A stretch of 64,000 bases of DNA, from the NCBI RefSeq assembly GCF_014189535.1, contig NZ_CP050308.1:2145501-2209500 (forward strand). Direction: 5' to 3'. The notes beneath the pieces are model-generated. The model ran no database searches and had not been told where the DNA came from. It saw only the letters and a list, made by a program, of their open reading frames with translations. Source of the stretch: Rhizobium lusitanum. Lineage in GTDB: Bacteria; Pseudomonadota; Alphaproteobacteria; Rhizobiales; Rhizobiaceae. Positions 1 through 64,000 of the stretch are shown one piece after another (positions within the stretch are counted from its first letter, which is position 1; each line of letters opens with the position of its first letter). A program made the position numbers and the translations under genes.

Positions 1-711
1 ATTATACCAGGAATGCATGAGGGCGCCGAAGGCCATGAAGCCGCCACGGTCGTCATCCTCGTCGTCATCGCCGACGCTGCGGGCGCGGCTCTGCGTTTCC
101 TCGTAGTCCTCATCACTCTCCTCGTCTTCCGGCAGGCTACGGCCGACCAGGCCAGCGGCAAACAGCATGAGCCAGGCAGCTGGGATCGCGAGGACTGTAC
201 CAAACACAGTGGCAAAGACGCCGCTCGGATAGGTGCCTATGAAAAGAGCGGGAAAACGCAGAAGAATATCGCCAATGACGCCGCCAATACCATTGGGGAT
301 CGGCCAGGTCGGAGGGGCAGGGAAACAGGCGATGGAACCGGCGGCAATGATGGAGCCACCGACCCACGCACCGAGCCGGGCCGGTAGCCGATGGATCTTG
401 CGGTTGGAAATAAGCGCGAAAGCCCAGGCAACGATGGGCAACAGCACGACGACGCAGGCAAGGCCGAGCGCCTGCATCAGAATGTCGGCGAAGGCAGCAC
501 CCGGAAAGCCCAATATGTTCGTCGGCGCATTGCTTGTGGCGTAGGAATAGCTGGGATCCATGACGTTCCAGGTCGCCAGGGCGGCGACCGCGAGCGCCAG
601 CAGGAACAGCAGCGCGAAGCCGATAAGGCCCCTCACCTGCCGCCAAACCACGCCCGAAAGCGAGAAACGGTCGGGGGAACCGCCTAGCGCTGCCGAATTG
701 CTTCTGCCCAT
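1..711 (-). CDS. ftsK: DNA translocase FtsK, N-terminal membrane part (cut by window edge)
   Basis: This is the 5' end of a gene that runs off the left edge of the window; 237 codons are visible with no stop. FtsK is the septal DNA pump that clears and helps resolve chromosomes during division. The visible part is the membrane anchor: four hydrophobic segments at about residues 25-47, 80-105, 118-138 and 165-195, then an acidic linker with runs of Glu/Asp (DEESDEDYEE, then DDDEDD). The motor and gamma domains would lie outside the window. The start at 711 gives MGRSNSAALGG, typical of rhizobial FtsK. The order ftsK-amtB-glnK-tesB is conserved in rhizobia. Family identity is recognised from the N-terminal sequence, not from the motor. 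Confidence 0.9.
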   Translation of the reverse strand, partial: MGRSNSAALGGSPDRFSLSGVVWRQVRGLIGFALLFLLALAVAALATWNVMDPSYSYATSNAPTNILGFPGAAFADILMQALGLACVVVLLPIVAWAFALISNRKIHRLPARLGAWVGGSIIAAGSIACFPAPPTWPIPNGIGGVIGDILLRFPALFIGTYPSGVFATVFGTVLAIPAAWLMLFAAGLVGRSLPEDEESDEDYEETQSRARSVGDDDEDDDRGGFMAFGALMHSWYN

Positions 712-880
712 GATATCCAGCCCGTTCGTTGTCGAAGGCACGCGCGAATCGGCGTCATGCCACTCACCCAGTACGTCACCTCTACCTAATCAGAGGAGAG
801 TTAATGGCATGTTAACCATGCAGGCGCAGGCGGGCTTATCAACGAATTTATGGCTGTCTGGCGAACGGGCTGACCGGCAT

Positions 881-908
881 AAAAAAGGCCCGAACCAAGG
901 TCCGGGCC
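881..908 (-). terminator. Rho-independent terminator downstream of amtB
   Basis: On the minus strand a 22-nt hairpin (stem GGCCCG paired with CGGGCC, extended by ACC/GGT) is followed directly by six T. It lies about 90 bp after the amtB stop and would end the glnK-amtB transcript before ftsK. Confidence 0.85.
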
Positions 909-953
909 AAGAGCGGCTTACTTTTGATGAAATAGGCCGCGACGGGATATTCA

Positions 954-985
954 GCAGCGCCGGGGGAACTTTGCCCCGGCGCTGC
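954..985 (-). terminator. Strong hairpin just after the amtB stop
   Basis: A perfect 12-bp GC-rich stem (954-965 with 974-985) and an 8-nt loop begin ten bases after the amtB stop codon. There is no T-run, so it may protect the 3' end or pause polymerase rather than terminate alone; the classical terminator follows at 881-908. Confidence 0.6.
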
Positions 986-995
986 AAGCCTGTGA

Positions 996-2357
996 TTAGG
1001 AGTTGTGGTAGGCAGCTTCGCCGTGGGACGCGAGGTCGAGACCTTCGCGTTCGGCTTCCGGTGCCACACGCAGGCCGATGATAACATCGACGACCTTGTA
1101 GAGAATGGCCGAACCGATACCGCACCACAGGATGGTAGTGACGACTGCGGTGACCTGAACCATGAACTGGCTGCTCATGGTGACACCTTCTGCATAGCCG
1201 ATGCCGCCGAGCGATGCGCTGGCGAAAATACCGGTCGCCAGAGCGCCGAAAATACCACCGACGCAGTGTACGCCGAAAACGTCGGCCGTATCGTCGTAGC
1301 CGAACTTGTTCTTCACCACGGAGACGAAGAAGTAGCATAGCGGGGAGACGATCAGGCCCATGACGATCGCGCCCATCGGGCCGGCGATACCGGCGGCAGG
1401 CGTGATGGCGACGAGACCGGCAACCATACCCGAAGCGCCGCCGAGCATGGAGGCCTTGCCGCGGGTGAAGGTTTCAACAACCGACCAGGAGATGATGGCG
1501 GCTGCCGTCGCGACAAAGGTGTTGACGGTGGCGAGCATCGCGCCGCCGGAAGCTTCGAGGTTCGAACCGGCGTTGAAGCCGAACCAACCAACCCAGAGCA
1601 TGGAAGCACCGACCATGGTCAGCGTCATGGAATGCGGAGCCATCATGTCCTTGCCGAAGCCGACGCGCTTGCCGACCATGATGGCACCGACGATACCGGC
1701 GATACCGGCATTGATGTGAACGACCGTGCCGCCTGCGAAATCAAGCGCGCCCATCTTGAAGAGGAAGCCGTTTGAATCCCAGACCATGTGCGCGATCGGG
1801 AAGTAGACGAAGGTCGCCCAGAGTGCGCAGAAGAGAACCGATGCGCCAAACTTGATGCGCTCGGCGAAAGCGCCGATGATCAGGGCAGGCGTAATGGCCG
1901 CGAAGGTCATCTGGAACAGCATGAAGATGAATTCCGGAATGACGACGCCCTTGGAGAAGGTAGCCGCCGTCGTCGACGTCGAAACGCCGGACAGGAACAT
2001 CTTGGCAGTGCCGCCCCAATACGGGCTGGTGCCGCCGCCGAAGGCGAAGGAATAGCCGTAGAAGACCCAGAGAAGCATGACGACCGCACCGATCATCGTG
2101 CACTGCATCAGCACGGACAGCATGTTCTTCGAACGGACGAGACCGCCGTAGAAAAGAGCCAGACCCGGAACCAGCATGAAGAGGACGAGGATGGTGGAGA
2201 TGAACATGAAGGCGGTGTCGCCCTTGTCCGGAACCGGCGCGGCGGCAGCTGCGGCAGTGGCTGTAGCATCCTGCGCAAAGGCGATCGCCGGCGCCAGCAG
2301 GGCCGCAGAAAGCGTACCCACCCGTGCCAGAGTGGAGGAAAGCTTGGAAAACGTCAT
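996..2357 (-). CDS. amtB: Ammonium transporter AmtB
   Basis: Inner-membrane trimeric channel for ammonium/ammonia, 453 residues. A cleavable signal peptide (about 1-30, ending AIAFAQ) precedes an Ala-rich linker and eleven membrane helices. Family hallmarks are present: FYGGLVRSKN near the first helix, AGGTVVHINAGIAG with the first pore histidine, and HCVGGIFGALATGI with the second. An open frame extends upstream to 2450, but the start at 2357 has AGGGAG seven to twelve bases ahead and begins the signal peptide. It lies 28 bp after glnK in the same transcript, so membrane sequestration of GlnK on AmtB under ammonium shock is the expected partnership. Confidence 0.96.
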   Translation of the reverse strand: MTFSKLSSTLARVGTLSAALLAPAIAFAQDATATAAAAAAPVPDKGDTAFMFISTILVLFMLVPGLALFYGGLVRSKNMLSVLMQCTMIGAVVMLLWVFYGYSFAFGGGTSPYWGGTAKMFLSGVSTSTTAATFSKGVVIPEFIFMLFQMTFAAITPALIIGAFAERIKFGASVLFCALWATFVYFPIAHMVWDSNGFLFKMGALDFAGGTVVHINAGIAGIVGAIMVGKRVGFGKDMMAPHSMTLTMVGASMLWVGWFGFNAGSNLEASGGAMLATVNTFVATAAAIISWSVVETFTRGKASMLGGASGMVAGLVAITPAAGIAGPMGAIVMGLIVSPLCYFFVSVVKNKFGYDDTADVFGVHCVGGIFGALATGIFASASLGGIGYAEGVTMSSQFMVQVTAVVTTILWCGIGSAILYKVVDVIIGLRVAPEAEREGLDLASHGEAAYHNS

Positions 2358-2385
2358 TGCAGATAACTCCCTGATCGGCCGTGTC

Positions 2386-2787
<402 letters not shown>

Positions 2788-2810
2788 TCAGCAGCGACCG
2801 GGGATACACA

Positions 2811-2826
2811 TTCAAGGGACGTGCCA
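2811..2826 (-). promoter_or_regulatory. Sigma-54 promoter of glnK-amtB
   Basis: Read on the minus strand the site is TGGCACG-TCCC-TTGAA, matching the RpoN -24/-12 consensus (TGGCAC-N5-TTGCW) with one change in the -12 element. It sits 87 bp before the glnK start, as expected for an NtrC-activated nitrogen-limitation promoter. I did not find a clear pair of NtrC sites. Confidence 0.75.
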
Positions 2827-2915
2827 GATTCGTGACACAATTGTAACCAATTGAAATATAAGAGAATTACTTTGAGAACCCAATAAAGCGGCAGTTAGCG
2901 GCGCGGCGACCGCAC

Positions 2916-2951
2916 AAATAAAGTGCAAATTTATAAATTTGCACTTTATTT
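2916..2951. repeat. 36-bp perfect palindrome between tesB and glnK
   Basis: Positions 2916-2933 are the exact reverse complement of 2934-2951, with no spacer. The tesB stop codon (2950-2952) overlaps the right end. It is AT-rich with a central TTATAA. It may act as the tesB terminator (the minus transcript would fold into a long stem) or as a binding site for a dimeric regulator of glnK. Confidence 0.8.
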
Positions 2952-3834
2952 AATCATTTGCCTTTTTACGAATCAGCCCCTCCTGCGTCACCGACGCAAT
3001 CAGGACACCATTCCGCGTAAAAAGACTGCCGCGGGTGAAACCGCGCGCGCCAGAAGCGCTAGGGCTGTCCTGACTATAGAGCAGCCAATCGTCGAGCTTG
3101 CACGGATGATGAAACCACATGGCGTGATCGAGGCTTGCGACCTGCAGGCGCGGATCGAAGACCGAGGTTCCATGCACATGCAACGCCGCATCGAGCAGCG
3201 TCATATCCGAGAGATAGGCGAGCACCGCATTCTGATGGAGCCGGTCATCCGGCACCGGCCCGGTCAGGCGAACCCAGATATCCTGCCGTTGGCTCGGCCG
3301 CGAACGGGAGAAATAATCCTCAATGGAGACGGGCCGGATTTCGATCGCGCGCTTGCGTTCCCAGTAGCGGCGCACCGTCTCCGGCGCGTTGGCGAGGTAG
3401 CGCTCCTTGATCTGCTGCTCGTCCATCAGCTCCTCGGGAGCCGGCACTTTCGGCATCTCGCTCTGGTGCTCGAAGCCGGGCTCGTCGATCTGGAAGGAGG
3501 CCGTCAGTGCGAAGATCGCCTTGCCGTGCTGGATCGCCAGAACGCGGCGGGTGTTGAAGCTTGCGCCGTCGCGCAGCCGGTCGACCTGATAGACGATCGG
3601 CACGCTCGGATCGCCGGGAAGCATGAAATAGGCATGCAGGGAATGCGCAAAACGATCGCCCGCCACTGTCCTCTGCGCCGCCATCAGCGCCTGGCCGATG
3701 ACCTGGCCGCCGAAGACGCGCTGCCAGCCGACCTGCGGGCTGTTGCCGCGAAACAGGTTCACCTCGATCGTTTCGAGATCCAGTGTCGCGAGCGTGACTT
3801 GCATGGCGGTCGACTTCTCATTCTCACGCGACAT
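2950..3834 (-). CDS. tesB: Acyl-CoA thioesterase II
   Basis: Hydrolyses medium- and long-chain acyl-CoA to free acid and CoA in the cytoplasm. The 294 residues form the double hot-dog fold: first half with GGQVIGQALMAAQ and SLHAYFMLPGDP, second half with the ASLDHAMWFHHP motif that carries the catalytic Asp, and the GFTRGSLFTRNGVLIASVTQEGL end typical of TesB. An open frame continues upstream to 3906; the start at 3834 (MSRENEK) fits the family and leaves an 83-bp divergent gap to the hydroxylase gene. Confidence 0.93.
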   Translation of the reverse strand: MSRENEKSTAMQVTLATLDLETIEVNLFRGNSPQVGWQRVFGGQVIGQALMAAQRTVAGDRFAHSLHAYFMLPGDPSVPIVYQVDRLRDGASFNTRRVLAIQHGKAIFALTASFQIDEPGFEHQSEMPKVPAPEELMDEQQIKERYLANAPETVRRYWERKRAIEIRPVSIEDYFSRSRPSQRQDIWVRLTGPVPDDRLHQNAVLAYLSDMTLLDAALHVHGTSVFDPRLQVASLDHAMWFHHPCKLDDWLLYSQDSPSASGARGFTRGSLFTRNGVLIASVTQEGLIRKKAND

Positions 3835-3917
3835 TTTGAATGAACTCCAACGGTAGGAACGACGAACGGGATGTTCTATATAGAACAGGAAGTGACAGTA
3901 GGACACAGGGAAGCGCT

Positions 3918-5132
3918 ATGTTGGACATGCTGGTAGTGGGTGGCGGTTATGTGGGTCTTGCCGCCGCGGTCGCCGTCAAGCAGGCAGCCCCCCATCTCGA
4001 CGTTATGGTCGTCGAGGCCGCCCCGGAAACCACCTGGAAGAAGGACACACGCGCCTCGGCGATCATCGCCGCCGCCTCGAAGATGCTGGAGGTCTTCGGC
4101 GTCTGGAATGAGATCGAACCGGAAGCGCAGCCGATCACCCGCATGATCGTCACTGATTCGCGCACCAGCGATCCCGTGCGCCCGGTATTCCTCACCTTCG
4201 ACGGCGAAGTTACGGAAGGCCAGCCCTTTGCCCATATGATCCCGAACGTCGCCATGGTCGGCGCGCTCCGCGGCGCCTGTCAGCGCCTCGGCATCGCTAT
4301 CCGCCACGGCGTCAGCGCGACGGACTTCAAGACGGAGGACGCCGGTGTCACGCTGACGCTCTCGGACGGCAGCACGCTGGAAACGCGGCTGCTGGTCGCC
4401 TGCGACGGCGTGCGCTCCAAGCTGCGCGACATGGCCGGCATCAAGACGGTGAACTGGAACTACGGCCAGTCCGGCATCGTCGTCACCGTCGAGCACGAGC
4501 GGCCACACAATGGCTGCGCCGAGGAGCATTTCCTGCCCTCCGGCCCCTTCGCCATCCTGCCTTTGAAAAACAACCGCTCGTCGCTGGTCTGGACCGAACG
4601 CATCGCCGATGCCGACCGGCTGGTTGCCTCAGACGATTTGATATTCGAGGAAGAACTGGAGCGCCGTTTCGGCCACAAGCTCGGCGCGCTGCGCACGATC
4701 GGCGACCGCCGCGCCTTCCCGCTCGGCCTGACGCTTGCCCGCGCCTTCGTCGCGCCGCGCTTCGCGCTTGCCGGCGACGCGGCCCACGGCATTCACCCGA
4801 TCTCCGGCCAGGGCCTCAATCTCGGCTTCAAGGATGTGGCGGCATTGGCCGAAACCGTGGTCGAAGCCGACCGTCTCGGCCTCGATATCGGCTCGATCAA
4901 CACTCTCGAGCGCTACCAGACCTGGCGGCGCTTCGACACCTTCCGCATGGGGGTGACAACCGACGTGCTGAACCGGCTGTTTTCCAACGACATCACGCCC
5001 GTGCGCGTCGCCCGTGATTTCGGCCTCGGCCTCGTCGATCGCCTGCCGAAGCTGAAATCCTTCTTCATCGGCCAGGCAGCCGGCACCACCACCAAGGACA
5101 ATCCAAGGCTGCTGGCGGGCGAGACGATTTGA
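3918..5132 (+). CDS. UbiH/UbiF/COQ6-type FAD-dependent hydroxylase (ubiquinone pathway)
   Basis: Flavoprotein monooxygenase of the class that hydroxylates the aromatic ring of ubiquinone precursors. Of 404 residues, the N-terminus holds the Rossmann motif VVGGGYVGLAAA, the middle has the DGVRSKLR motif, and near residue 290 the second FAD motif GDAAHGIHPISGQGLNLGF. The start at 3918 is preceded by GGGAAG; the frame is open to 3840 but without a better site. Which ring position it attacks cannot be told from sequence; rhizobia use one or more broad-range enzymes of this family (UbiL/UbiM type). Divergent from tesB, as usual in rhizobia. Confidence 0.88.
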   Translation: MLDMLVVGGGYVGLAAAVAVKQAAPHLDVMVVEAAPETTWKKDTRASAIIAAASKMLEVFGVWNEIEPEAQPITRMIVTDSRTSDPVRPVFLTFDGEVTEGQPFAHMIPNVAMVGALRGACQRLGIAIRHGVSATDFKTEDAGVTLTLSDGSTLETRLLVACDGVRSKLRDMAGIKTVNWNYGQSGIVVTVEHERPHNGCAEEHFLPSGPFAILPLKNNRSSLVWTERIADADRLVASDDLIFEEELERRFGHKLGALRTIGDRRAFPLGLTLARAFVAPRFALAGDAAHGIHPISGQGLNLGFKDVAALAETVVEADRLGLDIGSINTLERYQTWRRFDTFRMGVTTDVLNRLFSNDITPVRVARDFGLGLVDRLPKLKSFFIGQAAGTTTKDNPRLLAGETI

Positions 5133-5221
5133 ACGGCTAGAGCCGAAGAAAGCACGTTTCGGTAGCAGCGCCCTGAACCGATAAATGCAAGAACTGCTTT
5201 GCCGATCGTCTCCACGGTCGT

Positions 5222-5602
5222 TCAAGCATTTCTGGCTTTCCGGCCACGCCCGCTCAGTTTCGCCGGAACGCTCTTTCCGTATTCACTCCACCAGGCTGCC
5301 AAAGCCTCCATTGTGGGGCCAAGCCCCCGTGCCTTCTGCGTGATCTCATATTCGACGCGTGGAGGAACCTCCGCAAAGACCGTACGTGACACGAGCCCGT
5401 CCGCTTCGAGTTCGCGGAGTTGTGCCGTCAGCATGTGCTGGGTGATGCCGGGAATGGCCTTTCTCAGCTCTCCAAACCTGTAGATTCTCTGATTGAGAAG
5501 CCACATGATTTCGAGCTTCCACTTGCCGGAAAGCAGCGCGAAGGCGCGCCGCATTTCCTCGTGCATATTGATTTCTTCATCAGCCATAGTCTGCTTTTCC
5601 AT
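5222..5602 (-). CDS. HxlR-family transcriptional regulator
   Basis: A 126-residue winged-helix dimeric regulator. The HxlR signature is clear: FALLSGKWKLEIMWLL, RFGELRKAIPGITQHMLTAQ, and LEADGLVSR then PPRVEYEIT. Proteins of this family often sense reactive aldehydes, quinones or oxidants. It is divergent from the DoxX-like/SDR genes, with an inverted repeat in between that is a likely operator. A second in-frame ATG at 5587 (MADEE) is an alternative start; the first has no clear ribosome site. Confidence 0.92.
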   Translation of the reverse strand: MEKQTMADEEINMHEEMRRAFALLSGKWKLEIMWLLNQRIYRFGELRKAIPGITQHMLTAQLRELEADGLVSRTVFAEVPPRVEYEITQKARGLGPTMEALAAWWSEYGKSVPAKLSGRGRKARNA

Positions 5603-5609
5603 ACTAACA

Positions 5610-5631
5610 GCAAGTAATTCATCCTACTTGC
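5610..5631. promoter_or_regulatory. Inverted repeat, likely HxlR operator
   Basis: GCAAGTA and TACTTGC are exact reverse complements separated by 8 bp, lying just upstream of the HxlR start and 127 bp before the DoxX-like gene. Position and symmetry fit autoregulation and control of the divergent operon. Confidence 0.65.
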
Positions 5632-5757
5632 AATTATCGATCTTAGACGACATTTTCCAGTCATGTACCAGGGAGCGCAGTAAAACCACCTCCAGCATCA
5701 AACGATATACTCAACAAATAAGAATGTTGCTGGGATACCGGCAGCAAGGATGAGATC

Positions 5758-6150
5758 ATGACTGAATATTATGCATACTGGATCAGCACAGCACTATTGT
5801 CCCTGCTTTATCTGACTTCAGCCTTCATGTACGCCACCAAAGGAGACTGGGTTCACCGGGTTCTGGCAGAACTCGGGTACAACGCTGCCTTCCTCGTGCC
5901 GTTCATGATCGTTGTAAAGGTTCTCGGTCCCGTCGCAATCCTTTCACGCGTCAGCGTTCCGCTCAGCGATCTCGCTTACGCCGGCATTTTCTTTCACCTG
6001 CTGCTCTCCGGCCTGGCACATCTCGGTGTTCGCAAGCCCGCCGGCGCTCTGCCCGCGGCAATTGGCCTGGCCCTCCTCGTGACCTCGTTCGTTACTCAGA
6101 ATGATGCCCGAGATGTGCCATCCCCTTACGTCCACGTTGCGATGCGCTGA
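5758..6150 (+). CDS. DoxX-like membrane protein
   Basis: A 130-residue protein with four hydrophobic helices at about 8-28, 44-65, 72-90 and 97-113. Size, topology and YLTSAFMYATKG near the first helix fit the DoxX-like family, small inner-membrane proteins often found beside oxidative-stress regulators and oxidoreductases. Function is not established. It is probably co-transcribed with the SDR 40 bp downstream and repressed by the divergent HxlR protein. Confidence 0.75.
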   Translation: MTEYYAYWISTALLSLLYLTSAFMYATKGDWVHRVLAELGYNAAFLVPFMIVVKVLGPVAILSRVSVPLSDLAYAGIFFHLLLSGLAHLGVRKPAGALPAAIGLALLVTSFVTQNDARDVPSPYVHVAMR

Positions 6151-6190
6151 CACAGCGACAATCACAAACCTCAACCAAATGGAGATGAAT

Positions 6191-6937
6191 ATGGGTCGAC
6201 TCAATGGAAAAGTCGCGATCGTCACGGGCGCAAGCCGTGGCATAGGCCGCGCCACTGCAAAGCTGCTTGCAGCCGAATGTGCCAAGGTCGCAGTTCTTTC
6301 GCGAACGTCCGAAAGCGTCGAACGCGTCGTTGCGGATATCGTTGAAGCGGGCGGTGCGGCGCTCGGTGTCATCTGCGACGTTGGCGAGGCCGATCAGATC
6401 GAGGCTGCGGTCGACAAGATCGTGGCCGCCTATGGTCGCATCGACATTCTCGTGAACAATGCATTCGATGGGTCTGTTGTCCTGTCCTCGGTCATCGACC
6501 TTTCAGTGGAGCAATTACAGCGGAACTTCGATACCGGCCCGATCGCATATCTGCGCTTCATGCAGGCCTGCTACCCTCACCTCAAGGAAAGTGGAGAGGG
6601 CCGGATCATCAACTTCGGCTCCATGGCTGGGACCCTCGGACTGGTCGGCTATGGTCCATACAATATGGCAAAGGAGGCCGTGCGTGCCCTGACCCGTACT
6701 GCGGCACGCGAATGGGGCGCGGACCTCATCACCGTGAACAATGTTCTGCCGGTCGCTGACACCTGGGGTGCGGCGGAAAAGGAAGTTCCTCCGCCAACCA
6801 ACGCGCTCGCCCGTTTCGGCTCGCCGGAAGATGACATCGCCCCGGTCGTTCTGTTCCTCGCCAGCAAGGACTCACAGTTTATCACGGGGTACAGCCTCAC
6901 CCCCGATGGCGGCGCAATCATCGACAGCGCTCGGTGA
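6191..6937 (+). CDS. Short-chain dehydrogenase/reductase (SDR)
   Basis: Cytoplasmic NAD(P)-dependent oxidoreductase of classical SDR size (248 residues). The cofactor motif TGASRGIG is at residues 12-19, NNA (in LVNNAFDG) near 90, the catalytic Ser in NFGSMAG and the YxxxK pair (YNMAK) near 155-159; the end PDGGAIIDS is typical. ATG 6191 is preceded by GGAGATGA. Substrate is unknown. An HxlR-DoxX-SDR arrangement suggests detoxification of a carbonyl or quinone (inference). Confidence 0.92.
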   Translation: MGRLNGKVAIVTGASRGIGRATAKLLAAECAKVAVLSRTSESVERVVADIVEAGGAALGVICDVGEADQIEAAVDKIVAAYGRIDILVNNAFDGSVVLSSVIDLSVEQLQRNFDTGPIAYLRFMQACYPHLKESGEGRIINFGSMAGTLGLVGYGPYNMAKEAVRALTRTAAREWGADLITVNNVLPVADTWGAAEKEVPPPTNALARFGSPEDDIAPVVLFLASKDSQFITGYSLTPDGGAIIDSAR

Positions 6938-7020
6938 CCCTCAGCAATCGGAGAGGCGTAGCGCGTGGTTGCGCCTCCTCAGCCATCCGGTCACATGCTC
7001 ATTCCCAGAGAGAGCTGACC

Positions 7021-7209
7021 TCAATCTTCGATGCGACGCGCTTCCGAGATCAGCATAATCGGAATGCCGTCGCGGATCGGATAGGCGAGTCGCGCTTTTT
7101 CCGAGACCAGTTCGTTCTTCTCGCGGTCATAGCTCAGCGACCCCTTGGTGAGCGGGCAGACCAGCAGGTCGAGCAGTTTCGGGTCCACCTTGCTGACGGT
7201 GATGTCCAT
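7021..7209 (-). CDS. Trm112/UPF0434 family small protein
   Basis: A 62-residue zinc-ribbon-like protein of the Trm112 family ([14 protein letters not shown], then [13 protein letters not shown]). Eukaryotic Trm112 activates methyltransferases; the bacterial role is less clear. It follows the Lon-N gene by 8 bp and is probably in one transcript with it and CnoX, the usual rhizobial order. Confidence 0.9.
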
Positions 7210-7217
7210 CGCAGATC

Positions 7218-7877
7218 CTATTGCAGTACGGAATCGGTGTCGCCGAAGCGAGCAAGCACGATTTCGATGATCGCGATGAAGGTTTCAGCTCTGGTCTTCA
7301 GGTCGGGCGCCTCCAGGAGCGCCTGTTTTTCGGCGGGCTCAAAGGGCGCCATCATCGCCAGCGAATTCACCAGCGTCATATTGCTGGCGCGCTCCACGCT
7401 CTGCCAATCCGCCTCCAGCTTGTTGGCATCGAGATAGGCGCGGAAGGCCGACAGCAGCGCAACGCGATCGACGCTATGCTCCTCGTCAGCCGACTTGAGA
7501 TCGGCCATGAAGGGGGCAATACGGAAACTGCGATAGGGCTGATGGCCGGTGACCTCATCCATCAACCGGAAGCGGCAGATGCCGGTCAGCGATGTGATGT
7601 AGCGGCCATCGCCAGTCTCGGCGAAAGATGTGATGCGCCCCAAGCAGCCGACATGCGAAAGATTGGGCGTCTCCGGCGATTCGCCGAGCGCCGGCTGCAC
7701 GATGCCGACCAGCCGGTTGCCGGCAATGGCAGCATCGAACATCGCGAGATAGCGCGGCTCGAAAATATTGAGCGGCAATTGCCCGGTAGGCAGAAGCAAG
7801 GCACCGGACAGGGGAAAGATGACCACCGTTTCCGGCAGGTCACCGGGCTTTAGATATCTGGCATTACCGACTTGCAT
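7218..7877 (-). CDS. Lon N-terminal (LON substrate-binding) domain protein
   Basis: A 219-residue stand-alone PUA-like domain equivalent to the substrate-binding part of Lon protease, with no ATPase or protease. Motifs: [32 protein letters not shown] and a helical C-terminal half. It may act as an adaptor or chaperone-like protein. It lies between the CnoX and Trm112 genes on the same strand. Confidence 0.9.
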
Positions 7878-8058
7878 GATTTCCGTCCCGCTACATCACT
7901 GTACCGCGTATCCCTTGAGAGACGCAGGAACGACGCTCGGCGGCGATTGCTCCATCCCACGCCGCACCACAGAACAGTGTGGCCTCGTCCTGCGAAAACA
8001 CAAGAGTATTTCCGGGAAAAGGTCACAGCCTTTCGCTTTCCCGTCTAATCGAGACAAA

Positions 8059-8084
8059 CGAGGGCTCCCGGTAGGACGCCCTCG
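8059..8084 (-). terminator. Terminator downstream of the CnoX gene
   Basis: A 7-bp stem (CGAGGGC/GCCCTCG) with a 12-nt loop, followed on the minus strand by TTTGT, lies 14 bp after the CnoX stop. It suggests at least partial separation of the CnoX transcript from the Lon-N/Trm112 genes. Confidence 0.55.
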
Positions 8085-8097
8085 CTTCAACGACGCC

Positions 8098-9075
8098 TTA
8101 GGAAAACAGGATCGACGACAGCTTGCGCCGCGCGGCGATCGTCGCCGGGTCCTTCGGGCCCCAGACCTCGAAGAATTCCAACAACTGCCGGCGCGCGCCG
8201 TCATCGTCGAAGGCGCGGTCTCGGCGCATGACCGTCAGAAGATGCTCGGCCGCCTCGTCACGCTTGCCCTCGACATTGCGGATCTTGGCGAGCTTGACGC
8301 GCTGCTCGTGATTGTCGGGATTGGCCGCCAGCTCCTGCTCGAGCGCGACGGGATCGCCGAGCTTGCGGGCTTCCTCGATCTGATCGAGCTTTTTCACCAC
8401 GGCCTGGATGCCCGCATCGCTGGCAAGCGTTTCCGGCAGGTCCGTCAGCGCCTCGCGTGCACGCTGGCTCTGGCCGGCGGCAATCATGCATTCTGCCATG
8501 CCGGCAAGCGCCTTGGCATTTTCCGGATCGGCCTGCAGCACAGCGCCGAACAGCTCGGCCGCACCATTGATATCGCCCCCGGCGAGAAGGCCGGTTGCCT
8601 CTTCCAGAACCGCTGCGATCTCGGCTGCCGGATCGCCGGCGCCATCGGCCGGACCACCGAGGCGGTCGATGAACTCACGGACCTGGCTCTCGGGCACAGC
8701 GCCCATGAAGCCATCGGCCGGACGACCATCGACGAAGGCGATGACCGCCGGGATCGACTGGATGCCGAGCTGGCCGGCAACGGACGGATGATCGTCGATG
8801 TTCATCTTGACCAGCTTGACGCGGCCATTGGCCTCGTTGATGACCTTTTCCAGCACCGGCGTCAGTTGCTTGCATGGACCGCACCAGGGCGCCCAGAAAT
8901 CCACCAGCACCGGCTGATTGCGCGATTCTTCGATAACGTCCTTGGCGAAATTCGCCGTCGTGGTGTCCTTGATCGGCGAAGCGCCGCCCGACGCCGCGGG
9001 TGCGGCGCCAAAGGAGGCAGAGGCCGACATCTGGCCGCCGAAGGAAGCGTTATAGGGATTGTTCGAACCGCTCAT
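8098..9075 (-). CDS. Co-chaperone/thioredoxin-fold TPR protein (CnoX/YbbN type)
   Basis: A 325-residue fusion of thioredoxin and TPR domains. A Gly/Ala/Ser-rich N-terminal tail (1-35) leads to a thioredoxin domain with an intact WCGPCK active site near residue 63, then about 200 residues of TPR helices (AGMAECMIAAGQ and following). CnoX-type proteins hand oxidised clients to GroEL. Enteric CnoX has lost the first active-site Cys; here both Cys are kept, so reductase activity is plausible. Confidence 0.9.
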   Translation of the reverse strand: MSGSNNPYNASFGGQMSASASFGAAPAASGGASPIKDTTTANFAKDVIEESRNQPVLVDFWAPWCGPCKQLTPVLEKVINEANGRVKLVKMNIDDHPSVAGQLGIQSIPAVIAFVDGRPADGFMGAVPESQVREFIDRLGGPADGAGDPAAEIAAVLEEATGLLAGGDINGAAELFGAVLQADPENAKALAGMAECMIAAGQSQRAREALTDLPETLASDAGIQAVVKKLDQIEEARKLGDPVALEQELAANPDNHEQRVKLAKIRNVEGKRDEAAEHLLTVMRRDRAFDDDGARRQLLEFFEVWGPKDPATIAARRKLSSILFS

Positions 9076-9233
9076 AGATGTCTCCCGCCTGCCGGCATTC
9101 CGGACTTTTAAAACATGAACCCCAAAAATGGGGCGTCGCCTTGGATCAGATCAAGGCTCGATGAAATAGCCATAACGACACGACAATTCGAAGATATGTC
9201 ATATCGCTCGCATTGTAGCGCTAAAATCGTGCG

Positions 9234-9744
9234 TTAGCCCGTCACTTTCAAGACTAGCGGCGCGTGACCCGTCGCTTCCATGAAGCGCAGCAGGTCGCTG
9301 CTGGCAATCGACGTCGTCGCGTCGTTCGACAAGGGATGGCAGTTGACGATGTCATGTTCCATCAATTCGGCGTCGAGCACGAAGGTGACATTCCCGCCAG
9401 TGTCGTTGATCGCACCGAACGCCGTCACCGAACCCGGAATGACGCCCAGATATTCCAACAGCTTTTCCGGCTTGCCAAAGGAGACCTTGCTGGCCGCGCC
9501 GATCAGCGTATGCACCGTCTTCAGATCGACGCTGGCGTTCTCCTCGACGGTCAGAAGGAAGAAATTGTCTTTCTTGTCCTTCACGAAAAGGTTCTTCGTA
9601 TGCCCGCCAGGGAATCTCGTCGCGCAGCGATACCGATTCGGCGACGGTGAACACCGGCGCATGATCCTTGGTGCTATGGGAAATGCCCAACCCATCCAGA
9701 AAGCGGAAAAGATCGTCGCGGGTTTTCGGGCTGTTCTCGGTCAT
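9234..9744 (-). pseudogene. Prolyl-tRNA editing protein ProX/YbaK type, frameshifted
   Basis: Trans-editing deacylase that clears mischarged tRNA-Pro. The N-terminal 45 residues (MTENSPKTRDDLFRFLDGLG) are in one frame and the remainder (GGHTKNLFVKDKK to the end LVLKVTG) in the next. The break is at the conserved GGHTKN motif: one extra G in the plus-strand GGG at 9610-9612 explains it. Removing one base restores a full protein of about 169 residues with no other stop. All family motifs (VEENASVDLK, GSVTAFGAIND, CHPL) are intact, which favours a very recent mutation or a sequencing error over decay. Confidence 0.88.
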
Positions 9745-9986
9745 GGCGTCTCGCAAAGAAAATTTGACGCGCCCCTGATACGTCGCCCACAATTCCTTTG
9801 CAATCTTCGAGACGACAAAGCCCGGCGTTTCCGGGCTTTCCGGTCAGCACTGAAAAAACCGCGAATTTTTCTTCGCAACCTCGTCATTTCCCTGTTGCAT
9901 TTGAAAAACGATTGGGCCATATAGCCCCCGTCGCCGCAAGACGACGCCGAACGGTCCAACACACTACCCCGGACTGTTAGGGATGA

Positions 9987-10061
9987 GCGGGTGTAGCTCA
10001 GGGGTAGAGCACAACCTTGCCAAGGTTGGGGTCGAGCGTTCGAATCGCTTCACCCGCTCCA
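9987..10061 (+). tRNA. tRNA-Gly (anticodon GCC), CCA encoded
   Basis: All four stems form: acceptor GCGGGTG/CACCCGC, D stem GCTC/GAGC, anticodon stem CAACC/GGTTG around loop TTGCCAA, and T stem GAGCG/CGCTT (one G-T pair) around TTCGAAT. The discriminator T and CCA are encoded. It forms the left border of the duplicated segment described at 14337-14506. Confidence 0.95.
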
Positions 10062-10160
10062 TTTTTTCCTAAGAGAAACAATAGCTAAGCTCTCTCGTTG
10101 AGCGAAGCATTTTACTGCTCCCACCGAGCTACCGCCGGTAGCGTTAAGGTAACTGGGATC
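9987..10160 (+). repeat. Left copy of tRNA-Gly-containing direct repeat (att-like)
   Basis: This segment (tRNA plus about 100 bp downstream) recurs, diverged, at 14337-14506. From the anticodon stem to the tRNA end 41 of 49 bases match; the shared block TCGTTGAGCGAAG is exact; the last 38 bases match at 30 positions. The 10062-10394 gap to the next gene holds this flank and a possible promoter (TTGACT at 10302, TAGGTT at 10325, 17-bp spacer). Confidence 0.8.
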
Positions 10161-10394
10161 ACCTGGGGCATCGGGCGATGCGGATTTGGCATCACGCCCC
10201 CGGCCACTCGATGCGGCGCGGTCGCGAGAATAAACAGCTCAACCTGAGTGCTACAGTTGATTTTTTGTAATTCTGACAAACGGGCCCCGCCGAATGTTGG
10301 ATTGACTCTATCGTATGCAATGCATAGGTTTTTGTAATATTCTTGCCGTGCGCCTGCGTTAAAACATGACAAAACTGGCTGACGAGGCATCTTG

Positions 10395-10946
10395 ATGGAC
10401 ATGACCGACCCGTCTCGCGATGACTGTCCCGAGGAATTCAATCTCACACGTCGGAAATTGATGGTAGGCGGTGCCTTGTTCGCTGGAGGCATGTTGCTGT
10501 CTCCGGAGATTTCGGCTCAAACTCTAGGTGCGGTCGCGCCGGAGGTTTCATCAAACTTCATGGACGTGTCGTCTCTTCTCATCGACCACCATCTGGATCC
10601 TGAGGTCGGGGCACGCATGGCTGCCGCCATGCTGCGGATAAATCCGGAGATTGCGCAGGACATCGGCGCAATTATTGACATCGCAAAGAAAAAGAACGCC
10701 AGGATCGTCGAAGATTTCTTCGCCGATATTCCGGAAGGACGCCTGAAGGACACCGCCCTCGCCATCATTTCGGCCTGGTATACGGGCGTTGTGGAAAATT
10801 CCGCCAACGCGGAGGTCTTCGCCTTCGAGACGGCGCTTATGTACCAGCCGACCCATGACGTCATGACAATCCCGACCTACGCGATATCCGGTCCGAATGG
10901 ATGGAATGCGGAGGCCCCGGCTCTTGGCGATATGCCGACATTCTGA
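10395..10946 (+). CDS. Small (subunit 3) Tat-exported subunit of a membrane-bound flavin dehydrogenase
   Basis: A 183-residue protein with a Tat signal (TRRKLMVGGALFAGGMLL, about 20-37). It matches in order, size and character the small subunit of gluconate 2-dehydrogenase / sorbitol / fructose dehydrogenase complexes, which carries the flavoprotein through the Tat system. Motifs IAQDIGAIID and ALMYQPTHDVMTIPTYAISGPNGW resemble that family. It is first of three genes with the GMC subunit (148 bp later) and a tri-haem cytochrome c. An ATG at 10401 is an alternative start. Confidence 0.85.
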   Translation: MDMTDPSRDDCPEEFNLTRRKLMVGGALFAGGMLLSPEISAQTLGAVAPEVSSNFMDVSSLLIDHHLDPEVGARMAAAMLRINPEIAQDIGAIIDIAKKKNARIVEDFFADIPEGRLKDTALAIISAWYTGVVENSANAEVFAFETALMYQPTHDVMTIPTYAISGPNGWNAEAPALGDMPTF

Positions 10947-11094
10947 CGACAGCCGCCCCGTGCGCGAAGGCGCGTAGCGGGCGGCTTTCACACAAATCGA
11001 GCGAGACGCCCCTGTGGAGGACTTTGTCATGGGATCGGCTTGCGGCGAGGTTTGACGTGCCTATTCGAGTCTTTGGTTAGTTGGAATCGATAAG

Positions 11095-12735
11095 ATGGCA
11101 AATGATTATAGTGCGGACGTCATTGTCGTTGGAACAGGCGTTGTCGGTTGCCTCGTCGCCGAACAGGCGCTGGACGCAGGCCTATCCGTTCTCATGCTGG
11201 AAGCCGGCCCTCGCGTGGAGCGCTGGCAGATCGTTGAAAATTATCGAAACGTGCCGCCGCGCTTCAAGCAAAATTGGAATGCGCCCTATCCGGCGAAGCC
11301 CTGGGCACCGCATATAGAATCAGAGTTGGCAGACGCCACGACCGACTATCTGCAGCTGGAAGGGCCGAATGGGCGTGCATACCGTCAGGGTTATGTGCGC
11401 TATGCCGGCGGCGCTACGTGGCATTGGGCCGGCATCTGTTGGCGGCTGCATCCCGATGATATGCGGATGAAAAGCCTTTACGGCGTCGGCCGCGACTGGG
11501 CGTTTGATTACAACACGCTTGAACCATATTACACCCGCGCCGAATACGCGTTGGGTGTGTGCGGCCCCTCCGAGGTTGAGCTACAATGGCCGCCATTGCC
11601 GCGCTCCAAGCCCTTTCCCATGGGCCGTATTCCTTTCGGCCAGGGTGAGCAACGGTTTACAGAGGCTGCGGCACGGGTTGGCATCACCAATCTTCCCGCC
11701 CCTCAAGCGCGCAATAGCGGCGTTTCCTACGACGGACGACCGCCCTGTTGCGGCAACAACAATTGTTTCCCGGTCTGTCCGATCTCCGCGAAATACGATG
11801 CGGCATCCGCGCTGCCGAGGATCGAGTCGAAGGGCGGCAGGATTCTTGCCAATGCGGTCGTCTACCGGGTGGAGACGGATGCAAAGCAGAACATCCAGGC
11901 GGTGCATTTCTTCAATCCAAATAAGGAAACGCAAAGGGTTGTCGGCAGGCTTTTCGTCATCGCCTGCAATGCCATAGAGACGCCGAAACTCCTCCTGATG
12001 TCCAAGGACGAGCGCAATCCGAATGGCGTTGCCAATCATTCGGATCAGGTCGGGCGCAATCTGATGGATCAACCCAAGATCAGCGCACAGATGGTACTCG
12101 CAGAGCCGATGTGGACGGGCGTGGGGCCTGTGCAAGGCAGCAGCATCATGATGACGGGGCAAGGCGCTTTCCGAAGCGAACATGCCGGCGCCATGCTTCG
12201 CTGCGAAAATGCGGCTCTCAGCGCCGTGGGCGGTCTTGCAGCGCTCTCGAAGGGGCTGGTCGGCAAAGCGCTGGACGCAGAGATACGCAGGCTCTCGGCC
12301 TGCACCGCGCGACTGACGATCGAGCACGAGATCCTGGCCGATCCCAATAACCGTCTGACATTGTCGGATAAGAAGGACTGGCTGGGCCTCAGCAAGCCGA
12401 ACATCTACTATGATGTCGGCGACTATGTCCGCCGCGGCCATCAGGAATATACCCTGCCGCTGCTGAAGAAACTGATCGCGGAACTTGGCGCCGTCGAAAG
12501 CAGCATCGCCACGACCTTCACCAATAGCGACCACATGATGGGGAGCTGCATCATGGGCACCGATCCCACGGACTCTGTCGTCGATGTCGACTGTCGCGCG
12601 CATGATCATCCGAATCTTTTTCTGCCGGGCGGCGCGGCGATGACCACGGGCGGATGTGGCAACAGCACCATCACCATGGCGGCTTTGGCCATGAAGGCCT
12701 CCGATGCCATCGTTGACCAGTTGAAGCGAGGCTGA
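11095..12735 (+). CDS. GMC-family FAD dehydrogenase, large catalytic subunit
   Basis: A 546-residue periplasm-facing flavoprotein that would oxidise a sugar, sugar acid or polyol and pass electrons to the cytochrome c subunit. FAD motif VVGTGVVGCLVAEQAL at residues 11-26; GGATWHWAG near 105; a cysteine cluster CCGNNNCFPVCPISA near 220, the region that binds an iron-sulphur centre in the glucose/fructose dehydrogenase relatives; active-site His in HMMGSCIMG; end GGAAMTTGGCGNSTITMAALA. It has no own signal peptide, consistent with export with the Tat-bearing subunit. Substrate cannot be deduced. Confidence 0.9.
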   Translation: MANDYSADVIVVGTGVVGCLVAEQALDAGLSVLMLEAGPRVERWQIVENYRNVPPRFKQNWNAPYPAKPWAPHIESELADATTDYLQLEGPNGRAYRQGYVRYAGGATWHWAGICWRLHPDDMRMKSLYGVGRDWAFDYNTLEPYYTRAEYALGVCGPSEVELQWPPLPRSKPFPMGRIPFGQGEQRFTEAAARVGITNLPAPQARNSGVSYDGRPPCCGNNNCFPVCPISAKYDAASALPRIESKGGRILANAVVYRVETDAKQNIQAVHFFNPNKETQRVVGRLFVIACNAIETPKLLLMSKDERNPNGVANHSDQVGRNLMDQPKISAQMVLAEPMWTGVGPVQGSSIMMTGQGAFRSEHAGAMLRCENAALSAVGGLAALSKGLVGKALDAEIRRLSACTARLTIEHEILADPNNRLTLSDKKDWLGLSKPNIYYDVGDYVRRGHQEYTLPLLKKLIAELGAVESSIATTFTNSDHMMGSCIMGTDPTDSVVDVDCRAHDHPNLFLPGGAAMTTGGCGNSTITMAALAMKASDAIVDQLKRG

Positions 12736-12737
12736 GC

Positions 12738-14157
12738 GTGGACACTTTCTTCCGTCTTCTCGGCGCTGCAATCTGTCTGATGTCCGCTAGCTCGACGGCT
12801 TTTGCTGCCGATGATGATGCGCAAGCGGCCTCCGTCAAGCGCGGCGCATATCTCGCCACCGCTTCGGACTGTTCGGCCTGCCACACGGCGCCAGGTGGCA
12901 AGCCATTCGCGGGCGGACTTGGCATCGTCTCCCCGGTGGGCACGATTTTCTCCACCAACATCACGCCTTCTGCGACGGCAGGCATTGGGCAATATACGGA
13001 AGAGCAATTTGCCCGGGCCGTGCGGGCGGGCGTTCGGGCCGATGGTGCGCACCTCTATCCGGCGATGCCGTACACATCATATAACGTGCTGACGGACGCG
13101 GATATCCACGACCTCTACACTTACTTTCAGCACGGCGTCGCACCCGTCGACACCGCGCCGACGCGCACCGCGCTACCGTTTCCGATGAATATTCGCCTGT
13201 CGATGATGGCGTGGAACCTGCTGTTCCTCGGCAGCGGCCATAGCGAGGCCGATGTCACGCAGTCTGCCGAGTGGAATCGCGGCAAATATCTGGTCGATGG
13301 GGCGGCGCATTGCAGCACCTGCCATACGCCGCGCGGCTTCCTGATGCAGGAACTGTCTGCGCACTATCTGGGTGGCGCGCAAGTCGGCCAATGGTATGCG
13401 CCAAACATCACCTCGGATGCCACCAGCGGCATTGGAAGCTGGAGCAAGGACGAACTGGCTCGCTATCTGGCGACCGGCTCGCTGCCCGGCAAGGCGCAGG
13501 CCGCGGGCAGCATGGGGGGAGGCCGTCGAGCACAGCTTTTCCCAGCTCACGCTGGACGACATCTCGGCGATATCAACCTATATCAAAACCGTGGCGCCGC
13601 TGCATGATGCGTCGGATGAGCAGTCCAGGTTTGGCTACGGCAAGCCCGTCTCGCAGCTTGCAAGCTTGCGCGGGGCGAACCCGATCCGTTCGGATACGGA
13701 CGAGCAAGCCAGCGGCGCGGTGCTGTTTTACGGCAATTGCGCTTCCTGCCACCAGGCTTCCGGCCAAGGCAGCAAAGATACCTATTATCCGAGCCTGTTC
13801 CACAATTCGGTGACCGGTGCGGCTAATCACAGCAATCTGATCGCCACGATCCTGAACGGCGTCAACCGGACGACACCCAAGGGCCAGGCCTTCATGCCCG
13901 GTTTCGGTGGCAAGGCGAACGACATCAATGCTCTGAATGACACCCAAGTCGCGACGCTGGCGAACTACGTGATTGACAACTACGGCCGCACCGGCACCCC
14001 GGTCACACCGGCCGATGTCGCGCAGGTGCGGGCCGGCGGCCCTGCGTCTTCGCTCCTGCTGCTCGCACGCATTGGCATCGCGATGGCCGTCATTGTGGGC
14101 TTGGCGATCGTGCTGCTGCTTGTTGTTTGGCGACAGCGGCGGGTCAGGCCGGCTTAG
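12738..14157 (+). pseudogene. Tri-haem cytochrome c subunit of the dehydrogenase, frameshifted
   Basis: Membrane-anchored electron acceptor of the complex. A GTG start two bases after the GMC stop begins a signal peptide (1-23); haem motifs are CSACH (45-49), CSTCH (near 194) and CASCH (near 13738). The first two lie in one frame and the third, with the C-terminal membrane anchor, in the next. The break is a run of six G at 13514-13519; five G restore AAGSMGEAVEHS and a full protein of about 472 residues. As written, the protein would stop at 13607 without the third haem and anchor. Sequencing error, phase variation and true loss are all possible. Confidence 0.88.
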
Positions 14158-14336
14158 CTGGCCTCTCTGTGTCCGTTAGCGGTTACGCTCCCTACGGATA
14201 ACTGACGGATCGGCTTCCGGGCCTTGCTTTCGTCCAGTTCGAGCCGCCGTCCAACAGATTAACCTCGCACCATTCGAGGCCTCCCAGACTGCATCAAAAT
14301 AACTTATTGATATAATATTATATTATCGCACATTCG

Positions 14337-14409
14337 GCGACCGTAGCGTAAGGTAACTGCAACTTTGCTAAGGTTGAGGTCGAGGGCTCCAATCCCTTCG
14401 CCCGCTCCG
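14337..14409 (+). pseudogene. Decayed tRNA-Gly copy
   Basis: A degenerate tRNA aligned over its whole length to the tRNA-Gly at 9987. The anticodon stem survives with one G-T pair but the loop reads TTGCTAA (GCT). The T stem keeps pairing through a compensatory change (GAGGG/CCCTT), while its loop (CTCCAAT) is altered; the D arm is shortened and two acceptor pairs are lost. It is unlikely to be a working tRNA. The segment from 14158 to this point holds no gene. Confidence 0.75.
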
Positions 14410-14506
14410 TTTTTCTTAAAAACAGCAGACTAGCTCTTTCGTTGAGCGAAGTGCGTTTGATATTTTCCAACGAGATACCACCGACAGCGTTGAGGTTACC
14501 GGGATC
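14337..14506 (+). repeat. Right copy of the tRNA-Gly direct repeat (att-like)
   Basis: Matches 9987-10160 in the same orientation, including about 100 bp past the tRNA, and closes a 4.35-kb segment holding only the dehydrogenase operon. Between 14507 and 14840 I see no gene or clear signal. Confidence 0.75.
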
Positions 14507-14840
14507 GCTGTGGTCAACCAAACCTACCTGGCAGTGGCTTATCGCAGCAACGGGTGTGTTCGCGAGCTGTGAATCGGCGCAGGTTTCCGTTGCTGATAGA
14601 CGCCATAAGCAATTGTTTTTGCAGAGGCGACCGGAGCCATTACGCGATGCCTATTCGCACATTCGGTGTTCAAACGCATCGAATGAAGGAACTCTAAGGC
14701 GTCCAATGCCGTTTCAACTGAAGCGTCTCTCCCGGTGGCCAACTTGGCGATCGTGGAAAATTCTTAGATCCAAGCCGTTCTCGTCGACAATCTTAGCCGT
14801 GCATTCGGGCATGTCCCTGGTGAATATGGAGTAATACGTA

Positions 14841-15167
14841 ATGTACAACGCGAAACGTGATGGACAAGGTGGCGGCGTCTCAAGCGCAATCCCCTCAATG
14901 GGTCTCATTGAGGGGCGGATCACGGTTCTCGAGGTTGTGGCCATGACTTCACTCGGGCTTTTGCTTCAGGCCGGAGACAAGCGTGCGGCTCAACATGTAC
15001 TATCGACCATTCGGAAAGCCATGCGGGCAAAATGCGATGATATTCATCTGGGTGCGTCGGATGCTGACTCAGCGATTGCCTATGCGCAGGAACTGCTCAA
15101 TGCAACTTTGGACAGTACCGAGCTTCTGACGCCAAAATCGATCGCCGATGACCTTTTGATCGCCTGA
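14841..15167 (+). CDS. Hypothetical small helical protein
   Basis: I do not recognise this 108-residue protein. GGAG nine bases before ATG 14841 supports the start; MGLIEGRI (from 14898) is an alternative. The body is predicted helical (ITVLEVVAMTSLGLLLQAGD, then HVLSTIRKAMRAK) with no signal peptide, Cys pair or known motif. It ends 46 bp from the convergent aldehyde dehydrogenase. Confidence 0.55.
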   Translation: MYNAKRDGQGGGVSSAIPSMGLIEGRITVLEVVAMTSLGLLLQAGDKRAAQHVLSTIRKAMRAKCDDIHLGASDADSAIAYAQELLNATLDSTELLTPKSIADDLLIA

Positions 15168-15213
15168 TACCTGGCCCTCCATTCGACATCCGGGCCATCG
15201 CCGTCGACCCCGC

Positions 15214-16641
15214 TCAGGCATCATCGTAACCGACGACGCCCTTGATCTCCGTGAATTCATGCAGGCCGAACTTGCCGTATTCGCGGCCGTTGCCCGATTG
15301 CTTGTAGCCACCGAAGGGAGCCATCCCGTCCCAGGCCGAGCTGTTGAGGCGGACCGTGCCCGCGCGCAGCCGTCCGGCAAGCGCCCGCGCCTCCTGCGGA
15401 TCGCCCTGGACATAGGCGGCAAGGCCATAGGGCGTGTCGTTGGCAATCGCCACCGCCTCATCCTCAGTCTCATAGCCGATGATCGACAGCACCGGCCCGA
15501 AGATCTCCTCGCGGGCGATGGTCATCGAATTGGTTACGCGCGTAAACACTGTCGGGCGCACGTAGTAGCCAGCATTGAGATGCGAAGGCCGTCCGAGTCC
15601 ACCCGCCACCAGTTCCGCGCCCTCCTCGATCCCCTTGGCAATCAGCGCCTGGATCTTCTCGAACTGGAGAGCACTGACGACCGGCCCGAGTGCCGTGCGC
15701 GGATCCGAGGGAGCGCCGACGACCAGCGACGCCGCCTCGCGTGCAGCGATCGCGCCAGCCTCGTCGATATGCTCCGCCGGCACCAGCATGCGCGTCGGCG
15801 CATTGCAGGACTGGCCGGAATTGTTGAAGCAGCGGCGCACGCCGCCACTGACAGCCGCCTCGAGATCGGCGCTGCGCAGCACGATATTGGGGGACTTGCC
15901 GCCGAGCTCCTGATGGACGCGCTTGACGGTCGGGGCGGCGGCCTGCGCAACCGCGATGCCGGCGCGGGTCGAGCCGGTGAAGGACACCATGTCGATATCA
16001 GGATGGCTCGACAGCACGGCACCGACGGTAGGGCCATCGCCCTGCACGAGGTTGAAGACGCCCTTGGGGACGCCTGCCTCATCGAGAATCTCGGCAAAGA
16101 TGATGGCGTTGAATGGCGCGATCTCGGAGGGCTTCAGCACCATGGTGCAGCCCGCCGCCAGCGCCGGCGCGACCTTGCAGGCGATCTGGTTCATCGGCCA
16201 GTTCCACGGCGTGATCATGCCGACGACGCCGACCGGCTCGTGCACGATCCGGGTGGAGCCTTGCATATAGTCGAACTGGAAAGCCTCGAAGGCTTCGATC
16301 GTCTTCTCGAAATGGGCGATGCCGATACCGGCCTGGTCCGACCGCGCCATGGCGAGCGGCGCGCCCATCTCGCGGGAAATGATGTCGCCGATCTCGTCGT
16401 TGCGGCGTCTCAGGATCTCGAGAATGCGCTTCAGCAACGACAGCCGCTCATCCTTCGTCGTCCGCGAGAAACTATCGAAGGCAGCGCGGGCGGCCTTGAC
16501 GGCCTTCTCGGCATCCGCGACCGAGCCCAATGCGATCGTTCCCATGGACTGCTCGGTCGCCGGATCGATGACCTCGAGCGTCTTCAACACCTCGGGATCG
16601 ACCCATTTGCCGTCGATATAGAATTTGTGGGCGTTTTCCAT
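15214..16641 (-). CDS. NAD(P)-dependent aldehyde dehydrogenase
   Basis: A 475-residue cytoplasmic enzyme oxidising an aldehyde to the acid. Motifs: PWNWPMNQIACKVAPALAAG, GSTRAGIAVAQ (cofactor loop), HQELGGKSPNIV with catalytic Glu, GQSCNAPTRMLV with the catalytic Cys, and EIFGPVLSIIGY. The start at 16641 (MENAHKFYIDGKW) has GGAGA at the right distance; upstream ATGs in frame lack one. Substrate unknown; the gene stands alone, convergent with the small gene at 14841. Confidence 0.93.
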   Translation of the reverse strand: MENAHKFYIDGKWVDPEVLKTLEVIDPATEQSMGTIALGSVADAEKAVKAARAAFDSFSRTTKDERLSLLKRILEILRRRNDEIGDIISREMGAPLAMARSDQAGIGIAHFEKTIEAFEAFQFDYMQGSTRIVHEPVGVVGMITPWNWPMNQIACKVAPALAAGCTMVLKPSEIAPFNAIIFAEILDEAGVPKGVFNLVQGDGPTVGAVLSSHPDIDMVSFTGSTRAGIAVAQAAAPTVKRVHQELGGKSPNIVLRSADLEAAVSGGVRRCFNNSGQSCNAPTRMLVPAEHIDEAGAIAAREAASLVVGAPSDPRTALGPVVSALQFEKIQALIAKGIEEGAELVAGGLGRPSHLNAGYYVRPTVFTRVTNSMTIAREEIFGPVLSIIGYETEDEAVAIANDTPYGLAAYVQGDPQEARALAGRLRAGTVRLNSSAWDGMAPFGGYKQSGNGREYGKFGLHEFTEIKGVVGYDDA

Positions 16642-16871
16642 GGCTGTCTCCATCGCTTGGCCGTCTCGCATTTCCCTGATCGAATAGCAGAATAGCGTGC
16701 CCATTCCGAGAGCGCTGCCGCATATCGGATATCGCCGGCAGAAGATTCCGTGATGTCGGGACTACGCGGCTCATTATTCTCCCGAAAGTCGCATTTCAGG
16801 GTCTCAAATCAGTCTCAATTGACGTTCAGGTCTTTGCAACCAAGCTGCGGACAGATCACGGTAGAGCCAGC

Positions 16872-17513
16872 ATGAAACGACAAACAATCCTGCTGCTCGC
16901 GATGCTGTCGCTCCTGCCCGTCCCGGCTCTCGCCCATCCGCATATCTTCGTTGACGCCAAATTCGAGGTTGTCGCAGCGCCCGACGGCTCGATCAGCGAG
17001 CTGCGCAATATCTGGCACTTCGATGAGGTGTTTTCCTCCTCGGTCGTCATGGATTTCGACAAGGGCGACAATCAGACGCTGAGCGCGAGCGAACTCAAGG
17101 CGGTCGGTAAGACGGTCAGGGATTCGCTTGCGCAGTATAATTACTACACGAACGTCACCAGTAACGGCAAAGCGGTGCCGATGGCCAAGCCCGATGCGAT
17201 CCAGGCCGATTACAAGGACGGTTCACTAACCCTGACCTTTTCGCTGAAGCCCGAACAGAAGACCTTCCTCAAGGGAACCACATCCTTCGGGATTTATGAC
17301 AAGACGCTCTACACAGCAGTCGACTTCGCCACCGACGACGATATGACCATCTCGGGCTCCGCCTTGGGCCGCTGCAAGCGCAAGGTCGTGCGGCCCAATC
17401 CCAAGGAAGTCATGGCGGAGAACCAGGCGGCGCTGACCAGCATGTTCTTCAGCGATCCCAAGGGTACGGACTATTCGCTGCTCGTCGCAACACGGCTGGA
17501 AGTCCAGTGTTGA
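16872..17513 (+). CDS. DUF1007 family periplasmic protein
   Basis: A 213-residue protein with a Sec signal peptide (1-21, ending ALAHPHIF) and the DUF1007 pattern HPHIFVDAKFEVV, ELRNIWHFDEVFSS and LGRCKRKV. The family is usually next to a nickel/cobalt permease and is thought to assist metal uptake. No permease follows here, which is unusual. A terminator follows at 17560. Confidence 0.88.
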   Translation: MKRQTILLLAMLSLLPVPALAHPHIFVDAKFEVVAAPDGSISELRNIWHFDEVFSSSVVMDFDKGDNQTLSASELKAVGKTVRDSLAQYNYYTNVTSNGKAVPMAKPDAIQADYKDGSLTLTFSLKPEQKTFLKGTTSFGIYDKTLYTAVDFATDDDMTISGSALGRCKRKVVRPNPKEVMAENQAALTSMFFSDPKGTDYSLLVATRLEVQC

Positions 17514-17559
17514 TCCCATGCGAAGGACCGGAGAATGCCGTCACGACGAAAAAATGATA

Positions 17560-17584
17560 GCGCCGCGTTTGGCGCCGATTTTTT
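17560..17584 (+). terminator. Terminator downstream of the DUF1007 gene
   Basis: Stem GCGCC/GGCGC with a six-base loop, followed by CGA and six T. It lies about 45 bp after the DUF1007 stop. The rest of the 17514-17753 gap holds nothing clear beyond the start region of the next gene. Confidence 0.6.
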
Positions 17585-17753
17585 CAGGTTCATGAAATGT
17601 TGTGCCGCTATTCTCGCCCGTACTTTCGCAATCGCGACGCCGGAAAGGACCAATTCGTCCATGACCGGTTGCTTTTGAACTTTTTGCTGTTTTGGGAACC
17701 GTAAGCTGCGCTAACAATGCCGCAGGGGCGTCCAGGGATCGGGTGTTGTCAGA

Positions 17754-18602
17754 GTGTTAGTAGTCGAGACATCTTTATCCGCCCGGTTGCTGGCCTTGAC
17801 CGGGATTGGCCTGGTGACTGCGTGCGCAATCGGCGCGTTTCCGACACCATCCTTGGCGCAGGAAGCCACGAAGTCCACATCCGACACTTGGGTCGTGACG
17901 CTCGGCACCACGGTGGAGTATGGGCCGAGCTACGAAGGCTCGAAGCGCTATACCTTCGGTGCCCTTCCGTCTTTCGACTTTTATCGCCTCGGTGAGGCCC
18001 CTGAATACAGCGCCCCGGACGACAATTTCGACTATACGCTCTTCGACCTCGGTAGCCTTGAAATCGGTCCCGTCGTCGGCTTGAGGGACGATCGCCTGGA
18101 CCTCAACAATCTACATATACAGAGCCAGCGCAGGGTGCGCTGGAATTTCGATGCCGGCGGCTTCGCACAATATTGGCTGATGGAAAATCAGCTTCGGTTG
18201 CGGACGGAAGTACGCCAGTCCCTTTGGGGCGGCGACGGTCTGGTCGCCGATCTGGCGCTTGATTGGTTTCAGCCCGTTGGCAACAAATTGGTTCTGTCGG
18301 CGGGGCCACGCATGTCACTGGCAGACACCACCTACATGCGCAGCAACTTTGGCATCTCGGCGGGTCAAGCCGCAAGAAACGGTCATGTCAGCGCCTTCGA
18401 CGCGGCCGGCGGCCTGAAATCGGTCGGCTTCACGGTGGCGGCGACCTATACGATCACGCCTCAATGGAGCGTGCAGGTCTATGAGAAATATAACCGTCTA
18501 GTGGGCGACGCCGCCGACAGCCCGATCACGTCGCGGTTCGGCTCACCCGACCAGAATATGATCGGCTTTACCCTCAACAGGACCTTCAACATCGATTTTT
18601 GA
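17754..18602 (+). CDS. MipA/OmpV family outer-membrane protein
   Basis: A 282-residue protein with a signal peptide (about 1-36, cut after PSLAQEA) and alternating beta-strand pattern. MipA/OmpV hallmarks: VTLGTTVEYGPSYEGSKRY, FDYTLFDLGSLEIGP, and the aromatic end NRTFNIDF that marks outer-membrane barrels. GTG at 17754 is the start that includes the whole signal. Role in this family ranges from scaffold to porin; none can be assigned. Its last 60 bp overlap the convergent cyclopropane synthase gene. Confidence 0.87.
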   Translation: MLVVETSLSARLLALTGIGLVTACAIGAFPTPSLAQEATKSTSDTWVVTLGTTVEYGPSYEGSKRYTFGALPSFDFYRLGEAPEYSAPDDNFDYTLFDLGSLEIGPVVGLRDDRLDLNNLHIQSQRRVRWNFDAGGFAQYWLMENQLRLRTEVRQSLWGGDGLVADLALDWFQPVGNKLVLSAGPRMSLADTTYMRSNFGISAGQAARNGHVSAFDAAGGLKSVGFTVAATYTITPQWSVQVYEKYNRLVGDAADSPITSRFGSPDQNMIGFTLNRTFNIDF

Positions 18603-19874
18603 GGCACTGCGCGCTTCATGATCGGTGATGTAGTTGCGCGTCAGCGGCAGGACGTCGTTGCGCTTGGTGATCTGGATCTGGAAGACGACGAGATCCTCGT
18701 AGCGGAAGGCCGCTTCCGCGGTCGAAAGATAATATTCCCACATGCGGCAGAAACGCTCGTCATAAAGCTTCGCCACCTCATCCCAACGCGCCATGAAACG
18801 CTCGCGCCAGCTTTCGAGCGTGTAGGCATAATGGAGGCGCAGCACCTCGACATCGGTGATCGACAATCCCGCCGCTTCGATCTCGGGCACGATCTCCGAA
18901 AGTGCCGGAATATAGCCGCCGGGGAAGATGTATTTGTCGAGCCAGGGCGTGGTGAAGCCTGGTGTCGATGAGCAGCCGATGGTGTGAAGAACCATGATGC
19001 CATCGTCCTCCAGCAGCTCGGCGCATTTGCGGAAAAAGGTCCGATAGGAGGACAGGCCGACATGCTCGAACATGCCGACCGAGACGATCCTGTCGAAGCG
19101 GCCCGTCAGACTGCGATAGTCCCTGAGCGCGAATTGCACTTCCGCCGGCGCTTCACTGAGGCTGGCCTGCACCCGCTTCGAAGCATAATCATGCTGCTCT
19201 TCCGACAGCGTAACACCGAGGACATACCCTCCCGGCGCCTGTTCGGCCAGATGCAGCGCAAGGCCGCCCCAGCCGCAGCCGATATCGAGAATGCTGTTGT
19301 CCGGCTCGATCGATAGCTTGGCGGCGAGGTGCCGCTTCTTGGCCAGCTGCGCCTCTTCCAGCGATTGGTCGGGATGCTCGAAATAAGCGCAGGAATATTG
19401 CCGGTCCGCATCCAGGAAAAGCGCGTAGAGCCGCCCGTCGAGATCGTAGTGATGCGCGACATTGGTCTTCGAGCGTCTCGGCAGGTTGCGATGACGGAAA
19501 ATCCGCAGCTTCGTGCGGACATGATCGATGATGCGGGCGATCAGCGGATGCGTGCTGTTCTGCGCCTCCCGCAACATCATCGCGACGAAATCGTAGAGCG
19601 AGCCATGTTCGACGAGAAAGCGGCCGTCCATGTAAAGCTCGCCGAGCCTTGCATCGGCATCAATCAGGAAAGCCCATTGCGCGCGGTTGTCGGTAAAGCG
19701 GACGCAGACGAGCTCGCCGGTGCCGTCGCCGAATGTCAGCGCGCGACCGCCCGCCGTCATCACGATCAGCGATCCCCGCGACACGATGCTCGACAGCGCT
19801 CGCTTCAGGCTCCAATCCGCAAGACTGGATGCCATTGTATTCTGGCGATGGTCTTCCGCTGGCAATCCGGACAT
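18543..19874 (-). CDS. Cyclopropane-fatty-acyl-phospholipid synthase family protein
   Basis: SAM-dependent enzyme that adds a methylene bridge to a cis double bond of membrane lipid acyl chains. Of 443 residues, the N-terminal lipid-binding part carries the GELYMDGRF signature; the methyltransferase core has LDIGCGWGGLALHLA near 200, GVTLSEEQHDYA and FDRIVSVGMFEHVG; the end has the YEDLVVFQIQI pattern. It is the last of nine tightly packed genes; its ATG shares a base with the preceding stop (TAATG). A desaturase in the same operon could supply its double bond. Because it sits in this cluster it may act on a special lipid rather than be the cell's general Cfa. Confidence 0.9.
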   Translation of the reverse strand: MSGLPAEDHRQNTMASSLADWSLKRALSSIVSRGSLIVMTAGGRALTFGDGTGELVCVRFTDNRAQWAFLIDADARLGELYMDGRFLVEHGSLYDFVAMMLREAQNSTHPLIARIIDHVRTKLRIFRHRNLPRRSKTNVAHHYDLDGRLYALFLDADRQYSCAYFEHPDQSLEEAQLAKKRHLAAKLSIEPDNSILDIGCGWGGLALHLAEQAPGGYVLGVTLSEEQHDYASKRVQASLSEAPAEVQFALRDYRSLTGRFDRIVSVGMFEHVGLSSYRTFFRKCAELLEDDGIMVLHTIGCSSTPGFTTPWLDKYIFPGGYIPALSEIVPEIEAAGLSITDVEVLRLHYAYTLESWRERFMARWDEVAKLYDERFCRMWEYYLSTAEAAFRYEDLVVFQIQITKRNDVLPLTRNYITDHEARSASKIDVEGPVEGKADHILVG

Positions 19875-20302
19875 TATCGATCCTCACCGCTGTCGGCGCG
19901 CAGCGAACCGCGCTTCGTCCAGCCATCTCCGCTCGTCGCCTCACCGGCCGCGCCGGCGATCAGCCAGACGCCCGTCAGGATCAGGCCACTGCCGACCACC
20001 TGAAGGCCGACGATAGGTTCGCCGAAGACGAACCAGCCGGTGGCGATGATCAAGACGTAGCTTACACCGGAAAGCGGGAAGGCCCGGCTGAGGTCGAGTT
20101 CGGAAAGCACGTTCATCCAGATGAAGAAGCAGGCGATCTCGACGGCGATCGCCGCCAGGATCCAATGCGAGCCGAGCGCCTGCCATAGCCAGCCGGCACC
20201 GGTCGCGTCACCCAGTTGCTCGGCGCCGTGCTTGATGAAGAACTGGAACAGCGTGTTCAACACCGGCACGGCAAGCCAGGATAGGCGCATTGATGACATC
20301 AC
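19874..20302 (-). CDS. Half-size DMT/EamA-type membrane protein (ArnE/ArnF-like), second of two
   Basis: A 142-residue protein with four helices (about 9-25, 42-66, 78-93, 99-118), the size of SMR or ArnE/ArnF halves. Motifs: FFIKHGAEQ, SELDLSRAFPLSGVSYVLI, GEPIVGLQVVGSGLILTGV. ArnE/ArnF form a heterodimer that flips a lipid-linked sugar; a partner half-size protein is encoded at 23102. GTG at 20302 overlaps the upstream stop (GTGA); ATGs at 20299 and 20290 are alternatives. Confidence 0.82.
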   Translation of the reverse strand: MMSSMRLSWLAVPVLNTLFQFFIKHGAEQLGDATGAGWLWQALGSHWILAAIAVEIACFFIWMNVLSELDLSRAFPLSGVSYVLIIATGWFVFGEPIVGLQVVGSGLILTGVWLIAGAAGEATSGDGWTKRGSLRADSGEDR

Positions 20303-21447
20303 TGGCCCGCCTCATCTGTGGAAAGCAGTGGCGAAACCAGCCGCAATATCTTCTGGAGAACAGGATTGCGATGCCGGAAGAACATCGTATTGGCGGTCAA
20401 CTGGCTCCCGAGCCGCACCTTGTTTTCATAATAGGCCTGGCCGCTCTGATAACGGCCGATCCCATGCTCGAGGCAATAGCGCAGATTGGTGAACCAGCTG
20501 AGAAAATAGAGATTGTAAGGCCGCCCCGCTTCCCCATCCATGCAGAAGAACTTGTCGATGGCGATGTGTTCGTCATGCACGATCAGATTGGCGGCCAAGA
20601 GCTTGTCTTCGACGAAATAGAAGGCACAGAAGGAGCGGCCACGCATCCGGGCGAGGATGCCCTCGAAATAGTCCGGGGTGAGTTCCTCGAACTGCCATTC
20701 GCTGCGATTGCGCGTGTCGTGGTAGAGCGCCATGACCTTCGGCAGGAAATCGCCGAAATCCGTCCGCATTTCGACCCTGACCTGCTCGAAGGATTTCAGC
20801 TTGCGGCGCATGTCCTTGCGGGTGCCCGCCGACAGCCTGGCAAGATACTCGTCGATCGTCTTGAAATCCACGTCGAGCCACGCGGTCGGCAGGCCACCGA
20901 TCGAGGCATAGCCGCGGCCCGAGAGCAGGCCGCCAAATTCGGCGGTGACCGGCTCGGGAATATCCTTGATGCCCATCAGCGAGCAATCTTCCGTGGCCGC
21001 GAGCTCCTCAAAGAACGACAGCAGCTCGGCAAACAGCACCGTGCGGCGTTCCGGCGGCACGTCGGGGTGAAAACCGACAGCGCCCGTTTCGGTACAGGGA
21101 GAACCGAGGCAGGCAAGACGCAGCGTCAGGAAACCCGGAAAGCGTTGCCGCACGCGGCGCACCGCCCTGCGGAGCCAGCCGTCCTCCAATGTCGTGTCCA
21201 GCGCATACGGGCAGAGGAAGACCGGCATGGCGGCACTGACCCGCCCGTCCTCAACGATGGTGATGTAGCGCCAGTCGAAACCGGCGATACCGGCCTCCTC
21301 GATGGCCAGCAGGCAGTCATAATCCTCGACCTGATCGTGGAAGCAGGCATTCCAGGCATCGCGGCCGACGGCGCGGATGCTGAAATGCACCTCGGCGACA
21401 GGATCTCGTTCCGGTGCCGGCAAATATTTAGGCAAGGGCTTGAGCAT
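20299..21447 (-). CDS. GNAT-fold acyl/aminoacyl transferase (DUF482/FemAB-like)
   Basis: A 382-residue protein with a GNAT-type C-terminal half (FCAFYFVEDKLLAANLIVHD, then GRYQSGQAYYENKVRLGS) and an N-terminal half with FLTLRLACLGSPCTETGAVG. This matches the DUF482/peptidogalycan family, distant from FemAB aminoacyl transferases. Substrates are unknown; in this operon it may load an acyl or aminoacyl group onto a lipid head group (inference). The start at 21447 overlaps the upstream hydrolase by 20 bp; the frame is open to 21507. Confidence 0.8.
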   Translation of the reverse strand: MLKPLPKYLPAPERDPVAEVHFSIRAVGRDAWNACFHDQVEDYDCLLAIEEAGIAGFDWRYITIVEDGRVSAAMPVFLCPYALDTTLEDGWLRRAVRRVRQRFPGFLTLRLACLGSPCTETGAVGFHPDVPPERRTVLFAELLSFFEELAATEDCSLMGIKDIPEPVTAEFGGLLSGRGYASIGGLPTAWLDVDFKTIDEYLARLSAGTRKDMRRKLKSFEQVRVEMRTDFGDFLPKVMALYHDTRNRSEWQFEELTPDYFEGILARMRGRSFCAFYFVEDKLLAANLIVHDEHIAIDKFFCMDGEAGRPYNLYFLSWFTNLRYCLEHGIGRYQSGQAYYENKVRLGSQLTANTMFFRHRNPVLQKILRLVSPLLSTDEAGQ

Positions 21448-22243
21448 GGCTTGCCTCAAAAAAATCCGCAGTGAAATCCGCCACCTGCCGATGCTGACGG
21501 TCGACATGGATCATGTGGTAACTGTCCTTGATCCATCTGAGCTCGTGCGGACCACCGATGTGATCGGAAATGTAACGCGCATGTTTAGGGCTGCTGAGGT
21601 CATCGTCCTCGGCGTGCAGGATCAGCGTCGGCGTCTTCATCTGCGGCAGCCGACCGCGCAGGGTCTTGCCCAGCCGATGCATTTCGACCAGCCCCTTGCC
21701 GGGGAATGTTTCGAGCACGCCTTCCCCGGCCATAGTCCCGATCAGCCGACGCATGCGCTCGTCCTTGATCCCGAGGGATGCGGTCTCGCGGAAATTGAGA
21801 CGATCGAGAAAAGGAATGCGCGACAGCCAGCTGATCTGCGAGGATAAAAGCGGATAATAGAAGGGAACGTCCCAGCCGTCATAGTGAAAGCAGGGGGAAT
21901 AGATGGCCACGGCACGGATCGTTTCCGGCTGACGTTCAGCCGCCAGCATCGAAAGCTTGCCACCGACGCAGATACCCGCGGCGAAGACCTGCTGCGTTCT
22001 TTCGGCGAGCACCGACGATGCCTGCACGACGCTGTCCAGCCAGTCCTCCCATCGCGAGCGCCGCAGCGTGCCCGCATCCACCCCATGCCCGGCCAGCAAC
22101 GGCGCATAGACGCTGTAGCCCTTGCGATTGAGGTGCCGCGCGACCAGCTTCATTTCTGCCGGAGCCCCGGTCAGCCCATGGATCAGGAGGACCCCTTTTC
22201 CATTGGTGCCCTCCAGAAAGAAGCTCAGTTCATCAGCTTTCAT
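21428..22243 (-). CDS. Alpha/beta hydrolase (carboxylesterase/lipase-like)
   Basis: A 271-residue hydrolase with oxyanion-hole motif LLIHGLTGAPAEM and late catalytic pair in LILHAEDDDLSSP and DSYHMIHVDRQ. The nucleophile elbow reads GICVGG, so the usual GxSxG Ser is replaced by Cys, as seen in some carboxylesterase-like members. It may act as a thioester- or ester-cleaving or acyl-transferring enzyme. It overlaps the desaturase by 11 bp and the GNAT gene by 20 bp, pointing to translational coupling. Confidence 0.85.
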   Translation of the reverse strand: MKADELSFFLEGTNGKGVLLIHGLTGAPAEMKLVARHLNRKGYSVYAPLLAGHGVDAGTLRRSRWEDWLDSVVQASSVLAERTQQVFAAGICVGGKLSMLAAERQPETIRAVAIYSPCFHYDGWDVPFYYPLLSSQISWLSRIPFLDRLNFRETASLGIKDERMRRLIGTMAGEGVLETFPGKGLVEMHRLGKTLRGRLPQMKTPTLILHAEDDDLSSPKHARYISDHIGGPHELRWIKDSYHMIHVDRQHRQVADFTADFFEASHAQALA

Positions 22244-23105
22244 GAGAAAGCTCCGACTGCCGGTTCTCCTTGGCCATGAAGCCGAGGGCGTGGCAGGTGC
22301 TGATCACATGCGTGCCGGCCTTTTCCTGCTCGTCCTTGATCTGCTCGTGCAAGGTTGGCAGTTTCGTCCAGTGGGTCTTCGGGCGGTAGTGATGTTCGGC
22401 ATGATAGCCATTGCCGAACCACAGCCAATTGTAGAACGGCTTGTGGCTGCTGACGCCCCAGGCAATCGGCTCGTCTGGATCGCCGTGCAGATGCTCGTAA
22501 TAGCCGTTCAGCGACGACAGGCAGTTGCCGAGATAATAGAAGGGCACGAAGAACAGCACGGCCTTCCAGTCATAGATCAATGCAATCGCGGCGAGACCGA
22601 AGAAGAAAAACAGCTCGAACCGGCCCCATTTCGCATCGAAGGGGCGGCGGCGGGCAATCGCCTTGTGGATGTCGCCAAGGCTGTCGCGGAAGAAGCTCAG
22701 GAACGTGTAGGACCACACATTCTCCGGCTCGCCGTTGTGGCCGTGGCGGTAGATCGACAGCATGTCGATCGTCTCACCCTTGTCGTCCGGCCGGTCGCTG
22801 TTGCCGGAATGGTGACGCATATGCACCCAATGATAATAGGTCTGCGAGAAGCCGATCGCGACCGATTCCAGCAGGCTGAAGGCATAGTTCATCCAGCGCG
22901 GCTTGAAATAGGGCGTGTGAATGAAATTATGGGATATGCTGTTGATGTTCCACGAGATCGACACGGCATAGAGGCAGCCGAGAACCGTCGAGAGCCACAA
23001 GGGCCGGCTTTCGAAGCCGACGATCAGGTAGACGTCGAAGGCGAGATGCGCCACGGCGGCCAGAACCGGCGCCACATCCCATCTGGTATGAGCAAAGATT
23101 TTCAT
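22233..23105 (-). CDS. Membrane fatty acid desaturase family protein
   Basis: Di-iron membrane oxygenase, 290 residues. The three histidine boxes are visible: HNFIHTPYF (near 56), HWVHMRHHSG (near 88) and HAEHHYRPKTHW (near 252), with four to six helices between. It would introduce a double bond or hydroxyl into an acyl chain. The frame is open to 23321, but ATG 23105 (MKIFAHTRW) overlaps the upstream stop as ATGA. It may prepare the double bond used by the cyclopropane synthase at the end of the operon. Confidence 0.88.
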   Translation of the reverse strand: MKIFAHTRWDVAPVLAAVAHLAFDVYLIVGFESRPLWLSTVLGCLYAVSISWNINSISHNFIHTPYFKPRWMNYAFSLLESVAIGFSQTYYHWVHMRHHSGNSDRPDDKGETIDMLSIYRHGHNGEPENVWSYTFLSFFRDSLGDIHKAIARRRPFDAKWGRFELFFFFGLAAIALIYDWKAVLFFVPFYYLGNCLSSLNGYYEHLHGDPDEPIAWGVSSHKPFYNWLWFGNGYHAEHHYRPKTHWTKLPTLHEQIKDEQEKAGTHVISTCHALGFMAKENRQSELSHES

Positions 23106-23455
23106 AGTCCGGTTACTCCCACACAGGCCACGCCGGCGGTCACCAGGAACACGCCCATCGCGTGGCGGAGATTGATGTTTTCCTTGAAGATCATGCCCCC
23201 TGCGAGCACGACGACGACATAGCTCAGCGCCATCAGCGGAAAGGCGATGGTGAGGGGGACACGCTCGAGAACGGCGGTCCAGGCGAATAGCTCTACCGCC
23301 CAGAAGACGATGCCAAGCCATGTGACAGGCTTTGTCATTGCCGCAAGCAACGCGTTTTCGCTTGCCGACTGCTTGAAACAGACCTCGCGCGCCGTTTCCG
23401 CCAGCACGCAGAAAAGGATGAGGCCGAGCATGGGAAGGGTCAGGGTGCCGCTCAT
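23102..23455 (-). CDS. Half-size DMT/EamA-type membrane protein (ArnE/ArnF-like), first of two
   Basis: A 117-residue, four-helix protein (helices about 6-23, 43-60, 68-88, 98-115). Motifs: ETAREVCFKQSASENA, TIAFPLMALSYVVVVLAGGMIFKE. Like the protein at 19874 it is the size of one ArnE/ArnF subunit; the two are unlike enough to be a heterodimer. Its start and stop both overlap neighbours by four bases (ATGA). Confidence 0.82.
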   Translation of the reverse strand: MSGTLTLPMLGLILFCVLAETAREVCFKQSASENALLAAMTKPVTWLGIVFWAVELFAWTAVLERVPLTIAFPLMALSYVVVVLAGGMIFKENINLRHAMGVFLVTAGVACVGVTGL

Positions 23456-24405
23456 CCCATGTACTCCGCCAGCACTTCGAGCAGCGCGTGATTTGCGGCG
23501 CTGTTGATGTTTCTGGTCGTCTCGACCTTCGGCCGGATGCGTGGCTGATCGATGAAGATCTCGGCCCGCTTCATCAGCTTGGTCCGAAAATCGCCGGCAT
23601 AGCTCGGAGTGGAATAATCGCCGATGACATCCGCACCAATGATACGATGCCGGCTACCGATTTCGCTGATCAGCGCCAGGAGATAGGGCAGCCGCATGCG
23701 GCCCTGATCCCAGTTGGTGACGGCATCATCAGCAGCAAGCACATCCTTGTCGATCGTCAGGTAAACGGCCTCGGTGCGAATCCGGCTCAGCATCCGGTCG
23801 ATGAAATTGTCCTCGCCGATCTCGGAGATGGATTTCCAGTGCAATGCTCCCTTGTCCTGCCGGTAGCTGGCGCCGCTGCCGTAATCGGCCAGCACCCGGC
23901 TCGGCGGATGCTCATAAGGGTAGAGTTCCAGCTTGCCTTCGCCGAGCCAGTGCAGATTGGCGCCCTTGCGCTCCGGGCTGCGCAGATCCCGGCTGCAAAC
24001 GCCGATGGTGATCACCTTCTGGATGTTGCGGTTCGCAAGAGCGCTGTTGACCCAGGATCCGCAATGCATGCCGCCTTCGAAGGTGACCCAGTCCGGATGA
24101 TTGTCGAAATGAATGAGGGTCGTGGCGACCGGCTGCCGCTCCAGAGCTCCGTCGAGAAGCAAGGCCGTCACATGATGAAAGTCGCCCGAGCCCATGAAGG
24201 AGAGCTGGGGATCCTTGCCGAGCGTGGGGGTGCTCTTGGCAATTTCACGCCCGAGTTCGGCGAGCGCCTTCTGCTTGCCCCAGAGCCGGACGGCTTTGCC
24301 GGCTCCCTTGTCGAAATATTGGCACGCGCCCGCAAGCTCGCAGGCGCGCACGAAATCCGGCTGCAGCTCCAATGCATCATCGAGATGAAGAAGAAGGAGC
24401 TGCAC
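23452..24405 (-). CDS. Arginase/agmatinase-fold protein
   Basis: A 317-residue member of the ureohydrolase superfamily. Metal-ligand segments are recognisable: GSGDFHHVTA, HFDNHPDW and TIDKDVLAADDAVTN. The canonical DAHxD is replaced by DNHPD and the second box is DKDVL, so the manganese site is kept but the guanidino pocket may differ. It could hydrolyse a guanidino compound to urea and an amine, or a related amide. GTG 24405 lies four bases after the aminotransferase stop. Confidence 0.82.
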   Translation of the reverse strand: MQLLLLHLDDALELQPDFVRACELAGACQYFDKGAGKAVRLWGKQKALAELGREIAKSTPTLGKDPQLSFMGSGDFHHVTALLLDGALERQPVATTLIHFDNHPDWVTFEGGMHCGSWVNSALANRNIQKVITIGVCSRDLRSPERKGANLHWLGEGKLELYPYEHPPSRVLADYGSGASYRQDKGALHWKSISEIGEDNFIDRMLSRIRTEAVYLTIDKDVLAADDAVTNWDQGRMRLPYLLALISEIGSRHRIIGADVIGDYSTPSYAGDFRTKLMKRAEIFIDQPRIRPKVETTRNINSAANHALLEVLAEYMG

Positions 24406-24409
24406 CGTC

Positions 24410-25831
24410 TTATCTCCGGGCCGCGCGCGTCAGAAGCTGATCGAGCAGGGAAAGCGCCAGATCGATCTCCTCGCGGGTGATGAGCAGGTTGGGCGCGAAG
24501 GTGATGACGTTCTTATGGTAGCCGCCGACATCGAGCACGAGGCCGTACATCTTGGCGCCGACCTGCAGGTCACCCTTCATGCCTTCATCGCAAAGCCAGT
24601 CCATCGTCGCCTTGTCGGGCGTATAGCTGTCGTCCTTGCAGATCTCCATCCGCAGAGCGAGGCCAAGGCCGTCGACTTCGCCGACGATGGCATGGCGCTT
24701 CTGCAACTGCTTCAGCCCATCGAGGAAATACGCGCCCTTGGCCATGATGGCCGTGCCGAAATCCTCTTCTTCCAACATTTTCATCGCTTCGAGAGCCACG
24801 GCGGTCCCCATCGGATTGCTGGCGAAAGTGGAATGTGTCGAGCCGGGCGGGAAGATCGTCGGGTTGATCATCTCTTCCCGTGCCCAGACGCCTGAAAGCG
24901 GATTGAGCCCGTTGGTGATCGCCTTGCCGAAGACAAGAATGTCGGGCGACACGCCGAAATGCTCGATCGACCAGAGCTTGCCGGTGCGATAGACGCCCAT
25001 CTGGATTTCGTCGACGACGAGCAGAATGCCATGTTCATCCAGCACCTTCTTCAGCTCGACGAAGAAGTTCATCGGCGGAATGACATAGCCGCCCGTGCCC
25101 TGGATCGGCTCGATGTAGAAGGCGGCATATTCCGACTTGCCGGCCTTCGGATCCCAGACGCCGTTATATTCGCTCTCGAACAGACGGGCGAATTTCTGGA
25201 CGCAGTAATGCCCATATTCTTCCTTCGACATGCCCTTCGGGCCGCGGAAGTGATAGGGAAACTCGACGAACTGTGCCCGGTCGCCAAAATGGCCGTAGCG
25301 ACGGCGATAGCGATAGCTCGAGGTGATCGCGGAAGCACCGAGCGTGCGGCCGTGATAACCACCTTCGAAGGCGAACATCAGGCTCTTGCCGCCGGTGTAA
25401 TTGCGCACCAGCTTCAGCGAATCCTCAACCGCCTGCGAACCGCCGACGTTGAAATGAACGCGGCCCTTGTGCCCGAACTTGCGCTCGGCATCCTGAGCAA
25501 TCATCGCCGCCAGCTCCACCTTTTCGCGGTGCAGATACTGCGAGGCGACCTGCGGCAGCCGATCGAGCTGGCGATGCGCGGCGTTGTTCAGGCGCTCGTT
25601 GCGATAGCCGAAATTGACGGCGGAGTACCACATCTGCAGATCGAGGAACGGCGTCCCAGTCCGGTCGTAGACGAAGGAGCCTTCGCATTCTTCGAAGAAT
25701 TTCGGTTTTGCCGTGTAGTGGACGGTATCGCCGTGGGAGCAATAGGCCTCCTCAAGGATACGCAATTCCTCTTCGGATTTGATCGGCAATTGCGTCTCGC
25801 CACTGAAGGCTTCGGCTACATTGGTTTTCAT
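24410..25831 (-). CDS. PLP-dependent class III aminotransferase
   Basis: A 473-residue fold-type I aminotransferase. Motifs: HFNVGGSQAVEDSLKLVRN, FEGGYHGRTLGASAITSSYR, IEPIQGTGGYVIPP, VVDEIQMGVYRTGK and the PLP Lys in LVFGKAITNG. Relatives act on ornithine, GABA, diaminobutyrate and similar omega-amino compounds. Start at 25831 (MKTNVAEAF) has AGAGG six bases upstream; ATG 25855, overlapping the phosphatase stop as ATGA, would add eight residues. Together with the phosphatase and arginase-fold protein it may build an amino head group (inference). Confidence 0.9.
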   Translation of the reverse strand: MKTNVAEAFSGETQLPIKSEEELRILEEAYCSHGDTVHYTAKPKFFEECEGSFVYDRTGTPFLDLQMWYSAVNFGYRNERLNNAAHRQLDRLPQVASQYLHREKVELAAMIAQDAERKFGHKGRVHFNVGGSQAVEDSLKLVRNYTGGKSLMFAFEGGYHGRTLGASAITSSYRYRRRYGHFGDRAQFVEFPYHFRGPKGMSKEEYGHYCVQKFARLFESEYNGVWDPKAGKSEYAAFYIEPIQGTGGYVIPPMNFFVELKKVLDEHGILLVVDEIQMGVYRTGKLWSIEHFGVSPDILVFGKAITNGLNPLSGVWAREEMINPTIFPPGSTHSTFASNPMGTAVALEAMKMLEEEDFGTAIMAKGAYFLDGLKQLQKRHAIVGEVDGLGLALRMEICKDDSYTPDKATMDWLCDEGMKGDLQVGAKMYGLVLDVGGYHKNVITFAPNLLITREEIDLALSLLDQLLTRAARR

Positions 25832-25851
25832 AAGATGCCTCTTGGTCTTGT

Positions 25852-26535
25852 TCATGCGGTCTTTGAATGCAGCAGCGCGCGCTGTCCGCGCGTGACGCCG
25901 GGAAGAACGGCTTTCATCTTTGGAAGCAGGTCGGTGAAGGTTTCGAAGGCGACATGGGGAATGCCGCGGTCTTCGCAGTAGTCGATCAGCTTGGCCTTCG
26001 CGAAGATGAGATCGACTTTGTCGGAAACGCAGAAATCGCTTCGTCCATCGCCGATATAGATCTGCAGATCGGGGCTCTTGACGACCCGGCATTTGCAGAC
26101 GCCGGACCCGGACATGCAGCCGTTTGCGGTCGGCGACGGGAAGAGGGAATAGGATTCATGACCATCGGCGAAGCAATAGGTCAGCACGTTGGCGACGATC
26201 GCCATGTCGTCGATGCCATGGCGCGCCAGAATATGACGAATGAAGTAATCGACACCATCGCTGACGATGGTAACGGGCAGATCACTGCTGCGGCAATAGG
26301 ACAGGAATTCTTCAAAGCCGGGATCGATGGACGCGGTGTCCAGCAGGGCGTCGATGTCCTGCCGGCTTGCCTGGACCAGGGCGATCTGGCGGCGCATGCA
26401 CTCGCCCGACCCCATCAGCCCCTGTTTCCACTGGCGCTCTATGTCTTCCCACTCTGGATCGGCGAAACGGGATAACACCATATCCGTCGCGTCTTCGATG
26501 GAGATAGTCCCATCAAAATCGCAAAACACCTGCAT
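25852..26535 (-). CDS. HAD-superfamily phosphatase (MtnX/PSP-like)
   Basis: A 227-residue cytoplasmic phosphatase of the phosphoserine phosphatase/MtnX group. HAD motif I is FCDFDGTIS at residues 4-12, motif II IVSDG near 90, motif III/IV IYIGDGRSDFCVSDKVD near 160. A Cys-rich insert (GCMSGSGVCKC) is unusual and may bind metal. First gene of the nine-gene run; 102 bp separate it from the sensor kinase on the same strand, enough for a promoter though I cannot name one. Confidence 0.87.
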   Translation of the reverse strand: MQVFCDFDGTISIEDATDMVLSRFADPEWEDIERQWKQGLMGSGECMRRQIALVQASRQDIDALLDTASIDPGFEEFLSYCRSSDLPVTIVSDGVDYFIRHILARHGIDDMAIVANVLTYCFADGHESYSLFPSPTANGCMSGSGVCKCRVVKSPDLQIYIGDGRSDFCVSDKVDLIFAKAKLIDYCEDRGIPHVAFETFTDLLPKMKAVLPGVTRGQRALLHSKTA

Positions 26536-26637
26536 GAAACGCCCTTTCGCCTTATCCTTGGGTTGCGTTTAACAACCGTGGATGAGCCAGGCATGAGGGG
26601 AGAATGATGCGGAAATGAAATCGTGGTAAAGTTGACT

Positions 26638-28017
26638 CTATTCCGTCTTTGGCAATCGCAGGTCGACCCGCAGGCCCGAGCCCCAACGCGGCGTCGATAA
26701 CTCTATCGTGGCGGCAAGCCGATCCGCCGTATCGGCGACAATTGCCAGGCCAAGCCCGGCGCCTTCGGTATGCAGCGTATCGATCCGATAGAAGCGCTGG
26801 AAGACCGCTTCACGTTCGTCGGCCGGAATACCCTGCCCGCTATCGCTGATTGATATCAGCCAGAGCCCGCTTTCAGCGGTGATCATGACCTCGATCCTAC
26901 CGGCGACCGGTGTGTATTTGATGGCATTGTCCAGGAGATTGCTGACCATCATGCGCAGCAGCGATTCATCCGTCTTCACCTGCGCCGCCTCGTCACCCTC
27001 CAGCACGACATCGAGCTGCCGGCTGTTGATGATGTTGCCAAACTCCGCCAGCACCGACGCCACCATATGATAGAGCGGCACCGGCGTCGGATTGAGGGGA
27101 TGATGGCTGACCCTGGCAAGTCGCAACAATTGCTCGATCAGATGGATGGCACGGTTGTTGCTGGCAACGAGATCAGCGACAATGGCCTGCCGCTCCTGCT
27201 CGCTATCGCTGTTGCCCAGCATTTGCAGCAACAGCTTCACGCTGGCTTGCGGGGTGCGCAATTGATGTGCGGCAAGATCGGAGAAACGCCGCTCGAGCGT
27301 CAGGGAATGGCCGAGCTTCTCGAGAAGCTGGTTGATCGAGCGACCAAGCGGCAACAGGTCCCGCGGCAGGCCTTCGACGGGAATAGCCGAGAGATCGTCC
27401 GGCGATCGGGTACGGATCTGACGCACCAGCCCGTGGATCGTTCGAAGGCCGCTATTGATGCCGAGCCAGATGAGAAAGCCGATGATCGGCACCAGCACGA
27501 GCAGCGGAAAGAAGAGATTGAGCAGGATGTTAGAGACCAGAGTTTCGCGAAGGGCAATCTTTTCGCCGACCTCCATCACGATCGTCGAGTTCGGTATCGG
27601 CAGCGAATAGACGCGCCACTCCTCTCCTCGATAGGTGATGGTGGTGAAGCCGACCTTCTGCCGCGGGACGTCGGACATGAACGCCGTGCTGCTGTAGAAG
27701 CGGATACTGCCGTCGTCCCAGGCGCGAAACATATGGGCGTCGGCATAATCGTCCGCGTCCTCATTGAAGGCGAGCTGGTTATCCATGTTGAAGTCGATGT
27801 CGTCGACCTGCCTCGGAGCGCGATCGGGCGACCTCTCCAGAGGGTGACGCAGCAGGCTCCACAGCACATTTGCGTCATTGATCAGCTGGGCATCGTAGAT
27901 ATTATCGATTTCGCGCGTCGCGCTGTTGAACGCGAAAGCGGCGATCACTACGATCGTCACCACCACGACCGGCGCGATCCTGAGGAAAAGCTTGCGGGTG
28001 AGTGTGGAATTGTTCAT
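26638..28017 (-). CDS. Sensor histidine kinase (QseC/PmrB-like)
   Basis: A 459-residue membrane kinase: helices at about 13-33 and 168-190 bracket a periplasmic sensor domain of about 130 residues rich in acidic residues (DDIDFNMDNQ, NEDADDYADAH), which could bind cations or cationic peptides. HAMP-like linker, then the phospho-acceptor box DLAAHQLRTPQA, N box LLDNAIKYTP, G1 DSGQGIP and G2 GAGLGLAI. It overlaps the response regulator by four bases and is directly upstream of the lipid-tailoring operon, its most likely target (inference). Confidence 0.93.
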   Translation of the reverse strand: MNNSTLTRKLFLRIAPVVVVTIVVIAAFAFNSATREIDNIYDAQLINDANVLWSLLRHPLERSPDRAPRQVDDIDFNMDNQLAFNEDADDYADAHMFRAWDDGSIRFYSSTAFMSDVPRQKVGFTTITYRGEEWRVYSLPIPNSTIVMEVGEKIALRETLVSNILLNLFFPLLVLVPIIGFLIWLGINSGLRTIHGLVRQIRTRSPDDLSAIPVEGLPRDLLPLGRSINQLLEKLGHSLTLERRFSDLAAHQLRTPQASVKLLLQMLGNSDSEQERQAIVADLVASNNRAIHLIEQLLRLARVSHHPLNPTPVPLYHMVASVLAEFGNIINSRQLDVVLEGDEAAQVKTDESLLRMMVSNLLDNAIKYTPVAGRIEVMITAESGLWLISISDSGQGIPADEREAVFQRFYRIDTLHTEGAGLGLAIVADTADRLAATIELSTPRWGSGLRVDLRLPKTE

Positions 28018-28670
28018 CGCTCGATCATGTAACCAACGCCACGGATCGACTTGATGAAATCGCTGCCGAGCTTCTTGCGCAGATTGTAGATCGTCACCTC
28101 GATCGTGTTGCTCTCGACCGTGCTTTCGGCATCGTAAAGCGCATATTCGATATCGTTCTTGGTCACGTATCGGCCGCTGCGCTCCATCAGAAGCTTCAGC
28201 AGATGGAATTCCTTGGCCGTGGTGTGAACCTGTACATCGCCCTTGCGGGCAACCATCGCCGAAGGGTCGACCTCGATATCGCCACAGCGAATGACGCTTT
28301 CTGTTCGTCCGTCGCGACGGCGGATCAGCGCGCGCATGCGGGCAAGCAGCTCGTCGAGATCGAACGGCTTGACCAGATAATCGTCGGCGCCTTCATCGAG
28401 CCCCTCGACCTTCTGGCGCACGGCGTCGAGCGCCGTCAGAAGCAGGACCGGCACCGAATTGCCTCTCTGCCGAATGCCTCTCAAGACCTCCATGCCGCTG
28501 AGCTTCGGCAGGTTGATATCAAGCACGATTGCCGCGAAATCCGAATGCCGGGCAGCCTCGAGACCGGACTCGCCGTCGCGCATCCAATCGACGCCGTATG
28601 CGTGCTTCTCCAAAGCCTTCTTCAGGGATGATCCGAGGATATTGTCGTCTTCAACTAACAGAACACGCAC
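28014..28670 (-). CDS. OmpR-family response regulator (QseB/PmrA-like)
   Basis: A 218-residue regulator. Receiver domain with the acidic pair EDD at 7-9, phospho-Asp in IVLDINLP near 51, and Lys in LVKPFDLDEL near 101; a winged-helix DNA-binding domain ends SNTIEVTIYNLRKKLG and IRGVGYMIER. It precedes its kinase (ATGA overlap). Regulators of the PmrA/QseB group often control envelope and lipid A modification genes, which fits the downstream operon. Confidence 0.94.
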   Translation of the reverse strand: MRVLLVEDDNILGSSLKKALEKHAYGVDWMRDGESGLEAARHSDFAAIVLDINLPKLSGMEVLRGIRQRGNSVPVLLLTALDAVRQKVEGLDEGADDYLVKPFDLDELLARMRALIRRRDGRTESVIRCGDIEVDPSAMVARKGDVQVHTTAKEFHLLKLLMERSGRYVTKNDIEYALYDAESTVESNTIEVTIYNLRKKLGSDFIKSIRGVGYMIER

Positions 28671-28763
28671 AGCCGATCTCGCTTCGCCGATGGGGGTTAT
28701 GCACCCGATGTGAACCGCAATTGGAGCGGCCTTGTGGCAAAGCTGTCGAGCTTGCGCACCGGC

Positions 28764-29570
28764 TCAATACTTGAACAAATTTCGCGGCATAGCAAGAATC
28801 TGGCTTTTTTCGCCCTCGTCCGTCACCAGCTCATCCAAAAAAGCCAGGTTGCTGGCATAGGTCTGTGCCGCCTCATGCTGGGTATGCGGCCAGTCGCTGC
28901 CCCACATGAGGCGGTCCAGACCAAAGGCATGACGCAGCAGGGGATAGGCCTGCCGGGCGAAATCTCTCCCTTCCGGCCCATTGCGATAGGGAGCGGAGAG
29001 CTTGACGTAGACCCATCCCGACGACCCGAGTTCCAACAAGGCGCGGAAGCCCGGATCGGCGATGCCGAGTTTGGGATCGGGCAGGCCGAAATGATCGACG
29101 ACCACGTTCATCCCATTGTCCGCCAACATTTGTGCGAGTGGCGCGAGGTCGGCGGCGTTGCGCTGGATCTCGATCTGCCAGTCGAGTGACTTCAGTGTCG
29201 CCAGCAGATCCCGCCATTCCCGCGTCGCGAAATCCGGCAAGGCCTGCCCAACGAGGTTGAGACGGATACCGACCACTCCAGCTTCGTCATAAGCGACGAG
29301 CTGCTCCAGCGAGGTGCCGGGGTCGATCACCACAATGCCGCGCAACCGGCCGCCCGCCGCTTTCAGGCAATCGAGAAGATAGGAATTGTCGGTCCCAAGG
29401 AAGCTCGGCTGTACGAGCACGCCATGGGTCAGCCCATTCTCATCGAGCTGACGCAGATAGGCATTCAGGCGCGCGTCGTACTCCGGCGCGTAGCGCCTGC
29501 CCGGCGCCAGCTTCAGCTTGCGATCAAAGACATGCGCGTGGGTATCGATACGAAAGGAGGATACAGTCAT
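28764..29570 (-). CDS. Amidohydrolase-family (PDC lactonase-like) metal-independent or Zn hydrolase
   Basis: A 268-residue TIM-barrel hydrolase of the amidohydrolase_2/2-pyrone-4,6-dicarboxylate lactonase group. Motifs: RIDTHAHVFDR near residue 7, VVVDHFGLPDP, and LMWGSDWPHTQ near 225 with the catalytic Asp. The ATG at 29570 follows GGAGG at optimal spacing. It is the last gene of a GntR-MFS-hydrolase unit, suggesting breakdown of an imported lactone or aromatic-derived acid. Confidence 0.88.
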   Translation of the reverse strand: MTVSSFRIDTHAHVFDRKLKLAPGRRYAPEYDARLNAYLRQLDENGLTHGVLVQPSFLGTDNSYLLDCLKAAGGRLRGIVVIDPGTSLEQLVAYDEAGVVGIRLNLVGQALPDFATREWRDLLATLKSLDWQIEIQRNAADLAPLAQMLADNGMNVVVDHFGLPDPKLGIADPGFRALLELGSSGWVYVKLSAPYRNGPEGRDFARQAYPLLRHAFGLDRLMWGSDWPHTQHEAAQTYASNLAFLDELVTDEGEKSQILAMPRNLFKY

Positions 29571-29695
29571 GATGTTGATCGCTATGCGGTCCGGACCCAT
29601 GGAGACCATGGATCCGGAGCCATCGAGAAGCAAGCCACGACGGCAGCGACAGAGATTTCAATCATGGTGGTATCTCGTGACATTCGGTTGCAAGC

Positions 29696-30944
29696 CTATG
29701 ATTGCGCCGAGGAAGTGGGCTGCTCGAATACCTTGCCGCGCGTTTCCGGCAGCATGAACACGGCGACCAGCACCAGGGAATAGGCGAAGGCCGCATCGAT
29801 GCCAATGGCTGGACCGAGCCCAATCCTGTCGCTCAGGTACCCGACGAGCAACGGGAAGCCGGCGGAGACAATCCGGCCGAAATTATAGCAGAAGCCCACC
29901 CCGGTGCCACGAACACCGGCGGGATAAAGCTCGCTGAAAAGTGCGGCCATGCTCGCCGGAATGCCTGCCGAGAAGAAACCGAGCGGAAAGCCCAGAAACA
30001 GCATCTGCCAGTTCGACAGCGGCGCGAAGATGTAGATCAGAACCGTCGCCACGCAGGCACCCGCGAACAAGGTGACATTGACGCGCCGACCAAGCCGGTC
30101 GCTGAGCATTCCGCTAACAATGCAGCCGCAGAAAAAGGCGACGATGATCACGGCAAGATAGGCACTGGAGCCGAGCACGGAAAGCTGGCGGACCTCGCGG
30201 AGATAGGTCGGCAAAAACGTCGTCAGCGCCGCATAGCCTCCATGCGCCCCTGTGCCAAAAAGTGCGCCAACCAGGGTGAAGCGCAATACGTCCGGGCGGA
30301 AAATGCCTGCGACCGTCTGCCAGAACGGCGGCTGGTCGGCCTTGGCCGTGGCTCTCGGTGGCTCGGCGATGCCGCGGCGGATGAAGATGATCAGCAGCGC
30401 CGGCAGCAGCCCGATCGCGAAGAGTACACGCCACGCAATATCATGTTCGACAAAGGTGAAGATGATGGCGGAAAGCAGGACCGCGCCGCCCCAGCCGACC
30501 GCCCATGCGCTCTGCACCGCAGCAAGCGCCCTGCCGCGATTTTCCGGCCGGATGATTTCGGCCATCAGCACGGCACCGCAGGCCCACTCCGCACCAAAAC
30601 CGAGACCCTGGATCGCCTTCAGCACCAGAAGCTGGTTATAGGTGGTGACGAAGGCGCAAGCGAAGGTGGCAAGCGCGAAGGTCGCGACCGTGATCTGCAA
30701 TGCCTTGACCCGGCCGAAACGGTCGCCGAGGGCTCCGCCGAACCAGCCGCCAATCGCGCCGAAAAACAGGGTAATCGAACTGAGGAGACCGGCATCGGCT
30801 TTGGTGATGTCGAAAGCGACGATCAGCGCCGGGATCACCAGGCTGAACATCTGAACATCGAGCGCGTCGAGACCCCACCCCCCCAAAACTCGCCCAGAAC
30901 GTCTTGCGTTCCAATGGCGAGCACTCCTTGTACCAACTAGACAT
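29696..30944 (-). pseudogene. MFS transporter of the aromatic/organic acid type, frameshifted
   Basis: A twelve-helix importer. The first 22 residues (MSSWYKECSPLERKTFWASF, GG) lie in one frame and WGLDALDVQMFSLV onward in another. The break is a run of seven C (30878-30884, plus strand); six would restore FGGWGLDALDVQ, the standard start of this family, and a protein of about 415 residues. Motif GDRFGRVKALQI (loop 2-3) and its counterpart SDRLGRRVNV are intact, so the gene is otherwise healthy. Upstream GntR and downstream hydrolase suggest a catabolic substrate. Confidence 0.88.
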
Positions 30945-31002
30945 TATTCTCCTCCCCGCGCCTTATCCCAGCGCGCCAGTTCATTTTCCTAAAGGTTACA
31001 GA

Positions 31003-31728
31003 TCAGCGTATGTCGACGTGATAGCGGAATCGGTCGGCGGGACCGCGTGAACGCCGCCATTCAATGGGTCGTCGCTCCAGATCGAAGGCAACACGCTCGA
31101 TGACCACCAAAGGCGATCCCGGTTCCAACCCCAGCAGGCGTGCCTGAAGCGGCGGTGCGATCTCGACGGTCAGCGTTTCCTCCGCCGATACAACCACCTG
31201 CTCGCAACGTTCCTCATAAAGCGGATAGAGAAGATCGCCGAATTCGGAGGTATCGATCGTCAGCAGCGCTTCGAAGCGCGACCTTTCCAGCCAGATCTCT
31301 TCGGCCAGCAGCGGGACGCCGCCGATGAGGCGAAGGCGCGAAAGGGAAATGACAGGGTCTCCCTCGCGCAGCCGCAGCGCCGAGGCGACGGCCGAGGGTG
31401 CCGCGATACTTTCACGCCGAAGAATGCGGCTCTCGGGCACGCGGCGCTCGCCGCTCTCCGACTGGAAACGGAAAAAGCGGAAGAGCGAGGAGTTGAAGCG
31501 CGCCCGCCGCACATAGGTGCCGCGCCCCTGGTGGCGCTCGACGACGCCATCGGCCACGAGTTGGTCGATCGCCTTGCGGACGGTGCCTACGGCGACGCCA
31601 TAGGTTGCCGAGAGCTCCGCCTCCGACGGAATCGATTCGCCAGGTCGCCATTCCTGACGATTGATCCTCGCGGCAAGATCGTCGCGCAATCGTTGATAGC
31701 GGGGAAGTCGGTCATCTAAAGAGGTCAT
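31003..31728 (-). CDS. GntR-family regulator (HutC subfamily)
   Basis: A 241-residue regulator: N-terminal winged helix (SIPSEAELSATYGVAVGTVRKAID, shown in part at 30-54) and a UTRA ligand-binding domain (LAEEIWLERSRF, ERVAFDLERRPIEWRRS). It leads the operon with the MFS transporter and amidohydrolase, whose substrate is probably its effector. The start at 31728 is chosen because it places the operator just upstream; the frame is open to 31797. Confidence 0.9.
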   Translation of the reverse strand: MTSLDDRLPRYQRLRDDLAARINRQEWRPGESIPSEAELSATYGVAVGTVRKAIDQLVADGVVERHQGRGTYVRRARFNSSLFRFFRFQSESGERRVPESRILRRESIAAPSAVASALRLREGDPVISLSRLRLIGGVPLLAEEIWLERSRFEALLTIDTSEFGDLLYPLYEERCEQVVVSAEETLTVEIAPPLQARLLGLEPGSPLVVIERVAFDLERRPIEWRRSRGPADRFRYHVDIR

Positions 31729-31730
31729 AC

Positions 31731-31746
31731 AGTCATATAGATGACT
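31731..31746. promoter_or_regulatory. Inverted repeat, likely GntR operator
   Basis: AGTCAT and ATGACT flank a 4-bp ATAG spacer immediately before the gntR start. A further GTCAT at 31723 may extend the site. Position implies autoregulation of the gntR-MFS-amidohydrolase operon. Confidence 0.6.
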
Positions 31747-31874
31747 AAATGATATGTTGTCAATTCGGCAGCGTGAATGCTGGATATAACGAATCAAACG
31801 AAACCCGCACCTGGCCGACTCCCTGATGCTGAAACGCAGGGAGCGGCTGGAAAAATAGCTCTATCTGAAAAGTG

Positions 31875-32732
31875 TCAGGACACGGCTGCGGTCAGACAAT
31901 CGGCGAAATGCGCGATCGCCGGCTGATCCGCCTGTGGCTTCAATATACCGATCTCCCGGTAAAAGATCCTGTCGGCCAGCGACACCACGCGGACCGACGG
32001 TGGAAGAGGCAAGTTCCCCTCGGTCATCGGCAACAGCGCCACGCCAAGTCCCTGTCCAACCAAAGCCACCATCGCGGATATGTCATCGATCTCCACTGAT
32101 TCCCTGGCAGTGACCGACAGGGACCGCAGGAACCGATCGACCTGCCTGCCGCCGAACGAACTGCGCTCATAACGAATGAACGGTTGCTCCTGCAGCAAGG
32201 CCAGCCAGTCGTCACCCTCCACATGGCTTGGGACCGCCAGCACATAGGGCTCGCGCATCAACGGCTGCCAAGCCAGATCCTTCGGTATGCCGAAAGAAGG
32301 TTTGATGACGACGGCCAGGTCGAGCTCGCCCGTATCAAGCAGATCGAGCAGATGAAGAGAAATCCCGGGCACGATATGGATGTGATGCTTTGGAAAGTGA
32401 TCGCGAAACGACACGAGCGCGCGGGCAAGAACGGTTGACTGGACGGAGGCAATGGCGCCAACACGCAGACGCCCGCCCCTATCTTCATCCGACGGATCGG
32501 CAATCGAATCAAACTTCGCGATGATGTCCTTCGCCCGCTCGAGCGTTCTCAGCCCGGCGGCGTTCAGCGTGGCGGAGCGGCCTGTCCGCTCGAACAGCTG
32601 GACGCCAAGCTTTTCTTCCAGCCGCTTCATCTGGCCGCTGACCGCTGCTTGCGTCAGCCCGATCCGGTCGCCCGCGGCAGCAAAGGTTCCGAAGCGGGCG
32701 ACGGCCACCAGCGTTTTCAGTTCCGGAATCAC
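31875..32732 (-). CDS. LysR-family transcriptional regulator
   Basis: A 285-residue LTTR: N-terminal helix-turn-helix (TFAAAGDRIGLTQAAVSGQM at 16-35) and periplasmic-binding-like effector domain (GAIASVQSTVLARAL, ELDLAVVIKP, LVGQGLGVALLP). It is divergent from the VOC-family gene at 32839, its probable target, with a 106-bp AT-rich gap between them. Confidence 0.93.
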   Translation of the reverse strand: MIPELKTLVAVARFGTFAAAGDRIGLTQAAVSGQMKRLEEKLGVQLFERTGRSATLNAAGLRTLERAKDIIAKFDSIADPSDEDRGGRLRVGAIASVQSTVLARALVSFRDHFPKHHIHIVPGISLHLLDLLDTGELDLAVVIKPSFGIPKDLAWQPLMREPYVLAVPSHVEGDDWLALLQEQPFIRYERSSFGGRQVDRFLRSLSVTARESVEIDDISAMVALVGQGLGVALLPMTEGNLPLPPSVRVVSLADRIFYREIGILKPQADQPAIAHFADCLTAAVS

Positions 32733-32838
32733 AATTGATAATTTTTCCTGTTTCTCAGGCTCACTATATATCGTTTTTCATAAGAATAAATGTTTCTTAT
32801 AAATCGCGGCATTGGATTTCACCCCATGGAGATGAACG

Positions 32839-33267
32839 ATGACTGCAACACCCCTTCACCCTTTCCATCTTGCCTTCCCCGTCAACGACCTCGCGGCCGC
32901 ACGCACCTTCTATGGCGGTCTTCTCGGCTGCTCGGAGGGCCGAAGCTCTCCCGACTGGATCGATTTCAACTTTTATGGTCACCAGGTCGTCGCCCATCTG
33001 GCTCCTCAGGAAACCGGTGAAGTCGTGGCTAACGCGGTCGACGGTCACGGCGTTCCGGTGCGCCATTTCGGGGTCGTTCTGTCGATGGAAGAGTGGGAGG
33101 TCGCGGCGGAGAGGCTGACCAAGGCGAATATCGAATTCGTCATCAAGCCCTATATCCGTTTCAGGGGCGAACCCGGCGAACAGGCAACCATGTTCTTCAA
33201 GGACCCGAGCGGCAATGCCGTCGAATTGAAGGCGTTTGCCGATATCAACAGCCTGTTTGCCAAATAG
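32839..33267 (+). CDS. VOC-family (glyoxalase/dioxygenase fold) protein
   Basis: A 142-residue metal-dependent fold of the glyoxalase/bleomycin-resistance superfamily: [21 protein letters not shown] at the start (His metal ligand), [13 protein letters not shown], and [13 protein letters not shown] with the Glu ligand. Start follows GGAGATGAACG. Catalytic role unknown; the divergent LysR gene probably controls it. Confidence 0.9.
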
Positions 33268-33296
33268 GCCAGAGCCTCGATCACATGAGGCGGGGG

Positions 33297-34716
33297 CTAG
33301 ATGCGCCCGCCCAACCTCCGCATGGATGCCGCCAGCACATCGAAAATTCGCGGGTCGGTCGATTGCGCGACATTGAAGCGCAGGAAGCGGCCGGCGGTAT
33401 CCATCAGGCTGAAGGCATTGCCGGGGGCGAGGATGACGCCCTCGGCAAGGCAGGCGCGGGCAAGACCGGCCGCCTCGATCCCCTCCGGCAGCCGGCACCA
33501 GAGGAACATGCCCGCCTGCGGCTTCAGCCAGGGGACGATACCGTTCACCTCCAGGCGCGAGGCCGTCTCGCCCATCGTCTTGGCAAGCCGCGCCCGAAGA
33601 GCCTCCATATGCTTGCGGTAACTGCCGTCCTTCAATGCCGAAAACAAAAGTTCCGCCGAAAGCTGGCCGCTGCTGAAACTGGTGGCCACCTTCAGGTCGA
33701 CAAGGCCATCGATCCAGTCGGGCCGCGCGGCGATGAAGCCGCAGCGCACCGAAGCCGACAGGGTCTTGGAGAAGCTGCCGATATGGATCACCCGGTCAAG
33801 CCCGTCATAGGCGGCAAAGCCGCGGCGCCGGCATCTGCTCGAAATCGGCAAAGATATCGTCCTCGACGATGATCAGGTCGGATGCATCCGCGAGCTTCAA
33901 CAGGCGATGCGCGGTTACCGGCGACAAGGTCGCGCCGGTCGGATTGTGAACCGCGGAATTGGTGATGTAGAGGCGCGGCCTGTGCTTTTCGAGCGCCTCG
34001 CCAAACAGCGCGATATCCGGCCCTTTCGGCGTGAAGGGTACGCCGACGACATTGGCCCGGTGAGCGCGCAGCAGGGCATGGAAATTGAAATAGCAGGGAT
34101 CGTCGACCAGCACGGTATCGCCGGGTTCGAGCAGGAACCGGCAGATGAGATCGATCGCCTGCGTGCCGGACTCCGTCAGCATGATCTGATCGGGCGAGGC
34201 GATAATGCCGTGCTCCGCCATGCGCCTCGCCAGAAGCTGCCGCAAGGGCGGTAATCCAAGCTGCGTTCCATAGTCGGTGAGAACCCCACCCTCCGTGCGC
34301 GCCAGGTTGCGCATCGCGCGACGTAGTGCCGCCTGCGGCATCCAGGAGGGCGGAAGCCAGCCGCAGCCGGGCTTCAGCACATCCTCGCCCACCTCCAGCG
34401 ATTGCCGCGAAATCCAGAGCGGATCGACGTCACGGTCAAGCCGGGGATCGATCTCGGACAGGGAAAGCGGCGCGAGCGGCCCGCAGACATAGAAGCCGGA
34501 ACCGGGCCGCGAACGGATCACACCTTCGGCCGCCAGCCGCTCATAGGCCTCGACCACGGTGGAGACCGACACCTGCATGGTCTTGGCGAAGCTGCGCACC
34601 GAAGGGAGCCTCGCGCCGGGCGGGAGGCTCCGTGCGGCGATCCGCTCCGAAATCGCCGCCATCACGCCCTCTATCCGCGTGACGCCGCTCCCGTTCGCCG
34701 CAATAAAGCCGTTCAT
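33297..34716 (-). pseudogene. MocR/PdxR-type GntR-aminotransferase regulator, frameshifted
   Basis: Regulator fusing a GntR winged helix (SVRSFAKTMQVSVSTVVEAYE) to a class I aminotransferase-like domain that binds PLP (SGTQAIDLICRFLLEPGD, NPTGATLSP, and SFSKTLSASVRCGF with the PLP Lys). The frame breaks at a plus-strand AAA (33816-33818); removing one base joins MPAPRL to AAYDGLDRVIHIGS and gives about 472 residues. MocR proteins usually control an adjacent gene; the divergent DMT transporter 109 bp away is the likely target. The frame is open to a GTG at 34725; ATG 34716 is preferred. Confidence 0.88.
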
Positions 34717-34824
34717 CCGTACCACACCTCATACCATAACAGTTCATACGAATTGTACTGCACCGTCTCTGGAATAGCCAGCCGACTTCGCCGATATCGC
34801 GGACGACAAACCAGGAGCATGAGC

Positions 34825-35688
34825 ATGGACAAGACAACGAGTGGCTGGATCTACGGACTGACGGGCGTGCTGATCTTCAGCGCCTCGCTGCCGGCAACGC
34901 GGGTGGCGGTGATGGATTTCGATCCCGTCTTCCTGACCGTCGCCCGCGCCGCGATCGCCGGCATCCTGTCGCTCTGCCTGCTGTTTGCCTTCCGGGAAAA
35001 GCGGCCCGTTCGGGGCGATCTCGTCTCCCTCATCATCGTCGCAATCGGCTGCGTCGTCGGTTTTCCGCTGCTGACGGCGCTAGCGCTCAAGCATGTCACC
35101 TCGGCCCATTCGATCGTCTTCATCGGACTGCTGCCGCTGGCGACTGCCATATTCGGCGTCTTGCGCGGCGGCGAGCGGCCACGGCTGGCCTTCTGGATAT
35201 TTTCGGTGATTGGCAGCGCCATCGTCTGCGGCTATGCGCTCGCGCAGGGCATCTCCGCCTCGCCGATCGGCGACCTGCTGATGCTTGCGGCAATCCTGGT
35301 TTGCGGCCTCGGCTATGCCGAAGGCGCGGTGCTGTCGCGCCGGCTGGGCGGCTGGCAGGTGATTTGCTGGGCGCTGGTGCTCTCGCTGCCGGCCATGATT
35401 GCGCTTTCCCTCTTCACGATGCCGCAGACCATCGACAATATCGGCGAGCCAGCCTGGATCGGCCTGATCTACGTCTCGCTCTTCAGCATGCTGATCGGTT
35501 TCATCTTCTGGTATCGCGGGCTGGCACAGGGCGGCATCGCCGCCGTCGGACAATTGCAGCTCCTCCAGCCGTTCTTCGGCCTGGCACTCGCCGCTACGCT
35601 GCTGAAGGAAAGCGTTAGCTGGTCCATGTTTGCCGTGACCCTCAGCGTCGTCGCCTGCGTGGTGGGCGCGAAGAAATTCGCGCGATAG
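34825..35688 (+). CDS. EamA/DMT-family exporter (10 helices)
   Basis: A 287-residue inner-membrane transporter with two EamA repeats: SLPATRVAVMDFDPVFLTVA in the first half and AEGAVLSRRLGGWQVI, GFIFWYRGLAQGGIAAVG in the second. Relatives export amino acids and metabolites. The start at 34825 has AGGAG seven bases upstream; ATG 34819 is too close. Divergent from the MocR-type regulator. Confidence 0.9.
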   Translation: MDKTTSGWIYGLTGVLIFSASLPATRVAVMDFDPVFLTVARAAIAGILSLCLLFAFREKRPVRGDLVSLIIVAIGCVVGFPLLTALALKHVTSAHSIVFIGLLPLATAIFGVLRGGERPRLAFWIFSVIGSAIVCGYALAQGISASPIGDLLMLAAILVCGLGYAEGAVLSRRLGGWQVICWALVLSLPAMIALSLFTMPQTIDNIGEPAWIGLIYVSLFSMLIGFIFWYRGLAQGGIAAVGQLQLLQPFFGLALAATLLKESVSWSMFAVTLSVVACVVGAKKFAR

Positions 35689-35727
35689 AGCGCGTATCCG
35701 GAAGCACGCAGAGTGGCCTTGCACAAC

Positions 35728-35762
35728 TAGACTGATCGGTTTATTGTGATCCAATCAGTCTA
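35728..35762. promoter_or_regulatory. TetR-type operator before the DUF1348 gene
   Basis: TAGACTGAT and ATCAGTCTA are perfect reverse complements separated by 17 bp. The left part, TAGACTGATCGGTTTA, is itself a near palindrome of the kind bound by TetR repressors. It ends 14 bp before ATG 35777; the TetR gene is the second gene of the same unit. Confidence 0.7.
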
Positions 35763-35776
35763 ACTAGGAGCAAACC

Positions 35777-36241
35777 ATGGCCACTCCACTCATACCGCCG
35801 TTTACCCGCGAAACCGCCATCGCCAAGGTCCGCATGGCCGAGGACGGCTGGAACAGCCGCGATCCGGAGCGCGTCTCGAAGGTCTATACCGAAGACAGCC
35901 AATGGCGGAACCGCGCCGAATTTCCGCGCGGCCGCAAGGAGATCGTCGAATTCCTCACCCGAAAATGGGCGAGAGAAATCGACTACCGCCTGATCAAGGA
36001 ATTATGGGCCTTCGACGGCAACCGCATCGCCGTGCGTTTTGCCTATGAATGGCACGACGACAGCGGCCATTGGTTCCGTTCCTATGGCAACGAGAATTGG
36101 GAATTCGATGCCGATGGACTGATGCAGCGCCGCTTCGCGTCGATCAACGACATGCCGATCAGGGAAGAAGACCGGAAATTCCATTGGCCGCTCGGCCGCC
36201 GCCCCGACGACCATCCCGGCCTCACCGATCTCGGCCTCTGA
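35777..36241 (+). CDS. DUF1348 / NTF2-like protein
   Basis: A 154-residue cone-shaped NTF2-like fold of the DUF1348 group: [53 protein letters not shown] and [11 protein letters not shown]. These proteins are common beside TetR regulators and may be small hydrolases or isomerases; function is unknown. Eight bp separate it from the TetR gene. Confidence 0.88.
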
Positions 36242-36249
36242 GATCGGTC

Positions 36250-36828
36250 ATGACGCGCACCATCTTCGAAAAATCGGATGCCATTGCCCTTGTAGCAGAG
36301 GTCTTTCGCGAACTCGGCTATGAGGGCGCATCGATGAGCAGCATCACGGCCCGCACCAGGCTATCGAAGGGCAGCCTCTATCACTTTTTTCCCGACGGCA
36401 AGGAGGAGATGGCGGCGGAGATCATGGCCAATATCGATGCCTGGTTCGTCACGCAAATGTTCAGGCCGCTCGAGGAGGACGAACCCCGTGCCGCCATTGC
36501 CCTGATGTGGGAAACCACCGACACCTATTTCCGCTCCGGCCGTCGCATCTGCCTCATCGGCGCCTTCGCGCTCGACGAAACACGCGACCGTTTCGCCGGC
36601 GCGATAAGGGGCTATTTCAAACGCTGGATCGAAGCGCTCGCCGGCGCCTTAATAAGAGGCGGCGTCAAGGAAGCGGAGGCACATGCTCTCGCGGAAGAGG
36701 CGGTCGTCGGTATACAGGGCGCACTGATGCTTGCGAGAGCACTCGGAGATGATCGGGTTTTTGGGCGGGCATTGAGGCGGTTAAAAGCCAAACTTGGCGA
36801 AGCCGGGCCCGATCAAATGCTTGCATAA
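36250..36828 (+). CDS. TetR-family regulator
   Basis: A 192-residue repressor with N-terminal HTH (ELGYEGASMSSITARTRLSK then GSLYHFFPDGKEEM) and a helical ligand domain. Encoded eight bp after the DUF1348 gene and therefore probably autoregulated through the inverted repeat at 35728-35762. Confidence 0.92.
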   Translation: MTRTIFEKSDAIALVAEVFRELGYEGASMSSITARTRLSKGSLYHFFPDGKEEMAAEIMANIDAWFVTQMFRPLEEDEPRAAIALMWETTDTYFRSGRRICLIGAFALDETRDRFAGAIRGYFKRWIEALAGALIRGGVKEAEAHALAEEAVVGIQGALMLARALGDDRVFGRALRRLKAKLGEAGPDQMLA

Positions 36829-36855
36829 TCCGCTAGCATTCCCTATGTTGCTAGC

Positions 36856-37110
36856 ATGAACGGCAAGCAGATCAGGACTCTTGCGGCGGTCTTCAGAAAC
36901 CCGGTATCCGGCACGATCGATTGGACCGATATCGAAAGCCTTCTCATCGCAACGGGCGCGACCGTCATCGAAGGAAGCGGTTCGCGCGTCAAATTCGAGA
37001 AAGACGGTGTGGTAGCAAGCTTTCATCGCCCGCATCCAGACAAGGAGGCCAAGCGATATCAGGTCCGTGATGCCAGGGAATTCCTGATCCAGATTGGAGT
37101 AAGACCATGA
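36856..37110 (+). CDS. hicA: HicA-type toxin of a type II toxin-antitoxin pair
   Basis: An 84-residue double-stranded-RNA-binding-fold mRNA interferase. The DWTDIESLLIATGATVIEGS segment, GSRVKFEKDG and VASFHRPHP carry the fold, with the catalytic His in FHRPHP. It overlaps the antitoxin gene by four bases (ATGA), toxin first, as is usual for HicAB. Confidence 0.9.
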   Translation: MNGKQIRTLAAVFRNPVSGTIDWTDIESLLIATGATVIEGSGSRVKFEKDGVVASFHRPHPDKEAKRYQVRDAREFLIQIGVRP

Positions 37111-37463
37111 ACACCATGAGCTATAACGGCTATCATGCTCGCATCGAATATGACGATGAAGATGAGATCTTTTTCGGCAAGATCGCCGGCATCTCCGACA
37201 TCATCGGTTTTCATGCTGAAAACGTCGCGGAACTCAAGAAAGCCTTTCACGAAGCCGTCGACGACTACATCGACACCTGCCGGCGGATCGGCAAGGAACC
37301 CCAGAAACCCTATTCCGGCAAGATGATGTTCAGGGTTGACCCTGAAGTTCATCGCCGCGCTGCCATGGCTGCCGAGCTTGCAGGCAAGAGCCTGAATCAA
37401 TGGGCGGAGGAAACCCTGGAAAAGGCTGCAGGACAGGCGGGGCAAATTCGAAGGGCGGGGTGA
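37107..37463 (+). CDS. hicB: HicB-type antitoxin
   Basis: A 118-residue antitoxin: degraded RNase H-like N-terminal half (GYHARIEYDDEDEIFFGKI, SDIIGFHAENVAELKKAFHE) and a ribbon-helix-helix end (MFRVDPEVHRRAAMAAELAG, KSLNQWAEETLEKA) for DNA binding and autoregulation. The following 37464-37693 holds no gene. Confidence 0.9.
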   Translation: MNTMSYNGYHARIEYDDEDEIFFGKIAGISDIIGFHAENVAELKKAFHEAVDDYIDTCRRIGKEPQKPYSGKMMFRVDPEVHRRAAMAAELAGKSLNQWAEETLEKAAGQAGQIRRAG

Positions 37464-37693
37464 ATTTCGCGGCCAGCCGGAACCGAACTTCACGTCGATC
37501 GCGGACAAGGCCGGGCCTGGAGCAATTATGCCCGGCTAGCGCGGGAACATTAGCAATCGCCCATAAATCCAGCGAATGCCGCGATCTTAAGCAATCATCC
37601 ACAAAAGCGTGGCAGCATTAATCATCTTTGATTTGCAACTGTCCAAGCTCCTATGCTCAGCAGAAAACGGGAGCGCCGAGGAGATGGATAGAG

Positions 37694-39019
37694 ATGCTGC
37701 AACAAACTACCGATACCGACGATGCACTGATCGACCGCCTGCAACGGTCGGCTTTCGACTATTTCATGCTGCACACCAATCCGGAAAACGGGCTGGTGGC
37801 GGATACCTCGATCAAGACGAGCCACTGTAGCATTGCCGCAGTCGGCTTTGCGCTATCGAGCTATCCGGTTGCCGTCGAGCGCGGCTGGATCAGCCGGGCT
37901 GATGCGGCAAAGCGGGTGCTTGCCGCGCTCAATTTCTTTGCCGAGAGCCAGCAGGGCGAGGAGCGCGGGGCCACCGGCCATCGCGGCTTCTATTATCACT
38001 TCCTCTACATGGAGACCGGCAAGCGCGCCTGGAACAGCGAGCTCTCGACCATCGACACCGGTCTGCTGCTGCTCGGCGTCCTAACGGCGGCCGCCTACTT
38101 CAACGGCTCCAGCCAGACCGAGAAGGATATTCGCGCGCGGGCAACATTCCTCTACGAGCGTTGCGACTGGCACTGGGCGCTGAACAAGGGGCCGACAATC
38201 AGCATGGGCTGGAAGCCGAGCAGCGGTTTCCTGCGCTGGCGCTATCAGGGCTATGACGAGGCTGTTTTCCTCTACGTTCTCGCACTCGCCTCGCCGACGC
38301 ATGCCATCCCCTCGTCCAGCTATGACGCCTTCGCCTCGACCTACACCTGGATGATGTTCAAGGACACGCCCTTTCTCTATGCCGGGCCGCTATTCATCCA
38401 TCTCTTCTCACATGCCTGGATCGATTTCCGTGGCATCAGCGACAGGTATGTCGCCGAGAAGGAAATCGATTATTTCCGTAACACGCAGACGGCAATCGCC
38501 GTCCAGCGCGATTACGCCGACCGCAATCCCGGCCACTTCGTCGGCTATGGCAAGGACATCTGGGGCCTGTCGGCCTGCGATGGGCCGAACCCGACCGGCA
38601 CCAAGCACAGCCGGCGCTACAGCCCGAAAGTTCTAGGCTATGCGGCGCGCGGCGCACCGCTCGGTCCCGATGACGGCACGATCGCGCCCTGGGGACCACT
38701 CTCCTGCCTGCCGTTCGACCGTCAGGTGGCACTCGACGGCACCAAGGCCCTGCTTGCAACCTATCCGAACCTGCTCCTGGAAGGGCGCTTTCCCGGCGGC
38801 TTCAATCCGAGCGTCAAGGGATCCGGTCCCGAAGGCTGGGTCGACGACCGCTCGGTCGCCATCGACCAGGGCCTGCTTGTGATGATGATCGAGAATGAAC
38901 GTACGGGCATGATCTGGAACCTGATGCGCCAATCGCCGATCCTGCGCCGTGGCCTGGACCGCGCCGGCTTTACCGGCGGCTGGCTGGAGGAAAAACAGGC
39001 ACGGCCGGCAATCGCTTGA
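37694..39019 (+). CDS. Glucoamylase-domain protein (GH144-like, beta-1,2-glucan)
   Basis: A 441-residue (alpha/alpha)6-barrel protein of the COG5368 glucoamylase-like group that contains GH144 endo-beta-1,2-glucanases. Motifs: FYYHFLYMETGKRAWNSELS, STIDTGLLLLGVLTAAAYF, GWKPSSGFLRWRYQGYDEAV and YGKDIWGLSACDGP. No signal peptide is visible at this start, so a cytoplasmic role is suggested. Rhizobia make cyclic beta-1,2-glucans, a plausible substrate. Start at 37694 is close to GAGGAG. Confidence 0.85.
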   Translation: MLQQTTDTDDALIDRLQRSAFDYFMLHTNPENGLVADTSIKTSHCSIAAVGFALSSYPVAVERGWISRADAAKRVLAALNFFAESQQGEERGATGHRGFYYHFLYMETGKRAWNSELSTIDTGLLLLGVLTAAAYFNGSSQTEKDIRARATFLYERCDWHWALNKGPTISMGWKPSSGFLRWRYQGYDEAVFLYVLALASPTHAIPSSSYDAFASTYTWMMFKDTPFLYAGPLFIHLFSHAWIDFRGISDRYVAEKEIDYFRNTQTAIAVQRDYADRNPGHFVGYGKDIWGLSACDGPNPTGTKHSRRYSPKVLGYAARGAPLGPDDGTIAPWGPLSCLPFDRQVALDGTKALLATYPNLLLEGRFPGGFNPSVKGSGPEGWVDDRSVAIDQGLLVMMIENERTGMIWNLMRQSPILRRGLDRAGFTGGWLEEKQARPAIA

Positions 39020-39023
39020 GCCC

Positions 39024-40013
39024 TTAAAGCCCCTCAATCATCGCGATCACATCGTCCTCGACGGAAATGCCGCTCGCCAGCGCTTCGCGCCGCGCCGTCT
39101 GGCCGCGACGTCCGGGCAGGCGGACATTGGGGTCGCTGGTGATTTCGCTTGCGAGCAGCGCCAGCCGCTTTGCCGTGTCGGCAGCGCTCATCGCGGCCGG
39201 ATTGATGGCGATGATCGTCTGGCCGAGCGCGGGCGGCGGGCCTTGGTCGTCAAAGAGCGACGAAGCTTCGAAGGCGTAGTTGGCGCCGGTCAGGCCAGCG
39301 GAAAGAATCTCCACCATCAGCGCCAGCGCCGCCCCCTTCGCCTCGCCGGCGGGGATCATCGTGCCGATCAGCGCCTCCTCGGCGTCGGTGGTTGGCTTGC
39401 CGTCGCGGTCGAAGGCCCAGTCGTCCGGGATCGGTGCGCCCTTCTGCCGCGCGGCCATCACCTTGCCGCGCGCCACCCTCGACAGCGCCAGATCGATGAC
39501 GATGGGATCGGCGTCCGGCAAGGGTGCGGCAAAGGCGATCGGGTTGGTGCCGAAGACCGGGGTCTTGCCGCCCCAGGGCGCCATCGAGGCCGGTGCATTG
39601 GCGACCATCAACGCCACCAGCCCCTGATCGGCAAAGCGCTCCACCGTCAGCCCCATCACGCCGGCATGATGCGAGCGGCTGATGGCCGCAAGCGCAATCC
39701 CCTGTTCGCGGGCAATGATGGAAAGCTCGGCAACCGCAAGATCGAGCGCCGGATAGGCATAGCCGTTGCCGGCATCGATGCGCAGCACAGCAGGATAGGG
39801 CCGCGTCAGTTGCGGCTTGGCGAAACCATCAGTCTTGCCGGCCTTCGCCTGCGAAGCATAGGCCGGCACGCGGCGCAGGCCATGACCGCTCTGTCCAGCC
39901 GCCTCCGCCGCAACAATCGCGATGGCGACCGCGCGGGCATTCTCCGGGCTGACCCGATTTCGCAGCAAGGCCTCCACAACCAGCGTTTCGGCTTCGGCGA
40001 GCGACAGATGCAT
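39024..40013 (-). CDS. Ldh-family (malate/L-lactate/ureidoglycolate) dehydrogenase
   Basis: A 329-residue NAD(P)-dependent oxidoreductase of the type-2 malate/lactate dehydrogenase family, distinct from Rossmann LDH. Motifs: GQSGHGLRRVPAYA with catalytic His, ISRSHHAGVMGLTVERFADQG, NAPASMAPWGGKTPVFGTNP. Relatives act on many 2-hydroxy acids and cyclic imino acids; substrate unknown. Convergent with the glucanase gene, four bp apart. Confidence 0.9.
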   Translation of the reverse strand: MHLSLAEAETLVVEALLRNRVSPENARAVAIAIVAAEAAGQSGHGLRRVPAYASQAKAGKTDGFAKPQLTRPYPAVLRIDAGNGYAYPALDLAVAELSIIAREQGIALAAISRSHHAGVMGLTVERFADQGLVALMVANAPASMAPWGGKTPVFGTNPIAFAAPLPDADPIVIDLALSRVARGKVMAARQKGAPIPDDWAFDRDGKPTTDAEEALIGTMIPAGEAKGAALALMVEILSAGLTGANYAFEASSLFDDQGPPPALGQTIIAINPAAMSAADTAKRLALLASEITSDPNVRLPGRRGQTARREALASGISVEDDVIAMIEGL

Positions 40014-40266
40014 GATGAGAGACCTTGGAATGAATGAGGAGGGCAAGATATTCCTACGCCCTGATCTTGCCCATCGCAATGCAACAATGACTGGCTTGGC
40101 CGCACGCGACGACGAACCTGTCGGCTGGCGCTCCCGCCCGACTGCGGAATTCATGAGAGCGACATCCGGTGGACAGAGAAAAACTTGCATGGCCATGGCG
40201 CTTTCGACCATTATAGAGCAAAGCGTCGGCTACAATCGCGGCCGCAGACAGAAGCAGGATCGTCTC

Positions 40267-40503
40267 ATGAAGCCCATTTTCGTTCAGCTCCAATGCGCCC
40301 CCGGCAAGACCTACGAGGTCGCCGACGCCATCTACCAGACGGAACTGGTCTCGGAGCTCTATTCCACCAGCGGCGACTACGACTTGCTGCTGAAAGTCTA
40401 CATCAAGGACGAGCAGGAGATCGGCAAGTTCATCAACGACAACATCGCCAATATCCCCGGCATCGTCCGCTCGCTGACGACGCTGACATTCAGGGCGTTC
40501 TAA
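40267..40503 (+). CDS. Stand-alone Lrp/AsnC effector (RAM) domain protein
   Basis: A 78-residue alpha-beta fold (MKPIFVQLQCAPGKTYEVAD, STSGDYDLLLKVYIKD, IPGIVRSLTTLTFRAF) equal to the ligand-binding half of Lrp/AsnC regulators without the DNA-binding half. Such proteins form oligomers and bind amino acids. GATCGTCTC precedes the start; no strong ribosome site. Single gene, divergent from the Ldh-family gene. Confidence 0.88.
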   Translation: MKPIFVQLQCAPGKTYEVADAIYQTELVSELYSTSGDYDLLLKVYIKDEQEIGKFINDNIANIPGIVRSLTTLTFRAF

Positions 40504-40710
40504 AAGGTCCAGAAGATGGGCGGGCATCGCTGTAACGTCATGGCCAATCAGCGGGATTCCGCGCCTAAACACAGGCGATCAGCTTGACAGAAGAATAGCG
40601 GTTCGCACATACCTGCAGGGCCTGTTCTAATAGGGATATTGACGTTTGTAGGCGCAGGGGAGCAAGTTCCAAACACCTGTCGCTCTCAAGGGACATAGGG
40701 AAGCAAGACT

Positions 40711-41037
40711 GTGATCTACGAGATCAGAATTTACGACTGCCTGCCCGGCCGATTGCCCGCGCTGCTCAAACGCTTTGCCGAACATACGCTGGCAATATGG
40801 GACAAGCACGGCATCAAGCAGGCGGGTTTCTTCACCACGATCGTGGGCGAAAACAGCCAGCGTCTCACCTATCTCATCGCCTGGGAATCGCTAGCCGATC
40901 GCGAGGTGAAATGGAAAGCTTTCACCACTGATCCTGCATGGCTTAAGGCCCGCGACGAGTCTGAGCGCGACGGGCAAATCCTCTCCAATATCTCAAACCA
41001 GCTATTGTCACCGACCGCCTTTTCGGCGGTACAATAA
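40711..41037 (+). CDS. NIPSNAP-family protein
   Basis: A 108-residue ferredoxin-like (dimeric alpha-beta barrel) protein: MIYEIRIYDCLPGRLPALLK, HGIKQAGFFTTIVGENSQRL and TYLIAWESLADREVKWKAF are characteristic. GTG start with GGGAAGCAAGAC ahead. Function unknown; the family is often near catabolic genes. Confidence 0.88.
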   Translation: MIYEIRIYDCLPGRLPALLKRFAEHTLAIWDKHGIKQAGFFTTIVGENSQRLTYLIAWESLADREVKWKAFTTDPAWLKARDESERDGQILSNISNQLLSPTAFSAVQ

Positions 41038-41300
41038 GACACCACCGATCCCGCTTGCCGCCAGTTGGAATTCCACCCGATTTGGTCATTTGCGGAAGCG
41101 ATGAAGAACGGCGGCTCTTGGGTTATCGCCAACGAACAGCCCCGATATTAACCCTCTTGCCCGAAACCGCTTGGCTTTTCGCTCGCAATTAAGCTCTTTT
41201 TAACCGTCCGTTGAGCAGTTTTGCGTGCTGGTCAACGGATGGCGCTGTCGTGCGCCTGATCGCCGCGGTAGTACGTGGCCCAAGGATCGAGGGCGGATCG

Positions 41301-42494
41301 ATGACATCGGATATTCAGGCACAGAAGCCGGGCGGGCCGCTGATCGTGCATGTCGTGCGCCAGTTTCTGCCCAACAAGGGCGGATTGGAAGATGTGGTTG
41401 CCAATCTCTGCCGGCAGCTGATCGGCCGTGGCTATCGCGTTCGCGTCGTGACCTGCAACAGCCTGTTTTCCGATCCGGCCCGTGAGCTGGCACCGAGCGA
41501 AATCATCGATGGCATCGAGATCGTCCGCATCCCCTGGTCCGGCTCCAGCCGCTACCCGGTGGCGCCAAAGGTGTTCAAGCATATCGCCGATGCCGACCTC
41601 GTCCATGTCCATGCCGTCGATTTCTTCTTCGACGCGCTCGCCTGGGGAAAGCTTTTTCATGGCCGACCGATGGTTGCCACCACCCATGGCGGCTTTTTCC
41701 ACACGCCGAAATTCGCAGCCATCAAGAAGCTCTGGTTCAACACCGCAACCCGGCTCTCGGCGCTCGCCTATGCAGAGCTGATCTGTTGCAGCCAGTCAGA
41801 CGAACGGCTGTTTTCGAGCATTGCCGGACGCCGGACCCGTCTGATCGAGAACGGCGCCGACGTCGCCAAATTCGCCAATTGCGCGGCGCTCGAGGCACGC
41901 CGTCGAATCGTCACCATCGGCCGTTTCTCGGTCAACAAGCGGCTCGACCGCATGCTTGACGTTATCAGGGTGTTGGCCGCCCGCGATCCGGACTGGCATC
42001 TCGACATCATCGGCGCGGTCTCCGACCTCGACCAGCCGACGCTGGAAAAGGAAATTGCCGCCCGCGATCTCGGCCACCACGTGACGCTGCATGTATCGAT
42101 CGACAACAGCGCCATCCGCAACATCATCGCCCGTGCCTCTCTCTTTGCCTCCGCTTCGGACTATGAAGGCTTCGGCCTGGTGGCGATCGAGGCGATGAGC
42201 GCCGGCCTGCTGCCGGTGCTGCACACCAACGACGCCTATATCGCGCTGGCCGAGACCCATCCGGCGCTGATGCTCTCCGACTTCTCAGATCAGCAAGCTG
42301 CCGCCGATACCCTGACCGCTGCTTTCGAGCGCCTTGAGACCGACGGCCTCAGCTTGCGCGAGGAGTTGATCCGCGATGCTCGCGCCTATGCATGGGACGA
42401 AGTCGCACAGCGCTATGTGGACGCCTATGCAGACGCGATGACCCCGAGAGGCGAACGGCATCAACCGTTGCGCCAGCGCGGCCAGGTGGCATAA
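41301..42494 (+). CDS. Glycosyltransferase family 4 (GT-B)
   Basis: A 397-residue cytoplasmic enzyme transferring a sugar from a nucleotide donor, probably in exopolysaccharide synthesis. GT-B motifs: FLPNKGGLEDVVANLCRQL (acceptor loop), HVHAVDFFFDAL, THGGFFHT, RIVTIGRFSVNKRLDRML and the donor-binding E-x7-E region SASDYEGFGLVAIEAMSAG. The start at 41301 (MTSDIQAQK) is preceded by GGGCGG; the frame is open to 41211. Its last 34 bp overlap the convergent GT2 gene. Confidence 0.92.
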   Translation: MTSDIQAQKPGGPLIVHVVRQFLPNKGGLEDVVANLCRQLIGRGYRVRVVTCNSLFSDPARELAPSEIIDGIEIVRIPWSGSSRYPVAPKVFKHIADADLVHVHAVDFFFDALAWGKLFHGRPMVATTHGGFFHTPKFAAIKKLWFNTATRLSALAYAELICCSQSDERLFSSIAGRRTRLIENGADVAKFANCAALEARRRIVTIGRFSVNKRLDRMLDVIRVLAARDPDWHLDIIGAVSDLDQPTLEKEIAARDLGHHVTLHVSIDNSAIRNIIARASLFASASDYEGFGLVAIEAMSAGLLPVLHTNDAYIALAETHPALMLSDFSDQQAAADTLTAAFERLETDGLSLREELIRDARAYAWDEVAQRYVDAYADAMTPRGERHQPLRQRGQVA

Positions 42495-43316
42495 CCCTCG
42501 AGAATTCCCATGAGCCAGGCGCGCTTGTAACGCGCGGCATCGGCGTTGAACCGGACGAGCGCCGCCAGCCAGCCGCCGACGGGCCGCAAGAGGCGATAGC
42601 CGACATAGACGAGCGGAAAGCGTTGCTTGCGCATCAACGCGCCGAAACCGCGCCCATATTTCCGCGCCCGCTCGACCTGACGTGGACCATATTCGTCGGT
42701 GACCTGGTCGTGGTGGACGATCAACTCCGGAAAGAACATCAGCCGCTTGCCGGCGGCCAGCGCCCGCAACAGAAAATCCGCCTCCTCGCCGCTCTGAAAC
42801 GGCGTGTCCGGAGCCGACCCCGAGGTTTTCGTCGAAGCCGCCGATATCGGCCAGCGCCGCGCGGCGGACGAAGATGCCGTTGGAGTTGCCGCACTTCAGA
42901 TAGTTCCAGCGCGTCACCGCGAGCGGGACCTCGCCCGTCGGACTGACCGAGGCCGTGCCGCTGGCGTCAAGCGTGCGGCCGGTGACGATGGCAAGTTGCG
43001 GATGCGCGACGAACAGCCGCTCGGCCATCTCGAGCGTATCGGGCTCATACCAGCAGTCATCGTCGGGAAAGCAGACATAATCGCCACTCGCCGCCGCCAT
43101 CCCATTGTTGCGCGCCCGCGAAAGCCCCTTGAGGGAGCGGATATGCCCGATGGTGAAAAGGGGTGAGAACCGCCCGACCAACGCCGAAAGCCTGTCATCC
43201 GGATTCTGGTCGACGAGAACGACCTCGAAATCCCGGTGTCGCTGACTGCTCAACGACAGGAACAAGCGTTCCAGCTGGTCGAAGCGATCGATCGTACAGA
43301 CGATAAGGCTGAACAA
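42461..43316 (-). pseudogene. Glycosyltransferase family 2 (GT-A), frameshifted
   Basis: Family 2 transferase: FSLIVCTIDRFDQLERLF, VDQNPDD, YVCFPDDDCWYEPDT (DxD-type metal site) and GGFDENLGVGSG. After this the frame shifts; the sense continues with TPFQSGEEADFLLRAL and MFFPELIVHHDQ, the acceptor-binding ED and H motifs. One extra base near 42804-42808 (plus strand) explains it; the intact enzyme would have about 284 residues. TTG 43316 is chosen as start because AGAGGA lies six bases ahead. Not in a homopolymer run, unlike the other four frameshifts. Confidence 0.82.
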
Positions 43317-43504
43317 TGAAGTTCCTCTGAACAAGCGGCAAAGCAGCCAATATCAGGGAAATTGAATATTAGCTGAAGTAAAAACAAAATTTACATTAGG
43401 AATAGACGGTAAATATTAAGGCATATGAAATAGAGCAGAGGCTATCTCCATGAAGAGCCGAATAGTCTCGGCCACTTTCTGCGACTATGAGAACGGTAAT
43501 CTTC

Positions 43505-45019
43505 ATGACGAAGAGCATCATGGCGAATTCGGCGTTGAACGCGGCGGCGGGGCTGACCCTGCTCGCGACCGGCTTTGCCTGCTCGATCATCGCCGCCCGC
43601 CTGCTCGGCCCCGAGGCCAACGGCATCATTGCCTTTTCGCTGTGGCTGACGACCACAGGCGCGCTCATCGCCGAGCTTGGCGCCGGTGTCACGCTGCTGC
43701 GTGTCCTGCCGCAGTTGAAGGGACGGGGTTATTCGACAGAGGAACGACTAGGCTTTGCCGCCTATCTCTTGCAGCCGACGATCCTGGCAACCGTAATCCT
43801 GCTCGTCGGTTACACCGCCTATTACTGGGATACGGAGCGACTGCACTGGGCCGGCGACGCATCCGCCGTCATCGCCATCACCGGCGCGTTTTTCGTTCTT
43901 CAGTCGCTCGGCGCCTATAGCAAGAATTACCTGATTGGCGAGCAGCAACTCGGCACCTTCCTGCGCATCACCCTGACAAGCTCGGCGCTACAGCTCGTAA
44001 CCGTGCTCTTGGGCGCGATCTTCTTCGGCGTCAGCGGTGCGCTTGCCGGTTATGCCATTGGCCAGTTACCGATGTTTTTCGCGACCCTGAAGATCGCCAT
44101 CGCCCGCCGCAACAGCTGCGGCGTCGGCCTCGGCGCGCTCGTCAGTTCCTCGCTCATTCTCTCGATCGAACTCATCAACAGCTCGATCTTCCTCAACCGC
44201 ATCGAGCTGCTTTTCCTGCAGCATTACTGGGGTATCGAAGCGGTCGGCTTTTATGCCGTCGGCCTGTCGCTCGCCAATCTCGCGCTGCAGCTTCCGGTGC
44301 AGTTGAGCGGTAGCCTGCTGCCCTATTATTCCGAACAGATGCACGCACAGCCATCCGGAAAGCTGCCGATCCGCGTCTTCGAGGGCGTAGCTCGCAGTAT
44401 TGCCTATATCACCTTGCCGATGAGCTTCGGCCTTGCCGCGATCGCGCCCGAGCTGGTGGTCACCATCTTCGGCAAACCCTTCGCACCGAGCGGCGGCATG
44501 GTGGCGCTGCTGTCGCTGACGGCGGTGCCTTACGTCTTCATGCAGATCTGCACGCAATATCTCTATTCCATCGACCGCACGCGCGAACGCACGATCATCG
44601 GCGGCGTCGCCAGCGTCATCATGGTCGCCGGCTGCCTGATCGCAGTGCCCCTCTATGGCGGCGAAGGTGCCGCTTTGGTGCGGTTCTTGGCCTTCACCGC
44701 CATGTGCCTGTTGATGGTGCGGCTGATGAAATTCGAAGGCTCGATGCGCGGCATGTTCGTCAACCTCGCCAAGGTCACCGCCGCCGCCATGCTTTGCGCC
44801 GCTGCCGCCTATGGCTTCCTTCATGTCCTGCCGGGCATTCCGGGCCTTGCCGGCGCTATCATCGCCGGCGCGCTGGTCTACGGGTTGGCACTGCGGCTTC
44901 TGGGCGCCGTGCCGCCGGAGGATATCGCCGTTATGCAGCAGATTGCCGCGCGCCTGCCACGGCGCGCCCATCCGATTGCCGTTCACGCGCTGGCGCTGCT
45001 CGCGCCGCGCCGAATGTGA
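43505..45019 (+). CDS. Polysaccharide flippase (Wzx/MOP-family)
   Basis: A 504-residue inner-membrane protein with 12-14 helices of the oligosaccharide flippase group. It would turn a lipid-linked repeat unit across the membrane. Recognisable features: LGPEANGIIAFSLWLTTTGA near the N-terminus, ELGAGVTLLRVLPQL, NRIELLFLQHYWGIEAVGFY in the middle, and a hydrophobic C-terminal third. ATGs at 43487 and 43520 are alternative starts. Ten bp separate it from the tandem hydrolase gene. Confidence 0.88.
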   Translation: MTKSIMANSALNAAAGLTLLATGFACSIIAARLLGPEANGIIAFSLWLTTTGALIAELGAGVTLLRVLPQLKGRGYSTEERLGFAAYLLQPTILATVILLVGYTAYYWDTERLHWAGDASAVIAITGAFFVLQSLGAYSKNYLIGEQQLGTFLRITLTSSALQLVTVLLGAIFFGVSGALAGYAIGQLPMFFATLKIAIARRNSCGVGLGALVSSSLILSIELINSSIFLNRIELLFLQHYWGIEAVGFYAVGLSLANLALQLPVQLSGSLLPYYSEQMHAQPSGKLPIRVFEGVARSIAYITLPMSFGLAAIAPELVVTIFGKPFAPSGGMVALLSLTAVPYVFMQICTQYLYSIDRTRERTIIGGVASVIMVAGCLIAVPLYGGEGAALVRFLAFTAMCLLMVRLMKFEGSMRGMFVNLAKVTAAAMLCAAAAYGFLHVLPGIPGLAGAIIAGALVYGLALRLLGAVPPEDIAVMQQIAARLPRRAHPIAVHALALLAPRRM

Positions 45020-45029
45020 GGAGACGATC

Positions 45030-46820
45030 ATGGCTGGTTGGGGAGCCGCCGAATACGTGGACACAGTCAAAGAAATTACGGCCGCCGCCGTGCCGGTGAC
45101 CTTCGCCGGCACCGTCGGCCTGTTCATGCCTGCCGCCGCGCCACCAAGCCGCACGGCCGTCATGTTCCTCAGCCCCTGGGGCTTCGAGGAAATGTGCACC
45201 CGCAAGTTCTGGCGCATCCTCGCCGAGGATTTTGCCAAGACCGGTATCGCCAGCCTGCGCTTCGACTATGCCGGAACGGGTGACGCACTCGACGTAGCCG
45301 ATCAGGGGCAAGGATTGGCGCTCTGGGAAGATACGGCACTGGCTGCTGCCGCCAAGCTGCGATCACTCTCCGGCTGCGAACGGCTTATCCTGGTGAGCCA
45401 GGGGCTCGGAAGCACCATCGCCCTCGATATTGCCAAGCGGCTTGAAGCCATCGACGGCATCGCCCTCCTAGCGCCGACAATTTCCGGGCGCGCCTATCTG
45501 CGCGAATTGACCATCTGGTCGAAAATGATCGACGAAAGCATGGGGCTCGACGAGGCACAGCGACAAACCGAAGGCGTCACCGTCGCCAGCCTGCGCATGC
45601 CGGACGCCATTGCCGCCACGGTCAGGACACTCAACCTGATGACGCGCGGCCATGTCAGCACGCCGGACTGCCTCGTCCTGACCCGGCCCGGCCGGCCGGG
45701 CGATGCCGACTTCGCAACCCATCTCGGGACTCTCGGACCGCGCGTCGAACAAGCCGCCTATGACGGCTATGACGAGCTGGTGTCGAACCCGACCATCGCC
45801 GCCATGCCACTCGACGCCGGCCGCAAGATTCTGGATTGGGTACAGTCGATCGCGACGAAGCCCGTCACGACGACACGCAAGATTGTCCACGCACCGCGCG
45901 CCGAAGCGCTTGAAGGCGACGGTTTCCGCGAGACGCCTCTGCGCTTCGGCGAAGGGGATCGCCTCTTCGGCATCCTCTGCGAACCCATGGGCGAGCGGGC
46001 GGGCGCGACGGCGCTGCTCCTCACGACTGCCTATGACCGGCACGCCGGCTGGGGCCGGACGTCGGTGACCATGGCGCGGGCGCTTGCCCGCGATGGCATC
46101 GCCTCGCTACGCTTCGACACCGCCAATGTCGCCGACAGCCCGCCCTTGCCCGATGCCCCCGACCAGGTGCTCTATTCTCGCGACCAGCATCGGGATGTCA
46201 GCGCCGCGCTCGACCTGCTGGAGACCAGAGAACTGCTGCCGGCCTTTGCCGTCGGCCGCTGCAGCGGCGGCTATCTCGCCTACCAGACCGCAATGAACGA
46301 TGACCGATGCCACGGCTTGATCACCGTCAACCCCTACGCCTTCTTCTGGGATGAAACGCAATCGGTCGACGAAGGCCTTCGCTTCGTGCCGCGCTCGCTT
46401 GAAACCTATGGCTACAAATTCCTGCAACTGGAAACACTGAAGCGGCTCTATGGCGGCCAGATCGACGCCAGAAGTGCTGCGCGCAATATCGTCACGGCGC
46501 TGGCAAGACGCGCCGTCCGGCTCGGCCGCCCCCTGCTCGGCGTCCTGCCCTTCTTCGCCGGCGAGCACGAAATCGTCATGGGTGGTTTCCGCTCGCTCGC
46601 CAGGCGCCGGGTCGACATATCGCTGATCTACAGCGCCCACGATATCGGCCTCGACCATTTCCGCGAGCACTTTGGCGAGGACGCCTCAGCACTCAGAAAT
46701 TTCCCCGACATCCGCCTCACCATCATCCCCGGCGCCGACCACAATCTGACGCCCCCCTATGCACGCAAGGTCTATTTGCGGGAGGTGAGGGAGATGGGAT
46801 TGAGGCTGGGGAAGCGGTGA
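45030..46820 (+). CDS. Tandem alpha/beta-hydrolase protein of the polysaccharide locus
   Basis: A 596-residue protein with two alpha/beta-hydrolase units. Unit one (about 20-270): SPWGFEEMCTRKFWRILAED, FDYAGTGDALDVAD, and a nucleophile elbow reading VSQGLGS. Unit two (about 295-590): FGILCEPMGERAGATALLL, SLRFDTANVADSPP, elbow VGRCSGGYLAYQ, and catalytic His in GADHNLTPPY. Neither elbow is the normal GxSxG: the first lacks the leading Gly and the second has Cys at the nucleophile place. It probably modifies or transfers acyl groups on the exported polysaccharide (inference from context). Ribosome site GAGGAGACG. Confidence 0.8.
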   Translation: MAGWGAAEYVDTVKEITAAAVPVTFAGTVGLFMPAAAPPSRTAVMFLSPWGFEEMCTRKFWRILAEDFAKTGIASLRFDYAGTGDALDVADQGQGLALWEDTALAAAAKLRSLSGCERLILVSQGLGSTIALDIAKRLEAIDGIALLAPTISGRAYLRELTIWSKMIDESMGLDEAQRQTEGVTVASLRMPDAIAATVRTLNLMTRGHVSTPDCLVLTRPGRPGDADFATHLGTLGPRVEQAAYDGYDELVSNPTIAAMPLDAGRKILDWVQSIATKPVTTTRKIVHAPRAEALEGDGFRETPLRFGEGDRLFGILCEPMGERAGATALLLTTAYDRHAGWGRTSVTMARALARDGIASLRFDTANVADSPPLPDAPDQVLYSRDQHRDVSAALDLLETRELLPAFAVGRCSGGYLAYQTAMNDDRCHGLITVNPYAFFWDETQSVDEGLRFVPRSLETYGYKFLQLETLKRLYGGQIDARSAARNIVTALARRAVRLGRPLLGVLPFFAGEHEIVMGGFRSLARRRVDISLIYSAHDIGLDHFREHFGEDASALRNFPDIRLTIIPGADHNLTPPYARKVYLREVREMGLRLGKR

Positions 46821-46828
46821 AGCCATCT

Positions 46829-47064
46829 CGCCCCTGGCGGGCGAGAAAGCAATTTCATTGGTTTAGGAATTGCGGCACAGGACGGTTCACATACTCAAAA
46901 CCCGGCGCAATTTCTAAGCCATTGAAATTGCAAGAGAGGGGGTCTTTTCTTGCTCATTCCGCTTCCGGTAAGCAAGTGCGTCCCTGCCTACCCCCACCCT
47001 TGCAAAATCTAGCACTTAGCCTGACGGCTAAATGCTGATTTTGCTTTCCCGCCCGCAAGGGGCG
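46829..47064. repeat. 236-bp mosaic palindromic element (RIME/MITE-like)
   Basis: Terminal inverted repeats of 24 bp (46829-46852 with 47041-47064) match at 22 positions. Inside are two further inverted pairs: 46849-46873 with 46907-46931 (22 of 25) and 47002-47020 with 47027-47044. No ORF. The layout of short GC-rich ends and nested hairpins resembles rhizobial intergenic mosaic elements. Confidence 0.78.
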
Positions 47065-47124
47065 GGATAGACGCTGAATAGCCAAAACACTCGCAACATC
47101 CGGCACTTGCTGTATACTCGCCGC

Positions 47125-47793
47125 ATGAGGCTCCTGATCGTCGAAGACAACCGCGAACTGGCGTCCTGGCTCGGCAAGGCGCTGCGTCAGGCGCAATATG
47201 CCGTCGACATCGCCCATGACGGCGAGGACGCCGAGCACATGCTGAAAGTGGCGAGCTATGCGGTCGTCATTCTCGATCTGTCCCTGCCGAAAATCGACGG
47301 ATTGACGCTCTTGAAGCGGCTGCGCCAGGGCGGCAACAAGGTGCCGGTCATCATCCTCACGGCCAATGCCAGCCTGGACGGCCGCATCACTGGGCTCGAC
47401 AGCGGCGCCGACGACTATCTCGCCAAACCCTTCGAAATCGCCGAGCTGGAAGCTCGCATTCGCGCCGCCGTCCGCCGCGGCCATGATCGCGCCGCACCCG
47501 AAATCGCCGTCGGCGATCTGCTGTTCGATGGCGGCACGCGGCAGTTCTCTCTCGGTGGAGAGACATTGGCGCTGACGCCGCGCGAACATGCCGTGCTTGA
47601 ACATCTGGTCATGAAGGTCGGCACGACGGTGACCAAGACCGCGCTATCGGAAAGCGTCTTCGGCTTCGACGATTTCGCCGATACCAGCGCCATCGAAATC
47701 TACGTGCACCGCGTCCGCAAGAAGCTCGAAGGCAGCACCGTGCAGATCGCCACGCTGCGCGGCCTCGGTTATCTCCTTCGCCATGCGCAATGA
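47125..47793 (+). CDS. OmpR-family response regulator (TctD-like)
   Basis: A 222-residue regulator: receiver domain (VEDNRELASWLGKAL, phospho-Asp in VVILDLSLPKIDG, Lys in LAKPFEIAELEARI) and winged helix ending SAIEIYVHRVRKKLEGS and TLRGLGYLL. The kinase gene overlaps by 11 bp. The TctDE group often controls tricarboxylate uptake, but no such transporter is next to it here. Start MRLLIVED at 47125; an upstream ATG at 47107 gives six extra residues. Confidence 0.92.
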   Translation: MRLLIVEDNRELASWLGKALRQAQYAVDIAHDGEDAEHMLKVASYAVVILDLSLPKIDGLTLLKRLRQGGNKVPVIILTANASLDGRITGLDSGADDYLAKPFEIAELEARIRAAVRRGHDRAAPEIAVGDLLFDGGTRQFSLGGETLALTPREHAVLEHLVMKVGTTVTKTALSESVFGFDDFADTSAIEIYVHRVRKKLEGSTVQIATLRGLGYLLRHAQ

Positions 47794-49198
47794 TGAAAGC
47801 CTCCCGCAGGAAGGTCGCCTCAGCCGCGCCATCGCAGGGCTGACCGCCAGCTTGCGGGCACAACTGTTCGCCTGGGTAGTGCTGACGCTGATCGGGGCGA
47901 TCTGCGTCAATCTTTATCTCAGCTACCGGTCGGCGGACGCCACCGCCGATCTCGTCATCGACCACACGCTGCTCGCCTCAGCCCGCGTCATCGCCGAGGC
48001 CGTGCATACCGATCCCAGCGGAACCGTCCAGCTCGACATTCCCCCCGCAGCTCTCGAAATGTTCGATACAGGCAACGGCGATCGCGTCTTCTATCAGGTG
48101 GTGACCGCCTGGGGGAACCTCATCGCCGGTTATCCCGATCTGCCGCAGCCGAAAAGGCAGCAGACCGGCGAAGACACGACGTTTCGCGCCGACGAAGTGC
48201 GGCTGATGCTGCTGAACCAGCCGATCGTCGGACTCGGCGTAGACAGCACGATCTCCGTCACCGTCGCCGTCACCCATCACAGCCAGTACGCCATGCGCCG
48301 CAGGCTGTGGCTATCGGATTTCAGCAAGCAGCTCGTGCTGGTACTGATCGCCGGCCTGGTAACCATTCTCGGCTTGCAGCGGGGTCTGGCGCCCGTGCTG
48401 CGGTTGCGCGACGCCGTGCGCGAACGCGGCCGCGAGCGGCTGGATCCGCTGGAACCGAACATGGTGCAGAGCGAGCTGCGGCCGCTGGTCCACGCCCTCA
48501 ATGATCATATGGAGCGGGTGCAAAACCAGATGGCGGCACAGCGCCGCTTCGTCTCCAACGCCGCACATCAGCTGCGCACGCCGCTCGCTTTGATCTCGAC
48601 ACAGGCAAGCGTCGCGGCACGCGAGGCCGACACAGGCAAGCGCGACGAGGCGCTGCAGGCACTGCGCTCCAGCACCAGGCAGGTGACGCGGCTGGCAAGC
48701 CAGCTTCTCACCTTGTCGCGGGCCGAACCGGGCAGCCGCAGGCCGCGCAGCGATACGATCGAACTCGTCGCCACCGCCCGGCACGTCCTGGAGAACCTCG
48801 CCGAGGAGGCATTGCGGCGTAATATCGATCTTGGGCTGGAGGCAGACAATGCACCGATCCGTGTCGAAGGCGATGGCACGATGATGCGCGAGATGCTGGT
48901 TAATCTCGTCGACAATGCGCTGCGCTACACTCCATTGAACGGCCGGGTCACGCTCGGCGTCGCCCGCGATGGCGACGACGCCATGTTGACGGTGGAAGAC
49001 AATGGCCCCGGCATTCCGGAAGCCGAACGCGCCCAGGTGTTCGAACGCTTCTATCGCATCATCGGCACGGAACCGGAGGGCAGCGGCCTCGGGCTTGCCA
49101 TTGTCCGCGAAGTGGTCGACGGCGCCGGTGGCTCCGTGACGCTCGGCGACGCGGCCGAAGGCGGCCTGCTGGTGACTGTAAGGCTGCCGGCGGTCTGA
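47783..49198 (+). CDS. Sensor histidine kinase (TctE-like)
   Basis: A 471-residue membrane kinase with helices at about 29-49 and 178-198, a periplasmic sensor of about 125 residues between, HAMP segment, phospho-acceptor box SNAAHQLRTPLALI, N box LVDNALRYTP, G1 VEDNGPGIPE and G2 GSGLGLAIV. Partner of the regulator at 47125. Confidence 0.93.
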   Translation: MRNDESLPQEGRLSRAIAGLTASLRAQLFAWVVLTLIGAICVNLYLSYRSADATADLVIDHTLLASARVIAEAVHTDPSGTVQLDIPPAALEMFDTGNGDRVFYQVVTAWGNLIAGYPDLPQPKRQQTGEDTTFRADEVRLMLLNQPIVGLGVDSTISVTVAVTHHSQYAMRRRLWLSDFSKQLVLVLIAGLVTILGLQRGLAPVLRLRDAVRERGRERLDPLEPNMVQSELRPLVHALNDHMERVQNQMAAQRRFVSNAAHQLRTPLALISTQASVAAREADTGKRDEALQALRSSTRQVTRLASQLLTLSRAEPGSRRPRSDTIELVATARHVLENLAEEALRRNIDLGLEADNAPIRVEGDGTMMREMLVNLVDNALRYTPLNGRVTLGVARDGDDAMLTVEDNGPGIPEAERAQVFERFYRIIGTEPEGSGLGLAIVREVVDGAGGSVTLGDAAEGGLLVTVRLPAV

Positions 49199-49232
49199 TT
49201 ACTTCAAAAACCACCGACAACCGAAGAGATCG

Positions 49233-49946
49233 CTATCCTGCCGCCCGAAGCTGGACTTCGCGCTTGTTCAGGAAAAACGCCTTGTCGAAAAGTCCCAGAT
49301 CCAGCGGATTGGGCAAGCGGACATCCTCCAGATCCGGATAGGCTTTCACCGACAAATCACAAGACCGGTCGATCTGCGAGATGAAGACGATGATCAAGCC
49401 TTTCTCATGCGCAAAGGCCTTCAGCGCACGGACCTGAACCATCAAGTCCGGTTTCTGCCGGTTCTGGTCGAGTATCTGCAGATAGTCGACGACCACCAGC
49501 GTTCCCTTGGGCACCGACACCAGCCTCTGCATGATATAGTCAGCGCTGATTGCTTCGGAGGTGTCGAATTCGAACAGATCCCTGAAATGCTCGAACGTCT
49601 CGCCGATCGCCTCAAAGCGATCCTGAATATCCCTTTCGGTGTATTCCAGCGTGAAGAAGATACCCCGGTTGCCGGCTTTCATGGCCTCGATGGCGAGCCT
49701 GAGGCTCATCAAGGTCTTGCCGTGGCGCGGACGAGCGCCGAGAAGCACCAGGTCGCCGAGGTTCAGCCGCGAAAACATCTCGCCGGCGGGTGTCTTCTCA
49801 TCCGCGCGGGTTGCGAGCAGGCTCCAGCTGCGGAGGCCCTCTTCGACGGCGATCCGATCGAGCGCCTCGTGCAGCGGGATAGTCTCATGGCGTGACAACA
49901 ATCGCGCCTTGCGTTTCAGACGATACAGTGGGGCGGAAAGCCTCAT
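49233..49946 (-). CDS. Stand-alone DnaB-type helicase ATPase core
   Basis: A 237-residue RecA-fold protein related to the C-terminal half of replicative helicase DnaB. Walker A in GARPRHGKTLMSLRLAIEAM, Walker B in LVVVDYLQILDQNRQKPDL, sensor in VFISQIDRS, and DnaB-like LVLLGARP start. The N-terminal primase-interacting domain and linker are absent and the whole is half DnaB size. Annotated relatives are called DNA helicase in rhizobia; real activity is unknown. Single gene with no partner. Confidence 0.82.
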   Translation of the reverse strand: MRLSAPLYRLKRKARLLSRHETIPLHEALDRIAVEEGLRSWSLLATRADEKTPAGEMFSRLNLGDLVLLGARPRHGKTLMSLRLAIEAMKAGNRGIFFTLEYTERDIQDRFEAIGETFEHFRDLFEFDTSEAISADYIMQRLVSVPKGTLVVVDYLQILDQNRQKPDLMVQVRALKAFAHEKGLIIVFISQIDRSCDLSVKAYPDLEDVRLPNPLDLGLFDKAFFLNKREVQLRAAG

Positions 49947-50144
49947 ATGAAAAACCTCCTATTGCGAGCTGCGATCGCAATCCCTCCTTATGCTTGGCGC
50001 TCGAACAGTCGGTTCGATGGTTGGTCAGCCCCGCATGAATGATACTTTCCCGATCGGAGGGGGGGAGGCATGGGCCTTGCCTGAGACGAAGCATAGCCTG
50101 ATTCGCACCCAAGGAAAATCGCACGCACCGAGCCTAAAAACACA

Positions 50145-50171
50145 AAAGGCCGGGCGAAACGCCCGGCCTTT
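50145..50171 (-). terminator. Terminator of the ABC importer operon
   Basis: A 12-bp stem (AAAGGCCGGGCG/CGCCCGGCCTTT) with loop of three, followed on the minus strand by T-rich sequence (TTTTGTGTTTTTAGG). It lies 33 bp after the permease stop. The remaining gap from 49947 holds no gene. Confidence 0.88.
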
Positions 50172-50203
50172 GCCTTGGGAGGTGCCGGATTATCCGGCTG
50201 GGC

Positions 50204-51085
50204 TTATTGCGTGTCCATATGCTGCTGCGGACGCCAACGGGTGATGCGATTTTCCACCAGCGTCATCACGTACTCCGCACCGAGCGTCACCAGCATCACC
50301 AGGATGATCGCGGCATAGAGGCCGGCCGCATCGTAGGTGCCCTTGGCGATCGAGATCAGGTAGCCGATACCGGCCAGCGAACCGACGAACTCGCCGACGA
50401 TCGCACCAATGATGGCGAACGAGAAGGAGACGTGCAGGCTGGCGAAGATCCAGCTCATCGCCGACGGCAGGATCACGTTGCGGGTGACCTGCCAGTTCGA
50501 GGCACCGAGGATGCGGGCATTGGCGATCATGTTGCGGTCCGCTTCGCGCACGCCCTGGAAGGCATTGGCGAACACGACGAAAAACACCATGATGAAGGCC
50601 AGAGCCACCTTGGACGGCAGGCCAAGGCCCATGATCATCACAAAGATCGGCGCCAACACGACGCGCGGAATCGAGTTGATCGCCTTGATGTAGATCGACA
50701 GGATATCGGAGGCCAGCCTATTGCGGCCGAGCGCCACGCCGACCAGCACGCCGGTGACCGAGCCGATGACGAAGCCGATCAGCGCTTCTTCCATGGTGAC
50801 GCCGAGGTGATACCAGAGCGAACCATTTTCGGTGCCTTCGGTGACCCATTCGTAGAGCCTATAGCCGATAGCGGTCGGGCTGGAATAGAAGAAGGGGTCG
50901 ATCCAGTGCAGGTCGGAGGCCAGCTGCCAGACACCGAGGATCGCCACGAGGATCGCGACCTGCCAGAAGACGACGACGAATTTGCGCCGGGTGATCGCCT
51001 TCAGTGCCGCTGCTTCTATTTCCACGTCCGAGGTGCCGGCGCGGAAGATCGGCGCATTGCCTGTTTCAAGGGCTGTATTTGCCAT
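50204..51085 (-). CDS. ABC transporter permease (SsuC/TauC/ThiX type)
   Basis: A 293-residue inner-membrane subunit with six helices and the EAA loop (GASNWQVTRNVILPSAMSWI, about 205-224) that docks on the ATPase. Belongs to the nitrate/sulfonate/pyrimidine importer class. Start MANTALETG at 51085 is preceded by GGGAGGATTGATC; the frame is open to 51172. Third gene of the operon. Confidence 0.92.
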   Translation of the reverse strand: MANTALETGNAPIFRAGTSDVEIEAAALKAITRRKFVVVFWQVAILVAILGVWQLASDLHWIDPFFYSSPTAIGYRLYEWVTEGTENGSLWYHLGVTMEEALIGFVIGSVTGVLVGVALGRNRLASDILSIYIKAINSIPRVVLAPIFVMIMGLGLPSKVALAFIMVFFVVFANAFQGVREADRNMIANARILGASNWQVTRNVILPSAMSWIFASLHVSFSFAIIGAIVGEFVGSLAGIGYLISIAKGTYDAAGLYAAIILVMLVTLGAEYVMTLVENRITRWRPQQHMDTQ

Positions 51086-51099
51086 GATCAATCCTCCCC

Positions 51100-51918
51100 T
51101 TATGCCGCTTGCGCAGCGCGGCGATAGCTGGTCTCGACCTCTTCGCGGAGGTCGTCCCAGATCGTCTTGCAATAATCGATGAAGGTCTGCTCGTAGCGGA
51201 TCTCCGAGACGACACGCGGGCGCGGCAGGTCGATCTTGTAGACCGACTTCACCGTGGCGGGACCCGCCGTCAGCACATAGACCTTGTCGGCCAGCGCCAC
51301 GGCCTCTTCGAGGTCGTGGGTGACGAACACCACCGACGCCTGACGCTCGGCCCAGAGCTTCAGCAACTCCTCGTGCATGACCGTGCGGGTCTGCACGTCC
51401 AGCGCCGAGAATGGCTCGTCCATCAGCAGGATTTCCGGCTCGTTGATGAAGGTCTGCGCCAGCGAAACGCGCTTGCGCATGCCGCCGGAGAGCTGGTGCG
51501 GATAGTGATGCAGAAACTTCGTCAGGCCAACGCGGGCGAGCCAGTCTTTGGCGGTCGCCTCCGCTTCCGCTTTGGACTTGCCGCGGAACAGCGGGCCGGA
51601 CATGACGTTGTCGATGACGTTCTTCCAGGGAAAGAGCGCATCCGTCTGGAAGACGAAGCCGACGCGCGGATCGATGCCGTCGACCGGGCCGCCCATCAGG
51701 CGAACTTCGCCGGCGCTCGGCTTGGCAAGGCCGGTGACGAGGTTGAGCGTCGTCGACTTGCCGCAGCCGGTCGGTCCAACGACGGCGACGAATTCGCCGC
51801 GCTCGACAGTCATATTGAAATCGCGCAGCGCCGTCAGCGATTTGCCGGTCGGTGAGACGAAACGGCGGCTGACATTGATGAGCTCGATCGCCGGTGTCCG
51901 GCGTCCATCCTGTTGCAT
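51100..51918 (-). CDS. ABC transporter ATP-binding protein
   Basis: A 272-residue ATPase: Walker A GPTGCGKST near 50, Q-loop FVFQTDALFPWKNV, signature LSGGMRKRVSLAQ, Walker B ILLMDEPFSALD, and H-loop VVFVTHDLEEAV. Energises the neighbouring permease for import. Start MQQDGRR at 51918 fits the family better than the open extension to 51957. Confidence 0.93.
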   Translation of the reverse strand: MQQDGRRTPAIELINVSRRFVSPTGKSLTALRDFNMTVERGEFVAVVGPTGCGKSTTLNLVTGLAKPSAGEVRLMGGPVDGIDPRVGFVFQTDALFPWKNVIDNVMSGPLFRGKSKAEAEATAKDWLARVGLTKFLHHYPHQLSGGMRKRVSLAQTFINEPEILLMDEPFSALDVQTRTVMHEELLKLWAERQASVVFVTHDLEEAVALADKVYVLTAGPATVKSVYKIDLPRPRVVSEIRYEQTFIDYCKTIWDDLREEVETSYRRAAQAA

Positions 51919-52009
51919 GGTGCTGATCCTGACGCGTGCCTTTGGGCGTGCACGCAAAAGCCCGTGAGATACCGCCTCCGGTTCCGGCCGGAGGCAGCGC
52001 GATGACTGC

Positions 52010-53023
52010 TTACTTGACGTTCTTGACGAACTCGGTCGTGTAGGTCTTCGACAGGTCGATCGTCTTGCCCTTGACGTTCTTCGAGAACGCGGAGAGCACG
52101 GCGAGAACCGTCTTCGGACCGTCTTCCGGCATCACGCCATCCGGCGTGAACATTTCCTTGCCGGCGTCGAGAGCCTTGATGTAGCCGTCCTTGTCGCCAA
52201 CGTAGAAATCCTTCGGCATCTTGTCGGCAATCTCGGCGGCGGAATGCGTATTGATGAACCGCAGCGTCTTGACGAAGGCGTTGGCGAGCTTCTGTACGTC
52301 TTCCTTATGAGCATCGACCCAGGCCGCGTCCATGTAGAGCGAGGCTGCCGGATAGGTGCCGCCGAGTGCTTCCTCGGTGCCCTTCAGGGTCCGCAAGTCG
52401 ACGAGAATCGAAGCTTCACCGGTCTTCAGCATGCGCGAAATCGTCGGCTCGGTGGTCATGCCGGCCTGGATGGCGTCCTGCTGCATGGCGGCGATGAAGG
52501 TCTGGCCGGCACCGACCGGAACCGTGGAGATATCAGACGGCGAAAGGCCGTGCTTCGACGCCATATAGAGCGTCAGGAAGTTGGTGGACGAGCCGAGGCC
52601 GGTAACACCGAGGCTCTTGCCCTTCAGGTCCGCGAAGGACTTGAGTTCCGGATGCTTGGTCGAGACCAGCTCGACTTCGCCGGGCGCCTGGCTGAACTGC
52701 ACGACGGATTTGATGAACTTGCCCTTGGCCTGCAGGTCGACACAGTGATCGTAGAAGCCGACGACACCCTGAACAGCGCCAGCCAGCAGCTGGTTTTCGG
52801 CATCGACGCCGGCAGACTCGTTGAGAAGATCGACCTCGAGGCCTTCATCCTTGAAGTAACCGAGGGATTCGGCAAGCTTGGCCGGCAGATAGATCTGCTT
52901 TTCGTAACCGCCCACCATAATGGAAATCTTGTCGGCGGCATGCGCTGCCGTCGCACTGAGCGAGGCGGCTGATATGACGAGGGAAAGGGCTACGGTATGA
53001 AAAAGCGTGCGCGATGAACGCAT
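52010..53023 (-). CDS. ABC transporter substrate-binding protein (NMT1/SsuA type)
   Basis: A 337-residue periplasmic protein with a signal peptide (1-29, cut after AAHA) and the NMT1/THI5-like fold: YLPAKLAESLGYFKDEGLEV, SFADLKGKSLGVTGLGSSTN, and AGMTTEPTISRML. The class binds sulfonates, nitrate, aromatic acids or thiamine precursors. No thiamine riboswitch is seen upstream, which argues against the thiamine group. First gene of the three-gene importer operon. Confidence 0.9.
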   Translation of the reverse strand: MRSSRTLFHTVALSLVISAASLSATAAHAADKISIMVGGYEKQIYLPAKLAESLGYFKDEGLEVDLLNESAGVDAENQLLAGAVQGVVGFYDHCVDLQAKGKFIKSVVQFSQAPGEVELVSTKHPELKSFADLKGKSLGVTGLGSSTNFLTLYMASKHGLSPSDISTVPVGAGQTFIAAMQQDAIQAGMTTEPTISRMLKTGEASILVDLRTLKGTEEALGGTYPAASLYMDAAWVDAHKEDVQKLANAFVKTLRFINTHSAAEIADKMPKDFYVGDKDGYIKALDAGKEMFTPDGVMPEDGPKTVLAVLSAFSKNVKGKTIDLSKTYTTEFVKNVK

Positions 53024-53277
53024 GGGTATCTCCTCCTGTTAGATGCCTGCGTCATTCTGTAATCGCACGGCATGCGCTTCCTCCACGAAGCCGGGCAAAG
53101 CTAGCGCAGGTAACCTTTCAGTCAGCTTTCAGTGGAAAATCCCGCATGACGACACCTCCGATTTTATTTTGCCGCCGCCCTGCCTGAATTCAAACGAAAC
53201 CACATCATACGTCATACCCTTGGCGAAACGCCGTTGACGCCTATGTAAAATATCCGTCGCCACGAAAAGGACGAACT

Positions 53278-53586
53278 ATGAAAGCAATAGCCGCAGCGCT
53301 CATTCTGTTGACGGTCACTTCCGTCGGCTCGGCTCAGGCTATTTCCCGCTATGATTCACTTGGCCAGAGCTGTGCATCCGTGCAGCAGATCGTTTCGAAA
53401 GAGCGGGCGGTATTGCTGCGCTATCCCTCGCGAAGCGGCAATATCGTCCTTTACGACCGTTACGTGGCCAGCGATAGCCAATGCGGTACGAGCAACTATG
53501 CTGCACGCACCAGCGTGCCGACCAAGGATAACCCGACGTGCCCCGTTTACAACTGCAGATCGTCTTCCGTCTTCAATCCACATTGA
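53278..53586 (+). CDS. Small secreted Cys-containing protein, unknown function
   Basis: A 102-residue protein with a signal peptide (1-21, ending VGSAQA). The mature part has four Cys (SCASV, QCGTS, TCPVYNC), likely forming two disulphides in the periplasm. I know it only as a conserved rhizobial hypothetical type. The 53024-53277 gap upstream holds its promoter region and that of the divergent ABC operon. Confidence 0.65.
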   Translation: MKAIAAALILLTVTSVGSAQAISRYDSLGQSCASVQQIVSKERAVLLRYPSRSGNIVLYDRYVASDSQCGTSNYAARTSVPTKDNPTCPVYNCRSSSVFNPH

Positions 53587-53778
53587 TGCCACGCTTCTTT
53601 CCTACCGCTTACTCAAACGGCCGATAACGGACAAACCTTCGCCACCAAAGACTTTTAGTTGAATTTCGCCACCATTTAATACACACTGAGCGGGCAGACT
53701 GGGGCATGTTCCTTGCCTTCCCCCGGGCATCTGCAAGGCGCGTCCGCTGGGTCCCCGTTCAAATGAGGAGATTATACA

Positions 53779-54237
53779 GTGAGTGCAAAAGTACCAAATC
53801 CGATTGACGCCTATGTCGGTTCACGCGTGCGAATGCGGCGGCTTATGCTTGGCATGAGCCAGGAACGGCTCGCCGATCAGATCGGCGTCACGTTTCAGCA
53901 GGTGCAAAAATACGAAAAAGGCACCAATCGCATCGGCGCCAGCCGGCTGCAGGCGATTGCGAGCGTTCTGGCCGTGCCGGTCGCCTTCTTCTTCCAGCAA
54001 GACAACACACAACCACTGGCGACGGACGGCCTCGGCGCCATCAGCGGCCTTGAGGATCTCTCAGACTTTCTGACGTCCAAGGAAGGCCTGAGCCTCAACA
54101 AGGCCTTCATGAAGATCAACGATCCGAGCGTCCGCCAATCCGTGTTGATGCTCATCAAGTCGCTGGCCAACACCTCCGAGCCGGCACTTGTACGTGCACC
54201 GCAGGCAACCGAAATCCCGTTCGGCCTGCGGAACTGA
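53779..54237 (+). CDS. XRE-family helix-turn-helix regulator
   Basis: A 152-residue regulator with HTH (MSQERLADQIGVTFQQVQKY at about 26-45, then EKGTNRIGASRLQAIASVL) and a short helical tail. GTG start with GAGGAG nine bases upstream. This type is frequent in rhizobia, including regulators of growth and metabolism. Same strand as the downstream RiPP-like genes but 318 bp away and separated by hairpins. Confidence 0.9.
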   Translation: MSAKVPNPIDAYVGSRVRMRRLMLGMSQERLADQIGVTFQQVQKYEKGTNRIGASRLQAIASVLAVPVAFFFQQDNTQPLATDGLGAISGLEDLSDFLTSKEGLSLNKAFMKINDPSVRQSVLMLIKSLANTSEPALVRAPQATEIPFGLRN

Positions 54238-54277
54238 TCGCCGCGCCTCACCTACCCCAACGGTAAGGCACGGATCA

Positions 54278-54351
54278 CGATTGCGAAATGTGCAATCGAA
54301 ACGACACTGGAGCACCCGGTATCCGCTAGGACACACAAGGATCGCTCCAGT
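54278..54351. promoter_or_regulatory. Two inverted repeats between the XRE and SARP-like genes
   Basis: CGATTGC (54278-54284) pairs with GCAATCG (54292-54298) and ACTGGAGC (54306-54313) pairs with GCTCCAGT (54344-54351). They may be terminator/attenuator hairpins after the XRE gene or binding sites. Neither has a T-run longer than three. The rest of 54238-54555 shows no gene; it must hold the promoter of the RiPP-like operon. Confidence 0.5.
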
Positions 54352-54555
54352 TTCTCTATCTAGAACGTCCCTCTGCTTGCGGGTTTCTACCTGAAAGCAG
54401 GGATACGCAAGTGATTGCGATAAAGTTGCAGTCATCGTAATGTAGGATTCTAGATCGTGAATGACACCCGTGGTCACCGACGACAAAGGTGATTGCAGGC
54501 GATACCGGGATGGCGCTTGCCATGCCGGGAAGCTGCCGGGTGCAGTTGGGGATGC

Positions 54556-56505
54556 ATGAATTTCAGGCTACTGACATTCGGAGACCTGCGTCTAGTCGAC
54601 GAAACAGGTTCAGCTGTGCCTTTTCCGGAAAAGGGCCTGCTATCCACCTGTTTCCTGCTGACGGGTTCCTCGCCGCACAAATCCCGCACGGAACTTGCTG
54701 AATTCCTGTGGGGCGACATTCCCCTCGACAAGGCGCTTGCCAATTTGCGGCAGACGCTATCGCGCGTCAAAAGCCGCCAAGATGAGCTCGGGATCGAGCT
54801 GCTCCTGATCGAGCAGGCGACCGTGAGCGTGAACATCGGTGCGTTCACCAGCGATCTTGCGCTGCTCGATGCCGCCTCGCAAACCAGCCCTCACGTGGCG
54901 TTGGGCGAATTGCTGCAACTCGGCCGCTGGGATTTTCTCGCCCGCACCGAAGTCATCGGCGGCCCTGCGCGCATGTGGCTGCGCGCGCAGCGCGACCGGG
55001 TCAGGACGCAGATCTTGACGACGCTTCGCGACGCTATTGCAGCTATGAGTGAGGATGCCGAAACCACCATCGTCAAGGAGGCGGCCCTGCGGCTATTCGA
55101 GGCCTATCCCGAGGACGAGGCTGTCTACCAGATCCTCGGGCAGACCTATGCCGGCGAACCCCAACTTGAGAACGCCCGAAACGTTTTCGAGAACCGCCGG
55201 AAATACCGCTGGGGCGAACTGCCGGTCGATCCCGACCCGCAGACGCTCGGCGTGGCCCGGCGACTGTTCGAACGCCAGCGTGGCATTGCGCCACAAGCCC
55301 GACAGGAGGCAAGACCACGGGCTGAAGTCGCTCCACCGGCGCTGCGCGGGCCCCCGAGGCTAACTTTGCTGCCACCGGTGAACCTCGCGAGGCACCACCA
55401 GGCGGCCATCTTTCTCTCCTCGATGCTGCTGGAAGACATCACTGTCGGACTTTGCGTGCTGAAGACCGTGACGATGGTGGCGCACTATACAGCAGAAAAG
55501 ATCGCGCTTGATCTGGACCGGGGCGCGACGCTGGAAAGGCACGGCATCAACTACGTGCTGGACACGAGGCTCAGCTTCGATGGCAATACCTATTGGCTTT
55601 TCACGCAGCTGATCTATGCCGGCAATGACGAAGTGATCTGGGCGGAACGCTTCAGCATGGAAGCGCGGGATCTGCCGCGCCAACATCGCGAAATCACCCA
55701 GCGCATCGTGGCGTCCATCGCCAGCTATATCGAGCGCAACGAGTTTACCCGCGACTATTTCGAGCGCAACCCCGAAGCCTATCATCACTATCTGCTCGGC
55801 CAGCGCCATCTGAAAAGCCTCGACCTGCCGGACATTCGCCGCGCCCGAAAAGAATTTCAGACATCCCTGAAGGAAAACCCCTATTTCTCGCCGGCGCTGA
55901 GCGGGGTGGCACGCACCTATCATCTCGAATGGTTGGTGACGGCGCAGGGCGACGCAGGATTGTTGAAGCGTGCCGAGGAGGAGGCCGGAAAGGCGATTAC
56001 CACCGGCCAGGACATCGCTGGCGGTTACCATCAATTCGGCGTCATCAAGCTCTACCAGGGAGCCTTCGATGAAAGCATCGAGGTCTTCGAGCTTGCCGAA
56101 ACCATCAGCCCGCATCATGCCGACGCCATCGCAGACTATGCGGATACGTTGATTCACGCGTCGAGGCCAAGGGACGGCCTGGCCAAGATCAGGAGCGCAA
56201 TCGAGCTTAATCCAATAAGCCCGGATCTCTATTTCTGGACCGCTGCGGGCGCCAGCTTCTATCTGGAGCGCTATGAAGACGCGAGCGACTATATCGCACG
56301 TATGGCCGACCCTTCTCAGGCTGCGCGACTTGCTGCCGCAAGTGCCGCCATGTCGGGTAACATGCGTAAAGCCAAGACTTTAGTGCGAAAAGTCAAGGAA
56401 ACATATCCAGATTTTGATATTGATACTTGGCTCTCTATTGTTCCTTTGCGAGAACAATGGCAGAAAGACTTATATCGAGAAGGGCTCCAGCGAGCTGGAT
56501 TTTAA
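54556..56505 (+). CDS. SARP-like regulator with BTAD, TolB-N-like and TPR regions
   Basis: A 649-residue cytoplasmic regulator. About 1-100 is an OmpR/SARP-type winged-helix region (RTELAEFLWGDIPLDKALAN then RQTLSRVK); about 105-240 is a BTAD helical domain (FLARTEVIGGPARMWLRAQR, YPEDEAVYQILGQTY); about 270-390 resembles the TolB N-terminal domain of adenylate-cyclase-type regulators; 410 to the end is TPR repeats. ATG 54556 is chosen because it begins the wHTH directly. It ends 79 bp before the candidate RiPP precursor and is probably its pathway activator. Confidence 0.85.
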   Translation: MNFRLLTFGDLRLVDETGSAVPFPEKGLLSTCFLLTGSSPHKSRTELAEFLWGDIPLDKALANLRQTLSRVKSRQDELGIELLLIEQATVSVNIGAFTSDLALLDAASQTSPHVALGELLQLGRWDFLARTEVIGGPARMWLRAQRDRVRTQILTTLRDAIAAMSEDAETTIVKEAALRLFEAYPEDEAVYQILGQTYAGEPQLENARNVFENRRKYRWGELPVDPDPQTLGVARRLFERQRGIAPQARQEARPRAEVAPPALRGPPRLTLLPPVNLARHHQAAIFLSSMLLEDITVGLCVLKTVTMVAHYTAEKIALDLDRGATLERHGINYVLDTRLSFDGNTYWLFTQLIYAGNDEVIWAERFSMEARDLPRQHREITQRIVASIASYIERNEFTRDYFERNPEAYHHYLLGQRHLKSLDLPDIRRARKEFQTSLKENPYFSPALSGVARTYHLEWLVTAQGDAGLLKRAEEEAGKAITTGQDIAGGYHQFGVIKLYQGAFDESIEVFELAETISPHHADAIADYADTLIHASRPRDGLAKIRSAIELNPISPDLYFWTAAGASFYLERYEDASDYIARMADPSQAARLAAASAAMSGNMRKAKTLVRKVKETYPDFDIDTWLSIVPLREQWQKDLYREGLQRAGF

Positions 56506-56584
56506 ATTATGTCACATTAAAACTGCGTATGGATTCTCGGAAATTCAATCCGGGTTTCTGAGCGAACAGGGAAAGAGATTGAAG

Positions 56585-56854
56585 ATGGCAAACTTTGTAG
56601 TTTTTGGCATTCCTGGCGATTCCCAACTTTATCTTGCCGATATCCGCGCAGGTACCATATCTCCGCTCAACGTACCGGCAGGCAGCGATCTCGGTGTAGC
56701 CGATCAATTGCGCAATGCTGGAGCCACCATCATCAAGGGCGTCAATCTGGCCATTACTGTCGGCAGCACTGCAAGCGCCGGCTCCGGCAGGTTGGACGAC
56801 GCTGCCGCCGGCGGCAGGCTGGACGAAAGTACCCCCAGCGGCCGGCTGGATTGA
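56585..56854 (+). CDS. Candidate RiPP precursor peptide with three GRLD repeats
   Basis: An 89-residue protein directly before YcaO and TfuA genes. The first 65 or so residues (MANFVVFGIPGDSQLYLADI onward, with VPAGSDLGVADQLRNAGATI) look like a folded leader; the C-terminus consists of GRLDDAAAG, GRLDESTPS and GRLD, a 9-residue period matched by a 27-bp DNA repeat, and ends right after the last Asp. No Cys is present, so thiazole formation is excluded; thioamidation of backbone or oxazoline at Ser/Thr remain possible. The leader/core split is inference. I do not know a described peptide with this core. Confidence 0.75.
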   Translation: MANFVVFGIPGDSQLYLADIRAGTISPLNVPAGSDLGVADQLRNAGATIIKGVNLAITVGSTASAGSGRLDDAAAGGRLDESTPSGRLD

Positions 56855-56870
56855 AGAGCCGAACACCGCC

Positions 56871-58136
56871 TTGGCAATAATCGCCGCGCCATTGGCTTCC
56901 TGCCCGCCGGAACTTTTCGACAAGGTTTCCGGTGGGACATTGCCGGTCACCGCCTCTCCTTATTCGGATCGCACATGTTCCGCCGAGGAGACTTTTCGGC
57001 GCATCGAGCCCTGCCTCGCGACCCACGGCGTCACCCGCCTCGGCCGCCTGACGGGGCTCGACAAGATCGGCATCCCCGTCTGGCAGGCGGTCAGCCCAAA
57101 CGCCCGTTCGATCGTCATCAACAATGGCAAGGGCATCACCGATCTCGACGCCAAGGTCTCGGCGGCCATGGAGGCGCTGGAGCGGACCGTCGCCGGCGCA
57201 CCTGCCCTCGCGACTGTCATCACCAGCCGCCGGCAATTGCTGGCCGAAGGGTATCACGCCGATCCGCTGCCCTCGCTTATCGCCAAGGGGCAGACCGATG
57301 TCGCTGATGACGAGCAGATTGCCTGGGCCGAGGGTCATGATCTCATTGCCGGCAGGCCCGCCTGGATCCCTTTCAACGCGGCAACACTCGACCGCACCAT
57401 CCGCAATCCACGCTTCTGGCAATCCTCCGACGGCCTCGCCTCCGGCAACAATCTTACCGAGGCCAGCCTGCACGGTCTGCTTGAACGTATCGAGCGCGAT
57501 GCCGAGGTGCTCTGGGAGATTTCCGAGCCGAAACTGCGGATGGCTGCTTGCATCGACCCGGCCTCGTTCGCCGATCCGGTGCTGGATGGGCTGATCGCCA
57601 AGATCACGTCCGCGGACCTGACGCTGCGGCTCTTTGATGTCACCAGCGATATCGGCATACCCGTTATCGTCGCCCTTCTCGGCCCCAGGGAAATCGCCCA
57701 GGCAAGGCGCGTCCGCTACCTCGATGTCACGATCGGCAGTGGCGCCCATCCCTCGCCGGTGCGGGCGGCGATCCGCGCCGTGACGGAAGCCGCGCAATCG
57801 CGCCTAACCTTCATCAGCGGCGCCCGCGACGATATCCGGCCCGAAAATTTTACCCGCGAATTGCCAGAGAGCATCCGCCGTTGCTTCGATGCCGTCCCGA
57901 GGGCGGCAACACCATCGAATGCGGCCTTGCCGGAAGGAGCCGAGGGGCTGTTGCAACTGACGATCGACCGTTTGCGGCGGGCGGGCATCAACTCCGCCAT
58001 CGCGGTTTCGCTCGGCGACCCCTCGCTTCCCTTTGCCGTCGCCAAGCTCGTGGTGCCGCAACTGGAAAATCCGGACGGAGACCGCAAGCGCCGCTTCGGC
58101 TATCGCGCCATCTCGAAGACGTTGCAACTGCTATGA
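56871..58136 (+). CDS. YcaO-domain cyclodehydratase/thioamide synthetase
   Basis: ATP-dependent enzyme that phosphorylates a peptide amide oxygen, leading to azolines or, with TfuA, thioamides. Of about 421 residues, the ATP-site motifs SAAMEALERT near 105, LTEASLHGLLERIERDAE near 200, and RLTFISGARDDI near 318 are visible. The start is uncertain: no ATG exists, TTG 56871 or TTG 56892 are likely, and the frame is open back to 56715 through the precursor repeats. It ends in ATGA with tfuA. The C-terminus (ISKTLQLL) is not proline-rich, unlike azoline-forming YcaO proteins of the microcin type. Confidence 0.9.
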   Translation: MAIIAAPLASCPPELFDKVSGGTLPVTASPYSDRTCSAEETFRRIEPCLATHGVTRLGRLTGLDKIGIPVWQAVSPNARSIVINNGKGITDLDAKVSAAMEALERTVAGAPALATVITSRRQLLAEGYHADPLPSLIAKGQTDVADDEQIAWAEGHDLIAGRPAWIPFNAATLDRTIRNPRFWQSSDGLASGNNLTEASLHGLLERIERDAEVLWEISEPKLRMAACIDPASFADPVLDGLIAKITSADLTLRLFDVTSDIGIPVIVALLGPREIAQARRVRYLDVTIGSGAHPSPVRAAIRAVTEAAQSRLTFISGARDDIRPENFTRELPESIRRCFDAVPRAATPSNAALPEGAEGLLQLTIDRLRRAGINSAIAVSLGDPSLPFAVAKLVVPQLENPDGDRKRRFGYRAISKTLQLL

Positions 58137-58858
58137 AGATCCTGTTCGTCGGCCCGACGCTTCCCGATGCTGCCGAGATCAGCGATCCCGGCATCACGCT
58201 GCGTCCGCCGGCACAGAAGGGCGACATCGTCAAAGCCCTCGAAGACGGCGTTAATGCCATCGGTCTGATCGACGGTTTTTTCGAGAATGTCGCGCCCGTC
58301 TGGCACAAGGAAATCCTGTTTGCCCTGTCGAGGGGCGTCCACATCTATGGCGCCGCCAGCATGGGAGCGCTGCGCGCCGCCGAATGCGCCGCCTTCGGCA
58401 TGATCGGCGTCGGCCGCATCTTCGAGGCCTATGCCAGTGGAGCGCTTGCCGATGACTCCGCCGTGGCGCAAATCCATGCACCCGCCGAACTCGGATATCG
58501 TCCGCTGAGCGAGCCGCTGGTCAATGTGCAGGCGACACTGCAAGCACTCGCCGAGACCGGTGCAATCGGCGAGCCCGAGCGAGCGGCACTTCAGGCTTGC
58601 GCCGAGACCATGTTCTTCAAATCGCTCACCTATCGTTCGGTGGCAGAGGCCGCAGACCTGCCGGACCCGGCGCGACGGCCGGCAATTGCCGATCTTTTGC
58701 GCGCCAATACGGTCAACCAGAAGCGCAGCGACGCGCTGCAATTGCTGCGCGCGCTTGCCGACTGCCCCGACGAGCGCCGGCAACCACCGCGCGACTGGAC
58801 CTTTCAGACCAACAGTTTGTGGCATTCCGCCTTTCACCACCTTGAAATTGCATTGTAA
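58133..58858 (+). CDS. TfuA-family protein
   Basis: A 241-residue partner of YcaO. Motifs: ILFVGPTLPDA, RPPAQKGDIVKAL, IGLIDGFFENVAPVWHKEIL, GVHIYGAASMGALRAAECA and RIFEAYASGALADDSAVAQIH. TfuA was first seen in the trifolitoxin locus of Rhizobium; in archaea YcaO with TfuA makes the thioglycine of methyl-coenzyme M reductase, and TfuA is thought to deliver sulphide. The four-base overlap with ycaO indicates coupled synthesis. Confidence 0.93.
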   Translation: MKILFVGPTLPDAAEISDPGITLRPPAQKGDIVKALEDGVNAIGLIDGFFENVAPVWHKEILFALSRGVHIYGAASMGALRAAECAAFGMIGVGRIFEAYASGALADDSAVAQIHAPAELGYRPLSEPLVNVQATLQALAETGAIGEPERAALQACAETMFFKSLTYRSVAEAADLPDPARRPAIADLLRANTVNQKRSDALQLLRALADCPDERRQPPRDWTFQTNSLWHSAFHHLEIAL

Positions 58859-58991
58859 ATTCCCCGCGCAATCTCGCCTCGTGTCACGCTGTATGTCACG
58901 CGCCAAGGCCCGGGACATACGGTAGGGTCTCCTCATGTTCCTGGCGACGGGTATCGCGTCCGCCAGAAACAGGGGGCAAAAGGGGCATAAA

Positions 58992-59234
58992 ATGACAGCA
59001 ATACTTCCTATCGAAATGGCAGGCCACGATTCGGACTCTCTGAAGGAACTGGCATCCATCGCACGACTGATCACCTATGCACGCCAGAGTGCGAAGAGCA
59101 TGGAGGCCGAGTTTCCGGTCTGGTGCCTGGATCTCGCGCTCGGCGCCGTACTGCAGGAAATGTACGCAAATGGCCTGCAAATGCCGCTCTTCGACGAGGG
59201 CATGGACAAGGCGAACATGGCCGTCGCGCATTAA
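58992..59234 (+). CDS. Hypothetical 80-residue protein
   Basis: I do not recognise it. ATG 58992 has AGGGGC six to eleven bases ahead; the frame is open to 58935 without a site. It is helical (LKELASIARLITYARQSAKS, then LDLALGAVLQEMYANGLQM) with a single Cys. It lies 133 bp after tfuA on the same strand and could be part of the cluster or independent; a terminator follows. Confidence 0.6.
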   Translation: MTAILPIEMAGHDSDSLKELASIARLITYARQSAKSMEAEFPVWCLDLALGAVLQEMYANGLQMPLFDEGMDKANMAVAH

Positions 59235-59280
59235 GCGTGATGTCTTGAATTTTCTGTCTTTGGGGGCGGAGACGGAAACG

Positions 59281-59320
59281 ATGCCGGCATGGTCCTGAAC
59301 CCTGCCGGCATTGCTGTTTT
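59281..59320 (+). terminator. Terminator closing the RiPP-like region
   Basis: ATGCCGGCA (59281-59289) pairs with TGCCGGCAT (59303-59311), followed by TGCTGTTTTT. It would stop transcripts from the left before the convergent TetR gene. Confidence 0.75.
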
Positions 59321-59326
59321 TACCTC

Positions 59327-60007
59327 TCAGCTGCTCCGGTGCGGCTGAACGCCGGCCACGAAGATCGCAATGCATTGCCGCAAATGCCGCAGACGGGTTT
59401 CGCGGTCCGGCCAGTCGTTCGTCTTGCCGGGAAGCGTGATCATTGCGCCGAAGATCATGTTCATCAGCATGCGAGCGCCGCTTTCGGCATCGGCAATCTC
59501 GATCAGGCCGCGCTGCTGCTGCACATCCAGCCAGCCCGCCAGCATTTTTCGCGACTGCTCAGCACCCTGCGTTCGCAACAGCGCCGCTATCTCGGGAAAT
59601 CGCTGCGCCTCGCTCATCACGAAATGAATGAAGGCCTCGCGGTCACGTTCGGCCGCTTCATCGATATCGATCATGAAAATCTGTTCGAGCGCCTCGGTGA
59701 GCGGCAGATTTTCCTTGAGGTCGCGCGGCAGGGCCAGCATCGAGGCACGGTGCTCGGCCATGAGCGCCATGAAAAGCTCTGTCTTGCTCGAGAACAATCG
59801 GTAGAGGGTCTGCTTCGAAATCTTGCATCGCGCGGCCACGAGATCCGTGGTCGTGCCGCCATAACCGAGCTCATGAAATGTCGCGCGGGCCGCCGCGATG
59901 ATCTCCGCCCGCCTTGCATCGTCGCTCACCGTTTTCGGACGGCCGCGCTTGCGGGGAACAACAGCCTGCTCCGCATCGCTCGCCCTTGCTTTCATCCGCA
60001 CTTCCAT
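59327..60007 (-). CDS. TetR-family regulator of the RND efflux genes
   Basis: A 226-residue repressor: basic N-terminal segment (VPRKRGRPKT), HTH (ELGYGGTTTDLVAARCKISK then QTLYRLFSSK) and a helical drug-binding domain with AefR-like C-terminus. Divergent from the RND adaptor gene with the promoter/operator between. A second ATG at 59995 (MKARASD) is an alternative start. Confidence 0.92.
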   Translation of the reverse strand: MEVRMKARASDAEQAVVPRKRGRPKTVSDDARRAEIIAAARATFHELGYGGTTTDLVAARCKISKQTLYRLFSSKTELFMALMAEHRASMLALPRDLKENLPLTEALEQIFMIDIDEAAERDREAFIHFVMSEAQRFPEIAALLRTQGAEQSRKMLAGWLDVQQQRGLIEIADAESGARMLMNMIFGAMITLPGKTNDWPDRETRLRHLRQCIAIFVAGVQPHRSS

Positions 60008-60032
60008 CTTAACCTAAAAAAGCCAAATGAGA

Positions 60033-60080
60033 TTGACATTTACGGTGGTACAAATATTTTCTGTACTACTTGGTACTGTA
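60033..60080 (+). promoter_or_regulatory. Promoter and likely TetR operator of the RND pump genes
   Basis: TTGACA (60033-60038), 16-bp spacer and TATTTT (60055-60060) form a good sigma-70 promoter. Repeated GTAC motifs (GGTAC at 60047, GTAC at 60063, GGTAC at 60071) give overlapping inverted repeats over the -10 region, as expected for a TetR site. Confidence 0.65.
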
Positions 60081-60089
60081 AATAAGGCA

Positions 60090-61409
60090 ATGGGAAATAG
60101 CAACGTGGGAAAGCTCGCCTCTTCTACCCCTGTATCCGCACATCCAGCGCGAAACGGACGTTTTCCGGCCATCCGGATCTCGCTCCTCGTCACAGGGATC
60201 GCCGCCACGATGCTGCTGGCCGGCTGCAACGAGCAGAAGGCTGCGCAGGGTAGCGCCCCTGCCATCAAGACTGAGGTCAGCACCATGACGCTGCATCCTC
60301 AATCCGTGGCGATCACCGCCCAATTGCCCGGCCGCACCAGCGCCTACCTGATCGCCGAAGTCAGGCCGCAGGTCGGCGGCATCATTCGCAGTCGCAATTT
60401 CAAGGAAGGCAGCGAGGTCGCCGCCGGCGACGTGCTCTACGAAATCGACCCGGCCTCCTATCAGGCATCCTACGACAGCGCCACCGCCGCCTTGCAGAAG
60501 GCTGAGGGCGCCATACCGAGCGCGCAGTCGAAAGTGGATCGCTATAAGAGCCTCACGGCGCAGGACGCGGTGAGCAAGCAGAATCTCGACGATGCACTGT
60601 CCACCCTGGCGCAGGCAAAGGCCGACGTGGCGTCCGCCAAGGCGGCCCTGGAAACCGCACGCATCAACCTCGATTACACCAAGATGCGCGCGCCGATCGC
60701 CGGTCGTGTCGACGCCTCGGCAGTGACCGTCGGCGCACTCGTCACCGCCGATCAGACGACAGCGCTCACCACCATCCGCCAGCTCGATCCGATCAATGTC
60801 GATGTCACCCAATCGAGCACGAACCTCCTGGCGTTTCGCCGCGCCATCGCGGACGGCCGGTTGAAGACCAGCGGCGACAACGTCTCCGTCCACCTGATGC
60901 TCGAAGACGGCACCCAGTACAAGGAAACCGGCAAGCTGGAATTCGCGGAAGCCGCGGTCGCCGAAACCGTCGGCACCATCACCGTACGCGCCGTCTTCCC
61001 CAATCCGGACCGCCTGCTGCTGCCCGGCATGTATGTTCGCGCCACCATCCAGGAGGGCGTTGCCGAAAACAGCTTCCTCGTGCCGCAGCGCGCCGTCACC
61101 CGCAACACCAAGGGCGAACCGATAGCAATGTTCGTCACCGCCGATGGCAAGGTTCAGCAGCGGGTACTCAAGGTACAGCGGAACATCGGCAATAGCTGGC
61201 TGGTGAACGAGGGCATGACCGACGGCGATCGCGTCATCGTCGAAGGCGGCCAGCGCGTGCGCGACGGCCAGGATGTCAACGCCACCGCAGTCACCATCGA
61301 CGACGCGACCGGCGAGGTGAAGCAGGCCGCTGCCGACAGCAAGCCCGCCGAACAGCAAGCCGAGCTGGAAAAGACCGATACCAAAGCCGCCTCCGGCGCC
61401 CAGAAGTGA
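60090..61409 (+). CDS. RND efflux periplasmic adaptor (AcrA/MexA type)
   Basis: A 439-residue lipoprotein adaptor: signal peptide with lipobox LLAGC (Cys near 48), barrel-sandwich hybrid domain (EVRPQVGGIIRSRNFKEGSE), alpha-hairpin coiled coil (about 145-205), and beta-barrel/membrane-proximal domains (APIAGRVDASAVTVGALV, RLLLPGMYVRATIQEG). A Glu/Ala/Lys-rich tail is unusual but common in rhizobia. Joined to the pump gene by an 8-bp gap. Confidence 0.93.
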   Translation: MGNSNVGKLASSTPVSAHPARNGRFPAIRISLLVTGIAATMLLAGCNEQKAAQGSAPAIKTEVSTMTLHPQSVAITAQLPGRTSAYLIAEVRPQVGGIIRSRNFKEGSEVAAGDVLYEIDPASYQASYDSATAALQKAEGAIPSAQSKVDRYKSLTAQDAVSKQNLDDALSTLAQAKADVASAKAALETARINLDYTKMRAPIAGRVDASAVTVGALVTADQTTALTTIRQLDPINVDVTQSSTNLLAFRRAIADGRLKTSGDNVSVHLMLEDGTQYKETGKLEFAEAAVAETVGTITVRAVFPNPDRLLLPGMYVRATIQEGVAENSFLVPQRAVTRNTKGEPIAMFVTADGKVQQRVLKVQRNIGNSWLVNEGMTDGDRVIVEGGQRVRDGQDVNATAVTIDDATGEVKQAAADSKPAEQQAELEKTDTKAASGAQK

Positions 61410-61417
61410 GATAAGCG

Positions 61418-64000
61418 ATGTCGCGTTTTTTCATCGACAGGCCGATCTTTGCCTGGGTCATCGCCATCGTCATCATGCTTGCCGGCGCGCTGTCGATCCT
61501 GACGCTATCGATCTCGCAATATCCGCAGATCGCCCCGACGACTGTGAGCATCAGCGCGAACTATTCGGGCGCTGATGCCGCAACCGTCGAGAACTCGGTG
61601 ACCAAGGTCATCGAGCAGGGCATGACCGGTATCGACAATCTCGACTATATGACGTCGACCTCGACCTCGACGGGCCAGGCGTCGATCTCGTTGACCTTCA
61701 CCAACAAGGCCGATCCCGACGTTGCGCAGATGCAGGTGCAGAACAAGCTGCAGCTCGTCACCGCGCAATTGCCGCAAACGGTGCAGTCGACAGGTATCGT
61801 CGTTTCCAAGTCGACATCGAACTTCCTGATGGTCGTCGGCTTCGTGTCGACCGACGGCAAGCTCAACTCCAACGACCTCGCCGACTATGTGTCCAGCACG
61901 CTGAACGACACGCTGAAGCGTATCGAAGGCGTCGGCAACACCCAGATCTTCGGCGCCGGCTATGCCATGCGTATCTGGGTCGATCCGGACAAGCTCGCCA
62001 AATACCAGTTGATGGTGAGCGACGTCACCACGGCGATCCAGGCGCAGAATTCGCAGGTCTCGGCCGGCCAGCTCGGTGCCTTGCCGCAGCGCAAGGGCCA
62101 GCAGCTCAACGCGACGGTCACGGCCAAGAGCCGTCTTCAGACGCCGGAGCAGTTCAACAACATCATCCTGAAGAGCCTGCCCGATGGCTCGCTCGTGCGC
62201 CTCAACGATGTCGCGACCGCCGAGCTGGGCGCCTCGTCCTACACCACCTCGAGTACCTATAACGGTCATCCCTCGGCCGGTCTCGCCGTCATGCTCGCCT
62301 CGGGCGCCAACGCCATCAACACGGCCGAGGCCGTGCGGTCGACCATCGACAGCGTGAAGCAGACGCTGCCGCCGAACGTCGAAATCGTCTATCCCTACGA
62401 CACGACGCCCTTCGTCAAGCTGTCGATCGAGGATGTGGTCAAGACGCTGTTCGAAGCCATCGTGCTTGTCTTCATCGTCATGTTCGTCTTCCTGCAGAAC
62501 ATCCGCGCGACCTTGATCCCGACGCTTGCCGTCCCCGTCGTCCTGCTCGGTACCTTCGGCGTGCTGTCGCTGTTCGGCTATTCGATTAATACCCTCACCA
62601 TGTTCGGCATGGTGCTGGCGATCGGCCTGTTGGTGGACGATGCGATCGTCGTTGTCGAAAACGTCGAACGCGTGATGGAGGAAGAAGGTCTGTCGCCGCG
62701 TGAGGCGACGATCAAGTCGATGCAGGAAATCACCGGCGCCCTAATCGGCATAGCCACGGTGCTGTCGGCCGTGTTCATCCCGATGGCCTTCTTCTCGGGC
62801 TCGGTCGGCGTCATCTACCGCCAGTTCTCGGTGACGATCGTCTCAGCAATGGTGCTTTCGGTCATCGTCGCCCTCATCCTGACGCCGGCACTCTGCGCCA
62901 CGATCTTGAAGGCGCCCGAGCATGGATCGAAGAAACGCGGCGCCTTTGGCTGGTTCAACCGCAATTTCGAGCGCGCGACGCTTCGTTATCAGAGCAGCAT
63001 TCACGGCATGATACGCTGGAGTGCCGTCTTCCTGCTGATCTTCGTGTTGATCGGCGGCGCCGTCGCTTACCTGTTCAATCGCCTGCCGAGCTCATTCCTG
63101 CCGGATGAAGACCAGGGCATCCTGCTGACCGCGATCCAGCTCCCTCCGGGCGCTGCGGAGTCCCGAACTTGGACTGTGCTCAATCAGGTGAAGGACTATT
63201 ATCTCAACAACGAGAAGGACTATGTCGAAGGCGCCTTCGCCGTTGCCGGCTTCGGTTTCAGCGGCCAGGGTCAGAATGTCGGTATCGTTTTCGTCCGGCT
63301 GAAGGACTTCGCGGAGCGTTCAACCCCGCAATCGAAGGCGCAAGCAATCGCCGGCCGCGCCATGGGCGCCTTCTCCAAGATCAAGGACGGTAGCGTCTTT
63401 GCGCTGGCTCCGCCAGCCATTCCCGGTTTCGGTAGTTCGAGTGGTTTCGACTTCTTCATCAAGGACATCAACGGCGCCGGCCACGCCAGCCTGATCGCCG
63501 CCCGCAATCAGTTGCTGGGCGCCGCTGGCAAGAGTGGGAAACTGTTCGGCACTCGCCCGAACGGCCAGGAGGACACGCCGCAATATTCGGTCAATATCGA
63601 TCAGGAGAAGGCGAGCGCGCTGAATATCAGCCTGGCGGATATCGACTCCACGCTGTCGACCGCCTGGGGCGGCACCTATGTCAACGACTTCATCGATCGT
63701 GGCCGCGTCAAGCCCGTCTACGTCCAGGCCTACCAGGATTTCCGCATGCAGCCGGAGGATTTCGGACGCTGGTATATCCGCAATTCCGGCGGCGACATGG
63801 TGCCGTTCTCGGCCTTCTCCAGCGGCGAATGGACCTATGGTTCGCCGCGTCTGGAACGCTATAACGGCTCGTCTGCCGTCGAAATCCAGGGCGCTGCCGC
63901 TCCCGGCGTCTCCTCCGGCGATGCCATGAACGAGATCGACCAGATCATGGCGACCCTGCCGCCCGGCTTCAGCCATGAATGGACCAGCCTGTCGGCCCAG
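61418..64000 (+). CDS. RND efflux pump inner-membrane subunit (AcrB/HAE1 type), cut by window edge
   Basis: The proton-driven trimeric drug exporter; 861 codons are visible of about 1,050, no stop. Motifs: [20 protein letters not shown] at the first helix, [20 protein letters not shown], the helix-4 proton-relay pair in [18 protein letters not shown], and the second repeat start [20 protein letters not shown]. Helices 4-6 and the TolC docking domain pattern fit HAE1. It pairs with the adaptor upstream; the outer-membrane factor is not in the window. Confidence 0.95.

Follow-up and report, generated by a model that had tools for sequence, protein, structure and literature searches.

The gene at 56585–56854 in the window analysed here, a 64,000-nucleotide stretch of Rhizobium lusitanum DNA, is likely to encode a RiPP precursor whose core units would each be thioamidated by YcaO–TfuA under the guidance of a leader, and from which peptides, likely with a regulatory role, would be released. 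That precursor and enzyme pair yield a thioamidated RiPP is a well-supported prediction from sequence. In the pathway we propose, YcaO–TfuA would recognise the conserved leader of ~60–67 residues, and the modification would most likely be a backbone thioamide within or next to each x-phi-[D/E] unit, of which there are three here, all RLD. Proteolysis by enzymes encoded elsewhere would then release short identical peptides, and in genomes where the genes are split, unlinked enzymes would act on the precursor. The most likely role of the product would be that of a self-made regulatory peptide with the upstream SARP–TPR protein as its dedicated partner, and a PraR-like repressor may control the cluster.

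All genes of the locus lie on the forward strand. The precursor gene runs from an ATG at 56585 to a stop at 56852–56854 and specifies 89 residues; an in-frame TTG at 56579 is a possible alternative start. According to two family alignments the leader comprises residues 1–67 (56585–56785), followed by GRLD units at residues 68–71 (56786–56797), 77–80 (56813–56824) and 86–89 (56840–56851), the last being the C-terminus. The earlier note had described a short reading frame with three C-terminal GRLD units at nine-residue spacing directly before ycaO–tfuA, and a peptide free of cysteine; the coordinates agree, and none of the 89 residues is Cys. The ycaO frame as called mechanically starts at 56715, within the precursor gene, and we judge the TTG at 56871 to be the likelier start (56871–58136; PF02624, 2.3e-64). 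Its stop codon (58134–58136) shares an ATGA with the ATG at 58133 of tfuA (58133–58858; PF07812, 1.4e-43), which confirms the reported four-base overlap. Upstream lies a gene for a 649-residue SARP-like regulator with a C-terminal TPR domain according to Pfam (54556–56505, ATG 54556). Its earlier description as a SARP regulator holds in part: the TPR match (PF14559, 29.8 bits, cut-off 25) is above threshold and the BTAD match (PF03704, 21.4 bits, cut-off 22.1) just under it, so the SARP label rests partly on our own reading of the N-terminus. The cluster span of 54556–58858 proposed before contains these four genes and misses two linked ones, an XRE (HTH_3) repressor gene, PraR-like, at 53779–54237 (PF01381, 4.7e-14) and a gene, m, at 58992–59234 for a small protein that looks helical and falls in no Pfam or NCBIfam family.

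Profile and structure matches place the enzymes nearest to those that thioamidate a glycine of McrA, in line with the thioamide chemistry suggested earlier, and this assignment appears supported although both scores lie below the curated equivalog cut-offs (YcaO, TIGR03266, 202.6 bits against 365; TfuA, NF033432, 173.2 bits against 235.2). YcaO matches PDB 6pe3 (MJ1094) at 7.8e-36 and TfuA matches 6xp8 at 5.5e-31. All three YcaO ATP motifs were found (SAAMEALER, NLTEASLHGLLERIERD and TEAAQSR). Passages of PMC8120280 describe Met, His and Ala as preferred in TfuA-associated YcaO proteins, and by our own placement the window's motifs appear to hold all three.

The window's precursor belongs to a peptide family of the Rhizobiaceae. 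Of the 148 species genomes examined in the genus 138 carry it, as do 78 of 394 Rhizobiaceae genomes. Every precursor-positive genome, those with unlinked genes included, encodes TfuA (138/138 and 78/78, counts that ignore the kinship of the genomes), and the six genus genomes without TfuA all lack the precursor. TfuA itself occurs in 123 of the 394 family genomes; four genus and 45 family genomes have it without the precursor, and it therefore has other substrates too.

Most relatives carry a single C-terminal unit, G-x-phi-[D/E]-G. Among 213 distinct precursors, drawn from loci and database proteins by a length and motif filter with distant forms included, 148 end in G-x-x-[D/E]-G, and some are longer than the window's 89 residues, up to 151. 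The view that repeats define the family was dropped once single-unit relatives turned up, and the repeats appear derived, having arisen separately at least twice. Where they occur, they behave as cores: one x-phi pair is kept across all units in 26 of 26 repeat precursors, which were chosen by a pattern specifying R/K/Q, L/M/F/S and D/E but leaving sameness within a protein free. Core codon pairs specify the same residue in 148 of 150 cases, and 67 of these 148 do so through different codons; the linker pairs (the four positions 3' of each unit) give 48 of 104. These data support the earlier proposal that the GRLD units are cores, apparently selected for identity at the amino-acid level. The repeat cores are RLD, RMD, RFD, KFD, QFD and RSD, with GGFMD/GGYMD in Shinella, GVLDGDDKKAASGVLDG and SGHYYKTP as further repeat forms. 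Because the Gly of GRLD is replaced by I, T, N, A or S in some copies, some of them middle ones, the constant part of the unit is x-phi-[D/E]. The leader is under purifying selection (dN/dS 0.11–0.16; median 0.16 for the first 62 codons, from 89 pairs of 14 sequences).

An alignment search scored 8000 candidates, and the best 120 of its 288 matches were considered. Within the 80 named loci, the best 80 of 86 found via the precursor, with records near the window possibly missing, 59 have the order repressor, regulator, precursor, ycaO, tfuA, and 21 have no ycaO adjoining the precursor. The regulator gene lies directly 5' of the precursor gene in all 80 of these best 80 of 86, including the 21, and in 40 of 40 retrieved regions, likewise found via the precursor. 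The earlier note had proposed comparing homologues, and had taken a lack of repeats or of linkage to YcaO–TfuA as evidence against its idea. The co-occurrence with TfuA stands; most homologues have one unit, and the 21 of the best 80 of 86 lack the linkage. Taken literally, these two results go against the note's idea; we think that the assignment nevertheless holds, on the inference that the repeats are derived and the enzymes can act from elsewhere.

The split layouts take several forms. The precursor is apart from ycaO and tfuA in genomes G016 and G147; tfuA adjoins the regulator–precursor pair, with the repressor gene, ycaO and m elsewhere, in G098, G032 and G115; and precursor, tfuA and ycaO occupy three loci in G109 and G110. 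Seven further genomes retain only relics of the linked regulator–precursor segment beside open ycaO and tfuA, their sole recognised precursor being unlinked; dN/dS of these enzymes is 0.20, against 0.19 for clustered copies, a value that may date mostly from before the deletions. Because one or two further ycaO–tfuA pairs occur in each of the seven relic genomes and in G147, G098, G032 and G115, the enzyme partner of the precursor is ambiguous there; the split genomes with a single enzyme set are only G016, G109 and G110 (bar two extra fragments). The 140 loci L049–L188 contain some genomes twice, so that their counts (84/33/12/10/1) are not independent. On a FastTree phylogeny of 109 distinct regulators (73 clustered, 29 stand-alone, 7 with a divergent tfuA) the layout label changes 6 times, against a shuffled mean of 32.4; long branches are flagged on this tree, separation and re-joining look alike on it, and L082 and L085 are scored as clustered though their ycaO–tfuA belong to a second, divergent precursor. 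Thirteen ycaO–tfuA loci without a recognised regulator were searched for hidden precursors by C-terminal and leader patterns: eight gave nothing, L092 and L103 contain distant precursors, and L104 holds a relic ending SGHVDG. Lone pattern matches in L096, L098 and L103 look like chance.

The repressor gene precedes the regulator in 59 of the 80 named loci (best 80 of 86), and its product is 55% identical to the presumed PraR of a genome that matches R. johnstonii 3841. Among the 59 named loci with a clustered layout (from the best 80 of 86), gene m was recognised 3' of tfuA in 44. An HMM comparison between m and CinS gives a faint match (6.8 bits across 41 residues, a score reached by 1 of 1000 shuffles), and 56 of 8017 ORFs score as high, of which 54 reach at least 31.7 bits and are taken as m and two lie at 7.3–7.8 bits; hhalign gives a probability of 3.8%, and in a search with m of the genome matching R. 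johnstonii 3841, CinS was not among the matches at E ≤ 1. The earlier statement that no exporter is adjacent needs qualification, as the flank from 59327 onward carries a TetR gene and an RND pump set. Relatives above 50% identity of the TetR gene and an RND subunit occur at only 21 of the 140 loci, and of two ABC genes at 19 of 140, all in the window's subclade; the pump set therefore looks like a mere neighbour, and the TetR, RND and ABC genes were rejected as cluster members.

The TPR half of the regulator (residues 455–649, 55918–56502) is the left part of a variable cassette that continues through the precursor and takes in most of ycaO. In the window's clade, the p-distance of the TPR region relative to residues 1–440 is 0.52 for 8 same-core pairs and 1.45 for 83 different-core pairs (permutation p=0.0002; 14 tips, kin to each other, with kinship ignored). 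The same test, with kinship likewise ignored, gave 0.0024 for the leader, 0.051 for the regulator's middle region, and 0.10–0.96 for the HTH gene, wHTH, BTAD, YcaO, TfuA and m. The TPR effect persists among multi-unit tips alone (0.69 against 1.19; 9 tips, 4 and 32 pairs, p=0.0054). Divergence climbs sharply at about residue 451, where the TPR region begins, and in clades with a constant core the TPR region evolves more slowly than any other part of the regulator (0.37–0.56); in Shinella, with two core forms, the TPR value is 0.73 and that of the middle region 0.62. For pairs from outside the window's clade that are matched in total distance (0.02–0.2), the averages are 0.32–0.34 with the same core and, for 24 pairs, 0.81–0.85 with different cores. 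The 27 different-core pairs there represent few events. Locus L142 is involved in 17, and in 14 of these the TPR region has diverged less than the N-terminal part; of the remaining 10, six show it more divergent and four less. Beyond the core, third-position divergence rises over most of ycaO as well, although the permutation over the whole aligned YcaO ORF is not significant (0.22). Because the TPR dN/dS is hardly raised (0.044/0.613 against 0.147/1.654, with a dS of 1.65 near saturation), the signal reflects deep allelic divergence or recombination, and positive selection on the TPR region finds no support in dN/dS.

This co-variation suggests a receptor–peptide pair like those of RRNPP systems, with linkage as an alternative cause. 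A pheromone-like function, in which the mature peptide would bind the TPR domain of the upstream SARP and TPR, precursor and YcaO would move together as a specificity cassette, leaves the chemistry of the best explanation unchanged and adds a function to it. The constant regulator–precursor adjacency, even without a neighbouring ycaO, and the tracking of core by TPR divergence both inside and outside the window's clade argue for it. Against it, the TPR region physically adjoins the core, so that hitchhiking could explain the signal, and ycaO third positions diverge in parallel; dN/dS hardly moves, the HVD/HFD clade differs only slightly in sliding windows, the p-values disregard tip kinship, and the pairs outside the window's clade are dominated by L142. 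We regard this function as a tentative possibility. The wider claim, a Gram-negative RiPP pheromone consisting of thioamidated tri- to pentapeptides, present as one or many identical copies and sensed by the TPR domain of the upstream SARP, with the TPR half, precursor and YcaO swapped jointly as a "dialect" cassette and the modifying enzymes of some species on another replicon, is more doubtful still.

A short antibacterial peptide, bacteriocin-like as is trifolitoxin and with narrow targets, would account for multi-copy cores that boost yield and for core types that vary between lineages, and TfuA is named after the trifolitoxin locus. Against it, no recurrent immunity, export or protease gene was noticed, either in ORF lists inspected by eye for 9 loci and for part of 20, or by BLAST of the window's own flanks, and a precursor carried by 138 of the 148 species genomes seems to us too widespread for a narrow bacteriocin; we consider this role unlikely. 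We hold it equally improbable that the product is an uncleaved small protein with a C-terminal tail thioamidated as in McrA, serving for example as SARP ligand or co-regulator. The strongly conserved leader, the position of the unit at the very end of 148 of 213 precursors and the McrA type of the nearest enzymes would suit such a protein; separate unit-only duplications with variable linkers fit release more easily. A chance repeat or non-coding artefact can practically be dismissed: the mechanically called ycaO frame that overlaps the precursor does translate the 27-base repeat into repeats as well, but the family has 213 distinct members under purifying selection, and two or more GRLD arose in only 4 of 200,000 shuffles of the window's peptide. 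The reading we prefer remains a cleaved, thioamidated and probably regulatory peptide; against it, inspection by eye revealed neither a protease nor a signal peptide.

Rhizobium TfuA clusters as such have already been counted in surveys, to judge from passages of these. A search of the open-licence PMC literature, supplements aside, found no description of the precursor family, its layouts or the cassette. Many of the predicted clusters would gain a testable product from a defined precursor family that occurs in most species of the genus and ends in a tiny core; such a family would also show RiPP genes dispersing over the genome and thus escaping cluster-based mining. Were the TPR co-variation due to binding, RiPP chemistry would be joined to peptide quorum sensing in plant-associated Gram-negatives, and a TPR-sensed thioamidated peptide would be a bacterial peptide signal of a new kind.

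Several known systems resemble the locus in part. With the PraR/CinS system of Rhizobium leguminosarum, as presented in passages of PMC4149787, it shares a PraR-like repressor; the window's cluster has no autoinducer synthase, and a relation of m to CinS is no more than tentative, given the faint profile match and the low hhalign probability above. The McrA thioglycine enzymes are the nearest solved homologues and align at the three ATP motifs, whereas their substrate is methyl-CoM reductase and the putative one here an 89-residue precursor. Surveys predict more than 500 TfuA-related RiPP clusters in Rhizobium (PMC8120280), with the same enzyme pair and genus as here, and name berninamycin-like and Nif11-like precursor types (PMC8120280, PMC10434180); their main-text passages do not name the present family, its unit, the regulator–precursor pairing or the separated genes. 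RRNPP systems likewise combine a TPR receptor, a small propeptide and adjoining genes (excerpts of PMC10075063), and propeptides with several pheromone copies are known among them (passages of PMC10075063, PMC11343458). By the measures given in that part of PMC10075063, the 89-residue peptide lies within 10–100 residues, the TPR domain is recognised (PF14559, 29.8 bits) and the genes adjoin in 80 of 80 named loci (best 80 of 86), whereas the 649-residue regulator exceeds the receptor range of 250–500; the host here is Gram-negative, the candidate receptor SARP-like and accompanied by YcaO–TfuA, and, where RRNPP propeptides are secreted by SEC (or PptAB), no signal peptide is seen by eye here. 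As of 2021, the known TfuA–YcaO thioamidated RiPPs all came from Actinobacteria, according to passages of PMC8120280. For the thiovarsolins of Streptomyces varsoviensis, varAYTO leads to a tripeptide, a thioamidated product needs only varA, varY and varT, and family precursors have zero to five repeats (excerpts of PMC6511847). They share with the present family a YcaO–TfuA pair and a short core ranging from non-repeating to repeated forms; their core is APR, in another phylum, and APR/GPR-type cores are absent from the repeat cores found here, which are instead built on x-phi-[D/E] and go with a SARP–TPR pairing and dispersed layouts.

The 5-kb gene set comprises six genes on the + strand of the window: h, encoding a PraR-like XRE repressor (53779–54237); S, a SARP-like regulator of 649 aa with C-terminal TPRs (54556–56505); p, the candidate precursor of 89 residues (56585–56854); ycaO (probable start TTG at 56871, end 58136); tfuA (58133–58858); and m, encoding a small protein (58992–59234). 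The precursor contains no Cys and carries GRLD at residues 68, 77, and 86. It matched no family in a Pfam search, and its sole NCBIfam match, at 10.7 bits, was to an unrelated enzyme. Its 27-base repeat, read in the overlapping mechanical ycaO ORF (56715–56870), also gives a repeated peptide, PPAAGWT, which probably arises only as a side effect of the core repeat. ABC-type uptake genes lie upstream of the set (50204–53023) and TetR/RND efflux genes downstream (59327–64000); among the loci tested, synteny of both is confined to the window's subclade.

We found that the precursor belongs to a family with a short C-terminal core unit, G-x-phi-[D/E]-G. Twenty-two proteins, one of them from the window itself, were listed in a protein search, and an alignment search gave 288 matches, 120 of them listed; pooled with the loci, these yielded 213 distinct precursors. 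The exact ending G-x-x-[D/E]-G is present in 148 of the 213 and the unit pattern near the C-terminus in 189, of which 188 have Gly at the first position and 187 have Y, F, L, V, or M at the third. Of these 189, 170 have D and 19 have E at the fourth position, the pattern itself admitting only D or E. The C-terminal unit counts across the 213 precursors show that most members carry a single unit (GHVDG, GHYDG, GFMDG, GVFDG, GHLDG, and others).

The multi-unit precursors of the window's clade have 2–7 units (RLD, RMD, RFD, KFD, QFD, or RSD types) at a spacing of 8–9 residues, and all 26 keep a single x-phi pair throughout. When units were shuffled among precursors in 20,000 trials, at most 9 of 26 were uniform, a contrast that relatedness inflates. 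Core codon pairs specify the same residue in 148 of 150 cases, and in 67 of the 148 the codons differ (the window's units read AGG TTG GAC, AGG CTG GAC, and CGG CTG GAT), whereas linkers agree in only 48 of 104 pairs. Because core residues agree despite different codons, and linkers agree less, unit identity is maintained by selection on the peptide and not by recent copying alone. Gly is missing from some middle units, which argues against a strict need for thioglycine at this position in each unit. All six Shinella loci have GGFMD or GGYMD in two or three copies at 7-residue spacing, an expansion separate from that of the window's clade. Two more repeat forms could likewise be independent expansions: GVLDGDDKKAASGVLDG (12 residues) and SGHYYKTP blocks (23 residues in L103). 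SGHYYKTP or SGHVYRTP blocks occur in the distant, longer precursors (MSKMMILGVKGEAGLW... type) at L092 (6286–6825), L103 (6994–7347), and the divergent L082 and L085, each with its own adjoining ycaO–tfuA.

In all 80 named loci (the best 80 of 86), the precursor is immediately preceded by the regulator; these loci were retrieved by precursor and are therefore uninformative on regulators without one. In these 80, ycaO and tfuA follow the precursor in 59, regulator and precursor stand alone within the fetched flanks in 14, a divergent tfuA without ycaO is present in 6, and a divergent second precursor-like match in 1. In a second ycaO–tfuA locus type (L105, L106, and L107), the regulator shares only ~30% identity with P0003, and no family precursor was recognised. 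Within the genus, the precursor is found in 138 of 148 genomes and TfuA in 142; all 138 precursor-bearing genomes have TfuA, and all six TfuA-less genomes lack the precursor. In the family sample, the precursor occurs in 78 of 394 genomes (20 of 109 genera), all among the 123 with TfuA (Fisher, 1e-50, kinship of genomes ignored).

In three constant-core clades, no part of the regulator evolves more slowly than the TPR region (0.37–0.56 of the whole-protein rate); the ratio is 0.73 in Shinella, with two core forms. In the window's clade, whose cores differ, it is 1.2, and the TPR region is the fastest part. TPR distance relative to residues 1–440 in the window's clade is 0.52 for same-core pairs (8 pairs) versus 1.45 for different-core pairs (83 pairs), and the co-variation is significant by permutation (p = 0.0002, 14 related tips). 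With multi-unit precursors only, the values are 0.69 versus 1.19 (p = 0.0054). The leader also co-varies with the core (p = 0.0024) and the regulator middle region is borderline (0.051); other regulator regions and cluster genes were not significant among these 14 tips. TPR synonymous divergence rises from 0.61 in same-core to 1.65 in different-core pairs, with dN/dS hardly raised. In sliding windows over different-core pairs, third-position divergence rises abruptly around regulator residue 451, remains high across the precursor and the greater part of ycaO, and is near baseline again in tfuA. The TPR half, the precursor, and most of ycaO thus form a deeply diverged cassette, which probably moves by recombination. 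Receptor–peptide pairing of TPR domain and core would account for the cassette's left edge at the TPR boundary and for the joint presence of S and p at all loci seen. Much of the TPR–core pattern would also arise if this stretch had hitchhiked with a precursor swap.

Beyond the window's clade, the evidence for co-variation points both ways. When pairs are matched for distance, the average is 0.32–0.34 for same-core and 0.81–0.85 for different-core pairs, but the 27 different-core pairs represent few events, and 17 involve one locus, L142. Relative to the N-terminal part, the TPR region has diverged less in 14 of those 17 pairs and more in 6 of the remaining 10. In four stand-alone loci with no linked ycaO (L064–L067), TPR divergence tracks the phi residue: HL versus F-type pairs differ by 0.144–0.174 in the TPR and 0.094–0.125 in the N-terminal part, and HF versus RF by 0.046 and 0.111, respectively.

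The genes are also found dispersed. G016 carries single copies of the precursor, YcaO, and TfuA genes, with the precursor on a different contig; in G109 and G110, precursor, TfuA, and full-length YcaO are each at a separate locus, and G110 has two further YcaO-matching fragments on one contig (G110:C5:101413–103708), probably a decayed gene. In G098, G032, and G115, tfuA adjoins S–p, a lone ycaO lies elsewhere between h and m, and a second, complete ycaO–tfuA pair is present. Seven genomes (G005, G007, G023, G090, G103, G113, and G140) have an h–ycaO–tfuA–m locus without S–p. On comparison with five reference loci, all seven loci retain DNA 80–87% identical to the h–S junction of R. leguminosarum-type clusters, and L095, L096, L099, L100, and L104 also retain remnants of the regulator end or precursor, with differing breakpoints. 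Relics of the deleted segment, with several breakpoints, lie at 6880–7516 of L104 and in the h–ycaO gaps of L095–L100. Each of the seven genomes has one recognised precursor, unlinked, and one or two further ycaO–tfuA pairs. Since dN/dS of ycaO and tfuA stays low where S–p is deleted (0.20, versus 0.19 in 14 clustered copies) and the precursor is unlinked, sequence comparison suggests that the enzymes act on unlinked precursors. The low ratio could instead reflect other substrates or selection older than the deletions, and the unlinked precursor could be served by the other partner pairs. On the regulator tree, 6 changes suffice to explain the layouts (mean of 32.4 after shuffling), and the stand-alone S–p forms fall into one large clade, apart from L062 and L166; the direction of layout change is uncertain, as is the L082/L085 boundary.

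The flanking gene h shares 55% identity with the presumed PraR, described in PMC4149787 as a repressor inactivated by the anti-repressor CinS. The small protein m resembles CinS at best faintly: a profile comparison of the two gave 6.8 bits (1 of 1000 shuffles as high), the hhalign probability was 3.8%, and CinS was absent from the matches of a genome search with m at E<=1. A repressor/anti-repressor pair of h and m is a lead only. In the two genomes searched, more PraR-like repressors occur at G061:C4:335456 and G061:C6:652866, the latter near a TfuA gene at 653900, and at G000:C4:670044, G000:C5:148177, and G000:C1:206869.

In the main texts of the open literature searched, we found no description of the precursor family, its core, the dispersed layouts, or the cassette. 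Rhizobium TfuA-related clusters are already known as predictions (PMC8120280; PMC10434180). Both window enzymes are nearest to the McrA-glycine thioamidation type: YcaO scores best with TIGR03266 (202.6 bits, below the cut-off of 365) and TfuA with NF033432 (173.2 bits, below the cut-off of 235.2), and their closest solved structures are MJ1094 (6pe3; 7.8e-36) and 6xp8 (5.5e-31), respectively.
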